A stretch of 64,000 nucleotides of DNA from Flagellimonas algicola (lineage in GTDB: Bacteria > Bacteroidota > Bacteroidia > Flavobacteriales > Flavobacteriaceae): assembly GCF_005937185.1 (NCBI RefSeq), contig NZ_VCNI01000002.1:372001-436000 (forward strand), given 5' to 3'. The notes under the pieces were generated by a model, which was not told the DNA's origin, did not search any database, and saw only the letters and a list, made by a program, of their open reading frames with translations. A program made the position numbers and the translations under genes. Below, piece by piece: positions 1 through 64,000 of this stretch (position 1 is its first letter; every line of letters starts with the position of its first letter).

Positions 1-135
1 CGTTGGGGTACCCGCGACGTCCACAGGTGATTGCCCTAATCCCACACACTGTGCAAACACCAAGCACAGCACAAAAGCAGCAAAGTGTTTACAATTCTTA
101 ACTCTTTTTGACAAATTGATGTAATTGTTGATCAT
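1..135 (-). CDS. Secreted protein, 5' fragment, likely G8-type paralogue
   Basis: Only the first 45 codons lie in the window; the ATG is at 133-135 and the frame is open to the edge. The N-terminus reads as a basic stretch, a hydrophobic segment (residues about 18-30) and a cleavage-like GLGQ. It is followed by SPVDVAGTPT, which closely matches SAVEVAGTAT just after the signal peptide of the G8-domain protein at 945-4349. I infer a second secreted protein of the same family arranged in tandem, but the catalytic or beta-helix part is outside the window. The stop of a truncated copy cannot be excluded. Confidence 0.6.
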   Translation of the reverse strand, partial: MINNYINLSKRVKNCKHFAAFVLCLVFAQCVGLGQSPVDVAGTPT

Positions 136-225
136 CCGTTCTACTCGTTTTTACTTTCACTAATAAGTTGCTAAAAAAGACCGCCAGCTTTGTCTCTATC
201 AAGCCGGCGGTCCACACCATCCAAA

Positions 226-942
226 TCAATCAATCTTAAAATTCCAAACTGGTCCTACCGACGCAGATTGTTTGTCATCCTTAACCACAATCCGCCAATA
301 ATAGGTGCCGGAACCTTGAAGATCAACAGTTCTGATTGTTTCCGAAACACCCGCGGTCAATAAAGCCGGCGGATTGGACGTCCCGAAATATATATCATAG
401 GTAAGTGCATCGTTATCAGGATCTTCCCCCGACCATGTTAAATCTGCGGTGCCTCCAACAACCGTAGCTTCGTTGGCCGGAGAGACCAAAGTTGGTTGAT
501 AAGGGACACTATTTGTAGTTGCCTCAGGTTCCGTTACAAACTTCCATACCTCAGAAGTAGCGTTCTCCTCCGACCCCGATCTTTTGGTTATAATTCGCCA
601 ATAATAGGTCGTATTCCGTTCTAGGGTATAGACCTTTGTATTTCCGCTAACCACTTCCTGGAACACAGAGGTTGAAAAGCCATTATCCTTGGATACCTCA
701 ATTTCTTGGGTAGTCGTACCCGTATTGCTATCCGACCATCTGAATTCCAAATTAAAGTTGGTACAAATAAGATCATTGGTCGGAAACTCCAATTTTGCTG
801 CTTTAAGGGGTACCTCATTACCTGGCCCAGGCCCTGGGCCTCCGCCAGGTTCATCGTCTCCTTTAGAGCAAGAGCTGTTGAACATTATCACTGAAAAAAC
901 CACGAGGGCTAGGACCACCCTACTTTTATTTATTATTTTCAT
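226..942 (-). CDS. Lipoprotein with two fibronectin-III-like repeats
   Basis: 238 aa. A lipoprotein signal (hydrophobic residues 9-21, lipobox Cys about 25) is followed by SKGDDE and a Gly-Pro linker (about 32-41), typical of surface-anchored Bacteroidota lipoproteins. Two repeats follow, about 45-137 and 146-238. Each ends in a TYYWRI strand followed by VWxF (TTYYWRIITK and GTYYWRIVVK), the signature of Fn3-like modules. No catalytic motif is visible, so a glycan-binding or spacer role is inferred. It begins 2 bp after the stop of the G8-domain gene, so the two are almost certainly co-transcribed and may act together at the cell surface. Confidence 0.8.
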   Translation of the reverse strand: MKIINKSRVVLALVVFSVIMFNSSCSKGDDEPGGGPGPGPGNEVPLKAAKLEFPTNDLICTNFNLEFRWSDSNTGTTTQEIEVSKDNGFSTSVFQEVVSGNTKVYTLERNTTYYWRIITKRSGSEENATSEVWKFVTEPEATTNSVPYQPTLVSPANEATVVGGTADLTWSGEDPDNDALTYDIYFGTSNPPALLTAGVSETIRTVDLQGSGTYYWRIVVKDDKQSASVGPVWNFKID

Positions 943-944
943 TT

Positions 945-3900
945 TTATCTTTTGATTATTTTAAAGTTTCGTTCATGTCCTTCGCAGCCCACCTTGAGCA
1001 TATACAGACCTCTTTTTAATCCATCCGCCTTTACTAAAGCCTCACGATTTTGGATCGTATATTCCTTTTGTTGGAGCAATGTTCCGTTCATCGTATATAT
1101 TCCGACAGTAAGACTATCCATTTCGTCTGAAGGAAGACGGATGTTGAAATGGTCTAGAACAGGATTGGGGTAAATCTCGATCAATTCATATAACTCGGCC
1201 AGAAAATCCAATTGACCTTCGCAATGTTTATCCGAAGTAATTGTTACCCGGTCTCGGTGTTCCACGGGAATGGAAAAATCCCTGTTTGAATATCGTCCCA
1301 CCACTTTATCATTCACTCGAACTGTATAGGGTGCTGTCCCAGTAGCCATTTTTACCGCTACTTCATTACCTAATCCAGGTTTTGCCTTTAGTGATGAGGT
1401 TCCCGAAAGGGCAATTCCCCCGCCTATTTCTAATTCGAAACAGCGTTCGCACTCAACCGTTGTACCTATGTAGGAGATGCAGACTGAATAAGTGTTTGGA
1501 GCCAGGTTATTGAAATCCACATTGGTGGTAAATGACTGCTCCGCCCCATTAACCTTGGCCAGATATGAACCTGATTGCTGGCTCGTGATGGATATGCTTC
1601 CATTGTTTTTTCCAGCACAGGTCTCGTCCACCACATTAATGGTAAAGTTGTTGGACGGCAGATCATCAATGGGGCACCCCTCAACAGCATAAATCACTTT
1701 TCCTCCAGTGATCATTGGGTGCGTGTTCGCCGTTACAGGCAATATTTTCCCACCCAAGGAGGTTCCATAAAGTGTTTGTAATTCCTGATTGCTTTTTCCT
1801 AGAAATACATTTGGCGTACGACGTTCGGGAAAGATGTTTTCCGCATCATACCTAAGAGGGTCTAATAGATTGGCCGTGGGAACCGGTACAAAATCCGCAG
1901 CCTGTTCATCAAAATAAACTTTGGTATTGTTGAAGGGCCCAAAATTTAAGGTGATGTTGTCCGGAAGTAAGAAGTATCCGGTCATTTTCACACCAGATCC
2001 ATCAGGGTGAAGCAATGCAAAAGAATCCCCTGCATTATTTACCAGGTGCATCTGGGCATCCAACACAATATTTTTATCTGGTTTATTAAAAACGATATTG
2101 CCTTGGATGAGGATATTCCTCCAAGGTGTGGTTTTATCTATAGGAGTAGGGTCGGCAATTATCATTCTACTATTATTGCCTGGATCATTGACCTCCTCAT
2201 TGTTTACTACCCTATCTTGCCAGTCCCTGGCCCAGTTCACTTCCCGAATAAAAATGTCCGTTCCTGAATTATCAAAAGTTCCTCCGTTCACCAACACCTC
2301 TGCATTCATGGGCAAAGTCAATGCTTGTGATTCACCGTCCCACCCTACTATAGTATTATTCTCAAGGATCCAGCTACGCGTATTGTGATATTGATCCAAG
2401 TCCACACCAATGGAGTGCGGCTCCACTTCCAAAAGTCCGGGATAAGGGTTGGGTTGGGGTCGCCAAGGTGCTAAAGCTGTGGAAGCACCATACCCATATA
2501 TCTTGTTGTTCTTTAAGGTGATCTGGGCACAGTTCTCAAATTGCATTCCTGTCCTTCGGATACCCCATAACAAGGTGTTCTCAATCACCAAGTTCATCGT
2601 ATTGCGATAATTGGGAGGCATTACATTGAATTCAATGCTTTCCGGATCATTGGTTTCATGAAACTCCGTCATGATATAATCTCCACGAAATCCTTGGGCC
2701 GAAGTATATCCAATGTTATCCTTGAAGGGTTTGGGAAGAATGTACCAAACATCAAAAATCCAATTGGGATATTGCTGGGCCCTAGCTTTTACTTCGGCAT
2801 TGAGCTCGGGAAATTCCGCAGGGTCTACGTACAGGTCAATCCTGTTTTGCATCTGCGGCCGACCTTTAAGACTCTCCCAAAGTCCCTCGGTCCAATAGAT
2901 ATAAGCATGTCCACTACACCCAGAGACCACATTCCCCTCAATCGTAACTCCCGTGCCATGAACCCAAAACCCATCCCCTTGATGGGCAAAATCAGAGATT
3001 TGTTCCCTGCCATCGGTAAGACCATCGGTGCGCCCTCCCTCAATTCCCAATTCACCACCCGCTGGGCGACCTAGGTTTAAGGGTTCTGAAGTGTTGTAGG
3101 TCCTAATGGCAATGTTGCGCAAGAAAGAACCTAACTCATCCCCTGCTTCGGTACAATAGGCCGAACCAACCACTTCATAACTCACATTATTGATAAAATC
3201 CACATTGGAAGAGTGGTTTGTATAGCCCCATCCCGGGTCATTGTTGACCACACATCCCTCCACAAGTGCTTTGTTGGCATTGGTGTCCAAAGTTCTATGG
3301 AAGTGAATGGAATATCTTCCCCTCGGGTTTTTACCTTCCCCTGCTGGATACGGAACCGTAGTACTAAATCTGGGATCGGGTTGACCTTCTTCTCCTTCCT
3401 CCGGCACGGACCAATCATCCAATTCAATGGCCTTATCCGTTCTCCCAGTGTTCTCGGTTTCCACATATTTTAAAATGACATCTGAATTGTGCATGAACAT
3501 CATATGTCCCCTTGGTTTTCCAAAACCATTGGTTCCGCTAAGTACTGATACACTGGGGTTTTCTGAGGAAACAATGATGTTTCTTGTATTGTTGGACACA
3601 TGCACATCAACCATACCGGTCAATTGCGAAGGCGGCTGGTGGTTTTTAGTCAATGCGTTGATCAAGGTTATAGTGCTTCCATCAATGCCGCTGATGGTAA
3701 CCTTTTCATCACTTTGATAGTCGTTGATATCCGTTCCTGCCACCACCAGCTCATCACCCACTCTCCATCCCGTAGGCGTTGAACCAAGGGACAACTGGGT
3801 AACTCCAGAGGTAGGATGGACCGCAAGTGTGGTCCAACTAGTCTTGTCTGCCCCATGCATACGAACCGGCCCCATGAGAACCGCTCCTGGAGCGAATCGA

Positions 3901-4349
3901 TTAGGGTCTTCAGCTTGTGTGGTGCCACCCAGCCATGCAAATACCAATTTTGCGGTCACTGTTGCACCTACCTTATTGGCTTCTGTTCCAATTTCAAAAG
4001 ACCCCCCCATTTCGCTGACCAAAAACTCTGTTCTGAGTTCAGTATTCACGTCGGTGGCATATTGTAGTTTTCCGCCAGTGGCAATACGAATGGATTTGAA
4101 ATTCTGGGCGATTAAACCGTCGACAGTGACGGTCACATTGTTTGGAATCAAAACCCTTGCATTATTACCTGGAATATTGCCTCCCCAGGTTGAAACTGCG
4201 CTCCAATTACCACTTTGGGTGGCAGTGACTGTAGCCGTACCTGCCACTTCGACGGCAGACTGCCCTTGTAGGTTCCAAACGGAGGCCATCAAGACCAATA
4301 TGGCGATCAGGAATTTTAAATGATTTATTCGAAATAGTCGTTTTCTCAT
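945..4349 (-). CDS. G8-domain / right-handed beta-helix protein with T9SS C-terminal sorting signal
   Basis: 1134 aa. A signal peptide (1-30) precedes a G8-type domain (about 45-165, starting GNWSAVSTWGG and rich in Gly and Val strands). A long repetitive beta-helix region (about 250-870) has many short N-[NT]-x-I/V turns such as IEGNVVSGCSGH and ILENNTIVGW. A Cys-containing SprB-like repeat (about 905-990, DETCAGKNNGSI) follows. Residues 1057-1134 (IYPNPVLDHFNI, GLKRGLYMLKV) are a type IX secretion sorting tail. G8/beta-helix proteins include CEMIP-type glycan-active proteins; a role binding or cleaving extracellular polysaccharide is inferred, and the substrate is unknown. It is upstream of, and operonic with, the Fn3 lipoprotein. 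Confidence 0.85.
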   Translation of the reverse strand: MRKRLFRINHLKFLIAILVLMASVWNLQGQSAVEVAGTATVTATQSGNWSAVSTWGGNIPGNNARVLIPNNVTVTVDGLIAQNFKSIRIATGGKLQYATDVNTELRTEFLVSEMGGSFEIGTEANKVGATVTAKLVFAWLGGTTQAEDPNRFAPGAVLMGPVRMHGADKTSWTTLAVHPTSGVTQLSLGSTPTGWRVGDELVVAGTDINDYQSDEKVTISGIDGSTITLINALTKNHQPPSQLTGMVDVHVSNNTRNIIVSSENPSVSVLSGTNGFGKPRGHMMFMHNSDVILKYVETENTGRTDKAIELDDWSVPEEGEEGQPDPRFSTTVPYPAGEGKNPRGRYSIHFHRTLDTNANKALVEGCVVNNDPGWGYTNHSSNVDFINNVSYEVVGSAYCTEAGDELGSFLRNIAIRTYNTSEPLNLGRPAGGELGIEGGRTDGLTDGREQISDFAHQGDGFWVHGTGVTIEGNVVSGCSGHAYIYWTEGLWESLKGRPQMQNRIDLYVDPAEFPELNAEVKARAQQYPNWIFDVWYILPKPFKDNIGYTSAQGFRGDYIMTEFHETNDPESIEFNVMPPNYRNTMNLVIENTLLWGIRRTGMQFENCAQITLKNNKIYGYGASTALAPWRPQPNPYPGLLEVEPHSIGVDLDQYHNTRSWILENNTIVGWDGESQALTLPMNAEVLVNGGTFDNSGTDIFIREVNWARDWQDRVVNNEEVNDPGNNSRMIIADPTPIDKTTPWRNILIQGNIVFNKPDKNIVLDAQMHLVNNAGDSFALLHPDGSGVKMTGYFLLPDNITLNFGPFNNTKVYFDEQAADFVPVPTANLLDPLRYDAENIFPERRTPNVFLGKSNQELQTLYGTSLGGKILPVTANTHPMITGGKVIYAVEGCPIDDLPSNNFTINVVDETCAGKNNGSISITSQQSGSYLAKVNGAEQSFTTNVDFNNLAPNTYSVCISYIGTTVECERCFELEIGGGIALSGTSSLKAKPGLGNEVAVKMATGTAPYTVRVNDKVVGRYSNRDFSIPVEHRDRVTITSDKHCEGQLDFLAELYELIEIYPNPVLDHFNIRLPSDEMDSLTVGIYTMNGTLLQQKEYTIQNREALVKADGLKRGLYMLKVGCEGHERNFKIIKR

Positions 4350-4565
4350 ATCTTAATTAATATTTATAACTAACCTTATAAACACTACAAATAAGGTTTA
4401 CCCAACCCCCTAAGTATTAAATGTCGAAATCAAACGACAAGTTACTTATTAATCTTTAGTAAGTAACATAAATTATGTTAAGAAGTTAGTTTTTGAAATA
4501 ATCTTTTCCGGAACATCAGGACAGATACGTCCTATGGACTGGATTCAAGTCCGTAGCCCAATCGA
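4350..4565. other. Intergenic region upstream of the G8 gene
   Basis: 216 bp, A/T-rich, between the galM stop and the G8 start. It holds an 8-bp inverted repeat, GTTACTTA (4441-4448) and TAAGTAAC (4460-4467), and a 5-bp GGACT/AGTCC pair near 4536-4552. Either could be part of a minus-strand promoter or of a galM terminator. I see no coding potential and no clear TAnnTTTG promoter element. Confidence 0.35.
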
Positions 4566-5627
4566 TTAAGGTTCAACCCCAAATTTGTAAATGGTGGTAC
4601 TCTCAAACTGCTCACCAGGATTCAAAATTGTGGAAGGAAACTGTTTATGGTTTGGTGAATCGGGGAAGTGTTGTGTTTCCAAGCAAAGTCCTGACCGATA
4701 TTCGTAAGGCACATTATTTTTACCTACAATATCACCTTTAAGAAAATTACCAGAATAAAACTGAATCCCAGGTTCCGTTGTTAAAACTTCCAGCATTCTT
4801 CCAGAAATGGGTTCATAGACGCTAGCTATTAAATTGCACTCTCCATTGTTCTTATCCAACACAAAATTGTGATCGTATCCACCTCCATTTACCAATTGCG
4901 TATGCTCTTGGTCAATTTTATCGCCAATAGGTGCAAACTCCCGAAAATCAAAAGGTGTATCTTCCACTGAATCAAGAGTGCCAAAGGGTATTAAATTAGA
5001 ATCTACAGGTGTATAGTGCGAAGCATAAATCCTCAAATTGTGATCGAGAATATTAGTCTCGCCTCCATCCTTTAGGTTAAAGTAGGTGTGATTGGTTAAG
5101 TTAACAATCGTTGTTTTATCCGTTTCCGCCCGGTATTCGATTCTCAGTTGGTTGCTATTGTCCAAGGTGTAGGTCACCCAACATTTCATGTTGCCCGGAT
5201 AGTCTTCTTCACCATCTTTACTTAGATAAAACAAGGAAACTCCCACCTCCTTTCCTCTATTGAATACTTGGGCTTCCCAAACCTGTTTATCAAAACCTTT
5301 GACACCACCGTGCAAACTATTTCCGTTGCTGTTTTGAGGCAACTGAAACTGAGTTCCGTTGATATAGAATCTCCCCTGGTTTATCCTGTTTGCAAAACGC
5401 CCTGCTATACATCCAAAATAATCGCTTTTCTCCTCATAACCTAGGATATCATCATGACCCAGAACCACATCTTCTACCTTCCCATATCGGTCAGGAACGA
5501 ATATGTTTTTTATGATGCCTCCATAATTAAGAATTTCCACCTTCATTTCAAAGCCGTTACTCAGCTTAAAAAGCGACACTTCTTTGTTCTCCTTGGTGTG
5601 GCCAAAAGTTGATTCTTCTATAGTCAT
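4566..5627 (-). CDS. galM: Aldose 1-epimerase (galactose mutarotase)
   Basis: 353 aa from the chosen ATG at 5627; an in-frame ATG at 5696 would add 23 residues that do not look like the family. It interconverts alpha and beta anomers of galactose and other aldoses ahead of galactokinase. Family landmarks are present: GRFANRI, NSLHGG (active-site His region), LTNHTYFNL (second His) and CLETQHFPDSPN containing the catalytic Glu near the C-terminus. There is no signal peptide, so it is cytoplasmic. It lies apart from galK and galT (17017-19190) but completes the same Leloir route. Confidence 0.93.
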   Translation of the reverse strand: MTIEESTFGHTKENKEVSLFKLSNGFEMKVEILNYGGIIKNIFVPDRYGKVEDVVLGHDDILGYEEKSDYFGCIAGRFANRINQGRFYINGTQFQLPQNSNGNSLHGGVKGFDKQVWEAQVFNRGKEVGVSLFYLSKDGEEDYPGNMKCWVTYTLDNSNQLRIEYRAETDKTTIVNLTNHTYFNLKDGGETNILDHNLRIYASHYTPVDSNLIPFGTLDSVEDTPFDFREFAPIGDKIDQEHTQLVNGGGYDHNFVLDKNNGECNLIASVYEPISGRMLEVLTTEPGIQFYSGNFLKGDIVGKNNVPYEYRSGLCLETQHFPDSPNHKQFPSTILNPGEQFESTTIYKFGVEP

Positions 5628-5968
5628 TAAATTATATTGGTTAGGTTTGTTCACTTTTATTTCCAAGAATGAAAATGTCCTGGGCATTAACGCCATATCA
5701 CATTTAAATGAGACACATGCTTATTAAATCCATTACGTGAGGATGGGCAAATATAATCTTTATAATATTATATTATTAAGTTTTAATAAGAAATATTCTC
5801 AAACCCTGTCCAATATGTTCTTGCATCTAAATTCGTGCACCTGGTTATGTTAAAAACTAATTCTTGACAGCTATCTAAATTTGGTTTGACTTTATACTCC
5901 ATTATGTTAAACTTTGTCAAAAGGTAAGCCTTACGGTGAGTCCAAAAAGCCACCTTTTGGCAGGTCCT

Positions 5969-6006
<38 letters not shown>

Positions 6007-6035
6007 AAGAAAAGTTTAAGTCCCGTCCAGACCGC

Positions 6036-6066
6036 AAAACCCTTCAACAAAGTTGAAGGGTTTTTT
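6036..6066. terminator. Perfect 13-bp hairpin, bidirectional intrinsic terminator
   Basis: AAAACCCTTCAAC (6036-6048) and GTTGAAGGGTTTT (6052-6064) pair perfectly around a 3-base AAA loop, with T residues continuing to 6066. On the minus strand it lies 24 bp beyond the stop of the HTH remnant, whose terminator it probably was. A similar CCTTCAAC...GTTGAAGG hairpin occurs at 63825-63850. Confidence 0.85.
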
Positions 6067-6089
6067 GTTTTGAGATCATTTCGTTGTAG

Positions 6090-6431
6090 TTACATTCCTT
6101 TGAAAAAATCCCCCAAAGAAATACCATGTATTTTCAGTATTCTGATTAAGGTGTTGATGGTAAAATTTTCTCCCTTCTCCAAACGCCAGTAGTTTTTGCG
6201 GTGCAAGCCATTTTCAATGGTAAAAATATCATATCTGGTATACCCAGCTTTGATTCTTAGCTCCTTAATTCTACTGCTATGATTTCCCTTTCCTTTATAA
6301 AATTCGCTTCCTCCAAATTCAATTAAATCTTTCTCAAAAAGTTGGCAAAACTCAACTAATGCAATCCTTCGGTTTTCCAGATGAGCAAAAAAAGTATCGA
6401 CAGAAGCATAATTTCTAGAAGCTAACCCTGG
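6090..6431 (-). pseudogene. XRE-type helix-turn-helix regulator remnant lacking a start codon
   Basis: The minus-strand frame is open from the TGA at 6432-6434 to a TAA at 6090-6092 and encodes about 113 residues. It has no ATG, GTG or TTG except a Met just before the stop. The C-terminal part, with RIKELRIKAGYT, ENGLHRKNYWRLEKGEN and LIRILKIHGISLGDFF, is a clear Cro/C1-type HTH. The upstream part (ASVDTFFAHLENRRIALVEF) looks like genuine protein, so the gene seems to have lost its 5' end or suffered a frameshift; a T7 run near 6390 is a candidate site. A well-formed terminator follows, supporting former expression. A non-canonical start is the alternative. Confidence 0.65.
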
Positions 6432-6507
6432 TCAAGGCCGCTATTTTTACAACTTGCTACAACGTTTACGCCAATAATTCCAAAGAACTGGACTAAAACA
6501 TCAATAA

Positions 6508-7989
6508 ATGAATAGCTCAAAAAAATTATCTGTCCTTATATTATTTTGCTTGTTAAGCACAGCGGCCATTCAAGCTCAAAAAACGTATGAACCCACTTGG
6601 GAATCTCTGGATTCCAGGCCAGTTCCCGATTGGTTCCAAGATGCCAAATTTGGCATTTTTATCCACTGGGGTCCCTACTCAGTACCCGCATGGTCGCCCA
6701 AAGGAACCTATTCTGAGTGGTATCAATATTGGCTACAAAGCTCCGCCCTATTCGGCAACGGGAATTTTAAAGGAGACGAGGTTACCCAATATCACAACAA
6801 GAAATATGGAGAGGACTTTAGCTACTACCAATTTGGCAATCTTTTTAAGGCCGATTTATTTGAGCCTGACGAATGGGCACAACTTTTTGAGAAAGCCGGA
6901 GCCAAGTATATTGTATTAACCTCCAAACATCATGATGGCTACACATTATGGCCCAACGAGCAAGCCAATGATAGAGGTTTCGCATGGAACAGCATGGAAA
7001 TTGGCCCCAAAAGGGATTTGGTTGGCGAACTTTCTACGGCCATCAAAAAAACTTCCATAAAAATGGGACTTTACTATTCCCTATACGAATGGTACCACCC
7101 GTGGTGGCAAAATGCCAAGCCTCGCTTTGTAGATGAGCACTTCCTTCCCCAAATCAAAGATTTGGTGCAAAAATACGAACCGGATGTGCTGTGGGCAGAC
7201 GGAGAATGGGACATGGAAGATGACAAATGGAAGTCCAAGGAATTTCTTGCCTGGCTCTTCAATGAATCCACTGTCAAGAACTCCATTGTGATCAATGACC
7301 GTTGGGGCAAAGGGATTCGAAAAATACACGGGGGCTATTTTACCACGGAATACGAGTCCGAAGCTCCTGAATTTACCAAACCCTGGGAGGAATGCAGGGG
7401 CATGGGTTTCTCTTTTGGCTACAACCAAAATGAAGATGCCCAAGATTACAACTCCCCCAAAGCCTTGGTCTTGATGCTCGTCAACATTGTCAGTACTGGA
7501 GGGAATTTGTTGTTGGACATTGGGCCGGATGGACGCGGTTCTATTCCACCCATCATGCAGGAACGCCTTTTGAAAATAGGGAAATGGCTTAAGGTCAATG
7601 GCGAAGCCATCTATGGAACCAGGCCTTGGAAGTATTCTTTTCAATGGTCTGAAGGCATTCAAAACTACAAGCCCAAACAGCATTATTTGGGCGGAGATTT
7701 TATACTGAAACAAACAGTTGATCCTGAAGAGGGATATGCTGTCAAGGAAGCATTTTTCACACAAAACCAAGAAGCCTATTTTGCCATAGTCCCCAAATGG
7801 CCAGGTAAAGAACTGAGCATACGTGACTTTAAGCCCAACAAAGGAACCAAAGTCGTACTACTAGCCACAGGGGAAGAAGTTACTTGGAAACAATCTGGTA
7901 AGGATATGGTTCTGCTACTGCCAGAATATGATCCCAACAAGATTAAGCCCACAGATCTATATGCTTATACCTTTAGAATAACAAAATAA
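6508..7989 (+). CDS. Alpha-L-fucosidase, GH29 (first copy)
   Basis: 493 aa with a signal peptide (1-24, cleavage after AIQAQ), so exported to the periplasm or surface. It hydrolyses terminal alpha-L-fucose. GH29 landmarks are visible: FGIFIHWGPYSVPAW (about 48-62), TSKHHDGYTLW (about 138-148) and PDVLWADGEWD, in which Asp231 is the expected nucleophile. LLLDIGPDGRG marks the barrel's C-terminal part, and a short beta domain follows. First gene of a plus-strand module running to 15369, 81 bp before the NPCBM glycosidase. It is distinct from the second GH29 at 14035, which suggests different linkages or aglycones. Confidence 0.93.
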   Translation: MNSSKKLSVLILFCLLSTAAIQAQKTYEPTWESLDSRPVPDWFQDAKFGIFIHWGPYSVPAWSPKGTYSEWYQYWLQSSALFGNGNFKGDEVTQYHNKKYGEDFSYYQFGNLFKADLFEPDEWAQLFEKAGAKYIVLTSKHHDGYTLWPNEQANDRGFAWNSMEIGPKRDLVGELSTAIKKTSIKMGLYYSLYEWYHPWWQNAKPRFVDEHFLPQIKDLVQKYEPDVLWADGEWDMEDDKWKSKEFLAWLFNESTVKNSIVINDRWGKGIRKIHGGYFTTEYESEAPEFTKPWEECRGMGFSFGYNQNEDAQDYNSPKALVLMLVNIVSTGGNLLLDIGPDGRGSIPPIMQERLLKIGKWLKVNGEAIYGTRPWKYSFQWSEGIQNYKPKQHYLGGDFILKQTVDPEEGYAVKEAFFTQNQEAYFAIVPKWPGKELSIRDFKPNKGTKVVLLATGEEVTWKQSGKDMVLLLPEYDPNKIKPTDLYAYTFRITK

Positions 7990-8070
7990 GGACAAGCAAT
8001 TTTGGACCATTAATAGAATAAGGGACAAAATCCTTTAGGACCAACTTCCTATAACGCGAAAGTGGATGAG

Positions 8071-10851
8071 ATGAAAACACTTAAGATATTAGTATTCCTT
8101 TTGGCGGGAGCACCTATGATCAATGCCCAATCCTATGTTGACGTTGGTGACTTGGAAATTGCGCACGCCCAACAAAGCTATAGTGCTCCTGTTAAAGACA
8201 AATCTGTTACGGGTGAACCCCTATCCATAGCTGGTGAAAATTTTGCCAAGGGTATTGGCGTGCATGCCAACTCTTCCCTCAAAATAAAAATGTATGATGG
8301 ATCCAGTTTTTCGGCCAAAGTCGGTATCAACGATTCCAACATAGACTATTCGGGGAGTTCCATTAAGAGCATCCCATTAACCGACGGTAAACGCATGTTT
8401 TATCAGGTTACCGATACCCGCAAACAGTTTGTGGGTCTAGAAGGGGCCAATGGGAATGTCGATGAAGGCAGTGCCATTTTCAAAGTTCTGCATAATGGTA
8501 AGGAGGTCTTTAACAGTGGTTTGATGCGCAAGGGCGATAAGGCTAAAAGTGTGGACCTACAAGTAAAAGGCGGCGTTTTGGAATTGATTGTTGAAGATGG
8601 TGGAGACGGAGCCAGCGGAGACCATGCCGTTTGGATAAATCCAAGCATCGATTATTTTGAGATTGCCCCAATCATTGTGGAAACCGAATACGTTAGTGAA
8701 GCTCCAACAATGGACAAGGCCCTTGAAGAGCATTTGATGGAAAAAATAAGTGCCTTGCCACTGACACAAACACCTTTGGAACAGCCCAAATACGATTGGC
8801 TTCTGGACAATTCCCAAGCCAAGGCCAACATTTATCGCACCAATACCAACAAAGATATTGTCCTCTCCAACGGACTCGTAGCTCGGGTTTTCCGATTATC
8901 CCCCAACCTGGCCACCATTGATTATATCAATCAAATGACAGGGGAAAGTTTGCTCCGTGCAGTTTCCAATGAAGGAGTATTGACCATAGACGGCAAACCT
9001 TATACTATAGGTGGACTCAGCAAACAACCCGAATATGCTTATACCTTAATGACATGGGTAGATCAATTAACTGCCACTCCAAATGCCTTTTTGATTCAGG
9101 ATTTCGAGATAAAAAATATCGAAGATCGCTTGGAATGGAAACGCGTCAGATGGGCTTCAAATCCAAATATGCCCAAAGGAAAAGAATTGGTATTTACCTT
9201 GGTTAAGGATAATATCAAAGTAAAAGTTCACTATGCATTATACGATGGGTTGCCCACTTTGAGCAAGTGGATAGAGGTAATCAATGAGGGGGATTTGTTG
9301 GTGCAATTGAACCATTTTAAATTGGAACAGTTGGCGATGGTTGAGGGCGAAAGTTTGGTGGATGTTCCAGAACATTTTGAAAAACCGAACATTCACATTG
9401 AAACTGATTATGCCTTCGGGGCCATGCAACAAAAAACCTCGGATAAAACCACCTATTGGGAAATTGATCCACGATACACCTCCCAAACCAACTACCCTTT
9501 GAAATTGCCTTGTATCTTGGAGGTAAGGCCTCCGCTGGGACCAGACACCGGTGTTCCACCCGGAGAATCATTGACCACCTTCAGGGCTTGGGAAACCCCT
9601 TTCGACAGTTTTGACAAAGAACGCAAAGGGCTTTTCTTAAGAAAAATGTACAGGACCATTTCGCCTTGGACCACCGAAAATCCCATTTTTTTGCATCTTA
9701 CCTCAACGGATCCACAGAAGATAAAAACCGCCGTGGACCAATGTGCCGAAGTGGGCTACGAAATGATTATCTTAAGCTTCGGAAGCGGATTGGACATGGA
9801 AAAGGAGTCCGAGACCTATTATCAAAAATTCAAGGATTTGGTAGCCTATGCCAATTCCAAGGGCGTGGAGCTTGGCGGTTATTCCCTCCTATCCAGTAGA
9901 TGGATCAGCGAAGAAGTGGATGTCATTAATCCCAAAACCGGAAAACGAGGAGGTATGATCTTTGGTTCGTCACCTTGTTTGAGCAGCGACTGGGGTCACG
10001 ATTATTTTAGAAAAATCAAAAAGTTCTTTACCAAAACGGGCATGCAGGTCTTTGAAAATGATGGTTCTTATCCCGGTAATGTTTGTGCTTCAACCAGTCA
10101 TGCACACCACAATGGATTGGAAGATTCCCAGTGGAAACAATATGCCCAAATCCAAGGATTATACCAATGGATGCGTGCCCAGGGAATTTATATGAACGTC
10201 CCCGATTTCTATCTCAATTCCGGAACCAATAAAACGGGTATCGGATATAGGGAAGTCAATTGGTCCTTGCCCAGAAATAGACAATTGGTATTGGGGCGCA
10301 GCAACATTTATGACGGGCTTTGGAAAAGCATTCCCAGCATGTGCTGGACGTTTGTTCCCTTAACCGAATACCATGGTGGGGGAGCCGCAGCTACGCTTGA
10401 ACCACTAAATGAGCACTTGGATGCCTACGAAAGCCACATGATGCAGAACTATGGTTCCGGGGTACAGGCTTGTTACCGTGGTCCTCGATTGTACGACACC
10501 CCAAAAACCAAAGCGGTAGTCAAAAAGGTCATTGATTGGTACAAGAACTATCGGGAGATTTTGAATAGCGACATCATTCATTTAAGACGCCCTTCAGGAA
10601 AGGATTGGGATGGATTTATGCACGTGAATCCTGAATTGAAAGAGAAAGGCTTGCTTATGGCATTCAATCCTACCGATCAGGATATGATTAGAAAAATTGA
10701 CCTCCCTTTATACTATACCGGCCTAACCGAAACGGCCAAGGTCAAGGAAAAGGAAGGGTCGTTCAAATCCTATAAGTTAACAAGGGATTATAAAATCAAT
10801 ATTGAGGTAAACATTCCAGCTAATGGATATACCTGGCTCGTAATCGAATAA
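8071..10851 (+). CDS. NPCBM-domain protein with putative clan-D-like glycosidase barrel
   Basis: 926 aa from the ATG at 8071; an upstream GTG at 8062 is less likely. A signal peptide (1-20) is followed by an NPCBM/NEW2 carbohydrate-binding domain (about 22-195; FAKGIGVHANS and DHAVWINPSIDYFEI are typical). A beta-rich segment (about 240-490) and a TIM-barrel-like region (about 510-800) follow, the latter containing GYEMIILSFGSG, GVELGGYSLL and GMQVFENDGSYPG. The Asp in ENDG sits where clan-D alpha-galactosidases carry their nucleophile; this assignment is inference. A C-terminal beta domain closes the protein. It probably acts on an alpha-linked sugar next to fucose; the exact family is not assigned here. 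Confidence 0.75.
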   Translation: MKTLKILVFLLAGAPMINAQSYVDVGDLEIAHAQQSYSAPVKDKSVTGEPLSIAGENFAKGIGVHANSSLKIKMYDGSSFSAKVGINDSNIDYSGSSIKSIPLTDGKRMFYQVTDTRKQFVGLEGANGNVDEGSAIFKVLHNGKEVFNSGLMRKGDKAKSVDLQVKGGVLELIVEDGGDGASGDHAVWINPSIDYFEIAPIIVETEYVSEAPTMDKALEEHLMEKISALPLTQTPLEQPKYDWLLDNSQAKANIYRTNTNKDIVLSNGLVARVFRLSPNLATIDYINQMTGESLLRAVSNEGVLTIDGKPYTIGGLSKQPEYAYTLMTWVDQLTATPNAFLIQDFEIKNIEDRLEWKRVRWASNPNMPKGKELVFTLVKDNIKVKVHYALYDGLPTLSKWIEVINEGDLLVQLNHFKLEQLAMVEGESLVDVPEHFEKPNIHIETDYAFGAMQQKTSDKTTYWEIDPRYTSQTNYPLKLPCILEVRPPLGPDTGVPPGESLTTFRAWETPFDSFDKERKGLFLRKMYRTISPWTTENPIFLHLTSTDPQKIKTAVDQCAEVGYEMIILSFGSGLDMEKESETYYQKFKDLVAYANSKGVELGGYSLLSSRWISEEVDVINPKTGKRGGMIFGSSPCLSSDWGHDYFRKIKKFFTKTGMQVFENDGSYPGNVCASTSHAHHNGLEDSQWKQYAQIQGLYQWMRAQGIYMNVPDFYLNSGTNKTGIGYREVNWSLPRNRQLVLGRSNIYDGLWKSIPSMCWTFVPLTEYHGGGAAATLEPLNEHLDAYESHMMQNYGSGVQACYRGPRLYDTPKTKAVVKKVIDWYKNYREILNSDIIHLRRPSGKDWDGFMHVNPELKEKGLLMAFNPTDQDMIRKIDLPLYYTGLTETAKVKEKEGSFKSYKLTRDYKINIEVNIPANGYTWLVIE

Positions 10852-10859
10852 GAAAAAAA

Positions 10860-11864
10860 ATGGACACAACCGGCAAAGTAACCAAAGATCATAAAAGCAG
10901 AAGGAATTTCATCAAACTCTCCGCTATGGCGGGTACAGCCATGATTTTGCCTTTGGAAGCATTTCCCTTTTCCTTAAAAAGTGAGGCTCTGGAGATTGGC
11001 CTAATTGCAGATGTCCATCAGGATATAATGCATGATGCAGAAGCTCGATTGCAAGCGTTCATGGATGAAGCCAACCAACGTAAGCTCGATTTTATATTAC
11101 AGCTTGGGGATTTTTGCATTCCACGAGATCAGAACAAGAATTTTATGTCCATTTGGAACAGTTATTCGGGTTCAAAATACCATGTGCTGGGCAATCACGA
11201 TACCGATCTAGGTTTTACCAAAGAGCAAACCAGAACATTTTGGGACATGCCCTCCAATTACTATTCCTTTGACAAAAAAGGTATCCACTTTGTGGTCCTG
11301 GATGGCAATGATCCCAATCCAAAACCTTGGGAAGGTTATAATCGCTATATAGGCGAGGAACAACAAAGGTGGCTCAAAGAAGATTTGGAAAAAACGGACA
11401 AACCCACTATTATCTTCAGTCATCAAACCCTGGAATTGGAGGATGGAGGGGTCGCCAACCTCAAGGAAATTCAAAAGATATTGGAAGAGGCCAATACATC
11501 TGCAGGATATCAAAAAGTACTCTGCTGCCTGAGCGGTCATCACCACACAGACTTTATGACCAAGATCAATGGTATTTATTATGTACAAGTCAATAGTGCT
11601 TCCTATCGCTGGGTGGGTGGCGACTATCAAACTATCCGATATAGTAAGGAAATTGACGCCCAGCATAAATGGATCAAATACACAATCCCCTATAAGGAAT
11701 CTTTGTTCACTTTCATGAAAATCGAAAAAGACAAAATTACCTTGGAGCCTAGAAAAACCGAATTTGTTGGTCCCGGCCCAAAGGAAATGGGAATGCCCGA
11801 ACCCGACCCGCATGATCCCATTGTCCCAACAATCACAGGATTCAAAATGAAATTGAAATCATGA
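10860..11864 (+). CDS. Exported calcineurin-like metallophosphoesterase
   Basis: 334 aa. The N-terminus carries a Tat-like motif (SRRNFIKL, about 13-20) before a hydrophobic segment. The full metallophosphoesterase ligand set follows in order: IADVHQD, LQLGDFC, LGNHDTD, FSHQTLE and LSGHHHTDF. It should hydrolyse a phosphomonoester or phosphodiester using two metal ions in the periplasm. It starts 8 bp after the NPCBM glycosidase stop, and its stop overlaps the next start (ATGA), so it is translationally coupled to the esterase. Removal of phosphate substituents from the glycan is a plausible inferred role. Confidence 0.85.
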   Translation: MDTTGKVTKDHKSRRNFIKLSAMAGTAMILPLEAFPFSLKSEALEIGLIADVHQDIMHDAEARLQAFMDEANQRKLDFILQLGDFCIPRDQNKNFMSIWNSYSGSKYHVLGNHDTDLGFTKEQTRTFWDMPSNYYSFDKKGIHFVVLDGNDPNPKPWEGYNRYIGEEQQRWLKEDLEKTDKPTIIFSHQTLELEDGGVANLKEIQKILEEANTSAGYQKVLCCLSGHHHTDFMTKINGIYYVQVNSASYRWVGGDYQTIRYSKEIDAQHKWIKYTIPYKESLFTFMKIEKDKITLEPRKTEFVGPGPKEMGMPEPDPHDPIVPTITGFKMKLKS

Positions 11865-14005
11865 GGCACTTTCTGTGTTTGCTAACCCTGTTTGTAGTTC
11901 TGTTATGGTCATGCCGGGATACAGGCTCTACTGAACGAGCAACCGTCAAAATAGCCTGTGTGGGAAACAGTATCACCTATGGCGCAGGAATGGCCAACCG
12001 GGATATGAATTCATATCCCAAACAATTGCAGCGTCTTTTGGGAGAACGATTTCAAGTTAAAAATTTCGGGGTTAACGGTGTCACACTTCTAAAAAAGGGA
12101 GATAACCCGTACTGGGCATCCGGCAAATATCAGGAAGCTTTAGACTTTAACCCTCTCATTGTTCTTATAAAATTGGGCACCAACGACTCCAAGCTTCAAA
12201 ACCGAATGTATCTGGACACTGATTTTGAAAAAGATTATAAAGAATTGATTGAATCTTTTAAAGTCCAACATCCGTATGCAAGAATAGTATTGCTCTTGCC
12301 TCTACCCTCTTTTCTTCAGGACTCAACCAGTATTTGGAATCCTATTATCCAGGATAAAATCATCCCACTTACCCAAAAAGTGGCCTATGAAACGGGAAGC
12401 GAGGTCGTGGACCTAAATCAAATATTTGCTGCGGATGAATCCATGTTCCCTGATAAGATTCACCCCTCATCATTGGGAGCCACTAAAATAGCGCAGCGGG
12501 TTTATGAACAGCTGGTGCAAAAAACCATATCGACTTATAACATCTTAGAAAATCAAGATGTTCAAATTGAAAGCCAGGAAAATTTTCACGGGTTTCAACA
12601 TACCAATTTCCAATACATGGATTTAAATTGTAAAGTTGTACAACCCAAACGAACAACAAAGGGAAAACCCTGGGTGCTTCGTGCCCGATTTTGGGGCCAC
12701 GAACCCCAAACAGACATAGCTTTGTTGGAAAGGGGGTTTCATATTGCCTATTGTGATGTGTCCAATCTTTATGGTAATGAAAAAGCAGTGGGCCATTGGA
12801 ACGATTTTTATGAATTAATGACAGGTGCAGGACTTTCGGAAAAAGTAGTTTTGGAAGGCATGAGTCGTGGTGGATTGATTATCTATAACTGGGCAGCCGC
12901 CAATCCAGAAAAAGTGGTCTGCGTATATGCCGATGCACCTGTTTTGGATGGAACTAGCTGGCCAGGAGGCAAAGGCAAGGGCAATGGGAGTCCACCGGAT
13001 TGGGAACGATTTAAAGAAGTTTACGGTATTTCCTCTGAAAAGGATCTTGACAATTTTGATGGAAATCCAATCCATAAAACTTCCGATCTGGCCCAAGCAG
13101 GATTTCCTATGCTCCATATGTGCGGAGAGGCCGATAATGTAGTTCCGTTTGATGAGAATACCGTGATTTTCGAGCAGGAAATTCAAGCTGCAGGGGGAGC
13201 TATTACAACAATCTACAAACCCGATGTAGGCCATCATCCCCACAGTTTGGAAAATTCAACACCGATAGTGGATTTTATCTTGAGGGCCTCGGGCCGAAAA
13301 ATCAATTTTGCATCCATCCCCTCGCCTGGTTCCGAATACCGATCCGCTGCCGGATGGAAAGAGGGTAAAGGTTGGTGGTACCAGATGCGGGACATTGACT
13401 CTTTAAGTAGAAATTCTGGTGAACTTGATTTATTGCTGATTGGCAATTCCATAACCCAAGGATGGGGTGGGAACCGTACGCTGACCACTTATAAACCAGG
13501 TCTTCCAGCAGCTGAAGAACATTTCAAAAACTTGAATTGGGTCAGCGCAGGTATTTCCGGAGACCGAACGCAGCACACGGCCTGGAGAATCAAAAACGGG
13601 CACTATAATGAAGGAAACCCAAAGTTTGTCACTCTGGCCATTGGGGTGAACAACTTTCCATATAACTCTGCAGAGGAAATTGCTGAAGGCATTCGCTTGA
13701 ACGTTGAATTATCGAGGGAGAAATTACCCAATTCCAACATTTTACTTTTTGGCCCGCTCCCCACTGGTCTGGATAAAAGCTCGGAAAGAAGAAAGAAATA
13801 TGAGAAGGTTCATGAGCTCATTACTCCATTGGGAGATGGAAAGTCCGTTCATTATTTCAATTTGATTGAAAATTTTAGTGATGAAGAAGGCAATCTGAAC
13901 ACCAATTATTATAGTCCTGATGGTATTCATTTGCAGCCTGCGGGCTACAAGGTTTGGGCTGCATTTATTGTCGAACAAGTTGAAAAATTGGAAGCCATTA
14001 ATTAG
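11861..14005 (+). CDS. Three-domain esterase lipoprotein: SGNH - alpha/beta hydrolase - SGNH
   Basis: 714 aa. A lipoprotein-like signal has Cys about 18 (VLLWSC). Domain 1 (about 28-225) is an SGNH/GDSL hydrolase with VGNSITYG, KLGTNDS and PDKIHPSS. Domain 2 (about 240-480) is an alpha/beta hydrolase with the nucleophile elbow GMSRGG (about 332-337), an ADAPVLDG/AD acid region and a VGHHPHS histidine. Domain 3 (about 500-714) is a second SGNH unit with IGNSITQGWG (Ser about 529), GVNNFP and PDGIHLQPAGY. All three catalytic triads appear intact. It likely removes acetyl or other ester groups from glycans, allowing the adjacent fucosidases access. It overlaps the phosphoesterase gene by 4 bp. 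Confidence 0.85.
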   Translation: MRHFLCLLTLFVVLLWSCRDTGSTERATVKIACVGNSITYGAGMANRDMNSYPKQLQRLLGERFQVKNFGVNGVTLLKKGDNPYWASGKYQEALDFNPLIVLIKLGTNDSKLQNRMYLDTDFEKDYKELIESFKVQHPYARIVLLLPLPSFLQDSTSIWNPIIQDKIIPLTQKVAYETGSEVVDLNQIFAADESMFPDKIHPSSLGATKIAQRVYEQLVQKTISTYNILENQDVQIESQENFHGFQHTNFQYMDLNCKVVQPKRTTKGKPWVLRARFWGHEPQTDIALLERGFHIAYCDVSNLYGNEKAVGHWNDFYELMTGAGLSEKVVLEGMSRGGLIIYNWAAANPEKVVCVYADAPVLDGTSWPGGKGKGNGSPPDWERFKEVYGISSEKDLDNFDGNPIHKTSDLAQAGFPMLHMCGEADNVVPFDENTVIFEQEIQAAGGAITTIYKPDVGHHPHSLENSTPIVDFILRASGRKINFASIPSPGSEYRSAAGWKEGKGWWYQMRDIDSLSRNSGELDLLLIGNSITQGWGGNRTLTTYKPGLPAAEEHFKNLNWVSAGISGDRTQHTAWRIKNGHYNEGNPKFVTLAIGVNNFPYNSAEEIAEGIRLNVELSREKLPNSNILLFGPLPTGLDKSSERRKKYEKVHELITPLGDGKSVHYFNLIENFSDEEGNLNTNYYSPDGIHLQPAGYKVWAAFIVEQVEKLEAIN

Positions 14006-14034
14006 AAATTAAAAGTGTATAGAATACTATTAAA

Positions 14035-15369
14035 ATGAAAAAACTAATTGTTGCCATAACCTTACTGGTTTTCCTTCCCATGAACTCCCAAACGCAGGAT
14101 TCTGTTGCAAGGAAGGAGAAAAAAATGCAATGGTTCAAGGACGCCAAGCTTGGGATTTTTATTCACTGGGGGCTCTATGCCGTGGATGGAATAGATGAAT
14201 CGTGGTCTTTTTTTAACGGGTACATTTCCCACAAAGATTACTTGAAGCAAACCAAGGGATTCTCGGCAAAAAAATACGATCCAAAAGCTTGGGTACAACT
14301 GATCAAGGAAAGCGGTGCACGATACTCCGTTATTACCTCCAAACACCATGATGGTTTTGCTTTGTGGAATACCAAATTTGGCCAATTGAATGCCATCAAA
14401 GGTTCCGCGGCTAAAAAAGATGTGCTGACCCCTTTTGTGAACGAATTGCGAAAGAACCAACTTAAGGTGGGAATTTATTATTCCCTACCCGACTGGTCCT
14501 ATGCTGATTATACCCATTTTACCAGGGATTCCATTCGCTATACCATTGAAGAACAACCCAATCGATGGCAAAAATTCCTCAACTATTACCAAGGACAGTT
14601 GAAAGAGCTATCCGAGAATTACAATCCAGACCTTTATTGGTTTGATGGAGACTGGGAACATAACTCCGAGGAATGGGAAGCTCCCAAGGTAAGACAGATG
14701 TTATTGGACAAAAATCCAAATACCATCCTAAATTCCCGATTGCGCGATCAAGGCGATTATGCAACGCCAGAACAGGGAATGCCCATTACCAAACCCAAAA
14801 GTAAATTTTGGGAACTGTGCATGACCATGAACAACTCCTGGGGCTTTCAAAAGAACGATAACGACTATAAAACTACAGGGCAAATCATAGGAATTTTCTC
14901 AGATGTAATTGCCAACGGGGGCAACCTCTTACTGGATATTGGCCCCAAAGCCGATGGAACCATTCCCAAGGAACAAGTTGACATTCTAAAAGGTTTGGGA
15001 AGATGGACCGGTAAACATCAGGAGGCTATCAATGGAACCGTTGCAGGTATCCCCAAAGAACATTTTTATGGCCCAACCACTTTATCCAAAGACCGAAGCA
15101 TTCTCTACCTCTTTGTTAAAGGTGATCCCAAGGGAGAAGTAGTGGTCCGCGGGCTTAAAAACAAAATCAACCGTATTTGGGTGGTAGGTCAAGGGTCTAA
15201 ACTGTCCCATAAAGTAGTAGGAAAAGTGTACTGGAGCCATTATCCCGGAATCACCTACATCAATGTCCCGGATCACGTTCTGGATGAAGAAATGACTGTA
15301 CTTGCCCTACTTTTGGATGGAAAAGTAGATCTATACCGTGAAGATGGAGCGGTTATAGAAAGTAACTAA
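14035..15369 (+). CDS. Alpha-L-fucosidase, GH29 (second copy)
   Basis: 444 aa with a signal peptide (about 1-20, ending NSQTQ). Landmarks are LGIFIHWGLYAVDG, TSKHHDGFALW and PDLYWFDGDWEH, with Asp204 as the likely nucleophile. It is shorter than the GH29 at 6508, and the active-site surroundings differ (FDGDW here, ADGEW there). The pair therefore probably belongs to different GH29 subgroups and attacks different fucose linkages. Last gene of the fucoside operon, 29 bp after the triple esterase and convergent (6-bp gap) with the fuconolactonase-like gene. Confidence 0.92.
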   Translation: MKKLIVAITLLVFLPMNSQTQDSVARKEKKMQWFKDAKLGIFIHWGLYAVDGIDESWSFFNGYISHKDYLKQTKGFSAKKYDPKAWVQLIKESGARYSVITSKHHDGFALWNTKFGQLNAIKGSAAKKDVLTPFVNELRKNQLKVGIYYSLPDWSYADYTHFTRDSIRYTIEEQPNRWQKFLNYYQGQLKELSENYNPDLYWFDGDWEHNSEEWEAPKVRQMLLDKNPNTILNSRLRDQGDYATPEQGMPITKPKSKFWELCMTMNNSWGFQKNDNDYKTTGQIIGIFSDVIANGGNLLLDIGPKADGTIPKEQVDILKGLGRWTGKHQEAINGTVAGIPKEHFYGPTTLSKDRSILYLFVKGDPKGEVVVRGLKNKINRIWVVGQGSKLSHKVVGKVYWSHYPGITYINVPDHVLDEEMTVLALLLDGKVDLYREDGAVIESN

Positions 15370-15375
15370 AACAAG

Positions 15376-16206
15376 CTATTTCAAGTTGTAAAAAGCCATG
15401 GCATTGGCACCCATTATTTTGTCTTTTTCGGTCTGGCTTAAGCCTGCAATGGCGTTGGTGACCAATTGCTTTACTTGTTGGTAATTGGCCGCCACAAGGC
15501 AAACAGGCCAATCCGAACCAAACATGACCCGATCCGGTCCGAAAGCCTCCAAAACCAAATTGATATAGGAATCAAACTGATCGGGGACCCAGTGTTTATA
15601 ATCGGCTTCGGTAACCATTCCAGAGAGCTTACAATGTACGTTCCTGTGTTCTGCAATCTTTTGCATAAGTACAGCCCAGCCATCATAAAAGCCATCTTTG
15701 ACATAGGGTTTTGCAATATGGTCAATAACAAATTGCTGGTTGGGAAATTGTTTCACAAATTCCAGAACTGCTCCCAACTGATGGGGGAAAACCAAGATGT
15801 CATAGGTATAACCATACTTCTTCAGGAGGGATATCCCCCGGGTAAAGCCGGGGCGTAACAAAAAATTATGGTCGGGTTCACCTTGTACCACATGCCTCCA
15901 CCCTTTTAGGAGCGGGTTGGATTGGTATTTTTCCAATTCCTTTTCCACAGAAACACTTCGCAAATCCACCCAGCCTACAACTCCTTTTACAAAATCATGG
16001 GTAGCAGCCAGGTCCAGTAAAAAGTCGGTTTCCTCCAAACTTTGGTCCGCTTGGACCGCTACACAGCCATTGATGTCATTCTCGGCATATACCTTTTTTA
16101 GGTGTTCCGGAAGAAAATCACGACGGATAACAGCCATTTCATCATCAATCCATGCGTGTTTCTCAGGATTATAATTCCAAAAATGTTGGTGGGAATCAAT
16201 GGTCAT
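15376..16206 (-). CDS. Amidohydrolase-2 family protein, probable L-fucono-1,5-lactonase
   Basis: 276 aa, no signal peptide, cytoplasmic. It belongs to the COG3618-like amidohydrolase group: N-terminal DSHQHFW with the HxH metal site, VIDHIAKP, and FGSDWPVC with the catalytic Asp near the C-terminus. Such enzymes open L-fuconolactone or related sugar lactones in the oxidative fucose pathway. Its position head to tail with two fucosidases makes fucose breakdown the best guess. No fucose dehydrogenase or fuconate dehydratase is in the window, so the rest of the pathway must be elsewhere. Confidence 0.85.
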   Translation of the reverse strand: MTIDSHQHFWNYNPEKHAWIDDEMAVIRRDFLPEHLKKVYAENDINGCVAVQADQSLEETDFLLDLAATHDFVKGVVGWVDLRSVSVEKELEKYQSNPLLKGWRHVVQGEPDHNFLLRPGFTRGISLLKKYGYTYDILVFPHQLGAVLEFVKQFPNQQFVIDHIAKPYVKDGFYDGWAVLMQKIAEHRNVHCKLSGMVTEADYKHWVPDQFDSYINLVLEAFGPDRVMFGSDWPVCLVAANYQQVKQLVTNAIAGLSQTEKDKIMGANAMAFYNLK

Positions 16207-16434
16207 TTAGCACTGGTTTTATTGGATTGGATGTATCAAATCTAGTGTTTTTCTTTGGGCAAAGACCTCAATTTTGGGGAGAATTTTGTGACGAAAACCT
16301 TCTCTTTTTTGGAATTTGATATTCGGGAAATCGAAAGCGACAAGCGATCAATTGTGACTTTATAAATATTGCTGTGTCTAATTAGTATAGTTTTAAGAAA
16401 AAACTTAGTTTTATTACAATTAAAAAATACTACC

Positions 16435-16764
16435 ATGGGTAAATTCGAAATTAAAACAGACAAATCAGGGCAATTTAGGTTCAATTTAAAAGCAGGCAAC
16501 GGGCAAGTAATTCTAAGTAGTGAAGCATACACTACTAAAGCTGCATGCGAAAATGGGATTGAATCCGTTAAAACAAATTCCCAAGATGACAATCGATACG
16601 ATAGAAAAACGGCCAAGGATGGAAGTCCTTATTTCAATTTAAAAGCATCCAACGGTCAGGTCATTGGAGCAAGTGAAATGTATTCCAGCTCTTCTGCCAT
16701 GGAAAATGGAATTGCATCGGTGAAAAGCAATGCTCCCGGTGCTGATGTAGATGACAATTCGTAA
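16435..16764 (+). CDS. YegP/UPF0339 (DUF1508) tandem-repeat small protein
   Basis: 109 aa from the ATG at 16435 (GKFEIKTDKSG). It consists of two similar halves (about 1-55 and 56-103). Each has F[RN]FNLKA.NGQVI..SE.Y...A.ENGI.SVK, the DUF1508 repeat. Cytoplasmic, function unknown; family members are often small and abundant, and some are linked to stress. It stands alone with its own hairpin terminator 36 bp after the stop, and is not obviously part of the sugar operons. Confidence 0.9.
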   Translation: MGKFEIKTDKSGQFRFNLKAGNGQVILSSEAYTTKAACENGIESVKTNSQDDNRYDRKTAKDGSPYFNLKASNGQVIGASEMYSSSSAMENGIASVKSNAPGADVDDNS

Positions 16765-16799
16765 GGCCTACGAAGGAAATCTTTTTACATCCAAAAGTT

Positions 16800-16828
16800 A
16801 AAACAGCCCAATTGGGCTGTTTTTTTTG
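16800..16828 (+). terminator. Intrinsic terminator after the YegP-like gene
   Basis: A perfect self-complementary stem, AAAACAGCCCAA then TTGGGCTGTTTT (16800-16823), is followed by a run of T to 16827. It isolates the YegP gene from galK. Confidence 0.9.
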
Positions 16829-17016
16829 TTGCCATCATATCTTCTACCAGGCCAAAACAACACAAATCCAAGTACACAACCGAACAAGATTCAAACGGAA
16901 AATCACAAAAAGGGTTTTCTTTTTGACAATAAATCAATGCCCAGTACCAAAAAAAATTGGAAATTAGACACGCGAAAATCGCACCGGAGAATTACGGTCA
17001 AAATCCTGCCCATACT

Positions 17017-18147
17017 ATGTCGGATTACAAAAACTTTGAAGCTGAAATACTTGTTGAGTCACCAGGAAGAATCAATCTTATTGGGGAGCATTTGGATTAC
17101 AATGGCGGCCAAGTACTGCCAGCAGCAATCAATCTAAAAGTCAGACTTCATTTTAGAAAAAACGGTAGCTCCAAATGCAATTGCTACTCCAAAAATTACG
17201 ATGATCACTTCGCGTTTGACCTAAATCAAATCAAAATCAGTGAAAAGGAATGGCATAACTATTTCTTGGGCGTTGTTCATTTTATTGATCAAGCGCATCC
17301 CAACAAAATTGGTGGGTTTGATTGTATAGTGGAAAGCGAACTACCTATTGGTTCCGGAGTCAGTTCGTCCGCTGCCCTGGAATGTGGTATTGCCAAAGGA
17401 CTTGACCAATTGTTTTCCATTGGGCTCACTGATGACGAAATCATAACCATGTCCAGAGACGCCGAACACCATTTTGTGGGCACCAAATGCGGTATCATGG
17501 ATCAGTTTGCAGTAGTTCGTGGTAAAAAGGGAAATCTAATTCGTTTGGATTGCAACGATCAATCCTATAAATACGTTCCAGCAGATTTTAACTCCTACGC
17601 CATTGTGCTGCTAAACACCAATGTGTCGCATAATTTAGCCACAAGCGAGTACAACCTCAGACGGCAAGAATGCGAATCGGGACTTAAGTCCATACAAGCC
17701 AAATATCCTGGTCAAAAAGTATTGGCCCAGGTTCCAGAGGAAATTGTAAATGAAATTGGGCCTGGTTTAGCTTCCAAGACCTTTGATAGAATTCGATATG
17801 TGGTTCAGGAAAATGCACGGACGATTGCAGCTAGCGAAGCATTGGCAAAGGGAGATTTGATGACATTCGGTCAAAATCTATTTGAATCCCATTCCGGGTT
17901 GAGCCAACTTTATGAAGTCAGCTGTCCGGAACTTGATTTTCTTGTGGATCTGGCAAAAAGTTTTGAGGGTGTCATTGGATCCAGAATGATGGGCGGTGGT
18001 TTCGGTGGTTGTACCATCAATTTAGTTCAGCATGATCAGGTGGATGCATTTATTGCAGCAGCGTCCCAAGCCTATTCCGAAAAATTCAATATTCAACTAA
18101 GTCCATTCACGGTTGCCATCGGGGATGGGGTAAAACTCGTAAGCTAA
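17017..18147 (+). CDS. galK: Galactokinase
   Basis: 376 aa from the ATG at 17017; an in-frame TTG at 16957 would add 20 residues without family support. It phosphorylates galactose at C1 with ATP (Leloir pathway). GHMP-kinase motifs are present: [17 protein letters not shown] near the N-terminus, [14 protein letters not shown] (ATP loop) and [13 protein letters not shown] at the C-terminus. The usual GEHTDY signature reads GEHLDY, a Thr-to-Leu change beside a sugar-binding motif. galT follows 2 bp after the stop. Another GHMP sugar kinase is possible, but the galT neighbour makes GalK most likely. Confidence 0.92.
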
Positions 18148-18149
18148 GC

Positions 18150-19190
18150 ATGTCAAAAATGTTGACCGAACAACCGCATAGGAGATATAACATTCTCACC
18201 GGGGAATGGATTTTGGTATCACCGCACCGGACCAAACGACCATGGCAGGGAAAGACCGAAAAATCAGCTGCGGACCAGCGACCACAATACGACCCCAATT
18301 GTTACTTATGCCCTACCAACACCAGGGCCAACGGAGAGGTCAATCCAGATTACAAAAGCACTTTTTCCTTTATCAATGATTTTGGCGCCATTTTAATGGA
18401 CGGGGAGCAAACTGAGTACGACGAGGGCCTTTTCAAAGCATCCTCTGAACAAGGAATTTGCAAGGTTATTTGTTTTTCACCGGATCACAGCCTCACTTTA
18501 CCACGTATGTCGGTAGATGGAATTACCGATGTGGTCAAACTTTGGAAACGGGAGTATGCTGAGCTTGGGGCACTGGAAGCAATCAACCATGTTCAGATTT
18601 TTGAGAACAAGGGAGACATTATGGGATGCAGTAATCCCCATCCCCACGGACAAATTTGGGCGCAATCGTCCATTCCCGAAGAACCGCGCAAAAAATCGGC
18701 GACACAGTTAGCATACTTTCAAGATCATGGAAGAAGTCTTTTGGGTGATTATCTAAAACAAGAGCTGGAGGCGAAAGAACGAATTATTGCTGAGAATGAG
18801 GATTTCGTAGCCCTGGTTCCTTTCTGGGCAACTTGGCCTTATGAAGCCATGATCATTCCTAGAAAACATTATTCAAACATTGGGCAATTAAGCGCTTCCG
18901 AGGAACGCTCTTTTGCTACCATTATTAAGGCATTGACCATAAAGTTTGACAATCTTTTTGAGGTGTCCTTCCCATATTCAGGTGGGATTCACCAAGCTCC
19001 AACCGATGGCCAAGAGCATCCCGAATGGCATTTCCATATGTCCTTTTACCCACCCCTATTACGATCCGCCACCGTAAAGAAATTTATGGTAGGATATGAA
19101 ATGTTTGGAAATCCTCAGCGCGATATTACAGCAGAAATGGCGGCTAAAAGTTTAAGAGAATTATCCGAAGTACATTACAGTCAATCTTAA
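18150..19190 (+). CDS. galT: UDP-glucose--hexose-1-phosphate uridylyltransferase
   Basis: 346 aa, cytoplasmic. It exchanges UMP between UDP-glucose and galactose-1-phosphate. Visible landmarks are the zinc site [12 protein letters not shown] (about 50-61), the HIT-like active site [10 protein letters not shown] with the uridylylated His, PFWATWPYE, and the C-terminal [11 protein letters not shown] His cluster. Length matches the family. It sits immediately after galK and 11 bp before the FGE-type lipoprotein, probably in one transcript. Confidence 0.95.
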
Positions 19191-19201
19191 AAGACCAAAG
19201 C

Positions 19202-20338
19202 ATGAAGAATGGAAATTTGATCCGGTCCTCTTTTAACTTCCTCTTAGTCATGGGGGTTTTACTTGTGGGCTGCAAGGAAAAAACTGCCCCAAAAGAGGTT
19301 GAAGCTACCCAACCACCCATAAAAAAAGAGGCGGTGATATCGGTAGTTACGAAAATACCAGAAGGAATTGAAGTTCCAAAGGGTATGGTATGGATTCCTG
19401 GAGGAAATTTCTATCAAGGTGCGGTTGCCAATGACCCTATGGCCATGGGCCATGAAAAGCCCAGTCACTCCGTGGCAGTTGATGGGTTTTTTATTGATGT
19501 TGCGGAAGTAACCAATGCCCAATACGCTAAGTTTACCAAGGAAACAGGCTACATCACCTTGGCTGAACGGAAAATTGACTGGGAAGAAATGAAGAAGCAA
19601 CTGCCGGCGGGAACACCCAAACCCCATGATTCCATTTTGCAGCCGGGCTCCTTGGTCTTTCGAGAAGGGATGGTCACCAATCTGCAAGATTATTCCCAAT
19701 GGTGGAAATGGACCATTGGCGCCAATTGGAAACAACCCAACGGCCCCGGAAGTTCCATAAAAGGTAAGGACAATGAGCCTGTGGTTCATATTGCCTACGA
19801 AGATGCCCTTGCCTATTGTGAATGGGCCGGCAGAAGATTGCCCACAGAGGCCGAATGGGAATATGCGGCCAGAGGAGGTAATACCACTGGGATTCATTAT
19901 TGGGGCGATGAAGTGGAATCCCTTTCCAAAAATGCCAATACCTGGACAGGTGAATTCCCTCGCACCAATGACCAAAGTGATGGGTATGTGCGCAGAGCTC
20001 CTGTAATGTCTTACCCTCCGAATGGGTATGGCCTCCATGATATGGCCGGAAACGTGTGGGAATGGACCAGTGATTGGTATAATACCAACTACTATAAGGA
20101 ACAGGCCGCCGTTGGAAAAACCCAACATAATCCCCAAGGAGCAAGCCGGGCGTTTAACAGCATCAATCCATATGCGGTTGAGAAAGTTATAAAAGGAGGA
20201 TCCTTCCTTTGCAGTGCTTCGTATTGCGCCAGTTATCGGATTTCTTCCCGGATGGCAACAAGCTTGGATTCAGGATTGGAACATCTAGGATTCCGAACGG
20301 TTCTGGATGCCAGACCGAATAAAAAAGATCCTAGTTAA
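19202..20338 (+). CDS. Formylglycine-generating enzyme (SUMF1) type lipoprotein
   Basis: 378 aa. A lipoprotein signal has Cys about 24 (LLVGC). An FGE-sulfatase domain follows (about 60-370): VWIPGGNFYQG, VDGFFIDVAEVTNAQYAKF, WAGRRLPTEAEWEYAARGG, GLHDMAGNVWEWTSDW, and at the end GGSFLCSASYCASYR. Cys337 and Cys342 match the copper-binding catalytic pair of true FGEs, so it could convert sulfatase Cys to formylglycine; many relatives lack this pair. Its lipoprotein anchor puts it outside the cytoplasm. No sulfatase lies in this window, so its client is elsewhere. It overlaps the convergent cytochrome-type gene by 8 bp. Confidence 0.88.
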   Translation: MKNGNLIRSSFNFLLVMGVLLVGCKEKTAPKEVEATQPPIKKEAVISVVTKIPEGIEVPKGMVWIPGGNFYQGAVANDPMAMGHEKPSHSVAVDGFFIDVAEVTNAQYAKFTKETGYITLAERKIDWEEMKKQLPAGTPKPHDSILQPGSLVFREGMVTNLQDYSQWWKWTIGANWKQPNGPGSSIKGKDNEPVVHIAYEDALAYCEWAGRRLPTEAEWEYAARGGNTTGIHYWGDEVESLSKNANTWTGEFPRTNDQSDGYVRRAPVMSYPPNGYGLHDMAGNVWEWTSDWYNTNYYKEQAAVGKTQHNPQGASRAFNSINPYAVEKVIKGGSFLCSASYCASYRISSRMATSLDSGLEHLGFRTVLDARPNKKDPS

Positions 20339-22376
20339 ACACCAATTCATCCAAGAATATAAAACTCTTCCCTCCAGGCACTGGATGCCAATCTGGATTT
20401 TTAAGGGGACTTTTCACTAATAGTTTGACTTTTTTCAGCTGGGTGGGAGGGATTTCAATATCATAAATCAACCGTTCTATATTGATTGACGGTTGTCCAA
20501 GAGGTAGGTCTATGGATTTTAGTTGGGTGTAGCTGCTCCCATCCTTGGAACCCCAAACGGTATAACCGACGGGTCTAAAAATCCAATTTGTGGGTATGGA
20601 AAGACTCCCAACAGCAATATGGGATATGGTAGTTGGTTCCTTAAATTCCACAGTCGCAGTCATATGCTTTGCTTCAAACCCCAACCATTTTCCATCCACA
20701 AAATTCGAGGTGCCTCGTGAAAAGTCCACTAGGGTATTGCCTCCTTTGGAAACATATTTTGGATGTGGTTCGGATACCAAATTAATTCTATTCACTTTCA
20801 CACCAGATTTCAAAAAATCCATAGAGCTTTCCAGGCTGGGTTCCCAGCCATCCAAAGTGGCAAATGTTCTTAACCTACCCGTCTCATTGATGTAAAATGG
20901 CTCATCATATTCTTTGGGCAAGGTATCGTTTTGAGTTGTTTCCAAGACATAGAAGATTTTGGCCCCGTCGAAAAACTGCTCCAAGGAAACTTGGATTGAA
21001 TCCTTAAAGACTTCATGCTCTGCAATAATTGTGGGTGGGCCCAGGGTACTAGCCGCAAAAACACTATCCGCGATCTGCCCTTGTATTTCCACCTGCCTTT
21101 GCTTCTCTTGAAAAGATAACAGACCTTCCGGGGTCATTGGGGTTTGCCAAACAAACAACTTCTTTAGGTTAGCTAATTTGGACAGCTGATCCAGTCCTGT
21201 ATCATCCACATCGGTTCCAAAAAGATTCAGGGATTCCAACAGTTTAAACCGCTTGATTTCCTTCAGGCCCTCGTTGGTTATCTGGGTATTCTGAAGTTGC
21301 AACTTCAATAAGTTTTTAAAGGGTTTAAGCAACTTGATCATTTCATTATCCATGTTGGTATAGCCCAAATTTAACTGCACCACATTTTCCTTATAACGCT
21401 GCAGTAACTCAAAATCAGCTTCGGATAGATTTTTACGCTGTAAAAAGTTTATCAAGAGCAAGGGTTTTTCTTCTGAAATCAATTGGGCAGAAATATTGTT
21501 CTGTGCCAAAAGATCCATGAAATCTTGGGGAACCTCATCCACTTTTTCCGCCAACAAGGCCTCGGTAGAGGTGTCCTTTTCCAAGGCCTCCAGGGCAGTC
21601 GTTAACTTCCCCTCATGGTGCAAATCTTCTACCAAGCAATCAAAGCAATGCTCGTTTTCCATCCACCATTCCATAAGCATAACTTCCTCTGCGGTAAGCT
21701 GCACTTTCCCTTTGGGTGGCATATGCTCTTCATCTTCCATAGGCAAATGAAGGCGATGCATCAGCAGGCTCATTCCCTCTTGTTCCAAAGAATCCAACAA
21801 TGATCCTGAATCTCCACCTGCAATTAAACTGTTTTCAGAAGTCAATAACAACCCGCCCTTGGTTTTGCCACTGTTATGGCAACTCACACATTTTCGCTGT
21901 AATATGGGTTGAACGATATCAGCATACACAGCGGCCTTTTCCACATTTTCAATGACTGGGTCTTCGTACTTTTCTGCAAACAAAAAATCCTCTCCATGTG
22001 TGAGGCTTCCCCCATAATGGCCTGTTGCGGTAAGCAAAACCAACACTAGTATAAATACGGGCATATAGGACTTTTGAGCTTGTTTATTGCTGGATTTCTT
22101 CAGAAAGAACAGGACTGCGGCCCCCACCGAAAATGCTATGGCTATCCATCTATGCAAATCCAATAATTGCTCATCATAACCCCCATTTCCACCTAAGAAC
22201 CATCCTGTGACCACCGATATTAAGGCGCTAATGGCACCAATCGCCAAAGCAAACAATATAGTTCCGTTGTCCTTTGGTTGAGGTTTTTTGCGATAATACA
22301 ATTCCATAAGGAAAGCCAACAGCAATATTCCTATGGGTAAATGAACAAATAAGGGGTGTAAATTTCCTGGTGGCAT
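20331..22376 (-). CDS. Membrane cytochrome-like protein: DUF2231 + PSCyt1 CxxCH + LRR + chitobiase-C-like domains
   Basis: 681 aa. Four hydrophobic segments (about 9-27, 40-62, 76-92, 104-120) form a DUF2231-like membrane domain. A periplasmic PSCyt1-type domain with CVSCH (163-167), a c-type haem attachment motif, follows. Leucine-rich repeats (about 330-430; VVQLNLGYTNMDNEMIKLL, LLKLQLQNTQITNEGL) come next. The C-terminus (about 455-681) resembles chitobiase C-terminal and F5/8-type sugar-binding modules, ending IFLDELVFN. Last gene of the minus-strand cytochrome/DUF1501 operon, 9 bp after its neighbour. Probably an exported redox or anchoring component; its substrate is unknown. Confidence 0.8.
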   Translation of the reverse strand: MPPGNLHPLFVHLPIGILLLAFLMELYYRKKPQPKDNGTILFALAIGAISALISVVTGWFLGGNGGYDEQLLDLHRWIAIAFSVGAAVLFFLKKSSNKQAQKSYMPVFILVLVLLTATGHYGGSLTHGEDFLFAEKYEDPVIENVEKAAVYADIVQPILQRKCVSCHNSGKTKGGLLLTSENSLIAGGDSGSLLDSLEQEGMSLLMHRLHLPMEDEEHMPPKGKVQLTAEEVMLMEWWMENEHCFDCLVEDLHHEGKLTTALEALEKDTSTEALLAEKVDEVPQDFMDLLAQNNISAQLISEEKPLLLINFLQRKNLSEADFELLQRYKENVVQLNLGYTNMDNEMIKLLKPFKNLLKLQLQNTQITNEGLKEIKRFKLLESLNLFGTDVDDTGLDQLSKLANLKKLFVWQTPMTPEGLLSFQEKQRQVEIQGQIADSVFAASTLGPPTIIAEHEVFKDSIQVSLEQFFDGAKIFYVLETTQNDTLPKEYDEPFYINETGRLRTFATLDGWEPSLESSMDFLKSGVKVNRINLVSEPHPKYVSKGGNTLVDFSRGTSNFVDGKWLGFEAKHMTATVEFKEPTTISHIAVGSLSIPTNWIFRPVGYTVWGSKDGSSYTQLKSIDLPLGQPSINIERLIYDIEIPPTQLKKVKLLVKSPLKNPDWHPVPGGKSFIFLDELVFN

Positions 22377-22385
22377 TTGGTGCGG

Positions 22386-23237
22386 TTATTCTATTATAAT
22401 CTCATCGATAAAAGTCCAGGGAAGGGTGCCTTTGCCAGGGTGCCAATCCGGAATTTTTTGCAATGGATGTATACTTATTGTGAATTCTTGATTGTTATCC
22501 AGTGAAACAGGTATTTCTATGTATTGAAGTTGTTTGTCTCCAGAAACAGAGCTATTGGTCATTTCTTTGGATCCCACAATCTTTCCGTTGGAATGTACTT
22601 GGACAGCGTGTGGTAAAAAAATCCATGATCCATGATCCTGAAGCATGCTCAATATGATCTTCCTGGGACTAAAGTCGGCGTCCAATTTCATTTTCACCCC
22701 AATTTGATTTTCCTGAAAGCCTAGCCAATATCCTCCTTGTCTAAAGTTTACACTTCCCTTTTGACCATCAGTCAATGATGATGCTCCATTTCCAGGGTAT
22801 GAAGTATTGGGCTGTGGTTCCAGCTCAACCCAAGCTTGGGAAATATCATGTGTTAGCTTCCGAACCCGTATGGTTCGTTCCTCACTTGCAGTAAATTGGG
22901 GATGATAGGCTCTTACCCTTACCTCAGCAGAATTTAACAGCTCAACAGCTTGTGTATATGCCGCTGAGCTTTCATTCACAGGATTGCCATCCAGGCTATA
23001 TCGCAAAGTCGAGCCATTTTCTGCCAGTTGCACTTGTACCAAAGCTGAATGTATAAAGAGGGCAGAATCCACTTGGATACTTGGCGGAGCCAATTGAACC
23101 TCATTAGTGCTTAAAAAGGTAGTTTTTTCGGATTTACAGGAAGCAATTCCCGTAAATAGCAAGGCCATTAAAAGTACGCTAAGGCTATTTGATTTGGTCC
23201 AAGAATATAAGGTTGCAACTAATTTTTGCCTCGTCAT
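22386..23237 (-). CDS. Lipoprotein with chitobiase-C-like and carbohydrate-binding-like domains
   Basis: 283 aa from the ATG at 23237, which overlaps the NHL gene stop as ATGA; an ATG at 23279 would lie inside that gene. Signal plus lipobox is TGIASC (Cys about 34). The N-terminal half (about 50-120; STLRYSLDGNPVNESSAAYTQ) is a CHB_HEX_C-like beta fold. The C-terminal half (about 130-283; GQKGSVNFRQGGYWLGF, PDWHPGKG, FIDEIIIE) closely resembles the C-terminus of the 681-aa protein (NPDWHPVPGG, IFLDELVFN). The two probably bind the same ligand. No catalytic residues are recognised. Confidence 0.75.
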   Translation of the reverse strand: MTRQKLVATLYSWTKSNSLSVLLMALLFTGIASCKSEKTTFLSTNEVQLAPPSIQVDSALFIHSALVQVQLAENGSTLRYSLDGNPVNESSAAYTQAVELLNSAEVRVRAYHPQFTASEERTIRVRKLTHDISQAWVELEPQPNTSYPGNGASSLTDGQKGSVNFRQGGYWLGFQENQIGVKMKLDADFSPRKIILSMLQDHGSWIFLPHAVQVHSNGKIVGSKEMTNSSVSGDKQLQYIEIPVSLDNNQEFTISIHPLQKIPDWHPGKGTLPWTFIDEIIIE

Positions 23238-24271
23238 ACTCGGAACAATTTTATGGGATAGGTTGCCCAAGAGTTCCATTGGGCCACATAGATATTTTCA
23301 TCAGCATCAATACAAACATCGTGGGGATGTCTAAAGATTTTTAAGGTCTGGTGCATGTGGTTCAGTGTTCCATTTTCGTAGGTGGGAGTACTTCCCCCGG
23401 GGGCAGAAATCAATTTGTTGTCTCCATCCAAAATAGAAATAAAGCCAGTGCCTTCGGACCCATCCCCTGACCAAATAGTGGCCAAGTACACATGCTTATT
23501 GTGAATGACTGGTCTACAGATATAGGCTCCGGGTAGGTCAATGGTTTCTAGGTGTTCCCCATCCATGGAGAATCGCTTCAGTTTGTTTTGTTGTCGGGCC
23601 GTAATCAATAAGGTTGGATTATTGGAGTCTCTTTCGTCTATACAAATACCATGGGCGTTGTTAAACAGCTGCGGCTCATCTCCCCTTCCACCAAATATAT
23701 TTTTGATATTGCCTTTGGCATCGTAATGCGTAATGTACTGAGACCCATAACCATCGGCCACATAAATATCTCCGTTGCTGGCTATAGCTGTTTCTGTTGG
23801 AATGTACTCTTCCGCTTTTTGATACTTACCACTTTCTTTCGGAAATGGCAACACTTGGATTACCTTTCCATCCAAAGTGGTTTTGATTACCTCATGCCTA
23901 TTGTTATCGCAGATGTACAAAAATTCTGTGCCATTTTCATCATGTAGGGTAAGCCCATGGCCTCCGGGATATTCAGTCCCCCAGGAATCCAAAAGTTTTC
24001 CTGATCGATCATAGATAAGAATATTGTTTTTGGTATGATTGGTCAATAATATAATGCGCCCTTTTGCATCCTGAACCATTTCATGACAATCCTTCACGGG
24101 GAATTTATCACTATTGAGCTTCCCCCAGTTTAGGTCTACTTTGTATTGATGAGAGCCATGACCAATAACGGCATCCTTCCAAAAATCATCCGTAAAGGAA
24201 ATGGAACCCATGGAAGCCAATCCCAATCCGGCAAGGCCGCTTTTTTCTATAAATTGTCTTCGTTTCATCAT
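23234..24271 (-). CDS. Exported NHL-repeat beta-propeller protein
   Basis: 345 aa. A Tat-like signal ([11 protein letters not shown], then a hydrophobic AGLGLAS stretch) precedes an NHL/6-bladed propeller. Blades show [65 protein letters not shown] and [19 protein letters not shown]. This resembles peptidyl-alpha-hydroxyglycine lyase-like or scaffold propellers; no activity can be assigned. It overlaps the DUF1501 gene by 4 bp upstream and the lipoprotein gene by 4 bp downstream, so it is translationally coupled on both sides. Confidence 0.82.
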
Positions 24272-25758
24272 GCCAATATATCTTTAACGATATGCCCTTC
24301 CACATCGGTTAACCTAAATCTCCTACCTTGGTACTTGTAGGTCAAACGTTCGTGATCTATTCCCAAGAGATGCAGCAATGTTGCCTGGAAATCATGCACG
24401 TGTACCGGATTTTCAGTTATGTTATATCCAAAATCATCGGTCTCCCCGTAGACAATTCCTGGTTTTATGCCGCCGCCGGCCAACCACATGGAAAAACATC
24501 TGGGGTGATGATCTCGGCCGTAATTGGTGTCCGTCAACAAGCCTTGGGAGTAGTTTGTCCTTCCAAATTCCCCTCCCCAAATCACCAAGGTATCATCCAG
24601 CATTCCGCGTTGTTTAAGGTCTGCCACAAGAGCTGCGGAGGCTTGATCCACATCTTTGGCCTGTTTGGCTATGGCATCTGGTAAATTCTCATGCTGATCC
24701 CAACCCATGTGATATAGCTGGATAAACCGCACATCTTGCTCGGCCAATCTCCTTGCCAACAAGCAATTGGCCGCGTATGTCCCTGGTATTTTGGCATCCG
24801 CACCGTACATTTTGTAGATATAATCCGGTTCTGTTTCCGTATTCATTACCTCTGGAACCGAGGTCTGCATACGATATGCCATTTCATATTGTGCTATCCT
24901 ACTTTGGATCTCATTATCACCAAATTCCTCATATTGCTTTTCATTCAATTCGGCTAGATTATCCAAAATGGCTCGCTTGGTTTCTTTTGAAATCCCTTTT
25001 GGGTCATTTAGATAAAGTACTGGGTCCTTCGCGGCTCTAAATTGGACTCCCTGGTGTAAGGAGTGCAAAAAGCCATTACCCCATAAGCGTGTGTATAAGG
25101 GTTGACCGTTGGGCCTACCACTTCCCCTTGAGAGCAATACGGTAAAGGCCGGTAAATTTTTATTCTCACTTCCCAATCCATAGCTCAACCAAGAACCAAT
25201 ACTGGGTCTTCCCGGCTGTTGGGACCCCGTTTGAAAAAAGGTAACCGCTGGATCATGGTTAATGGCTTCGGTATACATGGATTTTACAATACAGAGATCA
25301 TCCACCATCTTGGCGGTATAGGGCAGCAAATCACTTATCCAAATCCCATTTTTCCCATGTTGTTGAAATCCAAATTGGGAACCTACCAAGGGAAAACTGT
25401 CCTGCCCGGAGGTCATTCCAGTCAAACGTTGTCCGTTGCGAATGGATTCTGGCAAATCTTCTCCCCTACGCTGATTAAGTACAGGTTTGTAATCAAAAAG
25501 CTCCAACTGCGATGGCCCCCCACTTTGAAATAAATAGATAACCCGTTTTATTTTTGCAGAGTGATGTGGAGAATGGAGAATTCCCTTAATACCCATTGGA
25601 TTATCAGCTTTGGCCAGCAATTCGCCATCCTTTCTATAGAAATTACAGCCTAAAAGCGAACCTAGGGCCACACCTCCAATACCTAGAGCGGATTTGCCCA
25701 GAAATGCCCTTCGGTTAAGATTTAGGGCATTATCCGCCAATATTTTCTTTTCGCTCAT
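24268..25758 (-). CDS. DUF1501 exported protein
   Basis: 496 aa. A twin-arginine signal ([15 protein letters not shown], about 15-29) has a Cys at the end of the hydrophobic part. The body is DUF1501, a sulfatase/alkaline-phosphatase-like fold: [20 protein letters not shown] near the start, LWGGEFGRT and [21 protein letters not shown] later, then [20 protein letters not shown]. In planctomycetes and verrucomicrobia DUF1501 genes normally pair with PSD1/DUF1553 genes, exactly as here (2-bp gap). Biochemical activity is not established for the family as far as I know. Confidence 0.9.
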
Positions 25759-25760
25759 AA

Positions 25761-28109
25761 TTAGCCTCTTGTTATGGTTTCATCCAAATTAAATATGGTT
25801 TGCGTAGTCAGCGCCAAGGCTGTAAGGGTCTCTGGGGAAACATTCTCACTAGGCTTAAATTCCCCAATGGATAGATATTCCTCTGGTAAAATCTCGCCCG
25901 AATTGATTTTTTCCAAGGCATTTGCATAGAACTTTTGTAGCACTTCCATTTCATCCTGCCCAGGAGTCCTTGATGTGGCATTTTGGAAAATGTAACTGAT
26001 TTGCTCCTCAACCTCGCCAATATTCATGGCTTTGGACGCCATGGCTCTGGCGGCTTCTATCAACTGTGGATCATTCAATAACACCAATGCCTGTAAAGGG
26101 GTGTTGGTCTCCTGTCTTTTTACACTGCACAAATCCCTGGATGCCGCATCAAAAGTCATCATACTTGGTGGTGGCACAGTACGCTTCCAAAAAGTATAAA
26201 GACTTTTACGATAAAGATCGTTGCCCTCACTCTGTACATACCTAGCCGTACTTCCCCCGCCTCCTCCGGTAGTTTCTTCCCAAATTCCCTCGGGCTGATA
26301 AGGTTTAACACTGGGACCTCCTACTTCAGCACTCAGCAACCCGCTTAATTTTAATGCTTGGTCCCGAATCATTTCAGCGCCTAATCGAAGTCGAGTTGCT
26401 CTTGCCAAATAGGTGTTCTCAGGATCTCTTTCTTGCATTTCAAGAGAAATCTCACTGCTTTGCTGAAAGGTGGCCGACATGGCTATGTATTTTATCATTT
26501 GTTTGATGTCCCAACCTTCCTGTCTGAATTTGATTGCCAAATAATCCAACAATTCTGGATGCGAAGGTAAGGCGCCCTGATTCCCAAAATCATAGGAACT
26601 TTCCACCAAACCTTTACCAAACATTCGTTGCCAGACACGGTTTACGGCCACACGGGCGGTTAAAGGATTATCTTTATGGAACAACCATTGGGCCAATCCA
26701 AGTCTGTTTTTAGGTAATTCCTCAGGAAAGGGAAAAATTGCTTCGGGGGTTGCAGGGAAAACCTGATCCGTGGGTTGATCATAGGCTCCTCTATTCAACA
26801 CAAAAGCATCTCTTGGTTCCATCATATCTTCCATAACCATAACCTTGACTTCTGCATTGGAGTGGGTCATGTTCACGAAATCCAAAACGCCATTGGCCTC
26901 ATCAGGGCTTATGGAAATATAGGGTTTGGGGATGACCTGGGCGTTTGCCATAAGTCCATCCTCGTCCACATTATTAAAGAAACTAAAGAGTTGGAAATGT
27001 TCTTCTTGGCTTACCGGGTCGTATTTGTGATCATGGCAACGGGAACACTCTAAGGTGAGTCCCAAAAATGCCGTACCGAAGGTGTTGGTGCGATCCTCTA
27101 CATATTCTACCCTATACTCCTCTGGAATGACACCACCTTCAGCCGTAATCTTGTGATTCCTGTTAAAGCCAGTAGCCAAAATGGATTCTTTGGTAGCGTT
27201 AGGCAACATGTCACCGGCCAATTGATAGGTAACAAATTCGTCATAGGGCATATTTTTGCCAAATGCATGAATTACCCAATCCCTCCAGGGCCACATGATT
27301 CGCTCAAAATCGTCTTGATAGCCATGTGTGTCCGCGTAGCGGGCCACATCCATCCAGTCGGCCGCCATGTTTTCTGCATAGTCCTTGGTTTCAAGTAAAG
27401 AATCCACAATTTTCTCGAAAGCATCAGCTGTGCTGTCTTCCAGAAAAGCATTTACTTGTTCTGCATTGGGAGGCAAACCCGTTATACTAAAAAAGGTTCT
27501 TCTTATCAATTGCTCCTTTGCTGCTTTTTTGGAGGGTTGAAAGCCTTGTTCCTCCAGTTTTTTCAACACAAATTGGTCAATTTCATTCTGGCTCCAATCA
27601 TCATTTTCCACTTTGGGTACTTGCTGAGTCTCAGGGGCCACAAATGCCCAATGTTTTTTAAATTCCGCACCTTGGGCTATCCACTTCTTGAGTAATTCCT
27701 TTTCATAATTGGACAGGGTAAGGTTGGATTCAGGCGGAGGCATCATCAAATTGGGGTCTTCACTGAAAATTCTGTGCACCAGTTCACTCTTTTCCAAATC
27801 GCCAGGCACAATGGCATAACGGTCTTTGTTTTCTCCAATGGCAGCAAAAGCATCTTCAGCTTTATTTAGGGAAAGTCCCCCTTCAATGGCATTTTTATCA
27901 GGTCCATGGCATGCGAAACAGCGATCAGACAAAATGGGTTTGATGTGGAATGAAAAATCTATTGAGTCGGGAATCTGCTTGTTGGAATCTCCGGTATTTA
28001 CCGATGCATATTCCCCTTTTTTGGTTTGGCAACTAAATAGAAGTATGGTTCCAGCAAAAACTGCGGAAACCCATAAAACCATTCTTCTCGTCTTTGAAGC
28101 GTCGGACAT
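25761..28109 (-). CDS. Planctomycete-type cytochrome protein: PSCyt1 + DUF1549 + DUF1553 (PSD1)
   Basis: 782 aa lipoprotein (lipobox LLFSC, Cys about 27). PSCyt1 domain (about 50-150) has CFACHGPD (haem motif CFACH at 64-68) and [13 protein letters not shown]1549 (about 165-375) shows [40 protein letters not shown] and [15 protein letters not shown], which holds a second CxxCH (CSRCH). DUF1553 (about 475-745) shows [29 protein letters not shown] and [18 protein letters not shown]. First gene of the five-gene minus-strand operon. The protein is probably an exported dihaem redox protein; its function is not established. Confidence 0.9.
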
Positions 28110-28249
28110 GTCCTATTGATTTTAAATCCCTTTTGCCTTGAAACTACCCAGATAACCCGACTTACCTAAAAAAATTCGACCAATAACAGATGCGAAAAGA
28201 TCAATGTAGTAAATCTCCAGAAGCTGCTGTTAACCAGCACGGTGCAGCT
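28110..28249. promoter_or_regulatory. Promoter region of the cytochrome/DUF1501 operon
   Basis: 140 bp between the PSD1 start and the response-regulator stop, both minus strand. It must carry the PSD1 operon promoter unless the transcript continues from the regulator genes. It contains ATTCGACCA (28174-28182), an exact 9-mer that is also part of the inverted repeat at 30115-30143. No confident TAnnTTTG element is seen. Confidence 0.4.
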
Positions 28250-28966
28250 CTAGGTAATGGAGTCGTTGAGAATTCGGCTTTTGGCCTCGTTCAAATAGCT
28301 ACGCCCAATGGTGTATCTGATACCGTCTACCTCCAGGCTATTTCCTTCAATAGATTCCACTTTGTCAATTGCTATGGTATAGGATCTATGTATCCTAAGA
28401 AACTTGTCTGAAGGCAGTTCTTCCGTAAAACTCCCCAGTGTTTTGTGTATGATATATTTTGCGGAAGTGGTCTTTATTCGAATGTAATCCTTCAAGCTTT
28501 CCACTACCACAATTTCATCAATAAAGATCTTTTGAAGCTTCTTCTTATCCACTTTCACAAAAATGCTGGGTTTTTCATTGGCCGAATGGCCCGAATTTGC
28601 AGCTCCTTGTTTTAAGCTAATGATACGGTTGACCGCTTTTAAAAATCTTGGAAACGGAATAGGTTTAACCAAATAATCAATGACCTCCAATTCAAAACTT
28701 TTAAGGGCATATTCTTCATGGGCCGTGGTAATGACAATCATAGGGGCCACTTGCAAGGATTGGAGAAAATTGAGTCCATCCAGAATGGGCATGTTGATAT
28801 CCAAAAATATGATGTCCACTTCATTTTCCTGTAAGAACAGGTTGGCGTCAATGGCATTGGAGAAGGTCTGCACCAATTCCAATTGGCTCACCTGCTCCAC
28901 ATAATTTTTTAGCACATTGATCGCCAACGGTTCATCATCAATAATTATCACTCTCAAAGCCGTCAT
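28250..28966 (-). CDS. LytTR-family response regulator
   Basis: 238 aa. The receiver domain (about 1-120) has the acidic pair in IIDDEPLAI, phospho-acceptor Asp in IIFLDINMP, TTAHEEYA and YLVKPIPF. The LytTR DNA-binding domain (about 138-235) has FIDEIVVVESLKDYIRIKT, FLRIHRSYTIAI and IGRSYLNEAK. The histidine kinase upstream overlaps its start by 4 bp (ATGA). The pair lies between the cytochrome operon and the mannosidase locus and is the obvious candidate to control one or both. Confidence 0.95.
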   Translation of the reverse strand: MTALRVIIIDDEPLAINVLKNYVEQVSQLELVQTFSNAIDANLFLQENEVDIIFLDINMPILDGLNFLQSLQVAPMIVITTAHEEYALKSFELEVIDYLVKPIPFPRFLKAVNRIISLKQGAANSGHSANEKPSIFVKVDKKKLQKIFIDEIVVVESLKDYIRIKTTSAKYIIHKTLGSFTEELPSDKFLRIHRSYTIAIDKVESIEGNSLEVDGIRYTIGRSYLNEAKSRILNDSIT

Positions 28967-30048
28967 ACTTTTAATTTTAAATCCACATGAAACATTTTTT
29001 CCTTCTCAAAGATAGAAAGCTCGTAATCATTTTGATCATAACCCAATTCCAACCTTTTCTTTACGTTGGAAAGCCCGATGCCTCCACCTCTGGTGGCCAC
29101 CTTGCTGTTGGTATCACTTTTAGGAATGGTATTGGATACTTTAAAATACAAAAAATCCTCATCGACATTGACATCTATAGTGATATTCATATCGCCGATG
29201 TTTTTGCTTGCCCCATGCTTAAAGCAATTTTCAATTAAGGGAACCAGTAACATTGGGGCAATTTCCTTGTTCTCCAAATCCCCCGAAATTCCAATATCAA
29301 TTTCAAGGGTATCATTGAATCGTATGCGTTCCAAATCAATATAATTTTGGATACAGTCAATCTCACTTTTTAAATCCTGTTTGCGTTTTCTGGTAGCATA
29401 GAGCAAATACCTCATTAAGCCGGAAAGCTTAAGAATAACTTCCGGCGCCTTATCTGATTTCTCCAAGGTGAGGGAATAAATATTGTTTAAGGTATTGAAG
29501 AAAAAATGAGGGGAAACCTGGGAGCGTAAAAACTTTAACTCCGTTGTCAGCTGTCTTTTTTCCAAATCGTGCAGTTTGCTATGCTCCCTAAGCCAATCCA
29601 CAGTAACCTTAATGGCAGTGGCAAAGGCAACCACATACAATTCGCCGAACATGGTAATAATGGCATAATTCAGGGTAAGGCTGTCCACATGCTCCGGCCC
29701 TTCCGGCATTACATTGGTACTTACCAAATAATAGGTCAGATTGAACTTTACCAAGAGCATGATGAACAGGCAGGTTACCACCATTAAAGCATAGGTAAAA
29801 TACTTTCTGGTGTACACAAATTTCGGCATCAAAAAGTAGATGTTGAAATAGGAAAGTGCAATGTGAATGGGAAAACCTATTAAGTTGGTTTTCAATGATA
29901 AAGCAAAATCATTGTGGATACTTCCCCATCGTAAAGTATTGAGCAAAAAATAGATGCCCCAAAAAATGATATGGTGCTTATAGGTGATTTTGTACTGCTG
30001 GGGTGATTCAACCTTCAACAGCTCCTCCAACTTGTCATTTATATACAT
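28963..30048 (-). CDS. LytS/YehU-like sensor histidine kinase
   Basis: 361 aa. Four hydrophobic segments in the first about 150 residues (around 28-45, 55-72, 85-105, 128-148) form the membrane sensor without a large periplasmic loop. A His_kinase (PF06580-type) region follows with LRSQVSPHFFFNTLNNIYSL, whose His is the phosphorylation site. The ATPase region has LLVPLIENCFKHG and GGGIGLSNVKKRLEL. It is translated together with the LytTR regulator (4-bp overlap). Its promoter lies in the divergent gap shared with the first GH92 gene. Confidence 0.94.
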   Translation of the reverse strand: MYINDKLEELLKVESPQQYKITYKHHIIFWGIYFLLNTLRWGSIHNDFALSLKTNLIGFPIHIALSYFNIYFLMPKFVYTRKYFTYALMVVTCLFIMLLVKFNLTYYLVSTNVMPEGPEHVDSLTLNYAIITMFGELYVVAFATAIKVTVDWLREHSKLHDLEKRQLTTELKFLRSQVSPHFFFNTLNNIYSLTLEKSDKAPEVILKLSGLMRYLLYATRKRKQDLKSEIDCIQNYIDLERIRFNDTLEIDIGISGDLENKEIAPMLLVPLIENCFKHGASKNIGDMNITIDVNVDEDFLYFKVSNTIPKSDTNSKVATRGGGIGLSNVKKRLELGYDQNDYELSIFEKEKMFHVDLKLKV

Positions 30049-30114
30049 GAATCGCAGTGTTTTTTTTGATTGTAGGTTTTTCTGTTGTTTAGCTTTTGGG
30101 GCTGGTTGTTGGTC

Positions 30115-30143
30115 TAATTTTATTCGACCAGCGAATAAAATTA
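30115..30143. promoter_or_regulatory. Perfect 12-bp inverted repeat in the divergent kinase/GH92 promoter region
   Basis: TAATTTTATTCG (30115-30126), spacer ACCAG, then CGAATAAAATTA (30132-30143) is a perfect dyad. It is centred in the 227-bp gap between the histidine kinase (minus) and the first GH92 gene (plus). The symmetry and location suggest an operator for a dimeric regulator acting on either or both transcripts. It has no T-tract, so it is unlikely to be a terminator. Confidence 0.6.
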
Positions 30144-30275
30144 TAAATATTTAGGATTACATTTTTCTAACCTAACACGACCAACGGATTCAGCTAATCC
30201 AACCAAACGCTATAAGAAAATCAAATATATTTTGGGGGAAAGTATAAAAAAACTCAATATTAATCCAAATGACCA

Positions 30276-32525
30276 ATGAGCAGGAGCGCAATATTTCTGG
30301 TTGTAGCTGTGCTTGTTTTAAGCTTATCCTGTGCAGATACCAATACGTCTTCGGCTCCTGCGGATACACTTACTGATTTTGTAGATCCCTTTATTGGAAC
30401 AGGCGAACATGGACATACGTATCCAGGTGCCACGGCTCCCTTTGGCATGGTTCAACCCAGCCCAGATAATGGCACTGCTGGATGGGACTGGTGTTCAGGT
30501 TATCATATTTCCGATTCGATCATATCCGGATTTGGGCAATTGCACTTGAGTGGCACAGGTATTGGAGACTTGGCCGATTTGCTTTTGATGCCCACCCCTA
30601 AAAAAGTGGACTTGACCCTTTTTGGCAAACCAAGAGATAGTCTGCCTTATACCTCAGCATTTTCGCACCACAATGAAGTGGCCAAACCCGGTTACTATAA
30701 AGTAAAACTGGATGAACCTGAAATTCAGGTTGAACTTACCGCCAATGCATATGTAGCGTTTCATAAATACACATATACGGAGGGTGATGAACCCTCTTTC
30801 ATTTTGGATTTAGGGTACGCTGTCAACTGGGATGCCCCGGTAGATTGTTCCCTTGTGCAAGAAGATGAAAAGACCTTGGTTGGATATAGACATAGCACGG
30901 GTTGGGCGAAAAACCAAAAGCTCTTTTTTGTGGTTAAATCCTCTTTACCTATCACCTCGTCAGAACTTATCTCCGATGGCTCCATTTCGGACGGTACATC
31001 CGAAGCCAAAGGAAAAAAAGTAGGTGGACAGTTTTTCTTTAGTCCTGATTCGGGGAATGTGGTTGAGCTGCAGATAGCGGTTTCTTCAGTAAGCATTGAC
31101 AATGCCAAGTCTAATTTGGAAAGCCATGGTACCAACCGCACTTTTGAAGAGGTAAAGAACGATACCCATGGCGAATGGGAGGGATTGCTTTCCAAAATCA
31201 AAGTGGAAACACCGCAGGATTCGCTGAAGACTATTTTCTACACTGCTTTATATCACACGCAAATTGCCCCCGTTCGCTTCAGCGACACCAATGGGGAATT
31301 TAGATTACAAAACGATAGCATTACCAGAGCTTCTGGATGGGATGCCTACTCCACCCTATCGCTCTGGGACACTTTTAGAGCGGAAAACCCCTTGTTGAAC
31401 ATCTTGCAGCCCGAACGTGCGAGTGATATAGTTCAGTCCATGTTGGCCTACTACGACGAGCAAGGTAGACTTCCGGTATGGACGCTTTATGGCAACGAAA
31501 CCAATACCATGACAGGGAATCATGGGGTTTCCATGATAGCCGAAGCCTTTCTGAAGGGTATTCGAGGGTATGATACTGAAAAAGCCTATCAAGCGGTAAA
31601 AAATACTATGATGGGAGACCTAAGGGGGCTTGCTCCATATAAAGAATTTGGTTACATCCCGTATACGTCTTTGGATGAATCCGTGACCATTAGTCTGGAA
31701 TTTGCCTATAACGATTGGTGTGTGGCCCAGATGGCCAAAGCCTTGGGCAAGGATGAAGATTACGCTTATTTCTTAAATCGTTCCAATGCCTATAAACATC
31801 TTTTTGATGCCAATACGGGTTTTATGCGTGGTAAATCCAAAGATGGACAAAGCTGGAACCAACCTTTTGACCCCAAGCATTCCAACCATAGGGAACACAC
31901 AGACTATACCGAAGGCAACGCTTGGCAGCACAGCTGGTTTGTATTGCATGATGTCCCCGGTTTTATCAAACTTCATGGCGGACCAGAGCCGTTTACTACC
32001 AAGTTGGAACAACTTTTTTCGGAAAGTTCCGAAATTTCTGGTGACAATGTTTCTGTAGACATCTCCGGTTTAATTGGACAATATGCCCATGGAAATGAAC
32101 CCAGTCATCATATTGCCTATCTGTTCAATAAGGCCAAAAAACCATGGAAAACCCAAGAATGGGTTCGGGAAATTTTAGATACCCAATACAGCACCCAACC
32201 AGATGGACTCAGCGGAAATGAGGATTGTGGGCAAATGTCAGCTTGGTACGTTTTTAGTGCTATGGGCTTTTATCCCATGAACCCAGCCTCTGGACAGTAC
32301 GAATTGGGAAGTCCCATTTTTGATAAAGTGACCCTTTCGGTAGCGCAGTACAACGAATTTATAATAACAGCCAAGAATACCTCCCCCACCAATAAGTATA
32401 TCCAATCAGTAACGCTTAATGGAGCATTGCTCCAACGAAGCTACATCACCCATGAAGAACTTATAGCGGGAGGAACCCTGGAATTTGAGATGGGACCCGA
32501 ACCCAACAAAAGTTGGGGAGTATAA
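30276..32525 (+). CDS. GH92 alpha-mannosidase, lipoprotein (copy 1)
   Basis: 749 aa with lipoprotein signal LSLSC (Cys about 19). The N-terminal beta domain starts DFVDPFIGTGEHGHTYPGATAPFGM. The (alpha/alpha)6 domain carries YTEGNAWQHSW (general acid Glu), YAHGNEPSHH (calcium/+1 subsite His and Glu) and GNEDCGQMSAWYVFSAMGFYP (base Asp). GH92 enzymes are calcium-dependent inverting exo-alpha-mannosidases. HGNEPSHH matches characterised alpha-1,2-mannosidases, so that linkage is favoured. First gene of the plus-strand mannoside locus, 21 bp before the symporter. Confidence 0.94.
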   Translation: MSRSAIFLVVAVLVLSLSCADTNTSSAPADTLTDFVDPFIGTGEHGHTYPGATAPFGMVQPSPDNGTAGWDWCSGYHISDSIISGFGQLHLSGTGIGDLADLLLMPTPKKVDLTLFGKPRDSLPYTSAFSHHNEVAKPGYYKVKLDEPEIQVELTANAYVAFHKYTYTEGDEPSFILDLGYAVNWDAPVDCSLVQEDEKTLVGYRHSTGWAKNQKLFFVVKSSLPITSSELISDGSISDGTSEAKGKKVGGQFFFSPDSGNVVELQIAVSSVSIDNAKSNLESHGTNRTFEEVKNDTHGEWEGLLSKIKVETPQDSLKTIFYTALYHTQIAPVRFSDTNGEFRLQNDSITRASGWDAYSTLSLWDTFRAENPLLNILQPERASDIVQSMLAYYDEQGRLPVWTLYGNETNTMTGNHGVSMIAEAFLKGIRGYDTEKAYQAVKNTMMGDLRGLAPYKEFGYIPYTSLDESVTISLEFAYNDWCVAQMAKALGKDEDYAYFLNRSNAYKHLFDANTGFMRGKSKDGQSWNQPFDPKHSNHREHTDYTEGNAWQHSWFVLHDVPGFIKLHGGPEPFTTKLEQLFSESSEISGDNVSVDISGLIGQYAHGNEPSHHIAYLFNKAKKPWKTQEWVREILDTQYSTQPDGLSGNEDCGQMSAWYVFSAMGFYPMNPASGQYELGSPIFDKVTLSVAQYNEFIITAKNTSPTNKYIQSVTLNGALLQRSYITHEELIAGGTLEFEMGPEPNKSWGV

Positions 32526-32546
32526 CCAAGGACCAGAAAAAACTAT

Positions 32547-34424
32547 ATGGAATTAATAGACCTGTCAATAATAATCATATACGTTGTGCTGACCCTATTC
32601 ATTGGAATTTGGGTCTCCAAAAAAGCCTCCAAAGGTCTTGACTCTTACTTTTTAGGGGGAAACAACATCAAATGGTACTATTTGGGACTTAGTAATGGTT
32701 CCGGAATGTTTGATGTGTCCGGGACAGCATGGATGGTCGGGATTTTATTCCTCTATGGCGCCAAAAGTTTTATGTTCATGTGGCTTTGGCCCGTATGGAA
32801 CCAGATTTTTGTAATGATGTTTTTGGCCGTTTGGATTCGCCGGTCAAATATTATGACGGGCTCCGAATGGATCCTGACCCGTTTTGGGGATGGAAGGGCA
32901 GGTAGGGCTTCGCATTTTATCATTGCGGTTTTTGCCATTATTTCCACAGTAGGCTTCATTGCCTATTTCTTTGAAGGCGCCGGTAAGTTCATGACCATCA
33001 TATTGCCCTGGGACCTTAGCTGGTTTGTTGGTGAAACGCTTCTGTTGAGTTCGGAACAGTCCTATGCCTTGATTATTATTGTTCTAACCACCATCTATAC
33101 CATAAAAGGGGGAATGTTTTCTGTGGTAGCCACCGAAGTGCTGCAATATTTGATTATGGTCATTGCCGGACTTTTGGTTGCCGGATACACCTTTATCAAT
33201 GTTGCTGAGGTCGACATCAACGCGGTGTTGTCCCCAGAATGGCGGAGTATCTTTTTCAATAACGAGCTTGGGCCACATTGGAGTGATAAATTCCAGGCTT
33301 TCAATGATCTAATAGATTCCGAGGGTTATAAAATGTTTGGTGCATTCATCGGTATGACCTTGTTTAAGGGATTCTTTGCCAGTGTGGCGGGACCTGTGCC
33401 TGGGTTCGATTTCCAACGTATTCTTTCCACGCGTACTGTAAAAGAATCAGCTTATATGAGCGGATTCACTGGGTTGGTTCTGTATATTCCACGATATCTC
33501 TTGATAGCAGGCATTGTAGTAATTGCCTTGGTCACCCTTGTTCCGGAAATGAGCACAAACCCAGGATTGAATGGTGGGGATTTGGAAGTCATCCTTCCCA
33601 AAGTCATCAACAATCACATCCCCGTTGGGGTTAAGGGCCTGTTATTGGCTGGACTTCTTGCAGCCTTTATGTCCACCTTTTCAGCCTTCGTTAATTCCGG
33701 GCCCGCCTATATCGTCAATGACATTTATAAAAAGTACTTTAAGCCCGAAGCTTCCAACAAACACTATATCAAAGCTAGTCATATTGCTTCCTTTGCCGTA
33801 GTGGGACTTGGAGTGTGTATGGGTTTCTTTGCAGATTCAATCAACTCTTTGACCCTTTGGATTACTAGTGCCCTATATGGCGGCTATGTTGCTGCCAATT
33901 TCCTCAAATGGATTTGGTGGCGCTTTAATGGTTGGGGCTATTTTTGGGGCATGGTTGCCGGTCTTGTGGTGGCCAGCTTACAATATTTCCTAGATCAGAA
34001 CAAAGGCAATTTTACCGAAGACACCTTCCTTTACGAAGTGTCCCATGTGCATGCAATTTATCTGTTCCCGATTATTTTTGGCGTTTCCTTACTGGGCTCC
34101 TATCTGGGCACGTATCTATCAAAACCAACGGACACTGAAGTTTTAAAGTCCTTTTACAAGGAAGTAAAACCTTGGGGTTGGTGGAAGCCCATTTACACCC
34201 AGTTAAAACAGGAGGATAGTTCCTTTGAAAAGAACAATGATTTTTGGATGGACATGCTCAATTGTGCCATTGGAATCATTTGGCAATCCAGTATGATCCT
34301 GCTCCCCATTTACCTTTTGATAAGGGACTACCCAAAAATGCTGGTTTCACTCGTGGTATTTTTAATAACTTCAATAATTCTAAAATATACTTGGTTGAAC
34401 AGGGTCCAAAAAATCCCAAATTAA
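32547..34424 (+). CDS. Sodium:solute symporter family (SLC5-like) transporter
   Basis: 625 aa inner-membrane protein with about 14 hydrophobic segments. The N-terminus (IIYVVLTLFIGIWVSKKA, then LDSYFLGGNNIKWYYLGLSN) and the later GLLLAGLLAAFMSTFSAFVNSGPAYIVNDIY are the SSS hallmark regions. It should import a sugar, probably mannose, a manno-oligosaccharide or the disaccharide used by GH130, with Na+. It sits between GH92 and GH130 with gaps of 21 and 27 bp. Confidence 0.92.
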   Translation: MELIDLSIIIIYVVLTLFIGIWVSKKASKGLDSYFLGGNNIKWYYLGLSNGSGMFDVSGTAWMVGILFLYGAKSFMFMWLWPVWNQIFVMMFLAVWIRRSNIMTGSEWILTRFGDGRAGRASHFIIAVFAIISTVGFIAYFFEGAGKFMTIILPWDLSWFVGETLLLSSEQSYALIIIVLTTIYTIKGGMFSVVATEVLQYLIMVIAGLLVAGYTFINVAEVDINAVLSPEWRSIFFNNELGPHWSDKFQAFNDLIDSEGYKMFGAFIGMTLFKGFFASVAGPVPGFDFQRILSTRTVKESAYMSGFTGLVLYIPRYLLIAGIVVIALVTLVPEMSTNPGLNGGDLEVILPKVINNHIPVGVKGLLLAGLLAAFMSTFSAFVNSGPAYIVNDIYKKYFKPEASNKHYIKASHIASFAVVGLGVCMGFFADSINSLTLWITSALYGGYVAANFLKWIWWRFNGWGYFWGMVAGLVVASLQYFLDQNKGNFTEDTFLYEVSHVHAIYLFPIIFGVSLLGSYLGTYLSKPTDTEVLKSFYKEVKPWGWWKPIYTQLKQEDSSFEKNNDFWMDMLNCAIGIIWQSSMILLPIYLLIRDYPKMLVSLVVFLITSIILKYTWLNRVQKIPN

Positions 34425-34451
34425 GACCCGCAACCATAGGTTAATCAATTT

Positions 34452-35441
34452 ATGGCATATCAAACATTGGAAAAAGTGAATACAATTCCTTGGCAAGAAA
34501 GACCTGACGGCAATACGAATGTAATTTGGCGGTACAGTGATAACCCCATCATTGAAAGAGACGCTATTCCTTCGTCCAACAGTATTTTTAATAGCGCCGT
34601 AGTTCCATTTGAAGATGGTTATGCGGGGGTTTTTAGATGTGACAATAAGGCCGTCCAGATGAACATTTTTGCCGGTTTTAGTAAGGATGGTCTAAACTGG
34701 GACATCAATCATGACCCTATATCGTTCCAGGAGGGCAACACTTCCATGATAGATTCTGATTACAAATACGATCCTAGGGTTACCTTTATTGAGGACCGAT
34801 ATTGGATCACTTGGTGCAATGGGTACCATGGCCCAACCATAGGGATTGGATACACTTTTGATTTTAAGGAGTTTTTCCAATGCGAAAACGCGTTTTTGCC
34901 CTTCAACCGAAACGGCGTGCTGTTCCCTGAAAAAATAGATGGCAAATATGCCATGCTCAGCAGGCCCAGCGATAATGGCCATACACCTTTTGGAGATATT
35001 TACATCAGTTATAGCCCCGATATGAAATACTGGGGCGAGCACCGTTGTGTCATGAAAGCTTCACCATTTGAGGACAGTGCATGGCAGTGCACCAAAATTG
35101 GGGCCGGTTCTGTTCCTATCTTAGTGGATGAAGGATGGCTTATGTTTTACCACGGGGTTATCAATACTTGCAATGGTTTCCGATATTCCATGGGTGCGGC
35201 TATTTTGGACAAGGACCAACCTGATCAGGTTAAATATCGCACACAACCTTATCTTATTTCGCCCCAAACCCCGTATGAATGTGTTGGAGACGTTCCCAAT
35301 GTAGTATTCCCATGTGCAAGTTTGCACAGTATTGAAGAAGACAAGGTAGCCATTTATTATGGCGCCGCCGACACCGTTACCGCCCTAGCTTTTGGGCGGA
35401 TATCCGAAATAGTCCAATTCACCAAAGAAAACAGTTTGTAA
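34452..35441 (+). CDS. GH130 beta-mannoside phosphorylase
   Basis: 329 aa with no signal peptide, thus cytoplasmic. The five-bladed propeller fold of GH130 is indicated by [52 protein letters not shown] (catalytic Asp region), [11 protein letters not shown]-like [23 protein letters not shown] and [20 protein letters not shown]. It phosphorolyses beta-mannosides to mannose-1-phosphate. Linked to four GH92 genes, beta-1,4-mannosyl-N-acetylglucosamine from the N-glycan core is the most likely substrate (inference). The CBM9-like gene follows after 7 bp. Confidence 0.93.
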
Positions 35442-35448
35442 GTCCACC

Positions 35449-36537
35449 ATGAAAGATTTTGCTGAAAAACACAAAAAGCTCATCAGTTTCATCCTTTTCT
35501 CCTTGTATGTAGGGTGCATACTGTTATCTGCTCAAGAAACTCCTAGAAAATATGTTGCCTATAAGGCAACAGAAACCATAAAAATTGATGGCCTAGCAGA
35601 GGAATCTTCATGGAAAAATGCCCCGTGGTCCGATTTGTTTATCGACATTGAAGGCGTTAAGAAACCTATCTACGACACCCAAGTCAAGATGCTTTGGGAT
35701 GAAACCCATATCTACTTCTTTGCCCGAATGAAAGAACCACACGTTTGGGGAGACATTACGGAACATGATGCGGTGATTTTCCACAATAATGATTTCGAGG
35801 TATTCCTAGATCCCGAAGGAGACGTGCATGGGTATTATGAACTGGAGTGGAACGTATTAAACACCGTTTGGGATCAATACCTCACCGCCCCATATCGCGC
35901 AGGCAACGAAACCTTGAATGGATGGGAGGCTTTGGGAATGCAATCTGCAGTCGCCATACAGGGAACGCTTAATGATCCTTCCGATATCGACCAGGGGTGG
36001 ACCTTGGAAATAGCGATTCCCTTTCAGGATTTACGTACCGGTTATTACCAAGACAATGTTCCCAAAGGCAAATTTTGGAGGGTTGGATTTTCCAGGGTGA
36101 ATTGGGACCATGATATCAAGGATGGGAAGTATTCGAGAAAGAAAAACCCAAAAACAGGCAAACATTTACCAGAATACAACTGGGTCTGGTCTCCGCAGTA
36201 TGTCATCAATATGCATGAACCCGAACGATGGGGTTACGTATATTTTTCTGAGAACGAAGTGGGCACCACAACGGACAAATTTGAAATCCCCAAGGACGAT
36301 TACGTTAAATGGTATCTGTACGAGTTATATCGCGATTTGATTCAGCAAAAAGGAAAGTTCAAATGGAAGATAGCAGATGGGCAAAAGTTCACTGAACCAA
36401 AAATAATTCAAGGAAAGAAAGTAATCGCGGAACTGGAAAACCACAAAACAGGATTCACCATTTGGACGAAAAGCCCTTTTACTAAAAAAATCTTGGCTGT
36501 AGGTTCAGACGGGAAGTTCAGGGTCTTAAGCAAATAA
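35449..36537 (+). CDS. Secreted CBM9-like (DOMON-type) carbohydrate-binding protein
   Basis: 362 aa with a signal peptide (about 1-28, ending LSAQE). The body (about 35-265) matches CBM9-like proteins of polysaccharide loci: IKIDGLAEESSWKNAPW, TQVKMLWDETHIYFFARM, NNDFEVFLDPEGD, YYELEWNVLNTVWD, GWTLEIAIPFQDL and WRVGFSRVNW. The C-terminal tail (about 280-362) is charged and mixed. Probably a periplasmic or surface glycan-binding protein; its ligand is unknown. It lies between GH130 and the second GH92 in the same transcript. Confidence 0.85.
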   Translation: MKDFAEKHKKLISFILFSLYVGCILLSAQETPRKYVAYKATETIKIDGLAEESSWKNAPWSDLFIDIEGVKKPIYDTQVKMLWDETHIYFFARMKEPHVWGDITEHDAVIFHNNDFEVFLDPEGDVHGYYELEWNVLNTVWDQYLTAPYRAGNETLNGWEALGMQSAVAIQGTLNDPSDIDQGWTLEIAIPFQDLRTGYYQDNVPKGKFWRVGFSRVNWDHDIKDGKYSRKKNPKTGKHLPEYNWVWSPQYVINMHEPERWGYVYFSENEVGTTTDKFEIPKDDYVKWYLYELYRDLIQQKGKFKWKIADGQKFTEPKIIQGKKVIAELENHKTGFTIWTKSPFTKKILAVGSDGKFRVLSK

Positions 36538-36558
36538 CATAGATCAAAAGATAAGATC

Positions 36559-38805
36559 ATGAAGTTGGGTCACTTGTATATAGGGTTGTTCATTTTAGTA
36601 TTCGCTTGCAATCCTCAACCCGAAAAAGGCAACTCCACCGAACAGCTAATCGATTTTGTCAATCCTTTTATTGGGACGGATGGTCCCGGAAATACTTATC
36701 CTGGCGCCACTACCCCATTCGGTATGGTACAACTGAGTCCCGATATTGGTATTCCAGGCTGGGATCGCATAGCAGGCTATTATTATCAGGATTCTATTAT
36801 CACTGGTTTTTCGCATACCCATTTAACCGGAACAGGCGCAGGGGATCTTTATGACATTTTGGTGATGCCCACCAACAGCAGGTTTTCGGGTCGAATCCAA
36901 GAAAATAATTTCAAACCCTACTCCAGCTTTGACCATACCAGAGAAGGCGCATCTCCAGGTTTTTATTGGGTGGATCTTTTGGACTATGGAATAAAAGCCG
37001 AAATGACAGCAACCGCCAGAGTGGGTGTGCATCGCTATACCTTTCCCAAAGACGAGCAAACCCAAATCCATGTGGATTTAGGGTACAGCCTAAACTGGGA
37101 CAGTCCTACGGACACTTTCATCGAAGTGGTAAATGACTCCACCTTGCAAGGGTATCGTATGTCCAATGGCTGGGCCCGCAATCAAAAACTGTATTTTGAA
37201 ATGCAGTTTTCCAAACCCTTTGCATCTTACCAAATCAATGGAGATAAGACATCAGCCAAAATAAGCTTGGACTATGAGCTTGAAAATGGGGAACAAGTCG
37301 TGGTTAAAACAGGTTTGTCATCAGTGAGCAGTGAAGCAGCTGGAAAGGCCATTCAAATTGAAGCCAATAAGGATTTTGATGCCATTCGTTCCCAAACAGA
37401 AGCAAGCTGGGAAAAGGAACTTCAGAAGATACACATCAGCACCGCCAGCGAAGACCAAAAGGCCATATTTTATACCATGATGTACCAGTCCATGCTAGCC
37501 CCCACCTTGTATAGCGATATCAATGGGGAATACAAGGCAGCCAATGACACCCAAGGGAAACATCTCCCACAAACGGATACCGTGGCCAAAGCTTCAGGGT
37601 ACAACAGATACGATACTTTCTCACTCTGGGATACTTTTAGAGCAGCGCATCCTTTGTACACACTTGTACAACAGGAACGGGTTTCGGATATAGTCAAATC
37701 CCTTCTGGCCCATTACCAAGAAACGGGAGTGTTGCCAGTTTGGTCCATGCAGGGAAGTGAGACCCATATGATGATTGGGTATCATGCAGTTCCAGTAATC
37801 GTGGACGCCTATTTTAAAGGTTTTGAGTTTGATTCGGAACTGGCTTACCAAGCTTGCCGCGAAAGTGCGATGGTCAACGACAGGCAAATCGACATCTATA
37901 AAGAATTGGGCTATATCCCGGTGGATGAACAGCATGAAAATTGGTCGGTTTCCAAAACCATGGAATATGCTTTTGATGATTGGTGCATTGCCATGTTTGC
38001 CAAAGATTTGGGGAAAATGGAAGATTACAGACGTTTTCTGATGCGTTCCCAAAATTGGAAGAATCTCTATAACGAAAAAAGGTCCTGGCTACAGCCCAAA
38101 GACACTAATGGGAAATTTATAGAACCTTTTATTCCCAAAGCGTACACTCCCTATTTCTGTGAAAGCAATGCATGGCACTACTATTGGTTTGTGCCGCAAG
38201 ACATAGATGGCCTCATTTCCAAGACTGGAGGAAGTGGTCGCTTTACCCAAAAATTGGATTCCATGTTCAGCTACGCCCCCGAACCTGATGACAAGCTCCC
38301 CTTGTTCAGCACGGGAATGATCGGCCAGTATGCGCACGGGAACGAACCCAGCCATCATGTTGCGTATCTTTATAACTATATTGACCAACCTGCCAAGGCC
38401 CAAAAATTGGTCCGGGAAATATTGGCAAATCAATACAAAAACGAACCCAACGGACATTGTGGAAACGAGGACTGTGGGCAAATGTCCTCCTGGTATATAT
38501 TTAGCGCCTTGGGATTTTATCCGGTTAATCCGGCCCAAGGAGTTTATGATCTCGGAGTTCCTTTGTTTGAAGAGGCAACACTTGCCCTTCCAGATAACAA
38601 GTCTTTTACCATACAAGCTCCCAATGCACCAGAGCTGAAATACGTGGAACACGTCACCCTCAATGGGGCTGTTTTGGATAGAAATTATATTACCCATAAA
38701 GAAATTACTTCTGGAGGCACCTTGGAATTTAGTTTAACCAACGATCCAAAATTGGCTAACGAAAAAATTGGAGCCTCCCCAGAAACCAATAAAATTTATA
38801 GATGA
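36559..38805 (+). CDS. GH92 alpha-mannosidase, lipoprotein (copy 2)
   Basis: 748 aa lipoprotein (LVFAC, Cys about 17). Conserved start DFVNPFIGTDGPGNTYPGATTPFGM; catalytic-domain motifs YFCESNAWHYYW (general acid Glu in ESNAW rather than EGNAW), YAHGNEPSHH and GNEDCGQMSSWYIFSALGFYP. HGNEPSHH again favours alpha-1,2-mannoside activity. It differs from copy 1 in the acid loop, so the acceptor subsite may differ. The next GH92 begins 1 bp after its stop, indicating coupled translation. Confidence 0.94.
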   Translation: MKLGHLYIGLFILVFACNPQPEKGNSTEQLIDFVNPFIGTDGPGNTYPGATTPFGMVQLSPDIGIPGWDRIAGYYYQDSIITGFSHTHLTGTGAGDLYDILVMPTNSRFSGRIQENNFKPYSSFDHTREGASPGFYWVDLLDYGIKAEMTATARVGVHRYTFPKDEQTQIHVDLGYSLNWDSPTDTFIEVVNDSTLQGYRMSNGWARNQKLYFEMQFSKPFASYQINGDKTSAKISLDYELENGEQVVVKTGLSSVSSEAAGKAIQIEANKDFDAIRSQTEASWEKELQKIHISTASEDQKAIFYTMMYQSMLAPTLYSDINGEYKAANDTQGKHLPQTDTVAKASGYNRYDTFSLWDTFRAAHPLYTLVQQERVSDIVKSLLAHYQETGVLPVWSMQGSETHMMIGYHAVPVIVDAYFKGFEFDSELAYQACRESAMVNDRQIDIYKELGYIPVDEQHENWSVSKTMEYAFDDWCIAMFAKDLGKMEDYRRFLMRSQNWKNLYNEKRSWLQPKDTNGKFIEPFIPKAYTPYFCESNAWHYYWFVPQDIDGLISKTGGSGRFTQKLDSMFSYAPEPDDKLPLFSTGMIGQYAHGNEPSHHVAYLYNYIDQPAKAQKLVREILANQYKNEPNGHCGNEDCGQMSSWYIFSALGFYPVNPAQGVYDLGVPLFEEATLALPDNKSFTIQAPNAPELKYVEHVTLNGAVLDRNYITHKEITSGGTLEFSLTNDPKLANEKIGASPETNKIYR

Positions 38806-38806
38806 C

Positions 38807-41149
38807 ATGAAGCTGATAATGACAAACTGCTTACCAAAAGGAATTGCCATGGCTTGGATGGCACTGCTGTTCGTTTCCTGCGGAAATCAAACAACAACCG
38901 ACTCCAACGATACGCCAAAGACAAAAAAAGAACTCCTCTCCTACGTGAACCCGTTAATGGGTACCGATTCGGATTTTAGCTTGTCCAATGGGAATACTTA
39001 TCCGGCAATTGCCACGCCCTGGGGCATGAACTTTTGGACCCCAATGACCTCTAAAATGGGAGATGGTTGGACCTACAAATACGATGAGAAGACTATTCGT
39101 GGTATCAAACAAACCCACCAACCCAGTCCTTGGATCAACGATTATGCTGCCTTTTCCTTAATGGCGGTTACTGGTGAATTGAAATACAAAGAAGAGGAAC
39201 GCGCTTCCCATTTTTCGCACAAGGCCGAAACGGTTCGCCCGGATTATTACAGTGTTTATTTAGCTGATTACGATGTCGTAGCCGAAGTAACCCCTACGGA
39301 AAGAGCTGCCCATTTTCGTTTCACTTTTCCGGAAACCGATCAAGCTTTTATCCTTTTGGATGGTTTTTTTAAAGGCTCCATGGTCAAAGTGTTGCCAGAG
39401 GAACGAAAAATTATAGGCTACTGCCGCAACAACAGTGGTGGGGTACCGGAAAATTTCCACAACTATTTCGTAGCTGAATTTGATAAGGATTTTGAAATCA
39501 CCCATACTTGGGGAGATGATTGGTCCCTTCATGAAAACACAACGGAAAGCAAAGGAGAACATGTGGGTGCCATTATTGGTTTTAAGACGAAAAGAGGCGA
39601 AGCCGTTCATGTAAAAGTGGCTTCTTCATTTATTGGTCCTGAGCAAGCCCAACTCAATCTGGATAGGGAAATTGGTTCCAAAACCTTTAAGGAAACTAGA
39701 GATGAGGCCACCAAGGCTTGGGAGAAGGAATTGGGCCGTATTGAGGTTAGTACGGACAATATTGATCATTTGCGCACTTTTTATTCCTGTCTGTATCGCG
39801 TGTTGTTGTTCCCCAGAAAATTCTATGAGTACGATAGCAATGATCAAATTGTGCATTACAGTCCATACAACGGCCAAGTTTTACCTGGATATATGTTCAC
39901 GGACAATGGCTTTTGGGATACTTTCAGGGCGGTATTTCCATTTTTCAACATGATGTACCCTGAGTTGAACAGTAACATCATGGAAGGCTTGGTCAATACC
40001 TACAAAGAATCAGGTTGGCTACCGGAATGGGCCAGTCCCGGACATCGGGATTGTATGATCGGTTCCAACTCGGCACCCATCATTGCTGATGCCCACTTAA
40101 GTGGCATTGAAGGTTTTGACAAGGAAGTTTTGCTTGATGCCATCATCAAAAACGCAACCGTACCAGATGGAAGGCCAGTTAACAGTGTAGGTCGAGCCGG
40201 TTTGGATTACTACAATGAATTGGGATATGTTCCTTACGATGTGGGCATTCATGAAAATGCAGCTAGAACCCTGGAGTATGCTTATGCCGATTTCACCATT
40301 GCCCAAATGGCAAAATCTTTGGGACAAGATGATTTGGCAGATACCTACTACCAAAAATCCCTGAACTACAAAAAACTGTTTGACCCGTCCACCAAGTTGA
40401 TGCGTGGTAAAAACAAGGATGGTTCCTTCCAGTCACCTTTTAACCCACTAAAGTGGGGTGATGCATTTACAGAAGGCAACAGTCTGCATTATACTTGGAG
40501 TGTTTTCCATGATGTGCAAGGTCTTATTGGACTTATGGGAGGAGATGAAGAATTTACCGGCATGCTGGATGGGGTTTTTAACATGCCTCCGGAATATGAC
40601 GATTCCTACTACGGATTTACCATTCATGAAATCCGGGAAATGCAGATCATGAACATGGGCAACTACGCCCATGGCAACCAACCCATACAGCATATGATCT
40701 ATTTGTACAATTATGCCGGACAGCCTTGGAAATCACAACAAAAAGTACGGGAGGTACTGACGAAATTGTACACGCCAGCCCCAGATGGGTATTGTGGAGA
40801 TGAGGATAATGGTCAGACATCCGCATGGTATGTTTTTAGTTCACTAGGATTCTATCCGGTAGCACCTGCCACCAACCAATACGTTATTGGAGCGCCTCTG
40901 TTTGACGAAGCGACGCTTCATTTACAAAATGGAAATACTTTTAACGTAGTTGCGGCTAGTAATGGCGAAGGCCAACCTTTCATTCAGAATGCCACATTGA
41001 ATGGGAAAAGTTTTGATCAAACCTGGCTTTCCACAGAAATGGTTCAGAACGGGGGCACATTACAATTTAACATGGGAAGTGAGCCCAATGAATCTTGGGC
41101 AACAGCTGAGGATTCCAAACCATATTCCTTATCCAATTCCAAAGAATGA
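38807..41149 (+). CDS. GH92 alpha-mannosidase, lipoprotein (copy 3, divergent)
   Basis: 780 aa from the ATG at 38807; a TTG at 38768 lies inside the previous gene. Lipobox LLFVSC. N-terminal motif YVNPLMGTDSDFSLSNGNTYPAIATPWGM; catalytic motifs FTEGNSLHYTW, YAHGNQPIQH (Gln and Ile-Gln replacing Glu and Ser-His of copies 1 and 2) and GDEDNGQTSAWYVFSSLGFYP. The altered +1-subsite motif suggests a linkage other than alpha-1,2, such as alpha-1,3 or alpha-1,6, or a modified mannose. It overlaps the fourth GH92 by 4 bp. Confidence 0.92.
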   Translation: MKLIMTNCLPKGIAMAWMALLFVSCGNQTTTDSNDTPKTKKELLSYVNPLMGTDSDFSLSNGNTYPAIATPWGMNFWTPMTSKMGDGWTYKYDEKTIRGIKQTHQPSPWINDYAAFSLMAVTGELKYKEEERASHFSHKAETVRPDYYSVYLADYDVVAEVTPTERAAHFRFTFPETDQAFILLDGFFKGSMVKVLPEERKIIGYCRNNSGGVPENFHNYFVAEFDKDFEITHTWGDDWSLHENTTESKGEHVGAIIGFKTKRGEAVHVKVASSFIGPEQAQLNLDREIGSKTFKETRDEATKAWEKELGRIEVSTDNIDHLRTFYSCLYRVLLFPRKFYEYDSNDQIVHYSPYNGQVLPGYMFTDNGFWDTFRAVFPFFNMMYPELNSNIMEGLVNTYKESGWLPEWASPGHRDCMIGSNSAPIIADAHLSGIEGFDKEVLLDAIIKNATVPDGRPVNSVGRAGLDYYNELGYVPYDVGIHENAARTLEYAYADFTIAQMAKSLGQDDLADTYYQKSLNYKKLFDPSTKLMRGKNKDGSFQSPFNPLKWGDAFTEGNSLHYTWSVFHDVQGLIGLMGGDEEFTGMLDGVFNMPPEYDDSYYGFTIHEIREMQIMNMGNYAHGNQPIQHMIYLYNYAGQPWKSQQKVREVLTKLYTPAPDGYCGDEDNGQTSAWYVFSSLGFYPVAPATNQYVIGAPLFDEATLHLQNGNTFNVVAASNGEGQPFIQNATLNGKSFDQTWLSTEMVQNGGTLQFNMGSEPNESWATAEDSKPYSLSNSKE

Positions 41150-43377
41150 TGAAAAAAAACTTCCTAGGGTATTTTCTTATTTTTTTTAGTTGTGCAACCA
41201 TAGCGCAAAACCAAGCCATTGATTATGTGAATCCCTTCATTGGCACCTCCAACTTTGGCACGACCAATCCAGGCCCCATAGCGGTTAGGGGAATGGCCAA
41301 TGTCTCTCCCTTCAATGTGGCGGGCTCTCAAAATCTTCCGTTGGAAAAGGACAGTCGGTGGTTCTCTACTCCCTACGTTCATGAAAACAAATTCCTAACA
41401 GGCTTCAGTCATGTAAACTTGAGCGGAGTGGGTTGTCCAGAGCTCGGTGTGATTCTTGCTATGCCTACCACTGGTGAACTGGAAACGGATCATGAGAAAT
41501 ACGGCTCTACCTATTCCGATGAAATAGCGAAAGTGGGGTATTACTCTTCCCAGTTGGACAAATACGACATCAAGGTGGAGGCAACAGCCACTACCAGGAC
41601 TGGGGTCAGTAAATATTCCTTCCCAGCTGGCAAGGCAAATATTCTTTTAAATCTTGGCTTGGGTCTTACAAATGAACAAGGGGCCCAGGTAAAGATTGTT
41701 TCTCCTACGGAGATTGAAGGGGTCAGGAGTGTTGGGTCTTTCTGTTATTACAAACCCGAGGAAGCCTATCCGGTTTACTTCGTGGCCAAATTCTCCGAAC
41801 CAGCCTCCTCCTTTGGAACCTGGAAAAAGCCAACTACTTATAAAGGTGTGGAAGCACAATGGATGGGTTATAACGGAAAAACCCGACTCATGGAAGGTTT
41901 TACCAAAACGGTTGTCGGCGATAGCATTGGTGCCTATATGCGATACGACTTCAAAATCCCTACCCAAGTGGAAATGAAAATCGGGGTTTCGTACGTTAGC
42001 ATTGAAAATGCTCGGGAAAACCTTGAAAAGGAAACCGCAGGCAAATCCTTTGATGATATAAAGGCAGCGACCCAACAAGAATGGAACCAATACCTTTCCA
42101 AGATTGAAGTTGAAGGCGGAAGTCAGGACGATAAAACGATTTTTTACACAGGACTTTACCATACTTTAATCCACCCCAGTACCTTGAACGACATTAATGG
42201 GGAATATCCGAAAATGCGAACCCGGGAAACCCTGAAAACGGACGGTACTAGATATACTGTGTTTTCCTTTTGGGATACGTACCGCAATTTACACCAACTC
42301 ATGAGTTTGGTATACCCCAAGCAACAATCCAATATGGTGAAGAGCATCCTTCAAATTTATGACGAGTCAGGTTGGTTACCCAAATGGGAACTTAACGCTA
42401 CCGAGACGACCACCATGGTTGGTGATCCGGCCGGTATTGTCCTTGCTGATACTTATCTAAAGGGAATCCAAGATTTTGATGTGGAGAAAGCCTATGAGGC
42501 CATGGTAAAAAGTGCTGATCAGTTGGAGAACAACCCCCTACGCCCAGGTATTAAAGATTATATTGAAAAGGGCTATTTGACCACAAAAACAATCAATAGC
42601 GGTTCCGTTTCCACCACCCAAGAATACAACATCAGTGATTATGCCATTGCACAGTTGGCCAAAGCATTGGGAAAGAAAGAGGACTATAAGCGTTTTTCCA
42701 AACGCAGCCTTTCCTATCGGAAGCTGTTTGACAATGAATTTAATTTACTGCGGCCCAAAAATGATGACGGCAGTTGGCTCACCCCCTACAATCCGGAGAC
42801 CGGTGCAAACTTTGTCAAGAACCTTGGTTTTATTGAAGGCAATGCTTGGCAGTACACCTTTATGGTCTCTCATGATGCCAAGGGACTAATGAAACTAATG
42901 GGCGGTGGCAAAGCGTATTCAAAACAGCTGCAAAACGTTTTTGACAAGAACCAATTTGATATGGCCAACGAACCGGATATTGCTTATCCTTATCTCTTCA
43001 ATTATGTAAAAGGGGAGGAATGGCGCACACAACAAACCGTATCGGATTTGCTTCAAAAATATTTTAAGAATAGCTCCGACGGACTCCCAGGAAATGACGA
43101 TACCGGAACCATGAGCGCATGGGCCGTGTTTTCCATGATGGGGATTTATCCTGTAAATCCCGCCCAACCTATTTATGCGTTGACCCGACCCAAATTTGAA
43201 AAAATCACCATTCATTTGGATGCGGAGTATTATACCAACCAGAAGGTGGTAATCAGCACAAAATTGGGAGAAACCAAAGCGGCTATAGGAAATATTTTTA
43301 TTGATGGTAAAAAGCATAACAGCTATTTTCTTTCCCATCAAAAACTTACAAATTCCAAAACAGTGGAATTCAGGTAA
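41146..43377 (+). CDS. GH92 alpha-mannosidase, secreted (copy 4, most divergent)
   Basis: 743 aa with a signal peptide (ending about ATIAQ, residues 1-22). N-terminal YVNPFIGTSNFGTTNPGPIAVRGM departs from the TYPGA.PFGM form. GFIEGNAWQYTF keeps the general-acid Glu and GNDDTGTMSAWAVFSMMGIYP keeps the base Asp. The HGNEPSHH segment reads DMANEPDIAYP, lacking the His residues. This belongs to a separate GH92 subgroup, probably with non-alpha-1,2 specificity (inference). Last gene of the GH92 array; its ATG overlaps the previous stop. Confidence 0.9.
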   Translation: MMKKNFLGYFLIFFSCATIAQNQAIDYVNPFIGTSNFGTTNPGPIAVRGMANVSPFNVAGSQNLPLEKDSRWFSTPYVHENKFLTGFSHVNLSGVGCPELGVILAMPTTGELETDHEKYGSTYSDEIAKVGYYSSQLDKYDIKVEATATTRTGVSKYSFPAGKANILLNLGLGLTNEQGAQVKIVSPTEIEGVRSVGSFCYYKPEEAYPVYFVAKFSEPASSFGTWKKPTTYKGVEAQWMGYNGKTRLMEGFTKTVVGDSIGAYMRYDFKIPTQVEMKIGVSYVSIENARENLEKETAGKSFDDIKAATQQEWNQYLSKIEVEGGSQDDKTIFYTGLYHTLIHPSTLNDINGEYPKMRTRETLKTDGTRYTVFSFWDTYRNLHQLMSLVYPKQQSNMVKSILQIYDESGWLPKWELNATETTTMVGDPAGIVLADTYLKGIQDFDVEKAYEAMVKSADQLENNPLRPGIKDYIEKGYLTTKTINSGSVSTTQEYNISDYAIAQLAKALGKKEDYKRFSKRSLSYRKLFDNEFNLLRPKNDDGSWLTPYNPETGANFVKNLGFIEGNAWQYTFMVSHDAKGLMKLMGGGKAYSKQLQNVFDKNQFDMANEPDIAYPYLFNYVKGEEWRTQQTVSDLLQKYFKNSSDGLPGNDDTGTMSAWAVFSMMGIYPVNPAQPIYALTRPKFEKITIHLDAEYYTNQKVVISTKLGETKAAIGNIFIDGKKHNSYFLSHQKLTNSKTVEFR

Positions 43378-43605
43378 GGCCAATCCATTGAAATCCAAGG
43401 GAAACCTATCCTTGATTGTGCCATAAATTTCCCAAATCTTTGGGGAAAACCTTATTTCAAACGTTTTCGTTACAATGTTCTTTAGCCTTTGAGCGTCGTT
43501 ATTAGTCGAAAAATTTTCCTATATATATAAGGAATTCGAACTTTTATCATTGCGAACTTAGAGCTTGTTATGAGCTTTAGAAACTAATAACCTAACTCAT
43601 TTAGT
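43378..43605. promoter_or_regulatory. Intergenic promoter region of susC
   Basis: 228 bp between the GH92 array and the SusC gene. It has no coding potential. A near-palindrome, TTCCT (43516-43520), (AT)4A core, AGGAA (43530-43534), and a TATCATTG sequence (43545-43552), one mismatch from the Bacteroidota TAnnTTTG element, lie 50-90 bp before the start. A separate SusCD promoter here is therefore plausible. Confidence 0.4.
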
Positions 43606-46600
43606 ATGAACAGAAAAATTCATTACTTTCTACTACTTGTGTCGTTTTTATGCCTCACGGCAACGATGGCACAGGAAAAAAGAATTTCAGGAAACGTTAC
43701 GGATGCAAGTACAGGAGAGCCTGTTCCCGGGATTAACGTTGTGGAGAAGGGTACTAGAAATGGTACTTCCACTGACTTTGATGGAAACTACACCATCACT
43801 GTTTCAAATGATGCCGCCATTTTGGTGTTTTCTGCCATCGGTTTTACCGAACAGGAAGTTGCCGTTGGCCAACAAACAACTATCAATGTCTCACTAGGAG
43901 AAGATGTTGAGTCTTTAGACGAGGTTGTGGTGACCGCTTTGGGTCTGAGCAGGGAGAAGAAATCCCTGGGATACTCAGTTACCGAACTCTCCGGAGATGC
44001 CGTTTCAACAGTAAAGGAATCCAATGTTGCCAGTTCCCTGGCAGGTAAGGTTGCCGGTGTAGTTGTTTCAAAATCAACTTCCGGTGTTGGTGGTGGTACT
44101 CGAGTGGTAATCCGTGGTAACAACTCTCTTAACGGTAACAACCAGCCACTGTATGTTGTAGATGGTATCCCAATTGACAACTCTACATTAGGTACTGCAG
44201 GTGCTGGAGAATTTAGTGTTCCAGATTTGGGTAATGGTATTTCCGATATCAACTCGGATGATATTGAATCCATTTCTGTACTGAAAGGACCCAACGCTGC
44301 GGCCCTTTATGGATCTAGAGCTGCGAATGGGGCAATCATCATTACCACCAAAAAAGGAACTTTGGGCAGAGGCCTTGGTGTTAACTACACAGCTAGTGTT
44401 ACGTTTGAAGATCCGTTAGTGCTCCCTAAATATCAAAATGAGTTTGGTAGGGGTACAGATGGAAACTTCCCTCAAATTAACCCAAGTGATCCATTGGCCA
44501 CCCAGGTAAATGCAGTTGCATCAACAGGATCATGGGGACCAAGATTTGATGGTTCCCAACAATTGGCGTACAATGGTCAACAAAGAGCTTATACCGCTCA
44601 ACCAAACAATGTAAAGGATTTCTTCAGAACGGGAACAAGTTTGGTAAATACCGTAGCCCTATCCGGAGGAACAGAAAACTCTTCCGTAAGGTTTTCCTAT
44701 ACCAACTCGGATTTGGAGTCCATGCTACCTAATTCCAATGTAAAACGTAACAACTTCAATCTTAGAGGCTTTACAAAATTAGGAGATCGCCTAACAGTTG
44801 ATGCCAAGGCTACTTATTTCCTGCAAGATGCCAAAAATAGACCAAGTCAAGGTACAGAAGGTGTAATGGCCTATTTATGGACCGTTGCGCGTAACGTAAG
44901 GAATTCTGATCTTCAGGTTTTTCAGGATACTGAAAACCCAATCAACCCAGAAGATCCTTTCCGTGTAATTGCCCCTACCTCATCTGGAGGTAATCCATAT
45001 TGGATTTTACAGAACGATCACAACAGTGATAAGCGAAAGAGGTTTACCGGTTTGGTAAAGGTGGATTATCAGTTCACCGATTGGTTGTCAGCTTTTGCAA
45101 GGGCAGGTACTGACCAGGTGACCCAAGATGTGGAAGGATACACCGCAGTTGGACACCATTTCTTCCCACGTGGAGGCATTGGGTTCCGTAAAAATGATAA
45201 AACAGAAACCAACTACGATTTCTTATTGATGTTTAACAAAGACATAACCGAGAAATTGAACTTGACCGCCAACGCAGGTGGTAACATGAGGCATACCACT
45301 GAAATTGATGCAAGAATCAATGGTTCTGAGTTTAAGATTCCAGGGCGCTATTTCTTGAGTAATACAGACGCCGATTTGTTGACTGCCAGTCAAAGTGACC
45401 TTGTAGAAAAAAGAGTAAATTCCCTGTATGGGTCAGCATCCTTTGGTTATGATGATGCAGTTTATTTGGACCTCACCGCCAGAAACGACTGGTCATCGGC
45501 ATTAGCGCCAGAAAACAGATCGTATTTCTATAGCTCTGCAAACGTAAGTATCCTGTTGGATCAAGTATTCAACTTGCAAGGTGGTGCGATTGATATGTTA
45601 AAAGTAAGAGGAAGTATCGCTAGCGTTGGTAATGATACTGGAGCTCGACAGATTGTGAACGTATTTAGTGTTGCAGGTGACGGATACTTGGGCAACGTCC
45701 AAATCAACAGACCTAACATTAAGTTTAGTGAAAGCCTACGACCAGAAGATATTACAACCACTACAGTTGGAGCCGAATTTAGATTGTTTGGTAACAGATT
45801 ATATGGTGACGTATCCTACTATAACATTACAACCAAAGACTTGATTTTTGATGTACCTGTTGATCCAGGTACTGGTTTTAGTTCATTTAGGGAAAATATT
45901 GGTGAAATCAGCAACAAGGGTATTGAAGTCCTTATCGGAGGTACTCCTGTTCGAACGGATAACTTCTCATGGGATATTTCCGCTAACTTCTCTAGGAACA
46001 AAAATGAATTGGTTAGCTTGATCGAAGGTCAAGAAAATTTCCAGTTTAGTAGTAGCAATGGTGGTATTGTGGATGTTCGCGCTCAAGTTGGCGAAGGATT
46101 TGGTGATATTTATACCACTACTTGGTTAAGAAATGATGCTGGACAACTTGTTGTAACGGCAGAAGGCCGCCCAAGAGCTACTGCGGAACGTGAAAAGTTT
46201 GGCAACTATCAGCCAGACTATTCTGGAGGTATTACAAATACATTTAAATACAAAAACTTTACACTAAACACCTTGGTTGACTTTAGGGTTGGTGGAGAGG
46301 TATTCTCCTTTACCGATTCTGCTATGGATGCCTCCGGTGTTTCCGAAAGATCTTTGCAATTCCGTGATGGCGGGGTTTTGGTAGAAGGAGTAATAGACAA
46401 TGGCGATGGAACATTCTCTCCCAACACTACTACTATCAGTGCCCAAGATTACTGGGGTGCTGTCAGTAGCATTGGTTCAGAGTATATTTTCGAGCAAACT
46501 AACTTCAGACTCAGGGAGTTAAGCTTAAGCTACCAATTTCCTAATAAAATGTTAAATGACACATTTATCCAAAATGCATCTCTTAGCTTTATTGGAAGGA

Positions 46601-46740
46601 ATCTGTTCTTTATCTATAAAAAGGCCGATAATTTTGACCCTGAGTCTAGCTACTCTACATCCAACTTTGGTCAAGGTGTTTTATTCTATGCCCTACCCAC
46701 TTCAAGGAGTCTAGGCTTGAGTTTAAATGTTAACTTCTAA
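43606..46740 (+). CDS. susC: SusC/RagA-type TonB-dependent outer-membrane transporter
   Basis: 1044 aa with a signal peptide (1-22, ending ATMAQ). A CarboxypepD_reg-like domain (about 25-105; RISGNVTDASTGEPVPGINV) precedes the TonB-box-like SLDEVVVTALGL and the plug domain (about 115-235; SSLAGKVAGVVVSKS, PLYVVDGIPID, SISVLKGPNAAALYGSRAANG). A long beta-barrel follows, ending SRSLGLSLNVNF with a terminal aromatic residue. It imports oligosaccharides with SusD. Given the GH92/GH130 genes upstream, mannose-rich glycans are the inferred cargo. SusD follows 8 bp later. Confidence 0.95.
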   Translation: MNRKIHYFLLLVSFLCLTATMAQEKRISGNVTDASTGEPVPGINVVEKGTRNGTSTDFDGNYTITVSNDAAILVFSAIGFTEQEVAVGQQTTINVSLGEDVESLDEVVVTALGLSREKKSLGYSVTELSGDAVSTVKESNVASSLAGKVAGVVVSKSTSGVGGGTRVVIRGNNSLNGNNQPLYVVDGIPIDNSTLGTAGAGEFSVPDLGNGISDINSDDIESISVLKGPNAAALYGSRAANGAIIITTKKGTLGRGLGVNYTASVTFEDPLVLPKYQNEFGRGTDGNFPQINPSDPLATQVNAVASTGSWGPRFDGSQQLAYNGQQRAYTAQPNNVKDFFRTGTSLVNTVALSGGTENSSVRFSYTNSDLESMLPNSNVKRNNFNLRGFTKLGDRLTVDAKATYFLQDAKNRPSQGTEGVMAYLWTVARNVRNSDLQVFQDTENPINPEDPFRVIAPTSSGGNPYWILQNDHNSDKRKRFTGLVKVDYQFTDWLSAFARAGTDQVTQDVEGYTAVGHHFFPRGGIGFRKNDKTETNYDFLLMFNKDITEKLNLTANAGGNMRHTTEIDARINGSEFKIPGRYFLSNTDADLLTASQSDLVEKRVNSLYGSASFGYDDAVYLDLTARNDWSSALAPENRSYFYSSANVSILLDQVFNLQGGAIDMLKVRGSIASVGNDTGARQIVNVFSVAGDGYLGNVQINRPNIKFSESLRPEDITTTTVGAEFRLFGNRLYGDVSYYNITTKDLIFDVPVDPGTGFSSFRENIGEISNKGIEVLIGGTPVRTDNFSWDISANFSRNKNELVSLIEGQENFQFSSSNGGIVDVRAQVGEGFGDIYTTTWLRNDAGQLVVTAEGRPRATAEREKFGNYQPDYSGGITNTFKYKNFTLNTLVDFRVGGEVFSFTDSAMDASGVSERSLQFRDGGVLVEGVIDNGDGTFSPNTTTISAQDYWGAVSSIGSEYIFEQTNFRLRELSLSYQFPNKMLNDTFIQNASLSFIGRNLFFIYKKADNFDPESSYSTSNFGQGVLFYALPTSRSLGLSLNVNF

Positions 46741-46748
46741 AAATTGCA

Positions 46749-48437
46749 ATGATGAGAAAAAACAAATTATGGTTATTTGGTCTTGTTGCAGCGTTATGTG
46801 TTCTTAACAGCTGTACCAAAGACTTTGATGACATCAACACAAACACACAAGGTTTCCTTACTGACGAAGTAAGTGCCAAGTTCTTTTTAACAAGTTCCCA
46901 AGTGGGTCTTTATGCTCCTAACAGATTTACGTACTGGAGAGCCCACTTGATCCACTCGGATAGATTCGCAGGTCACTTTACCTTCGGACACAATTCCTCT
47001 TGGTGGAGTGACGGTTTGAGCTATAACTTCAATGCAAGTTATACGGATGCTACCTATGGTTGGCTAGCGGGTTATTTTGGAAACATCAAATCCTTTGCTG
47101 ACCTTACAACGGAAGGCGGAGAGTTCGAAAACCAATACATGTATGCCATGTCCTTGGTCATGAAAGGGCTGTATTACCAGATGTACACAGATACTTTTGG
47201 AATGGTTCCTTTCACTGAAGCAGGTGTTGATGGAATTTTGACTCCAGCTTATGACACACAATCAACTATCTATAAAGGTATCATTGCCGATTTGGATGAA
47301 GCAATGTCCATTATTGGTGATACCGAACGAACAGGTCTTGGTGTGGATGATGCAGGTTCCAACGATATCTACTGTGGTGGAGATCTACAACAGTGGAAAC
47401 GTTTGGCCAACACGCTAAAGCTTAGAATAGGAATGCGTGCACTCGGTGCTCCTGGAGATGATTTTGCAGCAGCTACAATTACCTCGGCCATGGGTGCGCC
47501 TTTATTGGATGCATCTTCTGGAAGCGTTACTATGATCAAGGATTTTGAAATCAGTAAGTGGTCTTCATCTGCCTATGGCGATGTATGGCATGATTTCGGT
47601 GGAGGATCCGATTGGACAGTTTCAAGTACGCTTGTAAACTTGTTGAAAGACAATAACGACCCGCGTCTAACGTCTTACGTTCAACCGGCCAAAGGAGGTA
47701 GTTTTGAATTTGATTCTGCCGCTTCTGATCCACCAGACCCTAATTTTCAAGATAGACTGGACTTTATCGTAGCCAATTTGGATGCTGCTGGTGCCAATTA
47801 CACCATGTCAACAGTTGGAACCGTAACCGCAATAGAAGTAGGATCTGGACAGTTCATAGGTCAACCTGTAAGAGTAAACGGTGACACCTATCCTTTCATG
47901 AGATATGATATGTTTTCAACTCCATCTGACGATGTAATCACGCCAAGAGGTGAGCAAGTAGATGGTTACCCAGAGATTATCTTGTCCAGCGCAGAAGCCT
48001 ATTTCCTGCAAGCAGAAGCTGTAGTAAGAGGCCTTGGGACTGGAGATGCTCAAGCACTTATGAATTCTGGTATTGAAGAAGCTATGAAACTTTGGGGCAT
48101 CGGAGGCGGTGATGCTGCAGCCTATGCTGCACAGCCCATTGCTGATATCACTGGAGGAACCGAAGATGAAAGATTGGAAAAAATAGCGTTGCAGCGTTGG
48201 TTGGCGAGCTATACAGATGGTTTTGAAGCTTGGGCGGTTGTACGGAAGACAGGTTACCCTGCAGAATTGGCCGCTGGAGTTACCGATCCAATCCTCTTTG
48301 CCTTAGGAGAATTGAACGGTGATTACCCACAACGTTTAAGATATGGTTCTGGTGCTCAAGAAAATCCAAATTACGCAACAGCTGTATCAGCGCAAGGACC
48401 AGATGAGCAGAGAACTGTTCTATGGTTTGCTCAATAA
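46749..48437 (+). CDS. susD: SusD/RagB-like surface glycan-binding lipoprotein
   Basis: 562 aa lipoprotein (VLNSC, Cys about 18, then TKDFDDINTN). It is of the SusD_2/SusD-like type: helical body with YMYAMSLVMKGLYYQMYTDTFGMVPFTEA, GGDLQQWKRLANTLKLRIGMRA, ILSSAEAYFLQAEAVVRG, and C-terminal EKIALQRWLASYTDGFEAWAVVRKTGYP. It caps the SusC barrel and binds glycan at the cell surface. A strong terminator lies 75 bp after the stop, separating SusCD from the FG-GAP gene. Confidence 0.94.
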   Translation: MMRKNKLWLFGLVAALCVLNSCTKDFDDINTNTQGFLTDEVSAKFFLTSSQVGLYAPNRFTYWRAHLIHSDRFAGHFTFGHNSSWWSDGLSYNFNASYTDATYGWLAGYFGNIKSFADLTTEGGEFENQYMYAMSLVMKGLYYQMYTDTFGMVPFTEAGVDGILTPAYDTQSTIYKGIIADLDEAMSIIGDTERTGLGVDDAGSNDIYCGGDLQQWKRLANTLKLRIGMRALGAPGDDFAAATITSAMGAPLLDASSGSVTMIKDFEISKWSSSAYGDVWHDFGGGSDWTVSSTLVNLLKDNNDPRLTSYVQPAKGGSFEFDSAASDPPDPNFQDRLDFIVANLDAAGANYTMSTVGTVTAIEVGSGQFIGQPVRVNGDTYPFMRYDMFSTPSDDVITPRGEQVDGYPEIILSSAEAYFLQAEAVVRGLGTGDAQALMNSGIEEAMKLWGIGGGDAAAYAAQPIADITGGTEDERLEKIALQRWLASYTDGFEAWAVVRKTGYPAELAAGVTDPILFALGELNGDYPQRLRYGSGAQENPNYATAVSAQGPDEQRTVLWFAQ

Positions 48438-48511
48438 TAAACTTACTGTAAAGTAATCCATTAAGTAGATTAATTTTATAGTTTGAGTTAGTTTGATTCA
48501 TAATTAATTTT

Positions 48512-48545
48512 AAGTAAAGGAAGAGCAATCTTCCTTTACTTTTTT
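48512..48545 (+). terminator. Strong intrinsic terminator with GCAA tetraloop after susD
   Basis: A perfect 13-bp stem, AAGTAAAGGAAGA (48512-48524) with TCTTCCTTTACTT (48529-48541), is closed by a GCAA (GNRA-type) tetraloop and followed by T residues to 48545. It ends or attenuates the SusCD transcript before the ASPIC gene. Confidence 0.92.
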
Positions 48546-48601
48546 ACAACTTCTTTTAAGTTAGCCACAATCATCTTAAGATTGTTATTTAACCTCAACT
48601 A

Positions 48602-51600
48602 ATGAAAAAGAAAACAACCTCGAGATTGGGCTTCATGCTCATTTTAATACTTGCTTTGACCAACTCATGTAAGGTGGATAATGAAGATTCCTCATTTCTA
48701 TTTCAAGCCATGGATAGCGGTCACACCAATATTCACTTCGTGAATGTGAACGTGGAAAACGAGCTTACCAATTCCTTCCTATACGAGTATGTGTATAATG
48801 GAGCTGGTGTTGCCGTAGGTGACCTCAACAATGATGGATTGGAAGACATTTACTTTACCTCCAATTTGGAAAGCAATAGACTCTACCTCAATGAAGGCGA
48901 TTTGGAGTTCGAGGACATCACGAAAATATCTAATACCACCGGTAAAATGGGTTGGACGACTGGAACCAATATGGTGGATATCAACAATGACGGATTGCTG
49001 GACATATATGTATGCAAATCTGGTCCCTATGAAAAAAAATCGTTGCTCCAAAACGAGCTATTTATAAATAAAGGCCCAAATAAAAATGGAATCCCTGTTT
49101 TTGAGGAGTCCGCAGAGCAATTTGGATTGGCCGATACCGGGAACTCCATCCAATCTGCATTTATCGACTATGATCTGGACGGTGATCTGGACATGTACCT
49201 CATGAATCACAACCCCCAAACCTTTACATTGGGAAATACCGAAACCTTTTCACCGCTGGGTGACCGTTTTTATGAGAATCAAAACGGAAAATTTGTCAAT
49301 GTGACCAGGCAAGTCGGTATCTACTCCAATGGTGTTTCCTATGGCCTTGGGGTGGGCGTAAGCGATTTAAACAATGATGGCTGGCCTGATCTTTACATTT
49401 CCAATGACTACGATGAGCCTGATTACTTCTACATCAACCAACAGAATGGCACCTTCAGGGAAGTGGTCAAAGAAGCTACCAACCATATTTCCAATTTTGC
49501 CATGGGCAATGATATTGCCGACTTTGACAATGACGGTTTTGTGGATATTATCACCTTGGACATGGTATCCGAGGATAACTATGGGATGAAAACCAGTATG
49601 GCTAGTATGAATCCCCAAAAATTCAACACCAATGTTGCCGCAGGAAAGCATTACCAATACATGTACAACACCCTGCAAAAAAACAGTGGCCATATAGACT
49701 CCTCGGGGACACCTTTTTTCTCTGATATTGGGCAAATGGCCGGAATCTCCAATACCGATTGGAGCTGGGCGCCCTTGATGGTGGATTTTGATAATGATGG
49801 CCTTAAAGACATTTTCATTTCCAACGGCATCAAAAGGGATTTTAGAAACAAGGACTATTTCAACAACCTTCAAAAATATTTGAGTGAAAATCAGGATGCA
49901 CTTAGCAATCCAGAGAAAATAAACCACCTAATAGAAACAACCCCAAATCGTCCCCACATCAACTACTTTTATAAAAATACCGGAGGGCTTACCTTCCAAA
50001 ACACTTCAAAAGAGTGGTTAGATAATCCAGAGAGCTCCTACTCCAATGGGGCCGCTTACGCAGATTTGGACAATGATGGGGATTTGGACATTGTTATCAA
50101 CAACGTTGATTCCAAAGCAACCATATTAAGAAACAATGCCAATCTTCAAAGCAAAAATTATCTAAAACTGGCCTTCAAAGGGCCGGCGCAAAATTCCATG
50201 GGAATTGGTGCAAGGGTAAAAATCTATACCCAGGGCAAGGAGCAGGTTTACGAGAACTACAGTGTAAGGGGTTATCAATCCTCCGTACCTCCAAAAATTG
50301 TGGCGGGTCTTGGCACCGAGAGTTCGGTTGACTCTTTATTGATTATTTGGCCAGGTAAAAAAGTGCAAAGCGTTTTGAGTCCTGATATCAATACTACGGT
50401 AACCATTGCCTATCAACCTGACCGCGATCAAACTCGCAAAAATCTGGATTTAAGGGATAAAACATTCAAATCCGTAGCACTCAATCCAGAACTTGCCCAT
50501 ACCGAAAATGAATTTGATGATTATCTCATGCAAGTGTTATTACCGCATAAGATGTCCACTTTTGGACCAGCTTTGGCCGTGGGCGATATCAACGGGGACA
50601 AGAGAGATGATATATTCCTAGGGCAAAGCGCAGGAAACCCTTCCGTTGTGTACATCCAAAAATCCGATGGTTCTTTTGCGCTTGCACAAACCTTTGAAAA
50701 AGATGCGAGATTCGAAGATGTGGATGCACAATTTTTTGATTACGACAATGATGGAGACAATGATTTGTTGGTAGCATCAGGGGGCAACGAGTATCAGGCC
50801 AACACACCCAACTATGTGGATCGCCTATATGAGAACAGAAATGGAAGATTTGTGCTTCGGAAGGATTTATTCCCTCAAATTTCCGTTAGCAGCTCTAAAA
50901 TTCGCATAGCGGATTATGACAATGATGGCTACCAAGATGTGTTTATAGGAGGTAGATTTATTCCCCATGACTATCCCTCCCCTGCTAGTAGCTATCTCTT
51001 CAAAAATACAGGTGGCAAATTTATCGATGTTACAGAAAGTACGGCTCCAGACCTCATCAACCTAGGACTTGTAACTGATGCCACTTGGACCGATTATGAT
51101 CAGGATGGCGATTTAGACCTAAGTATTGTTGGCGAATGGATGGAACCCACTTTTATGACCAACAACAATGGGATTTTCTCCAAAGCGGACACAAGCTCCT
51201 TAAATGGCCTTTCCGGATGGTATTTTTCTATAAAAGCATTTGACCTGGACAATGATGGGGACGAAGATTATGTATTGGGCAATCTTGGAGAGAATTACAA
51301 ATACAAGGCCGATAAGGAAAACCCCTTTGAAGTCTATTACCATGACTTTGATGACAATGGGAAAAAGGACTTGGTTTTGGGCTATTACAATTTTGGGGAA
51401 CTGTATCCGGTAAGAGGTCGTGAATGCTCTTCGCAACAAATGCCCTCCATCAAAAAAATAACTCCGTCCTATGACCTTTTTGGCAAATCAACCATTGCGG
51501 ATATCTATGGAAGTGAAAAACTTTCAGAAGCGCTGCACCTGCTTTCCTACAACTTTAAAAGTGGAGTTCTGATAAACAACGGGAACGGGAATTTTGATTT

Positions 51601-51934
51601 TGTCCCCTTCCCAGAATTGGCCCAAATCTCCTCCATAAATGCCATTTTGGACTATGATTTGGATAATGATGGCACTCAAGATTTGATATTGGCCGGAAAC
51701 CTTTTTGCATCAGAAATTGAAACCCCAAGAAACGATGCAGGTTACGGAATGGTTCTTAAAAATATAGGACAAGGGCAGTTTAAGGCTATCAATGCAAACA
51801 AAACGGGCTTGTTTCTTTCAGAGGATGTCAAAAACCTAAGTTTCATTGACATTTTAGGACAAAGGCACATCCTTGCGGGACAGAACAACAAAAATTTGGA
51901 ATTAATATCCGTACCCACAAAACCTATCCTGTAA
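48602..51934 (+). CDS. Giant FG-GAP/VCBS lipoprotein with ASPIC/UnbV domain
   Basis: 1110 aa lipoprotein (LTNSC, Cys about 23). About fourteen calcium-binding-like D-x-[ND]-x-D-G motifs (DLNNDGLEDIYF, DYDLDGDLDMYL, DFDNDGLKDIFI, DYDNDGYQDVFI and others) define two FG-GAP/VCBS propellers (about 30-500 and 620-1090). They are joined by an ASPIC/UnbV domain (about 530-600; SMGIGARVKIYT, VRGYQSSVPPKIVAGLG, DSLLIIWPGK). Such proteins are common near SusCD loci; their role is unknown, with glycan or protein binding suggested. It starts 57 bp after the susD terminator. Confidence 0.88.
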   Translation: MKKKTTSRLGFMLILILALTNSCKVDNEDSSFLFQAMDSGHTNIHFVNVNVENELTNSFLYEYVYNGAGVAVGDLNNDGLEDIYFTSNLESNRLYLNEGDLEFEDITKISNTTGKMGWTTGTNMVDINNDGLLDIYVCKSGPYEKKSLLQNELFINKGPNKNGIPVFEESAEQFGLADTGNSIQSAFIDYDLDGDLDMYLMNHNPQTFTLGNTETFSPLGDRFYENQNGKFVNVTRQVGIYSNGVSYGLGVGVSDLNNDGWPDLYISNDYDEPDYFYINQQNGTFREVVKEATNHISNFAMGNDIADFDNDGFVDIITLDMVSEDNYGMKTSMASMNPQKFNTNVAAGKHYQYMYNTLQKNSGHIDSSGTPFFSDIGQMAGISNTDWSWAPLMVDFDNDGLKDIFISNGIKRDFRNKDYFNNLQKYLSENQDALSNPEKINHLIETTPNRPHINYFYKNTGGLTFQNTSKEWLDNPESSYSNGAAYADLDNDGDLDIVINNVDSKATILRNNANLQSKNYLKLAFKGPAQNSMGIGARVKIYTQGKEQVYENYSVRGYQSSVPPKIVAGLGTESSVDSLLIIWPGKKVQSVLSPDINTTVTIAYQPDRDQTRKNLDLRDKTFKSVALNPELAHTENEFDDYLMQVLLPHKMSTFGPALAVGDINGDKRDDIFLGQSAGNPSVVYIQKSDGSFALAQTFEKDARFEDVDAQFFDYDNDGDNDLLVASGGNEYQANTPNYVDRLYENRNGRFVLRKDLFPQISVSSSKIRIADYDNDGYQDVFIGGRFIPHDYPSPASSYLFKNTGGKFIDVTESTAPDLINLGLVTDATWTDYDQDGDLDLSIVGEWMEPTFMTNNNGIFSKADTSSLNGLSGWYFSIKAFDLDNDGDEDYVLGNLGENYKYKADKENPFEVYYHDFDDNGKKDLVLGYYNFGELYPVRGRECSSQQMPSIKKITPSYDLFGKSTIADIYGSEKLSEALHLLSYNFKSGVLINNGNGNFDFVPFPELAQISSINAILDYDLDNDGTQDLILAGNLFASEIETPRNDAGYGMVLKNIGQGQFKAINANKTGLFLSEDVKNLSFIDILGQRHILAGQNNKNLELISVPTKPIL

Positions 51935-52005
51935 AATGGAAAATACCTGCTATACCCCAATGGCGTCACTAATTGTTATAAATGATTCTAAAACCCTACT
52001 AGCCC

Positions 52006-53445
52006 ATGGCAGTTTTACCTAATAGCGGTACTGCGCCCACAGGTGCAACCCAAAACTACCGCAAACCCTTTTTAACCATAACCTTCCTCTTTTTTATGTG
52101 GGGGTTCATCACCGTGATGAACGATGTACTCATCCCCCATCTAAAGGAAGTATTTGAACTCAGCTATTTTCAAGCGGCTTTGATTCAGTTTGCCTTTTTT
52201 GGTGCGTTCTTTATCATTTCCTTGGGCTATTTTATCATTTCGGTAAGCAAGGGGGATCCCATATCCAAAATTGGATACAAAAACGGTATTATTATTGGCC
52301 TACTGCTCTGCGGCCTTGGCTGCTGCCTTTTTTATCCTGCAGCCATATTTCAACGGTACGGAATCTTTTTGAGCGCACTTTTTGTTTTGGCCTCCGGCGT
52401 GACCATTCTTCAGATTGCCGCCAATCCGTACGCAGCCATTTTGGGGAAACAGGAAACTGCCTCCAGTCGGTTGAATCTTGCCCAGGGATTTAATTCTTTT
52501 GGGGCAACCTTGGCCCCATTGGTAGGCGCCATTTTGTTATACAAAGTTTTTTCCAATGGAGAAATCACTGTAGACTCCCTAAAGATTCCATATCTGATTT
52601 ATGGCGGTATGTTCTTTTTATTGGCCATTATTATCAAATTCATCAATCTCCCCTCCTTTAAAAACACTGAGCAATTGGAGAAAGGCCTATACGTGCTCAA
52701 GTTCAGACATGTGGTGTTGGGCATGATCGCCATTTTTGTGTACGTAGGTGGAGAAGTTACCATTGGAAGTTTTCTTATCAACTTTTTTAAGTTGGATAGC
52801 ATTGCCGGGATGGACGAATCCCAAGGTGGGGTGTTCCTCTCCTACTATTGGGGAGGGGCCATGATCGGAAGGTTTTTGGGTTCCATTGCCATGGGAAGCA
52901 TGACAGACAAGACAAAAAAGTATTTGTTTATGGCTGGACTTTCGGTACTATCCTTTATGGTTATTTATTTTATAACTGGCGTCAAAAACAATGATGGAGC
53001 TTTTTCACTCGAGTTGATTCCATTTGCCCAGATCCAGTTTTTCATCTTTTTCTTGATCATCAATTATTTGGCTTTCTTGGTGGGCGGTTCCAAACCCCAC
53101 CGGGTACTAACGCTCTTCGCTTCCATTGTTATTATCCTTTTGGCCATTATGATTGTCACCAACGGCGCCATCGCCTTTTGGAGTGCTATAGCCATTGGAG
53201 CTTTCAATTCTATTTTATGGTCAAATATATTCACCTTGGCCATTAAAGATTTGGGCAAATATACCAGTCAAGCCTCCTCCCTATTGGTAATGATGATTGT
53301 GGGTGGCGCATTAATTCCCATCCTTCAAGGTGCAGTGGCTGATGAAATTGGTATCCAGCTTTCGTTTATAATTCCCGTCTTCTGCTATTCTTATCTCATT
53401 TTTTACGGCTTGAAAGGATATCAGGTTAAACCTATAAAAGAATAA
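52006..53445 (+). CDS. FucP-like MFS sugar:H+ symporter
   Basis: 479 aa with about 12 hydrophobic segments. The N-terminal FLFFMWGFITVMNDVLIPHLKEVF, then FFGAFFIISLGYFI, ILQIAANPYAAILG and SRLNLAQGFNSFGATLAPLVG are signatures of the FucP/glucose-galactose (GluP) MFS family. Mannose, fucose, galactose or glucose are all possible substrates. Its coupling to the ROK kinase (2-bp gap) suggests that the imported monosaccharide is phosphorylated by that kinase. Confidence 0.92.
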   Translation: MAVLPNSGTAPTGATQNYRKPFLTITFLFFMWGFITVMNDVLIPHLKEVFELSYFQAALIQFAFFGAFFIISLGYFIISVSKGDPISKIGYKNGIIIGLLLCGLGCCLFYPAAIFQRYGIFLSALFVLASGVTILQIAANPYAAILGKQETASSRLNLAQGFNSFGATLAPLVGAILLYKVFSNGEITVDSLKIPYLIYGGMFFLLAIIIKFINLPSFKNTEQLEKGLYVLKFRHVVLGMIAIFVYVGGEVTIGSFLINFFKLDSIAGMDESQGGVFLSYYWGGAMIGRFLGSIAMGSMTDKTKKYLFMAGLSVLSFMVIYFITGVKNNDGAFSLELIPFAQIQFFIFFLIINYLAFLVGGSKPHRVLTLFASIVIILLAIMIVTNGAIAFWSAIAIGAFNSILWSNIFTLAIKDLGKYTSQASSLLVMMIVGGALIPILQGAVADEIGIQLSFIIPVFCYSYLIFYGLKGYQVKPIKE

Positions 53446-53447
53446 CT

Positions 53448-54389
53448 ATGTCCGCTAATGGTACATATGTAGTTGGAGTGGATATTGGGGGCACCCATAT
53501 ATCTTCTGCCGTGGTTGATGTTCAACAGAAAAAAATTCTGGAGGAAACCTACGCCACCAGTCATGTTGCCAACTTGGAACCCTATGAAGTAATCATGGAA
53601 ACTTGGGCAAGTACATTGAACAAGACCATAAATGCCTCCCATAATTTAGCATTGGAAGGTATTGGCTTTGCCATTCCCGGGCCCTTTAATTACAAGAAGG
53701 GTATTGCCTTGTATCCAGAAGGGTTTAAGTATGGTGCCTTAAACGAGGTCAGGGTAGACCATGATCTAAAACCTTTGCTCATTACATCTGAATCCCTCCC
53801 CATACGTTTTTTAAACGATGCTACTTCTTTTGCCGTGGGAGAGGCCTGGCTGGCAGAGGAAGAAGGATTCAAGAGGCAGTTGTGTATAACCCTGGGAACT
53901 GGGTTTGGTGCTGGATTCATTGAAAATGGGATCCCAGTGGTAAACGGTCGCAACGTACCTCCTAATGGTTGTCTTTGGAATCTTCCCTACAAAGATGGTA
54001 TGGCCGATGACTATTTCTCAACCCGGGGCTGCATTAACGCTTACGAAGAACTCAGTGGAATAGAAGTATCTGGAGTTTGGGAGCTGGCAAAGCGTTTTGC
54101 GTTTGACCCCCTTGCCCAGAAAGTGTTTGAGGATTTTGGTAAGGATTTAGGGGACTTTCTCGCCCCGTGGCTGAAAAAATTCCATGCAGATGCCTTGGTA
54201 ATGGGCGGCAATATTTCCAAGTCGTACGCTTGTTTTGGGCAATCCTTGCAGGCAAGTCTCAATGAAAATGGTATTCCTATTCCTATCCGAATATCCAATC
54301 ATATGGAAAAAGGTGCCATTATAGGATGCACTCGGGTTTTTGACAGCCATTTTTGGAAAAACGTCAAAAACAACTTGCCAGAACTATAA
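53448..54389 (+). CDS. ROK-family sugar kinase without the zinc motif
   Basis: 313 aa, cytoplasmic. ATP-binding motif GVDIGGTHISSAVVD at the N-terminus, GIGFAIPGPFN, catalytic Asp in FLNDATSFAVGEAW, and the phosphate loop ITLGTGFGAGFI. The usual ROK CxCGxxGCxE zinc motif is absent: the matching region reads NGCLWNLPYKDG. Its substrate is therefore uncertain; mannose, glucose or fructose kinase are candidates, mannose favoured by context. Last gene of the mannoside locus. Confidence 0.88.
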   Translation: MSANGTYVVGVDIGGTHISSAVVDVQQKKILEETYATSHVANLEPYEVIMETWASTLNKTINASHNLALEGIGFAIPGPFNYKKGIALYPEGFKYGALNEVRVDHDLKPLLITSESLPIRFLNDATSFAVGEAWLAEEEGFKRQLCITLGTGFGAGFIENGIPVVNGRNVPPNGCLWNLPYKDGMADDYFSTRGCINAYEELSGIEVSGVWELAKRFAFDPLAQKVFEDFGKDLGDFLAPWLKKFHADALVMGGNISKSYACFGQSLQASLNENGIPIPIRISNHMEKGAIIGCTRVFDSHFWKNVKNNLPEL

Positions 54390-54426
54390 GCTGTTAATTC
54401 CATTTTTCAAAAGTTTAAAACCGCAA

Positions 54427-54478
54427 CCGTCAATTGAAAACGGGTATCTGTGAACTCAAAAGCCCCATCTGTTAATTG
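54427..54478 (+). repeat. Three CYGTnAAyTs repeats spaced exactly 21 bp
   Basis: CCGTCAATTG (54427), CTGTGAACTC (54448) and CTGTTAATTG (54469) start 21 bp apart. The A-rich or CCCAT-type sequences between them are also partly shared. This is two DNA helical turns, placing all copies on the same face. Confidence 0.75.
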
Positions 54479-54645
54479 GGAGACGATTAAACCAAAACCT
54501 TGTCTTAAGTTTGAATTGTAGTTGGTAGTTAAGTTTTATTGAAGCAGGAAGTTAAGTTCTCTTCCGTTTTTGACTACTGTACATAGCGATGCACTTTTCG
54601 GCTTTTGGTCACAAAGTGTTTAGTTTAGTTGAGGTTTCCATTGCG

Positions 54646-54669
54646 CCAAGGAATTCAACAATTCCTTGG
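54646..54669. repeat. Perfect 10-bp hairpin with CAAC loop
   Basis: CCAAGGAATT (54646-54655) and AATTCCTTGG (54660-54669) pair around CAAC. No long T-run follows on either strand, so this may be an RNA structure or an operator rather than a terminator. Confidence 0.6.
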
Positions 54670-54707
54670 TTGTAATGGATAATTTGTTTCCAGTAATTTT
54701 AAATATC

Positions 54708-54732
54708 AAGAACCTTTTCAGGTTCTTTTTTT
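54708..54732 (+). terminator. Intrinsic terminator between the ROK kinase and the fused gene
   Basis: AAGAACC (54708-54714), loop TTTTCA, GGTTCTT (54721-54727), then T residues to 54732. It lies 319 bp after the ROK stop, so it may end the mannoside locus or a short leader RNA started at the first repeat cluster. Confidence 0.8.
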
Positions 54733-54803
54733 GTTTTAACCAGTTTCCATTCACCCTATCCACAATCCAAAATCTTTCAAAACAGGAAAGCGCAAAAACG
54801 CAA

Positions 54804-54846
54804 CCGTGAACTCAAAAGCGTCATCCGTCAATTGAAACGGGTGGTT
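54804..54846 (+). repeat. Two CCGTnAAyTs repeats spaced 21 bp, upstream of the fused gene
   Basis: CCGTGAACTC (54804) and CCGTCAATTG (54825) are 21 bp apart and match the first cluster. The element CTCAAAAGC-CAT following copy 54804 also recurs after copy 54448. They sit in the promoter position for the gene at 54947. Confidence 0.7.
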
Positions 54847-54946
54847 CATTCATTTAGGGGTCAAATTTCGGATGGATTAATTTCTCTTTGCTCCCTAATA
54901 AAATATGAACCCATGCCTTAACGGCAATAATAAACAACCCCGTTGA

Positions 54947-56629
54947 ATGAAACTAAGAATTTTTATGGTTGGAATTTTGATTATGCTTTTTTCCAACACC
55001 TACTCCCAATCCTATTCAGGATTTTTGGTAGACAATTACAATGGCGTACACGGTGTACTCCTAAATCCGGCAAGTATTTCTGATTCAAGACTTAAACTTG
55101 ATCTGAACCTAGCAGGTTTCAGTGGTTATTTCGGAAACAACTATATAGGGATTGATCTCGGTGATGCCTTCCAAAATATTGGCAACACCTTCAATACAGC
55201 AGAACAGACACCCTTAAAGGACAACTTTCTAGCGGTTAATCTAGATATTCTTGGACCTTCCTTAATGCTGAGTATCAACAAAAACAACTCCTTGGCGATC
55301 TTCACCCGGGGAAGATTCTTCTTTAATGTAGATGATGTAGATGGAACATTATTGGAAAAAGAAGGTGGATTCAATGAAGAAGAGGCATTCTCCATACGGG
55401 AAGATAACGTATCCGGCGCCATTAACTTGTGGTCCGAAATTGGAGCAACCTATTCCCGGGTTTTACTAAATCAGCAGCAGCATTTCTTAAAAGGTGGACT
55501 CACCATGAAGTATTTAATGGGAGCCCATCATGCCTATATTAAAGGAGAGAATATTGATGTGGCGTATGACCCTGACACCGACCAGGTAACCACAACTGGT
55601 GAAATCACTTATGGTAACGATGTTTCAAATAGTGAAGGTAATACACTTGATTTTTCACAATTGAACAACTCAAGCGGGCTTGGTGCGGATATAGGTTTTA
55701 TATACGAATGGAGGCCTGACCATGCCCAGTTTAAATCCACCAATAATGATGGAAAATCGTTGACCAATAAAGGGGCCAACAAATACAAACTGAAATTTGG
55801 CGTATCGGTTACGGATATTGGGAAAATAAATAATAAAGAGGGCGAACAGGTCATTTACGACCTGAACAAGATTCAGGATTATGCCAATTTTGAGGGCGCG
55901 GACTTGGAAGATGCCCTTCAGGGCAATTTTGATGTTGCTCAGGAACTCAATTCAACAGCAAAGACAAGCTTGCCCACCGCCAGCAACGTTTCAGAAGCCG
56001 TCAAGGTTTTGTCCGTGGTAAGTCCGGATGTGGTCTTTCTGGATATTGAGCTCCAGACCGGGCAGGGCTTTGATGTTTTGAACCAAATCAAAGATCCCAA
56101 CTTTGAGGTGATATTTACCACTGCTTTTGAAAAATATGCCATTAAAGCCATAAAGTTCAGCTCTTTGGACTATTTGCTAAAACCCATTGATCTGGACGAG
56201 CTGAAGCAGGCTGTTGAGAAAGCCAGGAACCGCATGGATACCAATGTGTATAGAGAACAGATAGACACCTTGATGCAAAACCTGTCCAAAGAAACCTACC
56301 GTCAGGAAAAAATCTGTTTGGCCACCACCATTGGCATGGAGTTTATAAAGATTGAGGACATTGTTCTCTGCAAAGCCGATGGATCTTATACCTCCTTTGT
56401 CCTGAGAAACAAGAGCAAGCTCATGGTGAGCAAACACTTAAAGGAGTATGAACATCTTTTGGCCGAGCATCAATTTATGAGGGTACATAACAGTTTTGTG
56501 ATCAACCTAAGGGAAGTAAAAAAGTATATCAAAGCGGATGGCGGTTACATTATCATGAGCAACGATATGCATGTGAGTTTGTCCCCTAGAAAAAAAGACG
56601 AGCTGATCGAAGCTTTGAAAAAGCTATAA
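54947..56629 (+). pseudogene. Deletion fusion: DUF5723-like exported protein joined to truncated LytTR response regulator
   Basis: A single 560-aa open frame. Residues 1-344 are an exported protein: signal peptide to about 21 (NTYSQ), then GVLLNPASISDSRLKLDLNLAGF, LGPSLMLSIN and LKFGVSVTDIGKI, as in DUF5723 outer-membrane-type proteins, ending at KTSLPTA without the family's C-terminus. From about 345 (SNVSEAVKVL) it becomes a response regulator: DVVFLDIEL with the phospho-Asp, FTTAFEKYA, YLLKPIDL, then LytTR (about 460-558; FIKIEDIVLCKADGSYT, FMRVHNSFVINL). The first about 35 receiver residues, including the acidic pair, are missing. A secreted N-terminus on a DNA-binding domain is not functional. 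I read it as a deletion scar or an assembly error. Confidence 0.75.
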
Positions 56630-56639
56630 CCTCTTTGAC

Positions 56640-57236
56640 TTAATCTTGATTTTCATCCCCAGATTTTTTAACTAGGCCTTTGGTAAATTCGTTCAGGGCT
56701 TCCACTTTTTGCTCAAAATCCCCTTTTAATGTTTCCCGGTAGGCATTGAGGTTTTTGACCAAATCATCGATATTATCAGGAATCACGTCCTCAAAAAATT
56801 GTCGGAGTCTTTTAGCGGTTGTCGGGGATTTTCCGTTGGTGGAAATGGCCACTTTTACGTTGCCCTTGGTCACAATGCCGCCCATATAAAAATCACAGAA
56901 AGGAGGATTATCGGCCACGTTCACCAAAATGCTCCGTTCCCGGCAATCATTGTAAACTTGTTCATTCACTTCAGGTTTGTCCGTGCAGGCCACAACCATA
57001 TGCTTGCCGTTCAAGAACTTTGGATCATACCTTTCTTGGGTCAGCTCCACTTGGTGTTTTTCCGCCAACTGTTGGGTAGCGTCCAAAAATTCCGGCGCCA
57101 CCATTTGCACCTGGGCTTTGGGACTGGACTTTAAAAGGAATGTAAGCTTTTCCACGCCCACATTACCACCACCAACAATGAGCACTTTAAGGTTGTTTAC
57201 CTTTAAAAAAACGGGATAAAGTTCATTTCTTTCCAT
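56640..57236 (-). CDS. Precorrin-2 dehydrogenase / sirohydrochlorin ferrochelatase-type enzyme (CysG N-terminal domain)
   Basis: 198 aa, cytoplasmic. The NAD-binding start NELYPVFLKVNNLKVLIVGGGNVGVEK is the hallmark of siroheme synthase N-domains. VACTDKPEVNEQVYNDCRERSILVNVADNPPFCDFYMGG and VAISTNGKSPTTAKRLRQFFE complete the fold and dimerisation region. It oxidises precorrin-2 to sirohydrochlorin for siroheme, the cofactor of sulfite and nitrite reductases. No other siroheme or sulfate gene is in the window. Its stop lies 10 bp from the convergent fused gene. Confidence 0.93.
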   Translation of the reverse strand: MERNELYPVFLKVNNLKVLIVGGGNVGVEKLTFLLKSSPKAQVQMVAPEFLDATQQLAEKHQVELTQERYDPKFLNGKHMVVACTDKPEVNEQVYNDCRERSILVNVADNPPFCDFYMGGIVTKGNVKVAISTNGKSPTTAKRLRQFFEDVIPDNIDDLVKNLNAYRETLKGDFEQKVEALNEFTKGLVKKSGDENQD

Positions 57237-57316
57237 GGTTCCAGGCTTTGTTGACAGGTAGTTTCACTTTATCTTACAAAGGTATGCCTAAACCAAATCC
57301 CTCATTCATCAATACC

Positions 57317-58150
57317 TTACTTTTTTATCACCCTTCCATCACTGGAAAGTACTTGACGGATAATTTCTGCATCCCCTTTATAGAATAGGCGGCTATCGGA
57401 ATTGGCCTCCACATCTATGGTGTTGTTTACGGTAAGGTAGGCATCACTATCTGCGGTTAGGGAAATCTCCAGATCGTCTACCACAAGACCATAGTCTTCA
57501 AACCTACTGTCGGAACTCAGGGTGGCCTCTAAATCCCTAATGTTTCCAATTAAATCTGCATGACTGTCTGAAGAAAGTCTGGCATTTACTTCGTTAACCT
57601 GAAATTCCCCTACCAATTTTGCGCTGGAAGAAAGATTCAAATTCACTCTATTCGCATCTACAAAAACATCTGCATCGCTGTCTGAAGAAGCTTCAAATTC
57701 AAACCTTTCAGTGGTAATATCCCCCTCAAAATACGCATCAGAACTTAAATCAACGGAGACATTGGGCGCACTCAGTGGGCTGTCCAAATAAATAGCAGCA
57801 TCTGATGAAGCCCTAAAATCCCTGATCTGGGTGGTGGTTATAAAAAGTTGTAGGGTTTCCTTTCCCTTGATATTGATATTGTTCTTGAGTTTTACCGTAA
57901 GTCTTCCACCATCTTGATAGATATCTATTTTTCCAAACAAATTGTCATTGGCCTTTATCCGAACTTCTTCCTCGGTTTCTGAAAAATTCACATAAGCCTT
58001 AAAATCCGTGGCTACCGTAAGGGCGGTAATGTTGTCAAAATCGTATTCACGGGTTGATACTTCATCCGATACCCGAATGGTTTCATAGCTACAAGAGCTG
58101 ATAAAACTGGCCATACCTATGGCTAGCAAAGTGGTTTTGATTGTTCTCAT
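57317..58150 (-). CDS. DUF2807 (GIN-domain) envelope lipoprotein
   Basis: 277 aa. Lipoprotein signal FISSC (Cys about 20). The rest (about 40-270) is the repetitive beta-solenoid-like DUF2807 fold. Ser-Asp-rich turns recur (RASSDAAIYLDSPL, DLSSDAYFEGD, EASSDSDADVFVD, NLSSSAKLVG, RLSSDSHADLIG, TLSSDSRFED, SLTADSDAYL). Its function is unknown; domains of this type are called 'putative auto-transporter adhesin, head GIN domain'. It is the last gene of the sigma operon, 15 bp after the TonB receptor. Confidence 0.88.
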   Translation of the reverse strand: MRTIKTTLLAIGMASFISSCSYETIRVSDEVSTREYDFDNITALTVATDFKAYVNFSETEEEVRIKANDNLFGKIDIYQDGGRLTVKLKNNINIKGKETLQLFITTTQIRDFRASSDAAIYLDSPLSAPNVSVDLSSDAYFEGDITTERFEFEASSDSDADVFVDANRVNLNLSSSAKLVGEFQVNEVNARLSSDSHADLIGNIRDLEATLSSDSRFEDYGLVVDDLEISLTADSDAYLTVNNTIDVEANSDSRLFYKGDAEIIRQVLSSDGRVIKK

Positions 58151-58165
58151 AATGTTCGTTTTTGA

Positions 58166-60508
58166 TTAAAATTCTATGCGATAATTCAGCAGGGGCAATA
58201 GCTCCAATTGATACTCCGGAACCATGGTTCGGGTACGCGTGCTAAAAAACATCTCGTCAATATTCTGCCGGTTGGTCAGATTTTGAATGTCCAAAGAAAT
58301 GATATGTGCCACCTTGGGTCTGTTTATCCTGTAAGAGAAGCTGGTATCTAGTCTCCAGTAGTCGTCAAACTCCAAAGTATTCCGTTGATCTTGAAGGATT
58401 CGTACGTTTCCTGTTTGGTCAAAATAATCCAAGTCCACCGGAGTTCCCCTTTTACCCCCGTTCCACAGCAATTTGGCGTTTACCCCAAAGATGTTATTGC
58501 TATTTCTACCTGCTTTAAATTCCTTACCCCCAACCACGTTAAAAGTGTATTGGGCATTGTAACGACTGTCGTACCAATTGCCGTCCGCCGCCCTATACTG
58601 GGAATCGAAAAGGGAACTGGTCACCAAGAAATAATACTGGTTGGAAAAGAATTTTTCCAAAGTGAGTTCCAAACCATAGTTTCTGGCCTTTCCAGAATCT
58701 ACTAATCCTGCACTTATAAATTGTCCGTTTAAAAAAGAGTCTGTGTTGTTTGGATCGGCCGAAACTGCCACTTTATTTAAATCTTGATAGTACACTTCCA
58801 CCTTTAAATGTCCATTTTTAATGACTCTCCAGTCATAACCCAACACGTAATGCGTAGCACGCATAAGGTCTAATTCTTTATTTGGGGTGGTAATATTCCC
58901 CTGTGTATCCTCGACTTCAATAAAATACTGGTTTAGCGGCATTCGTCTCGAGTGTAATCCAACCCCGGCACTAAGGGTATGTTTGGGTGCAATGCGGTAC
59001 TCAAAGCCTCCCCTTGGCTCCAAAACAAAATCATCATTAACGGAAAATGCTGAGGCATGCAGGCCAAAGGTGGTTGAAAATTTTTCCGTAAATCGGTATT
59101 TGGCCTGGGAGAAAAATTGCAGGAAGGTCCCGTTGCCATCTGCATTTACCAAAGTTTCTATTGCTGCATCAATTGTTTCATCCGAAAGCACCTTATAATC
59201 CAAGCGACTATAAACAAACCCGGTTTTTAGGGTGGTCTTGGCATTGAACTTTTGATTGAGATTGGCGCTCAGTCTAAAGGCACTATTCCTTAAAATGTCC
59301 CTTTCCCTGAAAAAACGATTGGTGTTTCTATTGTCCACTGAAAAATCGTAATCACTTCGATTTCCGGAATAGGATAGCGCCCCGTCCAAGGAGGTGTTGG
59401 TGCTAAAAAAATGTTTGATGTTGATTCCTCCCATATAGGTTTTGGAATCGAACTGCTCATCTTCAAAAACATCCGGAACTACTTGTTCGGCATTGTCCTG
59501 ATTGTCCTCGCTTACCCCACCTATTCCCCATGCGGATAAATTGGTTTTATCGCCAAGAGGCAAATTCACCTTAAAAGAAAGGTCCTGAAATGTGGGCACC
59601 GATCCTTCAGATACCTCAATGATATTGTTCAGAATGGTCAAGGTTGAATACCTATAGTTGATAAGGTAAGACCCTTTGTAGTTTTTGGAAAAAGGTCCCT
59701 CAATCGCCAAATCGGTTCCCAACACCCCAAATTGAAAGGCGTATTCTGTGTTCTCGGCATTCCCATTGCGTAATCGGATATCAAAAACTCCGGACGTGGC
59801 ATTACCATATTCCGCAGGAAATGCTCCGGTGAAAAAATCTGAGTTCCCCAGCATATTGGTGCTCAACAAACTCACTGCACCTGGGGAATACCCCTCTTCG
59901 GAAAAGTGATTGGGTTCTGGCACTTCCACTCCTTCAATCTTCCATAACAACTGGTTGGGGGCATTCCCCCGGATTACAATTTCATTGGTGGTATCGTCCG
60001 TGTTTGTTACACCAGCAAAGGACAAGGCCATCCGACCCGGATCACTTATACTTGCTGGAAAGCGTTTGGTCTCCTCCACCCCAAAAGAACGGGCGCTGAC
60101 CGTGGCCAGCTTGTTGTTTGGTTTTATCTGATCTTTCCGGGCAGATATTACAACTTCTTCCAGTTGGTTCAGTGATTCCGTGAGCCTAATGGTCAAATTG
60201 ATTTCCTTGGCGGATCCCACCAGAACTTCCGAAATCAAGGCATCCTCATAGCCCAAATAACTACAACTGAAAGACTGCCGCCCCACGGGAACATTCTCCA
60301 TGGAAAAGAATCCCTGCATGTCTGTAACCACGCCTAGCTGTGGCTCCACATTGAGAAGTACAATGGTAGCGCCCATCAAGGGACTTCCGGTAACAATATC
60401 GGTTACCCTTCCCTTTACAGTTTGCTTTAAATCTTGTCCGAAACCTAAAAATATGGATGCAAAGACCAGCCCCAGGGTAATGGAGATGCGTAATTTTAGT
60501 GTTTTCAT
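58166..60508 (-). CDS. TonB-dependent receptor with carboxypeptidase-regulatory-like N-terminal domain
   Basis: 780 aa with a signal peptide (1-24, ending FLGFGQ). CarboxypepD_reg-like domain (about 27-110; VKGRVTDIVTGSPLMGATIVL). A TonB-box-like LNQLEEVVISARKDQ precedes the plug (about 130-240; DPGRMALSFAGV, ANEIVIRGNAPNQLLWKIEGVEVP). A beta-barrel runs to the C-terminal PLLNYRIEF. It lacks the SusC signature and a SusD partner, so it is not a glycan-type transporter; the substrate is unknown. Its place in an ECF-sigma operon suggests an envelope or signalling role. Confidence 0.9.
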   Translation of the reverse strand: MKTLKLRISITLGLVFASIFLGFGQDLKQTVKGRVTDIVTGSPLMGATIVLLNVEPQLGVVTDMQGFFSMENVPVGRQSFSCSYLGYEDALISEVLVGSAKEINLTIRLTESLNQLEEVVISARKDQIKPNNKLATVSARSFGVEETKRFPASISDPGRMALSFAGVTNTDDTTNEIVIRGNAPNQLLWKIEGVEVPEPNHFSEEGYSPGAVSLLSTNMLGNSDFFTGAFPAEYGNATSGVFDIRLRNGNAENTEYAFQFGVLGTDLAIEGPFSKNYKGSYLINYRYSTLTILNNIIEVSEGSVPTFQDLSFKVNLPLGDKTNLSAWGIGGVSEDNQDNAEQVVPDVFEDEQFDSKTYMGGINIKHFFSTNTSLDGALSYSGNRSDYDFSVDNRNTNRFFRERDILRNSAFRLSANLNQKFNAKTTLKTGFVYSRLDYKVLSDETIDAAIETLVNADGNGTFLQFFSQAKYRFTEKFSTTFGLHASAFSVNDDFVLEPRGGFEYRIAPKHTLSAGVGLHSRRMPLNQYFIEVEDTQGNITTPNKELDLMRATHYVLGYDWRVIKNGHLKVEVYYQDLNKVAVSADPNNTDSFLNGQFISAGLVDSGKARNYGLELTLEKFFSNQYYFLVTSSLFDSQYRAADGNWYDSRYNAQYTFNVVGGKEFKAGRNSNNIFGVNAKLLWNGGKRGTPVDLDYFDQTGNVRILQDQRNTLEFDDYWRLDTSFSYRINRPKVAHIISLDIQNLTNRQNIDEMFFSTRTRTMVPEYQLELLPLLNYRIEF

Positions 60509-60526
60509 GATTTTAATTGGTTGATT

Positions 60527-60706
60527 CTAACGCAGTTCTTTTTCCAGGTTCAAAACTGGCATCCAGAAGAAGTTGATGACGGACCATTCGTCCTTTTCCA
60601 GGTTTTGGGAGCTCCTTACAAAGACCGACCCGTTTTCCGAGAATACATGTTTGGCCGCCAGACCGTGATTGATTGATTGTTCGTTTTTTGATTTGTTATT
60701 GTTCAT
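60527..60706 (-). CDS. Small 59-aa protein between receptor and barrel genes
   Basis: The ATG at 60706 overlaps the stop of the upstream barrel gene (shared 60696-60706), and the stop TAG is at 60527-60529, 18 bp before the TonB receptor start. The product is 59 aa: MNNNKSKNEQ, then HGLAAKHVFSENGSVFVRSS, DEWSVINFFWMPVLNLEKELR. It is mostly polar with one short aromatic stretch (NFFWMPVL), and has no signal peptide. The coupling and the full frame between two genes argue for a real gene. No family recognised. Confidence 0.6.
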   Translation of the reverse strand: MNNNKSKNEQSINHGLAAKHVFSENGSVFVRSSQNLEKDEWSVINFFWMPVLNLEKELR

Positions 60707-61355
60707 CGTCCAAATGTTTTTTGTATCGATTTCTTCCCATATTGAAAACCCCTATTTTGACGCCAAAACCTCCTGAAAACCCATTGATTCTATCCAATGG
60801 GTTCAAATCCAAGTCGAGTTTATTGGAAAAGCGGTATTTAATCCCGGCCTCCAATTGCACATACCTGGACACATTGAACAAAACGCTCATTCCAGGTTCA
60901 AAAACAAAAATTGCATCGATTTCATCCTCGTCAATATTATCGTCAATGGGATCGTCAAAATTGTTCCCAAAATAACCCACCCCACCTGCGCCAATAAGCA
61001 CAGGAAATGAAAGATTGACCATGGATTCACTAAATAGAATAGGCTCTATATGCAAGCCTCCATAAGCGGCAATCAAATCTTCGTTGATCGTTCTGGGATT
61101 ATCTTGTTCTGAATACAGAAAGTTGCCCACAAAGCCTACTTCAAATTTCCTATTGGCCACATAGGCCACTTTAAGCCCTCCTATATAAGTGTCCTTGCCG
61201 TCTATTTCCCCAAAATAGGTGGTAAGACCCAGGTAGACTCCGTGTACCACGTTTTTGCGATCATTAAATTCAATGTAATCGGCATCATCTTGATCTTGCG
61301 CCCAAGAAAGAGAACTTACCAATAAGAATGCGAGTAGCAATATCCGCTGAATCAT
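60696..61355 (-). CDS. Small outer-membrane beta-barrel-like protein
   Basis: 219 aa from the ATG at 61355, which begins a clean signal peptide (MIQRILLLAFLLVSSLSWAQ); an ATG at 61409 would add 18 residues ahead of it. An acidic segment (about 20-30) is followed by alternating strands typical of small outer-membrane barrels: VVHGVYLGLTTYFGEID, GLKVAYVANRKFEVGFVGNF, VQLEAGIKYRFSNK, GFSGGFGVKIGVFN. Its function is unknown. The end overlaps the 59-aa gene, and it belongs to the sigma operon. Confidence 0.8.
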   Translation of the reverse strand: MIQRILLLAFLLVSSLSWAQDQDDADYIEFNDRKNVVHGVYLGLTTYFGEIDGKDTYIGGLKVAYVANRKFEVGFVGNFLYSEQDNPRTINEDLIAAYGGLHIEPILFSESMVNLSFPVLIGAGGVGYFGNNFDDPIDDNIDEDEIDAIFVFEPGMSVLFNVSRYVQLEAGIKYRFSNKLDLDLNPLDRINGFSGGFGVKIGVFNMGRNRYKKHLDDEQ

Positions 61356-61459
61356 GGTTTTGGTAATGGTTGTCTCTCTAAGGACAATGCTTTTTTTGGA
61401 AGGTTGCATGTTTTTTGATTTTTTTTTTGAATTATTTTTTGATTGTTGAATTGATGGTA

Positions 61460-62548
61460 CTAATCGGTAATCACAATAGCGCCTTTAATTCCGTTGATGG
61501 TAAAGTCGCCGGTTGTTCCTGAGCCGTATTTAGCGGTAATCTCCCTGGTTTTTTTCCCTGCATTGGTCACGTTGGTCTTTATGTTGGTGAATGTTTTGGG
61601 AACACGCAACAAACCTTGTTCCAAAGTGGCCCTAAAGTCAAAGGAAAGTCCTGAAACATCCAGTTTTATCTCAGAAGATTCCTGTACAATGTCAATTTCC
61701 GGACTGGGCGAAAGAATTTGCCGAACTTCCACCTCTGCTATTCTTAGGGTCAGGAACATTTCCGAATCCACACTGGCAATATCCACATTGGAGAATTTGA
61801 AATCGCCTCGGAGCGTTCCAATAGCTTCAAGTATCACCTCATCTTTGCTGGAATACAGTTCAAGGTTTGAGACATTGTCCAAATTAAGATCGCTCCCACT
61901 GCTGATTATTTTCAGTTTTTGACCATTTTCAACATCAATGGCTCCATTGCTCATTTTAATGCTACCATAATCGATCCCCCCTAAATTGAGCTTGCCAAAT
62001 TTCATGTCAATTTTAGCGGTGGATATCGCATCGTTGACCCAGATATCCCCGTGTTGTACATTGGCATCCAAATCGCCATGCCAAGCTCCGATTACCAAAT
62101 CCCCAAATTTGTTGATCACATTGAGTTCGGCATTTACTGGCATATAAACCTCATAATCAATCTGTATATTGGATTTATCAAAGTCGAAGGGGTTGGCCTT
62201 GTTGAAATATCTACTGAATAGACTGGAACTTTTATCCACAATTTCGGAGGTGATGCGAATAAAATCCCCAGCTTGGGTCACCTTAGGTTGGATCCGGTCA
62301 ATCAACTTTTTGGCATTTTCATCCTTTCGATGTACCACCTTGATGTCGATGGACACTTTTAACTCCTCTTGATCCCAGCCATTGATCACCACATTGCCAT
62401 ATTTATTCTCAATCTGAACTGATCCCGTAGCCGGAAGGTCATAACTTTTTGACCAAGCCTTTGTCTGCTCACTTTGAGCTGTTGCCCTAGCAGCAATTAA
62501 ACAGCAAAAAGCAGTAATTACAATATGTTTATAAAATATACCCTTCAT
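61460..62548 (-). CDS. DUF4097-like exported beta-solenoid protein
   Basis: 362 aa from the ATG at 62548 (MKGIFYKHIVITAFCCLIAA, ending ARATAQ); two earlier in-frame ATGs (62572, 62560) are possible. After the signal peptide: SVQIENKYGNVVINGWDQEELKVSI, NKFGDLVIGAWHGDLD, FGKLNLGGIDYGSIKMSNGAIDV and TTGDFTINGIKGAIVITD. This is the repetitive right-handed beta architecture of DUF4097/GIN-type proteins, like the DUF2807 gene at the far end of the operon. The start overlaps the putative anti-sigma gene by 20 bp. Confidence 0.82.
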   Translation of the reverse strand: MKGIFYKHIVITAFCCLIAARATAQSEQTKAWSKSYDLPATGSVQIENKYGNVVINGWDQEELKVSIDIKVVHRKDENAKKLIDRIQPKVTQAGDFIRITSEIVDKSSSLFSRYFNKANPFDFDKSNIQIDYEVYMPVNAELNVINKFGDLVIGAWHGDLDANVQHGDIWVNDAISTAKIDMKFGKLNLGGIDYGSIKMSNGAIDVENGQKLKIISSGSDLNLDNVSNLELYSSKDEVILEAIGTLRGDFKFSNVDIASVDSEMFLTLRIAEVEVRQILSPSPEIDIVQESSEIKLDVSGLSFDFRATLEQGLLRVPKTFTNIKTNVTNAGKKTREITAKYGSGTTGDFTINGIKGAIVITD

Positions 62549-63074
62549 AATCCATTTCATTTTTAGATGCATTGATTTGCCTCAGCAAATTCTCAATCAG
62601 TTCAATGCGCTTTTTATAGTTGTTGACAATGGCTTCCAAAACCCGCTCATTGTCCAGGTTGTTCTTCATTTCCAGTTTCAGCTGTTCGTATTCCTCGTCC
62701 AGTTCATCCATAAAGGATAGAAACTCATCTTTGTCCGCAGCTGATAGTTTTGGATGGTTCTTGACCAATTGCACCTGCTGATACACCAGATTTTTATAGT
62801 GCAGGTCTATTTCAAAAAGTTCCTCGCTGGCATAACCTTCCATTTCCTGTGCATTAGGATTGCCCAACATAAGGAAGGCCACCAAGGACAGACCAACCAA
62901 AAAGACAACGGATGCCGCTATCCTGAATTTGCCAGATCTCCACAACGGAATGACTTTTGGGGTTTCTTTTTCGTCCAAGGCGCCGGCAATACCCTGCCAC
63001 AATTTGTCCTTGTCCACTTTGTGGACATTGAACGCCTCTTTGTTTTCCTTGATATACTTTTCAAAATTGTCCAT
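62529..63074 (-). CDS. Putative anti-sigma factor, single-pass membrane protein
   Basis: 181 aa from the ATG at 63074; a GTG one codon earlier also opens the frame. It has a cytoplasmic N-terminus (about 1-50; KYIKENKEAFNVHKVDKDKLWQGI), one transmembrane helix (about 54-70; IAASVVFLVGLSLVAFLML), and a periplasmic helical, charged tail (about 100-170, coiled-coil-like; DELDEEYEQLKLEMKNNLDNERVLEAIVNNYKKRIELIENLL). It follows the ECF sigma gene with a TGATG junction, the usual arrangement for an anti-sigma factor. No zinc-finger anti-sigma motif is seen, so the assignment rests on context. Confidence 0.75.
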   Translation of the reverse strand: MDNFEKYIKENKEAFNVHKVDKDKLWQGIAGALDEKETPKVIPLWRSGKFRIAASVVFLVGLSLVAFLMLGNPNAQEMEGYASEELFEIDLHYKNLVYQQVQLVKNHPKLSAADKDEFLSFMDELDEEYEQLKLEMKNNLDNERVLEAIVNNYKKRIELIENLLRQINASKNEMDYEGYIL

Positions 63075-63634
63075 CACAGTTCATTTACAATTTGAATCAA
63101 TTTCTTTTTTGCTCTATGGTATTGCGATTTGGAGGTTGAGGTGGATATCCCCAAGATTTCTCCAATTTCCACATGATCATACCCTTCAATGAGATAAAGG
63201 GTTATAATTTGCCTATAACCTTCCGGTAACTGACTTAGTCCTGTTTTCACCTTATCAATCTCCAGTTGATCAACCTCTTGGAATTCATCCTCTTCAAGCG
63301 GTTCCCCTTCATTTTCCAAAGAAGACAACAACAAGCGTTTCGATTTAAGATGGTTGATACTCCTATTGATCACAATGCGTTTCAACCAAGCACCAAAAGT
63401 GCTTTCGAACCTAAACGTGTCCATTTTTCTAAATGCCTCCACAAAGCTCTCCTGCAAAATATCCTCGGCATCTTCCCTTATTGTAAGTAACCGCATGGCT
63501 ACATTGAACATGGCATCCACGTACAACCCATACAATTGATATTGGGCGTTCCGATCTCCTGCCTTGCTCTGTTCCACCAATGCCTGGTGCGTAAAACGTA
63601 CGTTTGCTTCCAAAAATCCTGGACGATTATTCAA
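63074..63634 (-). CDS. ECF-type RNA polymerase sigma factor
   Basis: 186 aa starting at a TTG (63634); no in-frame ATG precedes conserved sequence. Region 2 (about 22-88; AGDRNAQYQLYGLYVDAMFNVAMR, EDAEDILQESFVEAFRKMDTFR, AWLKRIVINRSINHLKSKR) and region 4 (about 125-182; LSQLPEGYRQIITLYLIEGYDHVEIGEILGISTSTSKSQYHRAKKKL) are both clear. First gene of the envelope operon; it probably drives its own operon under control of the downstream anti-sigma factor. Confidence 0.93.
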   Translation of the reverse strand: MNNRPGFLEANVRFTHQALVEQSKAGDRNAQYQLYGLYVDAMFNVAMRLLTIREDAEDILQESFVEAFRKMDTFRFESTFGAWLKRIVINRSINHLKSKRLLLSSLENEGEPLEEDEFQEVDQLEIDKVKTGLSQLPEGYRQIITLYLIEGYDHVEIGEILGISTSTSKSQYHRAKKKLIQIVNEL

Positions 63635-63739
63635 TGACGGCTAAAAATAATCCTTATTCATCTAACCCAAAGACAAAACAAAACTCTAAGGGTTGCATGT
63701 TAGGATGTTTTAAGGTCAAAAAAGTAGAATTAAGTCACC

Positions 63740-63795
63740 TCGAGCGCAGTCGAGAGGTCTTTGTTTTTGGATTTCTAGGTCTCGACTGCGCTCGA
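63740..63795. repeat. 16-bp inverted repeat (intergenic palindromic element)
   Basis: TCGAGCGCAGTCGAGA (63740-63755) and its exact complement TCTCGACTGCGCTCGA (63780-63795) flank a 24-bp loop. GC-rich and symmetric in an otherwise AT-rich gap between the sigma gene and the OmpA gene, it looks like a dispersed intergenic repeat or a hairpin. Confidence 0.85.
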
Positions 63796-63824
63796 CCTGA
63801 CAGCTAAGGAAGTTGGGGAACAAA

Positions 63825-63850
63825 AAACCTTCAACTTAAGTTGAAGGTTT
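63825..63850 (-). terminator. Perfect 13-bp palindromic terminator for the OmpA-like gene
   Basis: Left arm AAACCTTCAACTT (63825-63837), right arm AAGTTGAAGGTTT (63838-63850), no loop bases between. On the minus strand the stem is followed by TTT continuing to 63822, fitting termination 27 bp past the OmpA stop. It shares its core with the hairpin at 6036-6064. Confidence 0.8.
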
Positions 63851-63876
63851 GAGGGTAGTGTTTATTGATGGTTGGG

Positions 63877-64000
63877 TTAATTTAGGTTTACAATAATAAA
63901 TTCCGATCTGCGGTTCACATCATGTTCCTCATTGCTACATCTTACACCATTATCACATTGATTAAGCAGCTGTTTTTCTCCATAACCAATGGCACTTTCA
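63877..64000 (-). CDS. OmpA-family protein, C-terminal fragment
   Basis: The frame is open from the window edge to TAA at 63877-63879. The visible residues, SAIGYGEKQLLNQC, CSNEEHDVNRRSEFIIV, are the end of an OmpA-like peptidoglycan-binding domain: the GYGE turn and the NRRSEFII motif carrying the conserved Arg are diagnostic. The rest of the protein lies beyond the window. Confidence 0.85.
   Translation of the reverse strand, partial: ESAIGYGEKQLLNQCDNGVRCSNEEHDVNRRSEFIIVNLN

Follow-up and report, generated by a model that had tools for sequence, protein, structure and literature searches.

In the SprB/SprF-type adhesin loci of Bacteroidota, a type B CTD adhesin is anchored by a PorP-like protein (PMC9143113). 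LytTR response regulators bind direct repeats, typically 11–13 bp apart (PMC6193735). A literature search on DUF5723 found no paper. The locus described here lies in a 64,000-nucleotide stretch of the marine bacterium Flagellimonas algicola (contig NZ_VCNI01000002.1, positions 372,001–436,000 of the forward strand), hereafter the window, whose genome was designated G000 and compared with relatives of the same genus (Allomuricauda/Flagellimonas). Its central frame was related to two proteins of the genus. Like the 718-aa DUF5723-TSP3-OmpA protein of the relative G033, it followed a ROK gene and carried the predicted signal peptide and first ~345 residues (57.5% identity), but the final strands of the predicted barrel were missing, along with the TSP3 repeats and the OmpA domain that binds peptidoglycan. 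Like the LytTR regulator of the genus (94% identity to that of Muricauda myxillae), it had the phospho-acceptor Asp, the switch residues, a complete LytTR domain, and the same downstream neighbour, but it was placed behind a signal peptide, without residues 1–33, the acidic pair, or the cognate 7TM histidine kinase. The frame is very probably a deletion scar, left when ~13 kb was removed between codon ~345 of the DUF5723 gene and codon ~34 of the regulator gene.

Architecture of the fused frame

The frame started with ATG at position 54947 on the forward strand and remained open for 560 codons up to 56629, giving a single product of 560 aa. It was composed of ~345 N-terminal codons of an exported DUF5723 protein and codons ~34–250 of a LytTR response regulator. 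In Pfam searches, residues 41–367 matched positions 1–307 of 376 of the DUF5723 profile (E = 1e-30), residues 334–424 matched positions 18–111 of 111 of Response_reg, and residues 464–557 matched positions 3–97 of 98 of LytTR (PF04397). The first 20 residues formed a putative hydrophobic Sec-type signal (MKLRIFMVGILIMLFSNTYSQ), as judged by inspection and hydropathy. The open reading frame and the Pfam matches bore out the earlier note, which had described one frame joining an exported DUF5723-like protein to a receiver-truncated LytTR regulator. The frame is far beyond chance, as each half matches its family along hundreds of residues and corresponds to a single-gene ortholog in relatives.

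The first part (54947–55969, forward strand; PF18990) came from the 5′ end of a gene for a DUF5723 outer-membrane protein and covered the predicted signal peptide and ~341 codons of a predicted barrel. The domain stopped short of its usual C-terminus, as had been noticed before, its profile match ending at 307 of 376 while the G033 protein matched 1–375 of 376 and continued into OmpA. Structure predictions were of low confidence (pLDDT of 46 for the fusion and 58 for the intact DUF5723 protein), and the low-confidence DUF5723 model had many long strands, about five of them past the cut.

The junction was placed by codon alignment to the DUF5723 protein of G033 and to the regulators of G033 and M. 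myxillae. It fell at codons 342–345 (LPTA, TTG CCC ACC GCC; window 55970–55981, forward strand), where HLPTALH of the G033 DUF5723 protein (codon 344) meets VLATASN of the regulator (codons 31–37). The switch had been read earlier as in-frame, which was correct, and as lying at about 55980 with SNVSEAVKVL, which was three codons too late.

The remaining part (55982–56626, forward strand) contained codons 36–250 of the regulator, as defined by Pfam and the M. myxillae ortholog. The regulator part was without its first 33 residues, slightly fewer than the 35 or so estimated before, and the acidic pair (VEDE, residues 9–11 of the orthologs) was gone, as that estimate had included. Strand 1 and helix 1 of the receiver were missing. 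Still in place were the whole LytTR DNA-binding domain, the two switch motifs FTTAF and LKPID, and the phospho-acceptor Asp (residue 366, in FLDIE).

Ancestral cluster in related genomes

In G033, G009, G026, and G050, DUF5723 and the regulator were encoded apart from each other on the same strand, with a histidine kinase gene between them. This arrangement, which the earlier note had proposed to look for, supported the deletion scar among the options it had listed. Of the intact genomes, G033 matched the DUF5723 part best (58%). Its DUF5723 region was located at C10:302285–303307 and its LytTR gene at C10:288477–289127, with 13.1 kb between the positions matching both sides of the junction. 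The gene order in G033 was MFS, ROK, the DUF5723-TSP3-OmpA gene, a 1530-aa adhesin, PorP/SprF, a dienelactone-hydrolase-like protein, small proteins without a Pfam match, a histidine kinase, the LytTR regulator, and a siroheme-synthase-like gene. The 1530-aa protein was SprB-like, its Pfam matches being HYR, the SprB repeat, and the CHU_C type IX signal. The 615-aa histidine kinase had a 7TMR-DISM region, and its gene overlapped the start of the 250-aa regulator gene by 4 bp. This order recurred with some variation in G009, G026, G050, and others. As an observation on the cluster itself, the G033 locus (L094, 2475–17308) represents a cluster in which a SprB-like adhesin and PorP/SprF are accompanied by a 7TM histidine kinase–LytTR pair of their own, and which has been deleted repeatedly across the genus.

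Both flanks of the cluster were preserved in the window. On the left was a ROK-family sugar kinase (53448–54389, forward strand; PF00480), which adjoins the DUF5723 gene in G033, G009, and G059. On the right was a siroheme-synthase-like NAD-binding protein (56640–57236, reverse strand; PF13241), which adjoins the regulator in most relatives. The cluster resembled the known SprB/SprF loci in having a CHU_C/SprB-repeat protein beside PorP/SprF and an OmpA-domain protein nearby; it differed in that the nearby OmpA protein was a DUF5723 barrel and not PorE, and in that the cluster was deleted in G000.

Probable loss of the intervening segment

The search for lost genes in G000 was carried out with the kinase and three other genes of the cluster, the adhesin and PorP families both having many paralogs. 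No kinase ortholog was found in G000, the best matches being paralogs of 37–42% identity, and the 130-, 210-, and 331-aa proteins had no match there. These three proteins matched other species of the genus at 40–72% identity, so the empty answer from G000 is informative. A translocation or inversion of the missing half was considered on account of an OmpA-part match at G000:C7:1064464–1065240 and was rejected: the match, 637 kb away, belonged to a complete, independent 452-aa OmpA-type protein with its own N-terminus. Because the kinase and three-gene searches were negative and the OmpA match was a separate protein, the intervening segment was apparently lost and did not move elsewhere in the genome.

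The same searches bear on an assembly collapse, in which the 13 kb would be present in the organism and skipped by the assembler. The ancestral interval does contain a long repetitive adhesin, often an assembly breaker, and in several relatives a contig ends inside it. However, the junction lies outside the repeats, its ends share ~8 bp, which is below k-mer collapse size, the single-copy lost genes searched for were absent elsewhere in an assembly of 99.91% completeness, and comparable deletions occurred in other genomes. A collapse is unlikely, and we give it very little weight.

The ancestor of G000 would have carried the cluster in the order MFS-ROK-DUF5723/OmpA-SprB-like adhesin-PorP/SprF-hydrolase-small genes-7TM histidine kinase-LytTR regulator, and a single deletion of about 13 kb, as sized in G033, would have joined the two genes. 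While the gene order, the breakpoints, and the absence of the lost genes searched for were observed directly, the mechanism was probably illegitimate recombination at short homology. The codons common to both ends are L-[PA]-T-A (LPTA in DUF5723, LATA in the regulator), and assuming that the ancestor had the codons seen in the window, the ends would have shared TG-s-CCACCGCC (s = C/G), a microhomology of ~8 bp. This overlap and a 6-base overlap, GTGGAT, at the junction of another scar (G056) would fit such recombination. An in-frame outcome is expected in one of three deletions of this kind; that of the window was in frame, presumably by luck, and that of G056 was not.

Predicted fate of the product

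The full-length product would have a Sec signal and about the first three quarters of the DUF5723 domain and, from the established biology of receivers and of export, should neither assemble nor reach DNA. It would be exported via the signal peptide with a barrel devoid of its last strands; its receiver would be unable to bind Mg2+ or to be properly phosphorylated, and the protein would be degraded or inert. The earlier point that a secretion signal would keep a LytTR domain away from DNA was sound for this product. With the deletion, the two-component system and the adhesin operon, its probable target, would have been lost together. In all likelihood the fusion protein is a remnant of the deletion rather than a novel protein type.

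Distribution of the fusion and recurrent deletions

Among the 73 genus genomes searched, a single frame covering both halves was found only in G000. In a search of 199 genomes of the family, the matches listed were the two halves as separate genes, with no fusion in the other 198. A conserved natural chimera, one of the possibilities raised before, found no support in this distribution.

Several relatives carried other remnants of the same locus. In G056, of the same genus, the identical gene pair was joined and the regulator was cut about four codons away from the position in the window, but the DUF5723 gene was cut at codon ~147; the regulator (from codon ~38) followed out of frame with an immediate stop, so no fusion protein is encoded. 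In G020, the first ~40 codons of DUF5723 were joined to regulator codon ~150 in a different frame, a very short scar. In M. myxillae, ROK was followed by the promoter region, then by 43 codons from the end of the kinase gene, and then by an intact regulator. Only 3′ pieces of the regulator remained in G043, G062, G061, F. aquimarina (L042), and L044, and some of these pieces were interrupted by stops or frameshifts; G061 and G062 were sister species in the rpoB tree and had one scar in common. In several species of the genus, neither gene was detected at the thresholds used. Two further observations concern individual loci. The separate deletion in M. myxillae (L009, 5607–5912) leaves an intact orphan regulator behind the operon promoter, which may be self-regulated. 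In G068 (C1:823908–824870), the DUF5723 frame was only 440 aa and a regulator ortholog was not found at high stringency; it is possibly another independent deletion.

The closeness of the regulator breakpoints in G000 and G056 leaves room for an older history, in which one deletion joining DUF5723 codon 345 to regulator codon 34 was inherited by both genomes, another ~0.6 kb was then lost from G056, and the frame has long been open and functional. The DUF5723 gene and some core genes also group G000 with G056. The regulator, in contrast, groups G000 with M. myxillae, whose regulator is intact, by 5:0 informative residues and 93% bootstrap on the protein, although in the regulator tree a G000–G056 grouping was not rejected (AU p = 0.185). 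Across rpoB, a nine-gene core set, the flanking genes, and the regulator, support on G000 and G056 was conflicting or weak, and the core phylogeny was without resolution. Independent deletions in G000 and G056 are favoured, and the shared event is decidedly improbable.

Candidate promoter region and upstream RNA element

The region at 54801–54890, upstream of the DUF5723/adhesin operon, was conserved and was retained in several deletion scars. In an alignment of upstream regions from 21 loci, the promoter core TCTCTTTG (in some TCTATTTG or TCCCTTTG) was conserved in all 21, and the window carried a candidate promoter −7 region, TAATTTCTCTTTG, at 54878–54890 (forward strand). Upstream of it, candidate regulator-binding direct repeats with a period of ~21 bp were located at 54801–54855 (forward strand; CAACCGTGAAC, CATCCGTCAATTG, and GGTTCATTCATTT), likewise conserved in the 21-locus alignment. 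They are similar to the direct repeats that LytTR regulators bind, and in the window sequence alone they gave no significant match to the general LytTR consensus. The conserved promoter core and the ~21-bp repeats upstream suggest that the kinase–regulator pair may have controlled the adhesin operon. As the promoter with its candidate repeats is intact, the scar is probably still transcribed.

An intergenic element of ~130 nt was present between ROK and the DUF5723 promoter (54564–54695, forward strand). Its core, AAAGTGTTTAGTTTAGTTGAGGTTTC, was nearly invariant across 35 loci of the genus, and its consensus structure had two stem regions, one a short stem and the other a long hairpin resembling a terminator; 10 of 26 pairs showed compensatory changes. 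The element was single-copy in G000, Rfam gave no significant match to it, and a strictly filtered search of 148 other genomes of the family did not find it. It was present in most deletion scars and absent from M. myxillae. The element is a candidate genus-specific small RNA or leader.

Conservation of the two halves

With G033 as the outgroup, the regulator part of G000 had 7 lineage-specific residues and the intact M. myxillae regulator had 5. The protein branch of the G000 part was 0.038, as compared with 0.026 and 0.039 for intact copies. The DUF5723 part showed 345 codons without a stop or frameshift, and any excess in rate was inconsistent. Dating of the deletion by dN/dS was dropped owing to saturation of silent sites between species, and relative rates were used instead. 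By a rough estimate, unconstrained evolution over a few per cent of the branch would give a visible excess. Because the regulator remnant is as conserved as an intact ortholog, the deletion must have happened recently unless the fragment still has some role and is under constraint. If the frame is purely a scar, the deletion must be recent to leave both halves undecayed.

The second of these possibilities would be realized if a receiver-truncated LytTR domain were produced from an internal start, remained in the cytoplasm, and bound DNA at its own promoter independently of any signal. The conservation of the regulator part agrees with this proposal, as do its position downstream of a conserved promoter with candidate binding repeats and an internal ATG at codon 430 with AGGA upstream; the regulator copy of G056, truncated in a separate event, is likewise largely conserved. 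Yet intact orthologs conserve the start-like codons too, so these do not point to a newly arisen start. Frameshifts or stops occur in other remnants (G061 and G043), both the kinase and the operon that was its likely target have been lost, nearby intact copies have shorter branches than G056, and a recent deletion explains the conservation equally well. Production from an internal start is improbable. It is likewise improbable that the fragment has become a rewired regulator, a kinase-free LytTR domain that would act on DNA at its own target promoter from an internal start, with parallels in G056 and in M. myxillae (intact regulator).

Implications

As a deletion scar, this apparent exported transcription factor warns against annotation of such frames as new signalling proteins. 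Its analysis also exposes an adhesin/SprF cluster with its own 7TM kinase–LytTR pair as repeatedly lost in the genus, and the candidate structured RNA upstream of it, specific to the genus, may prove more valuable than the fusion.
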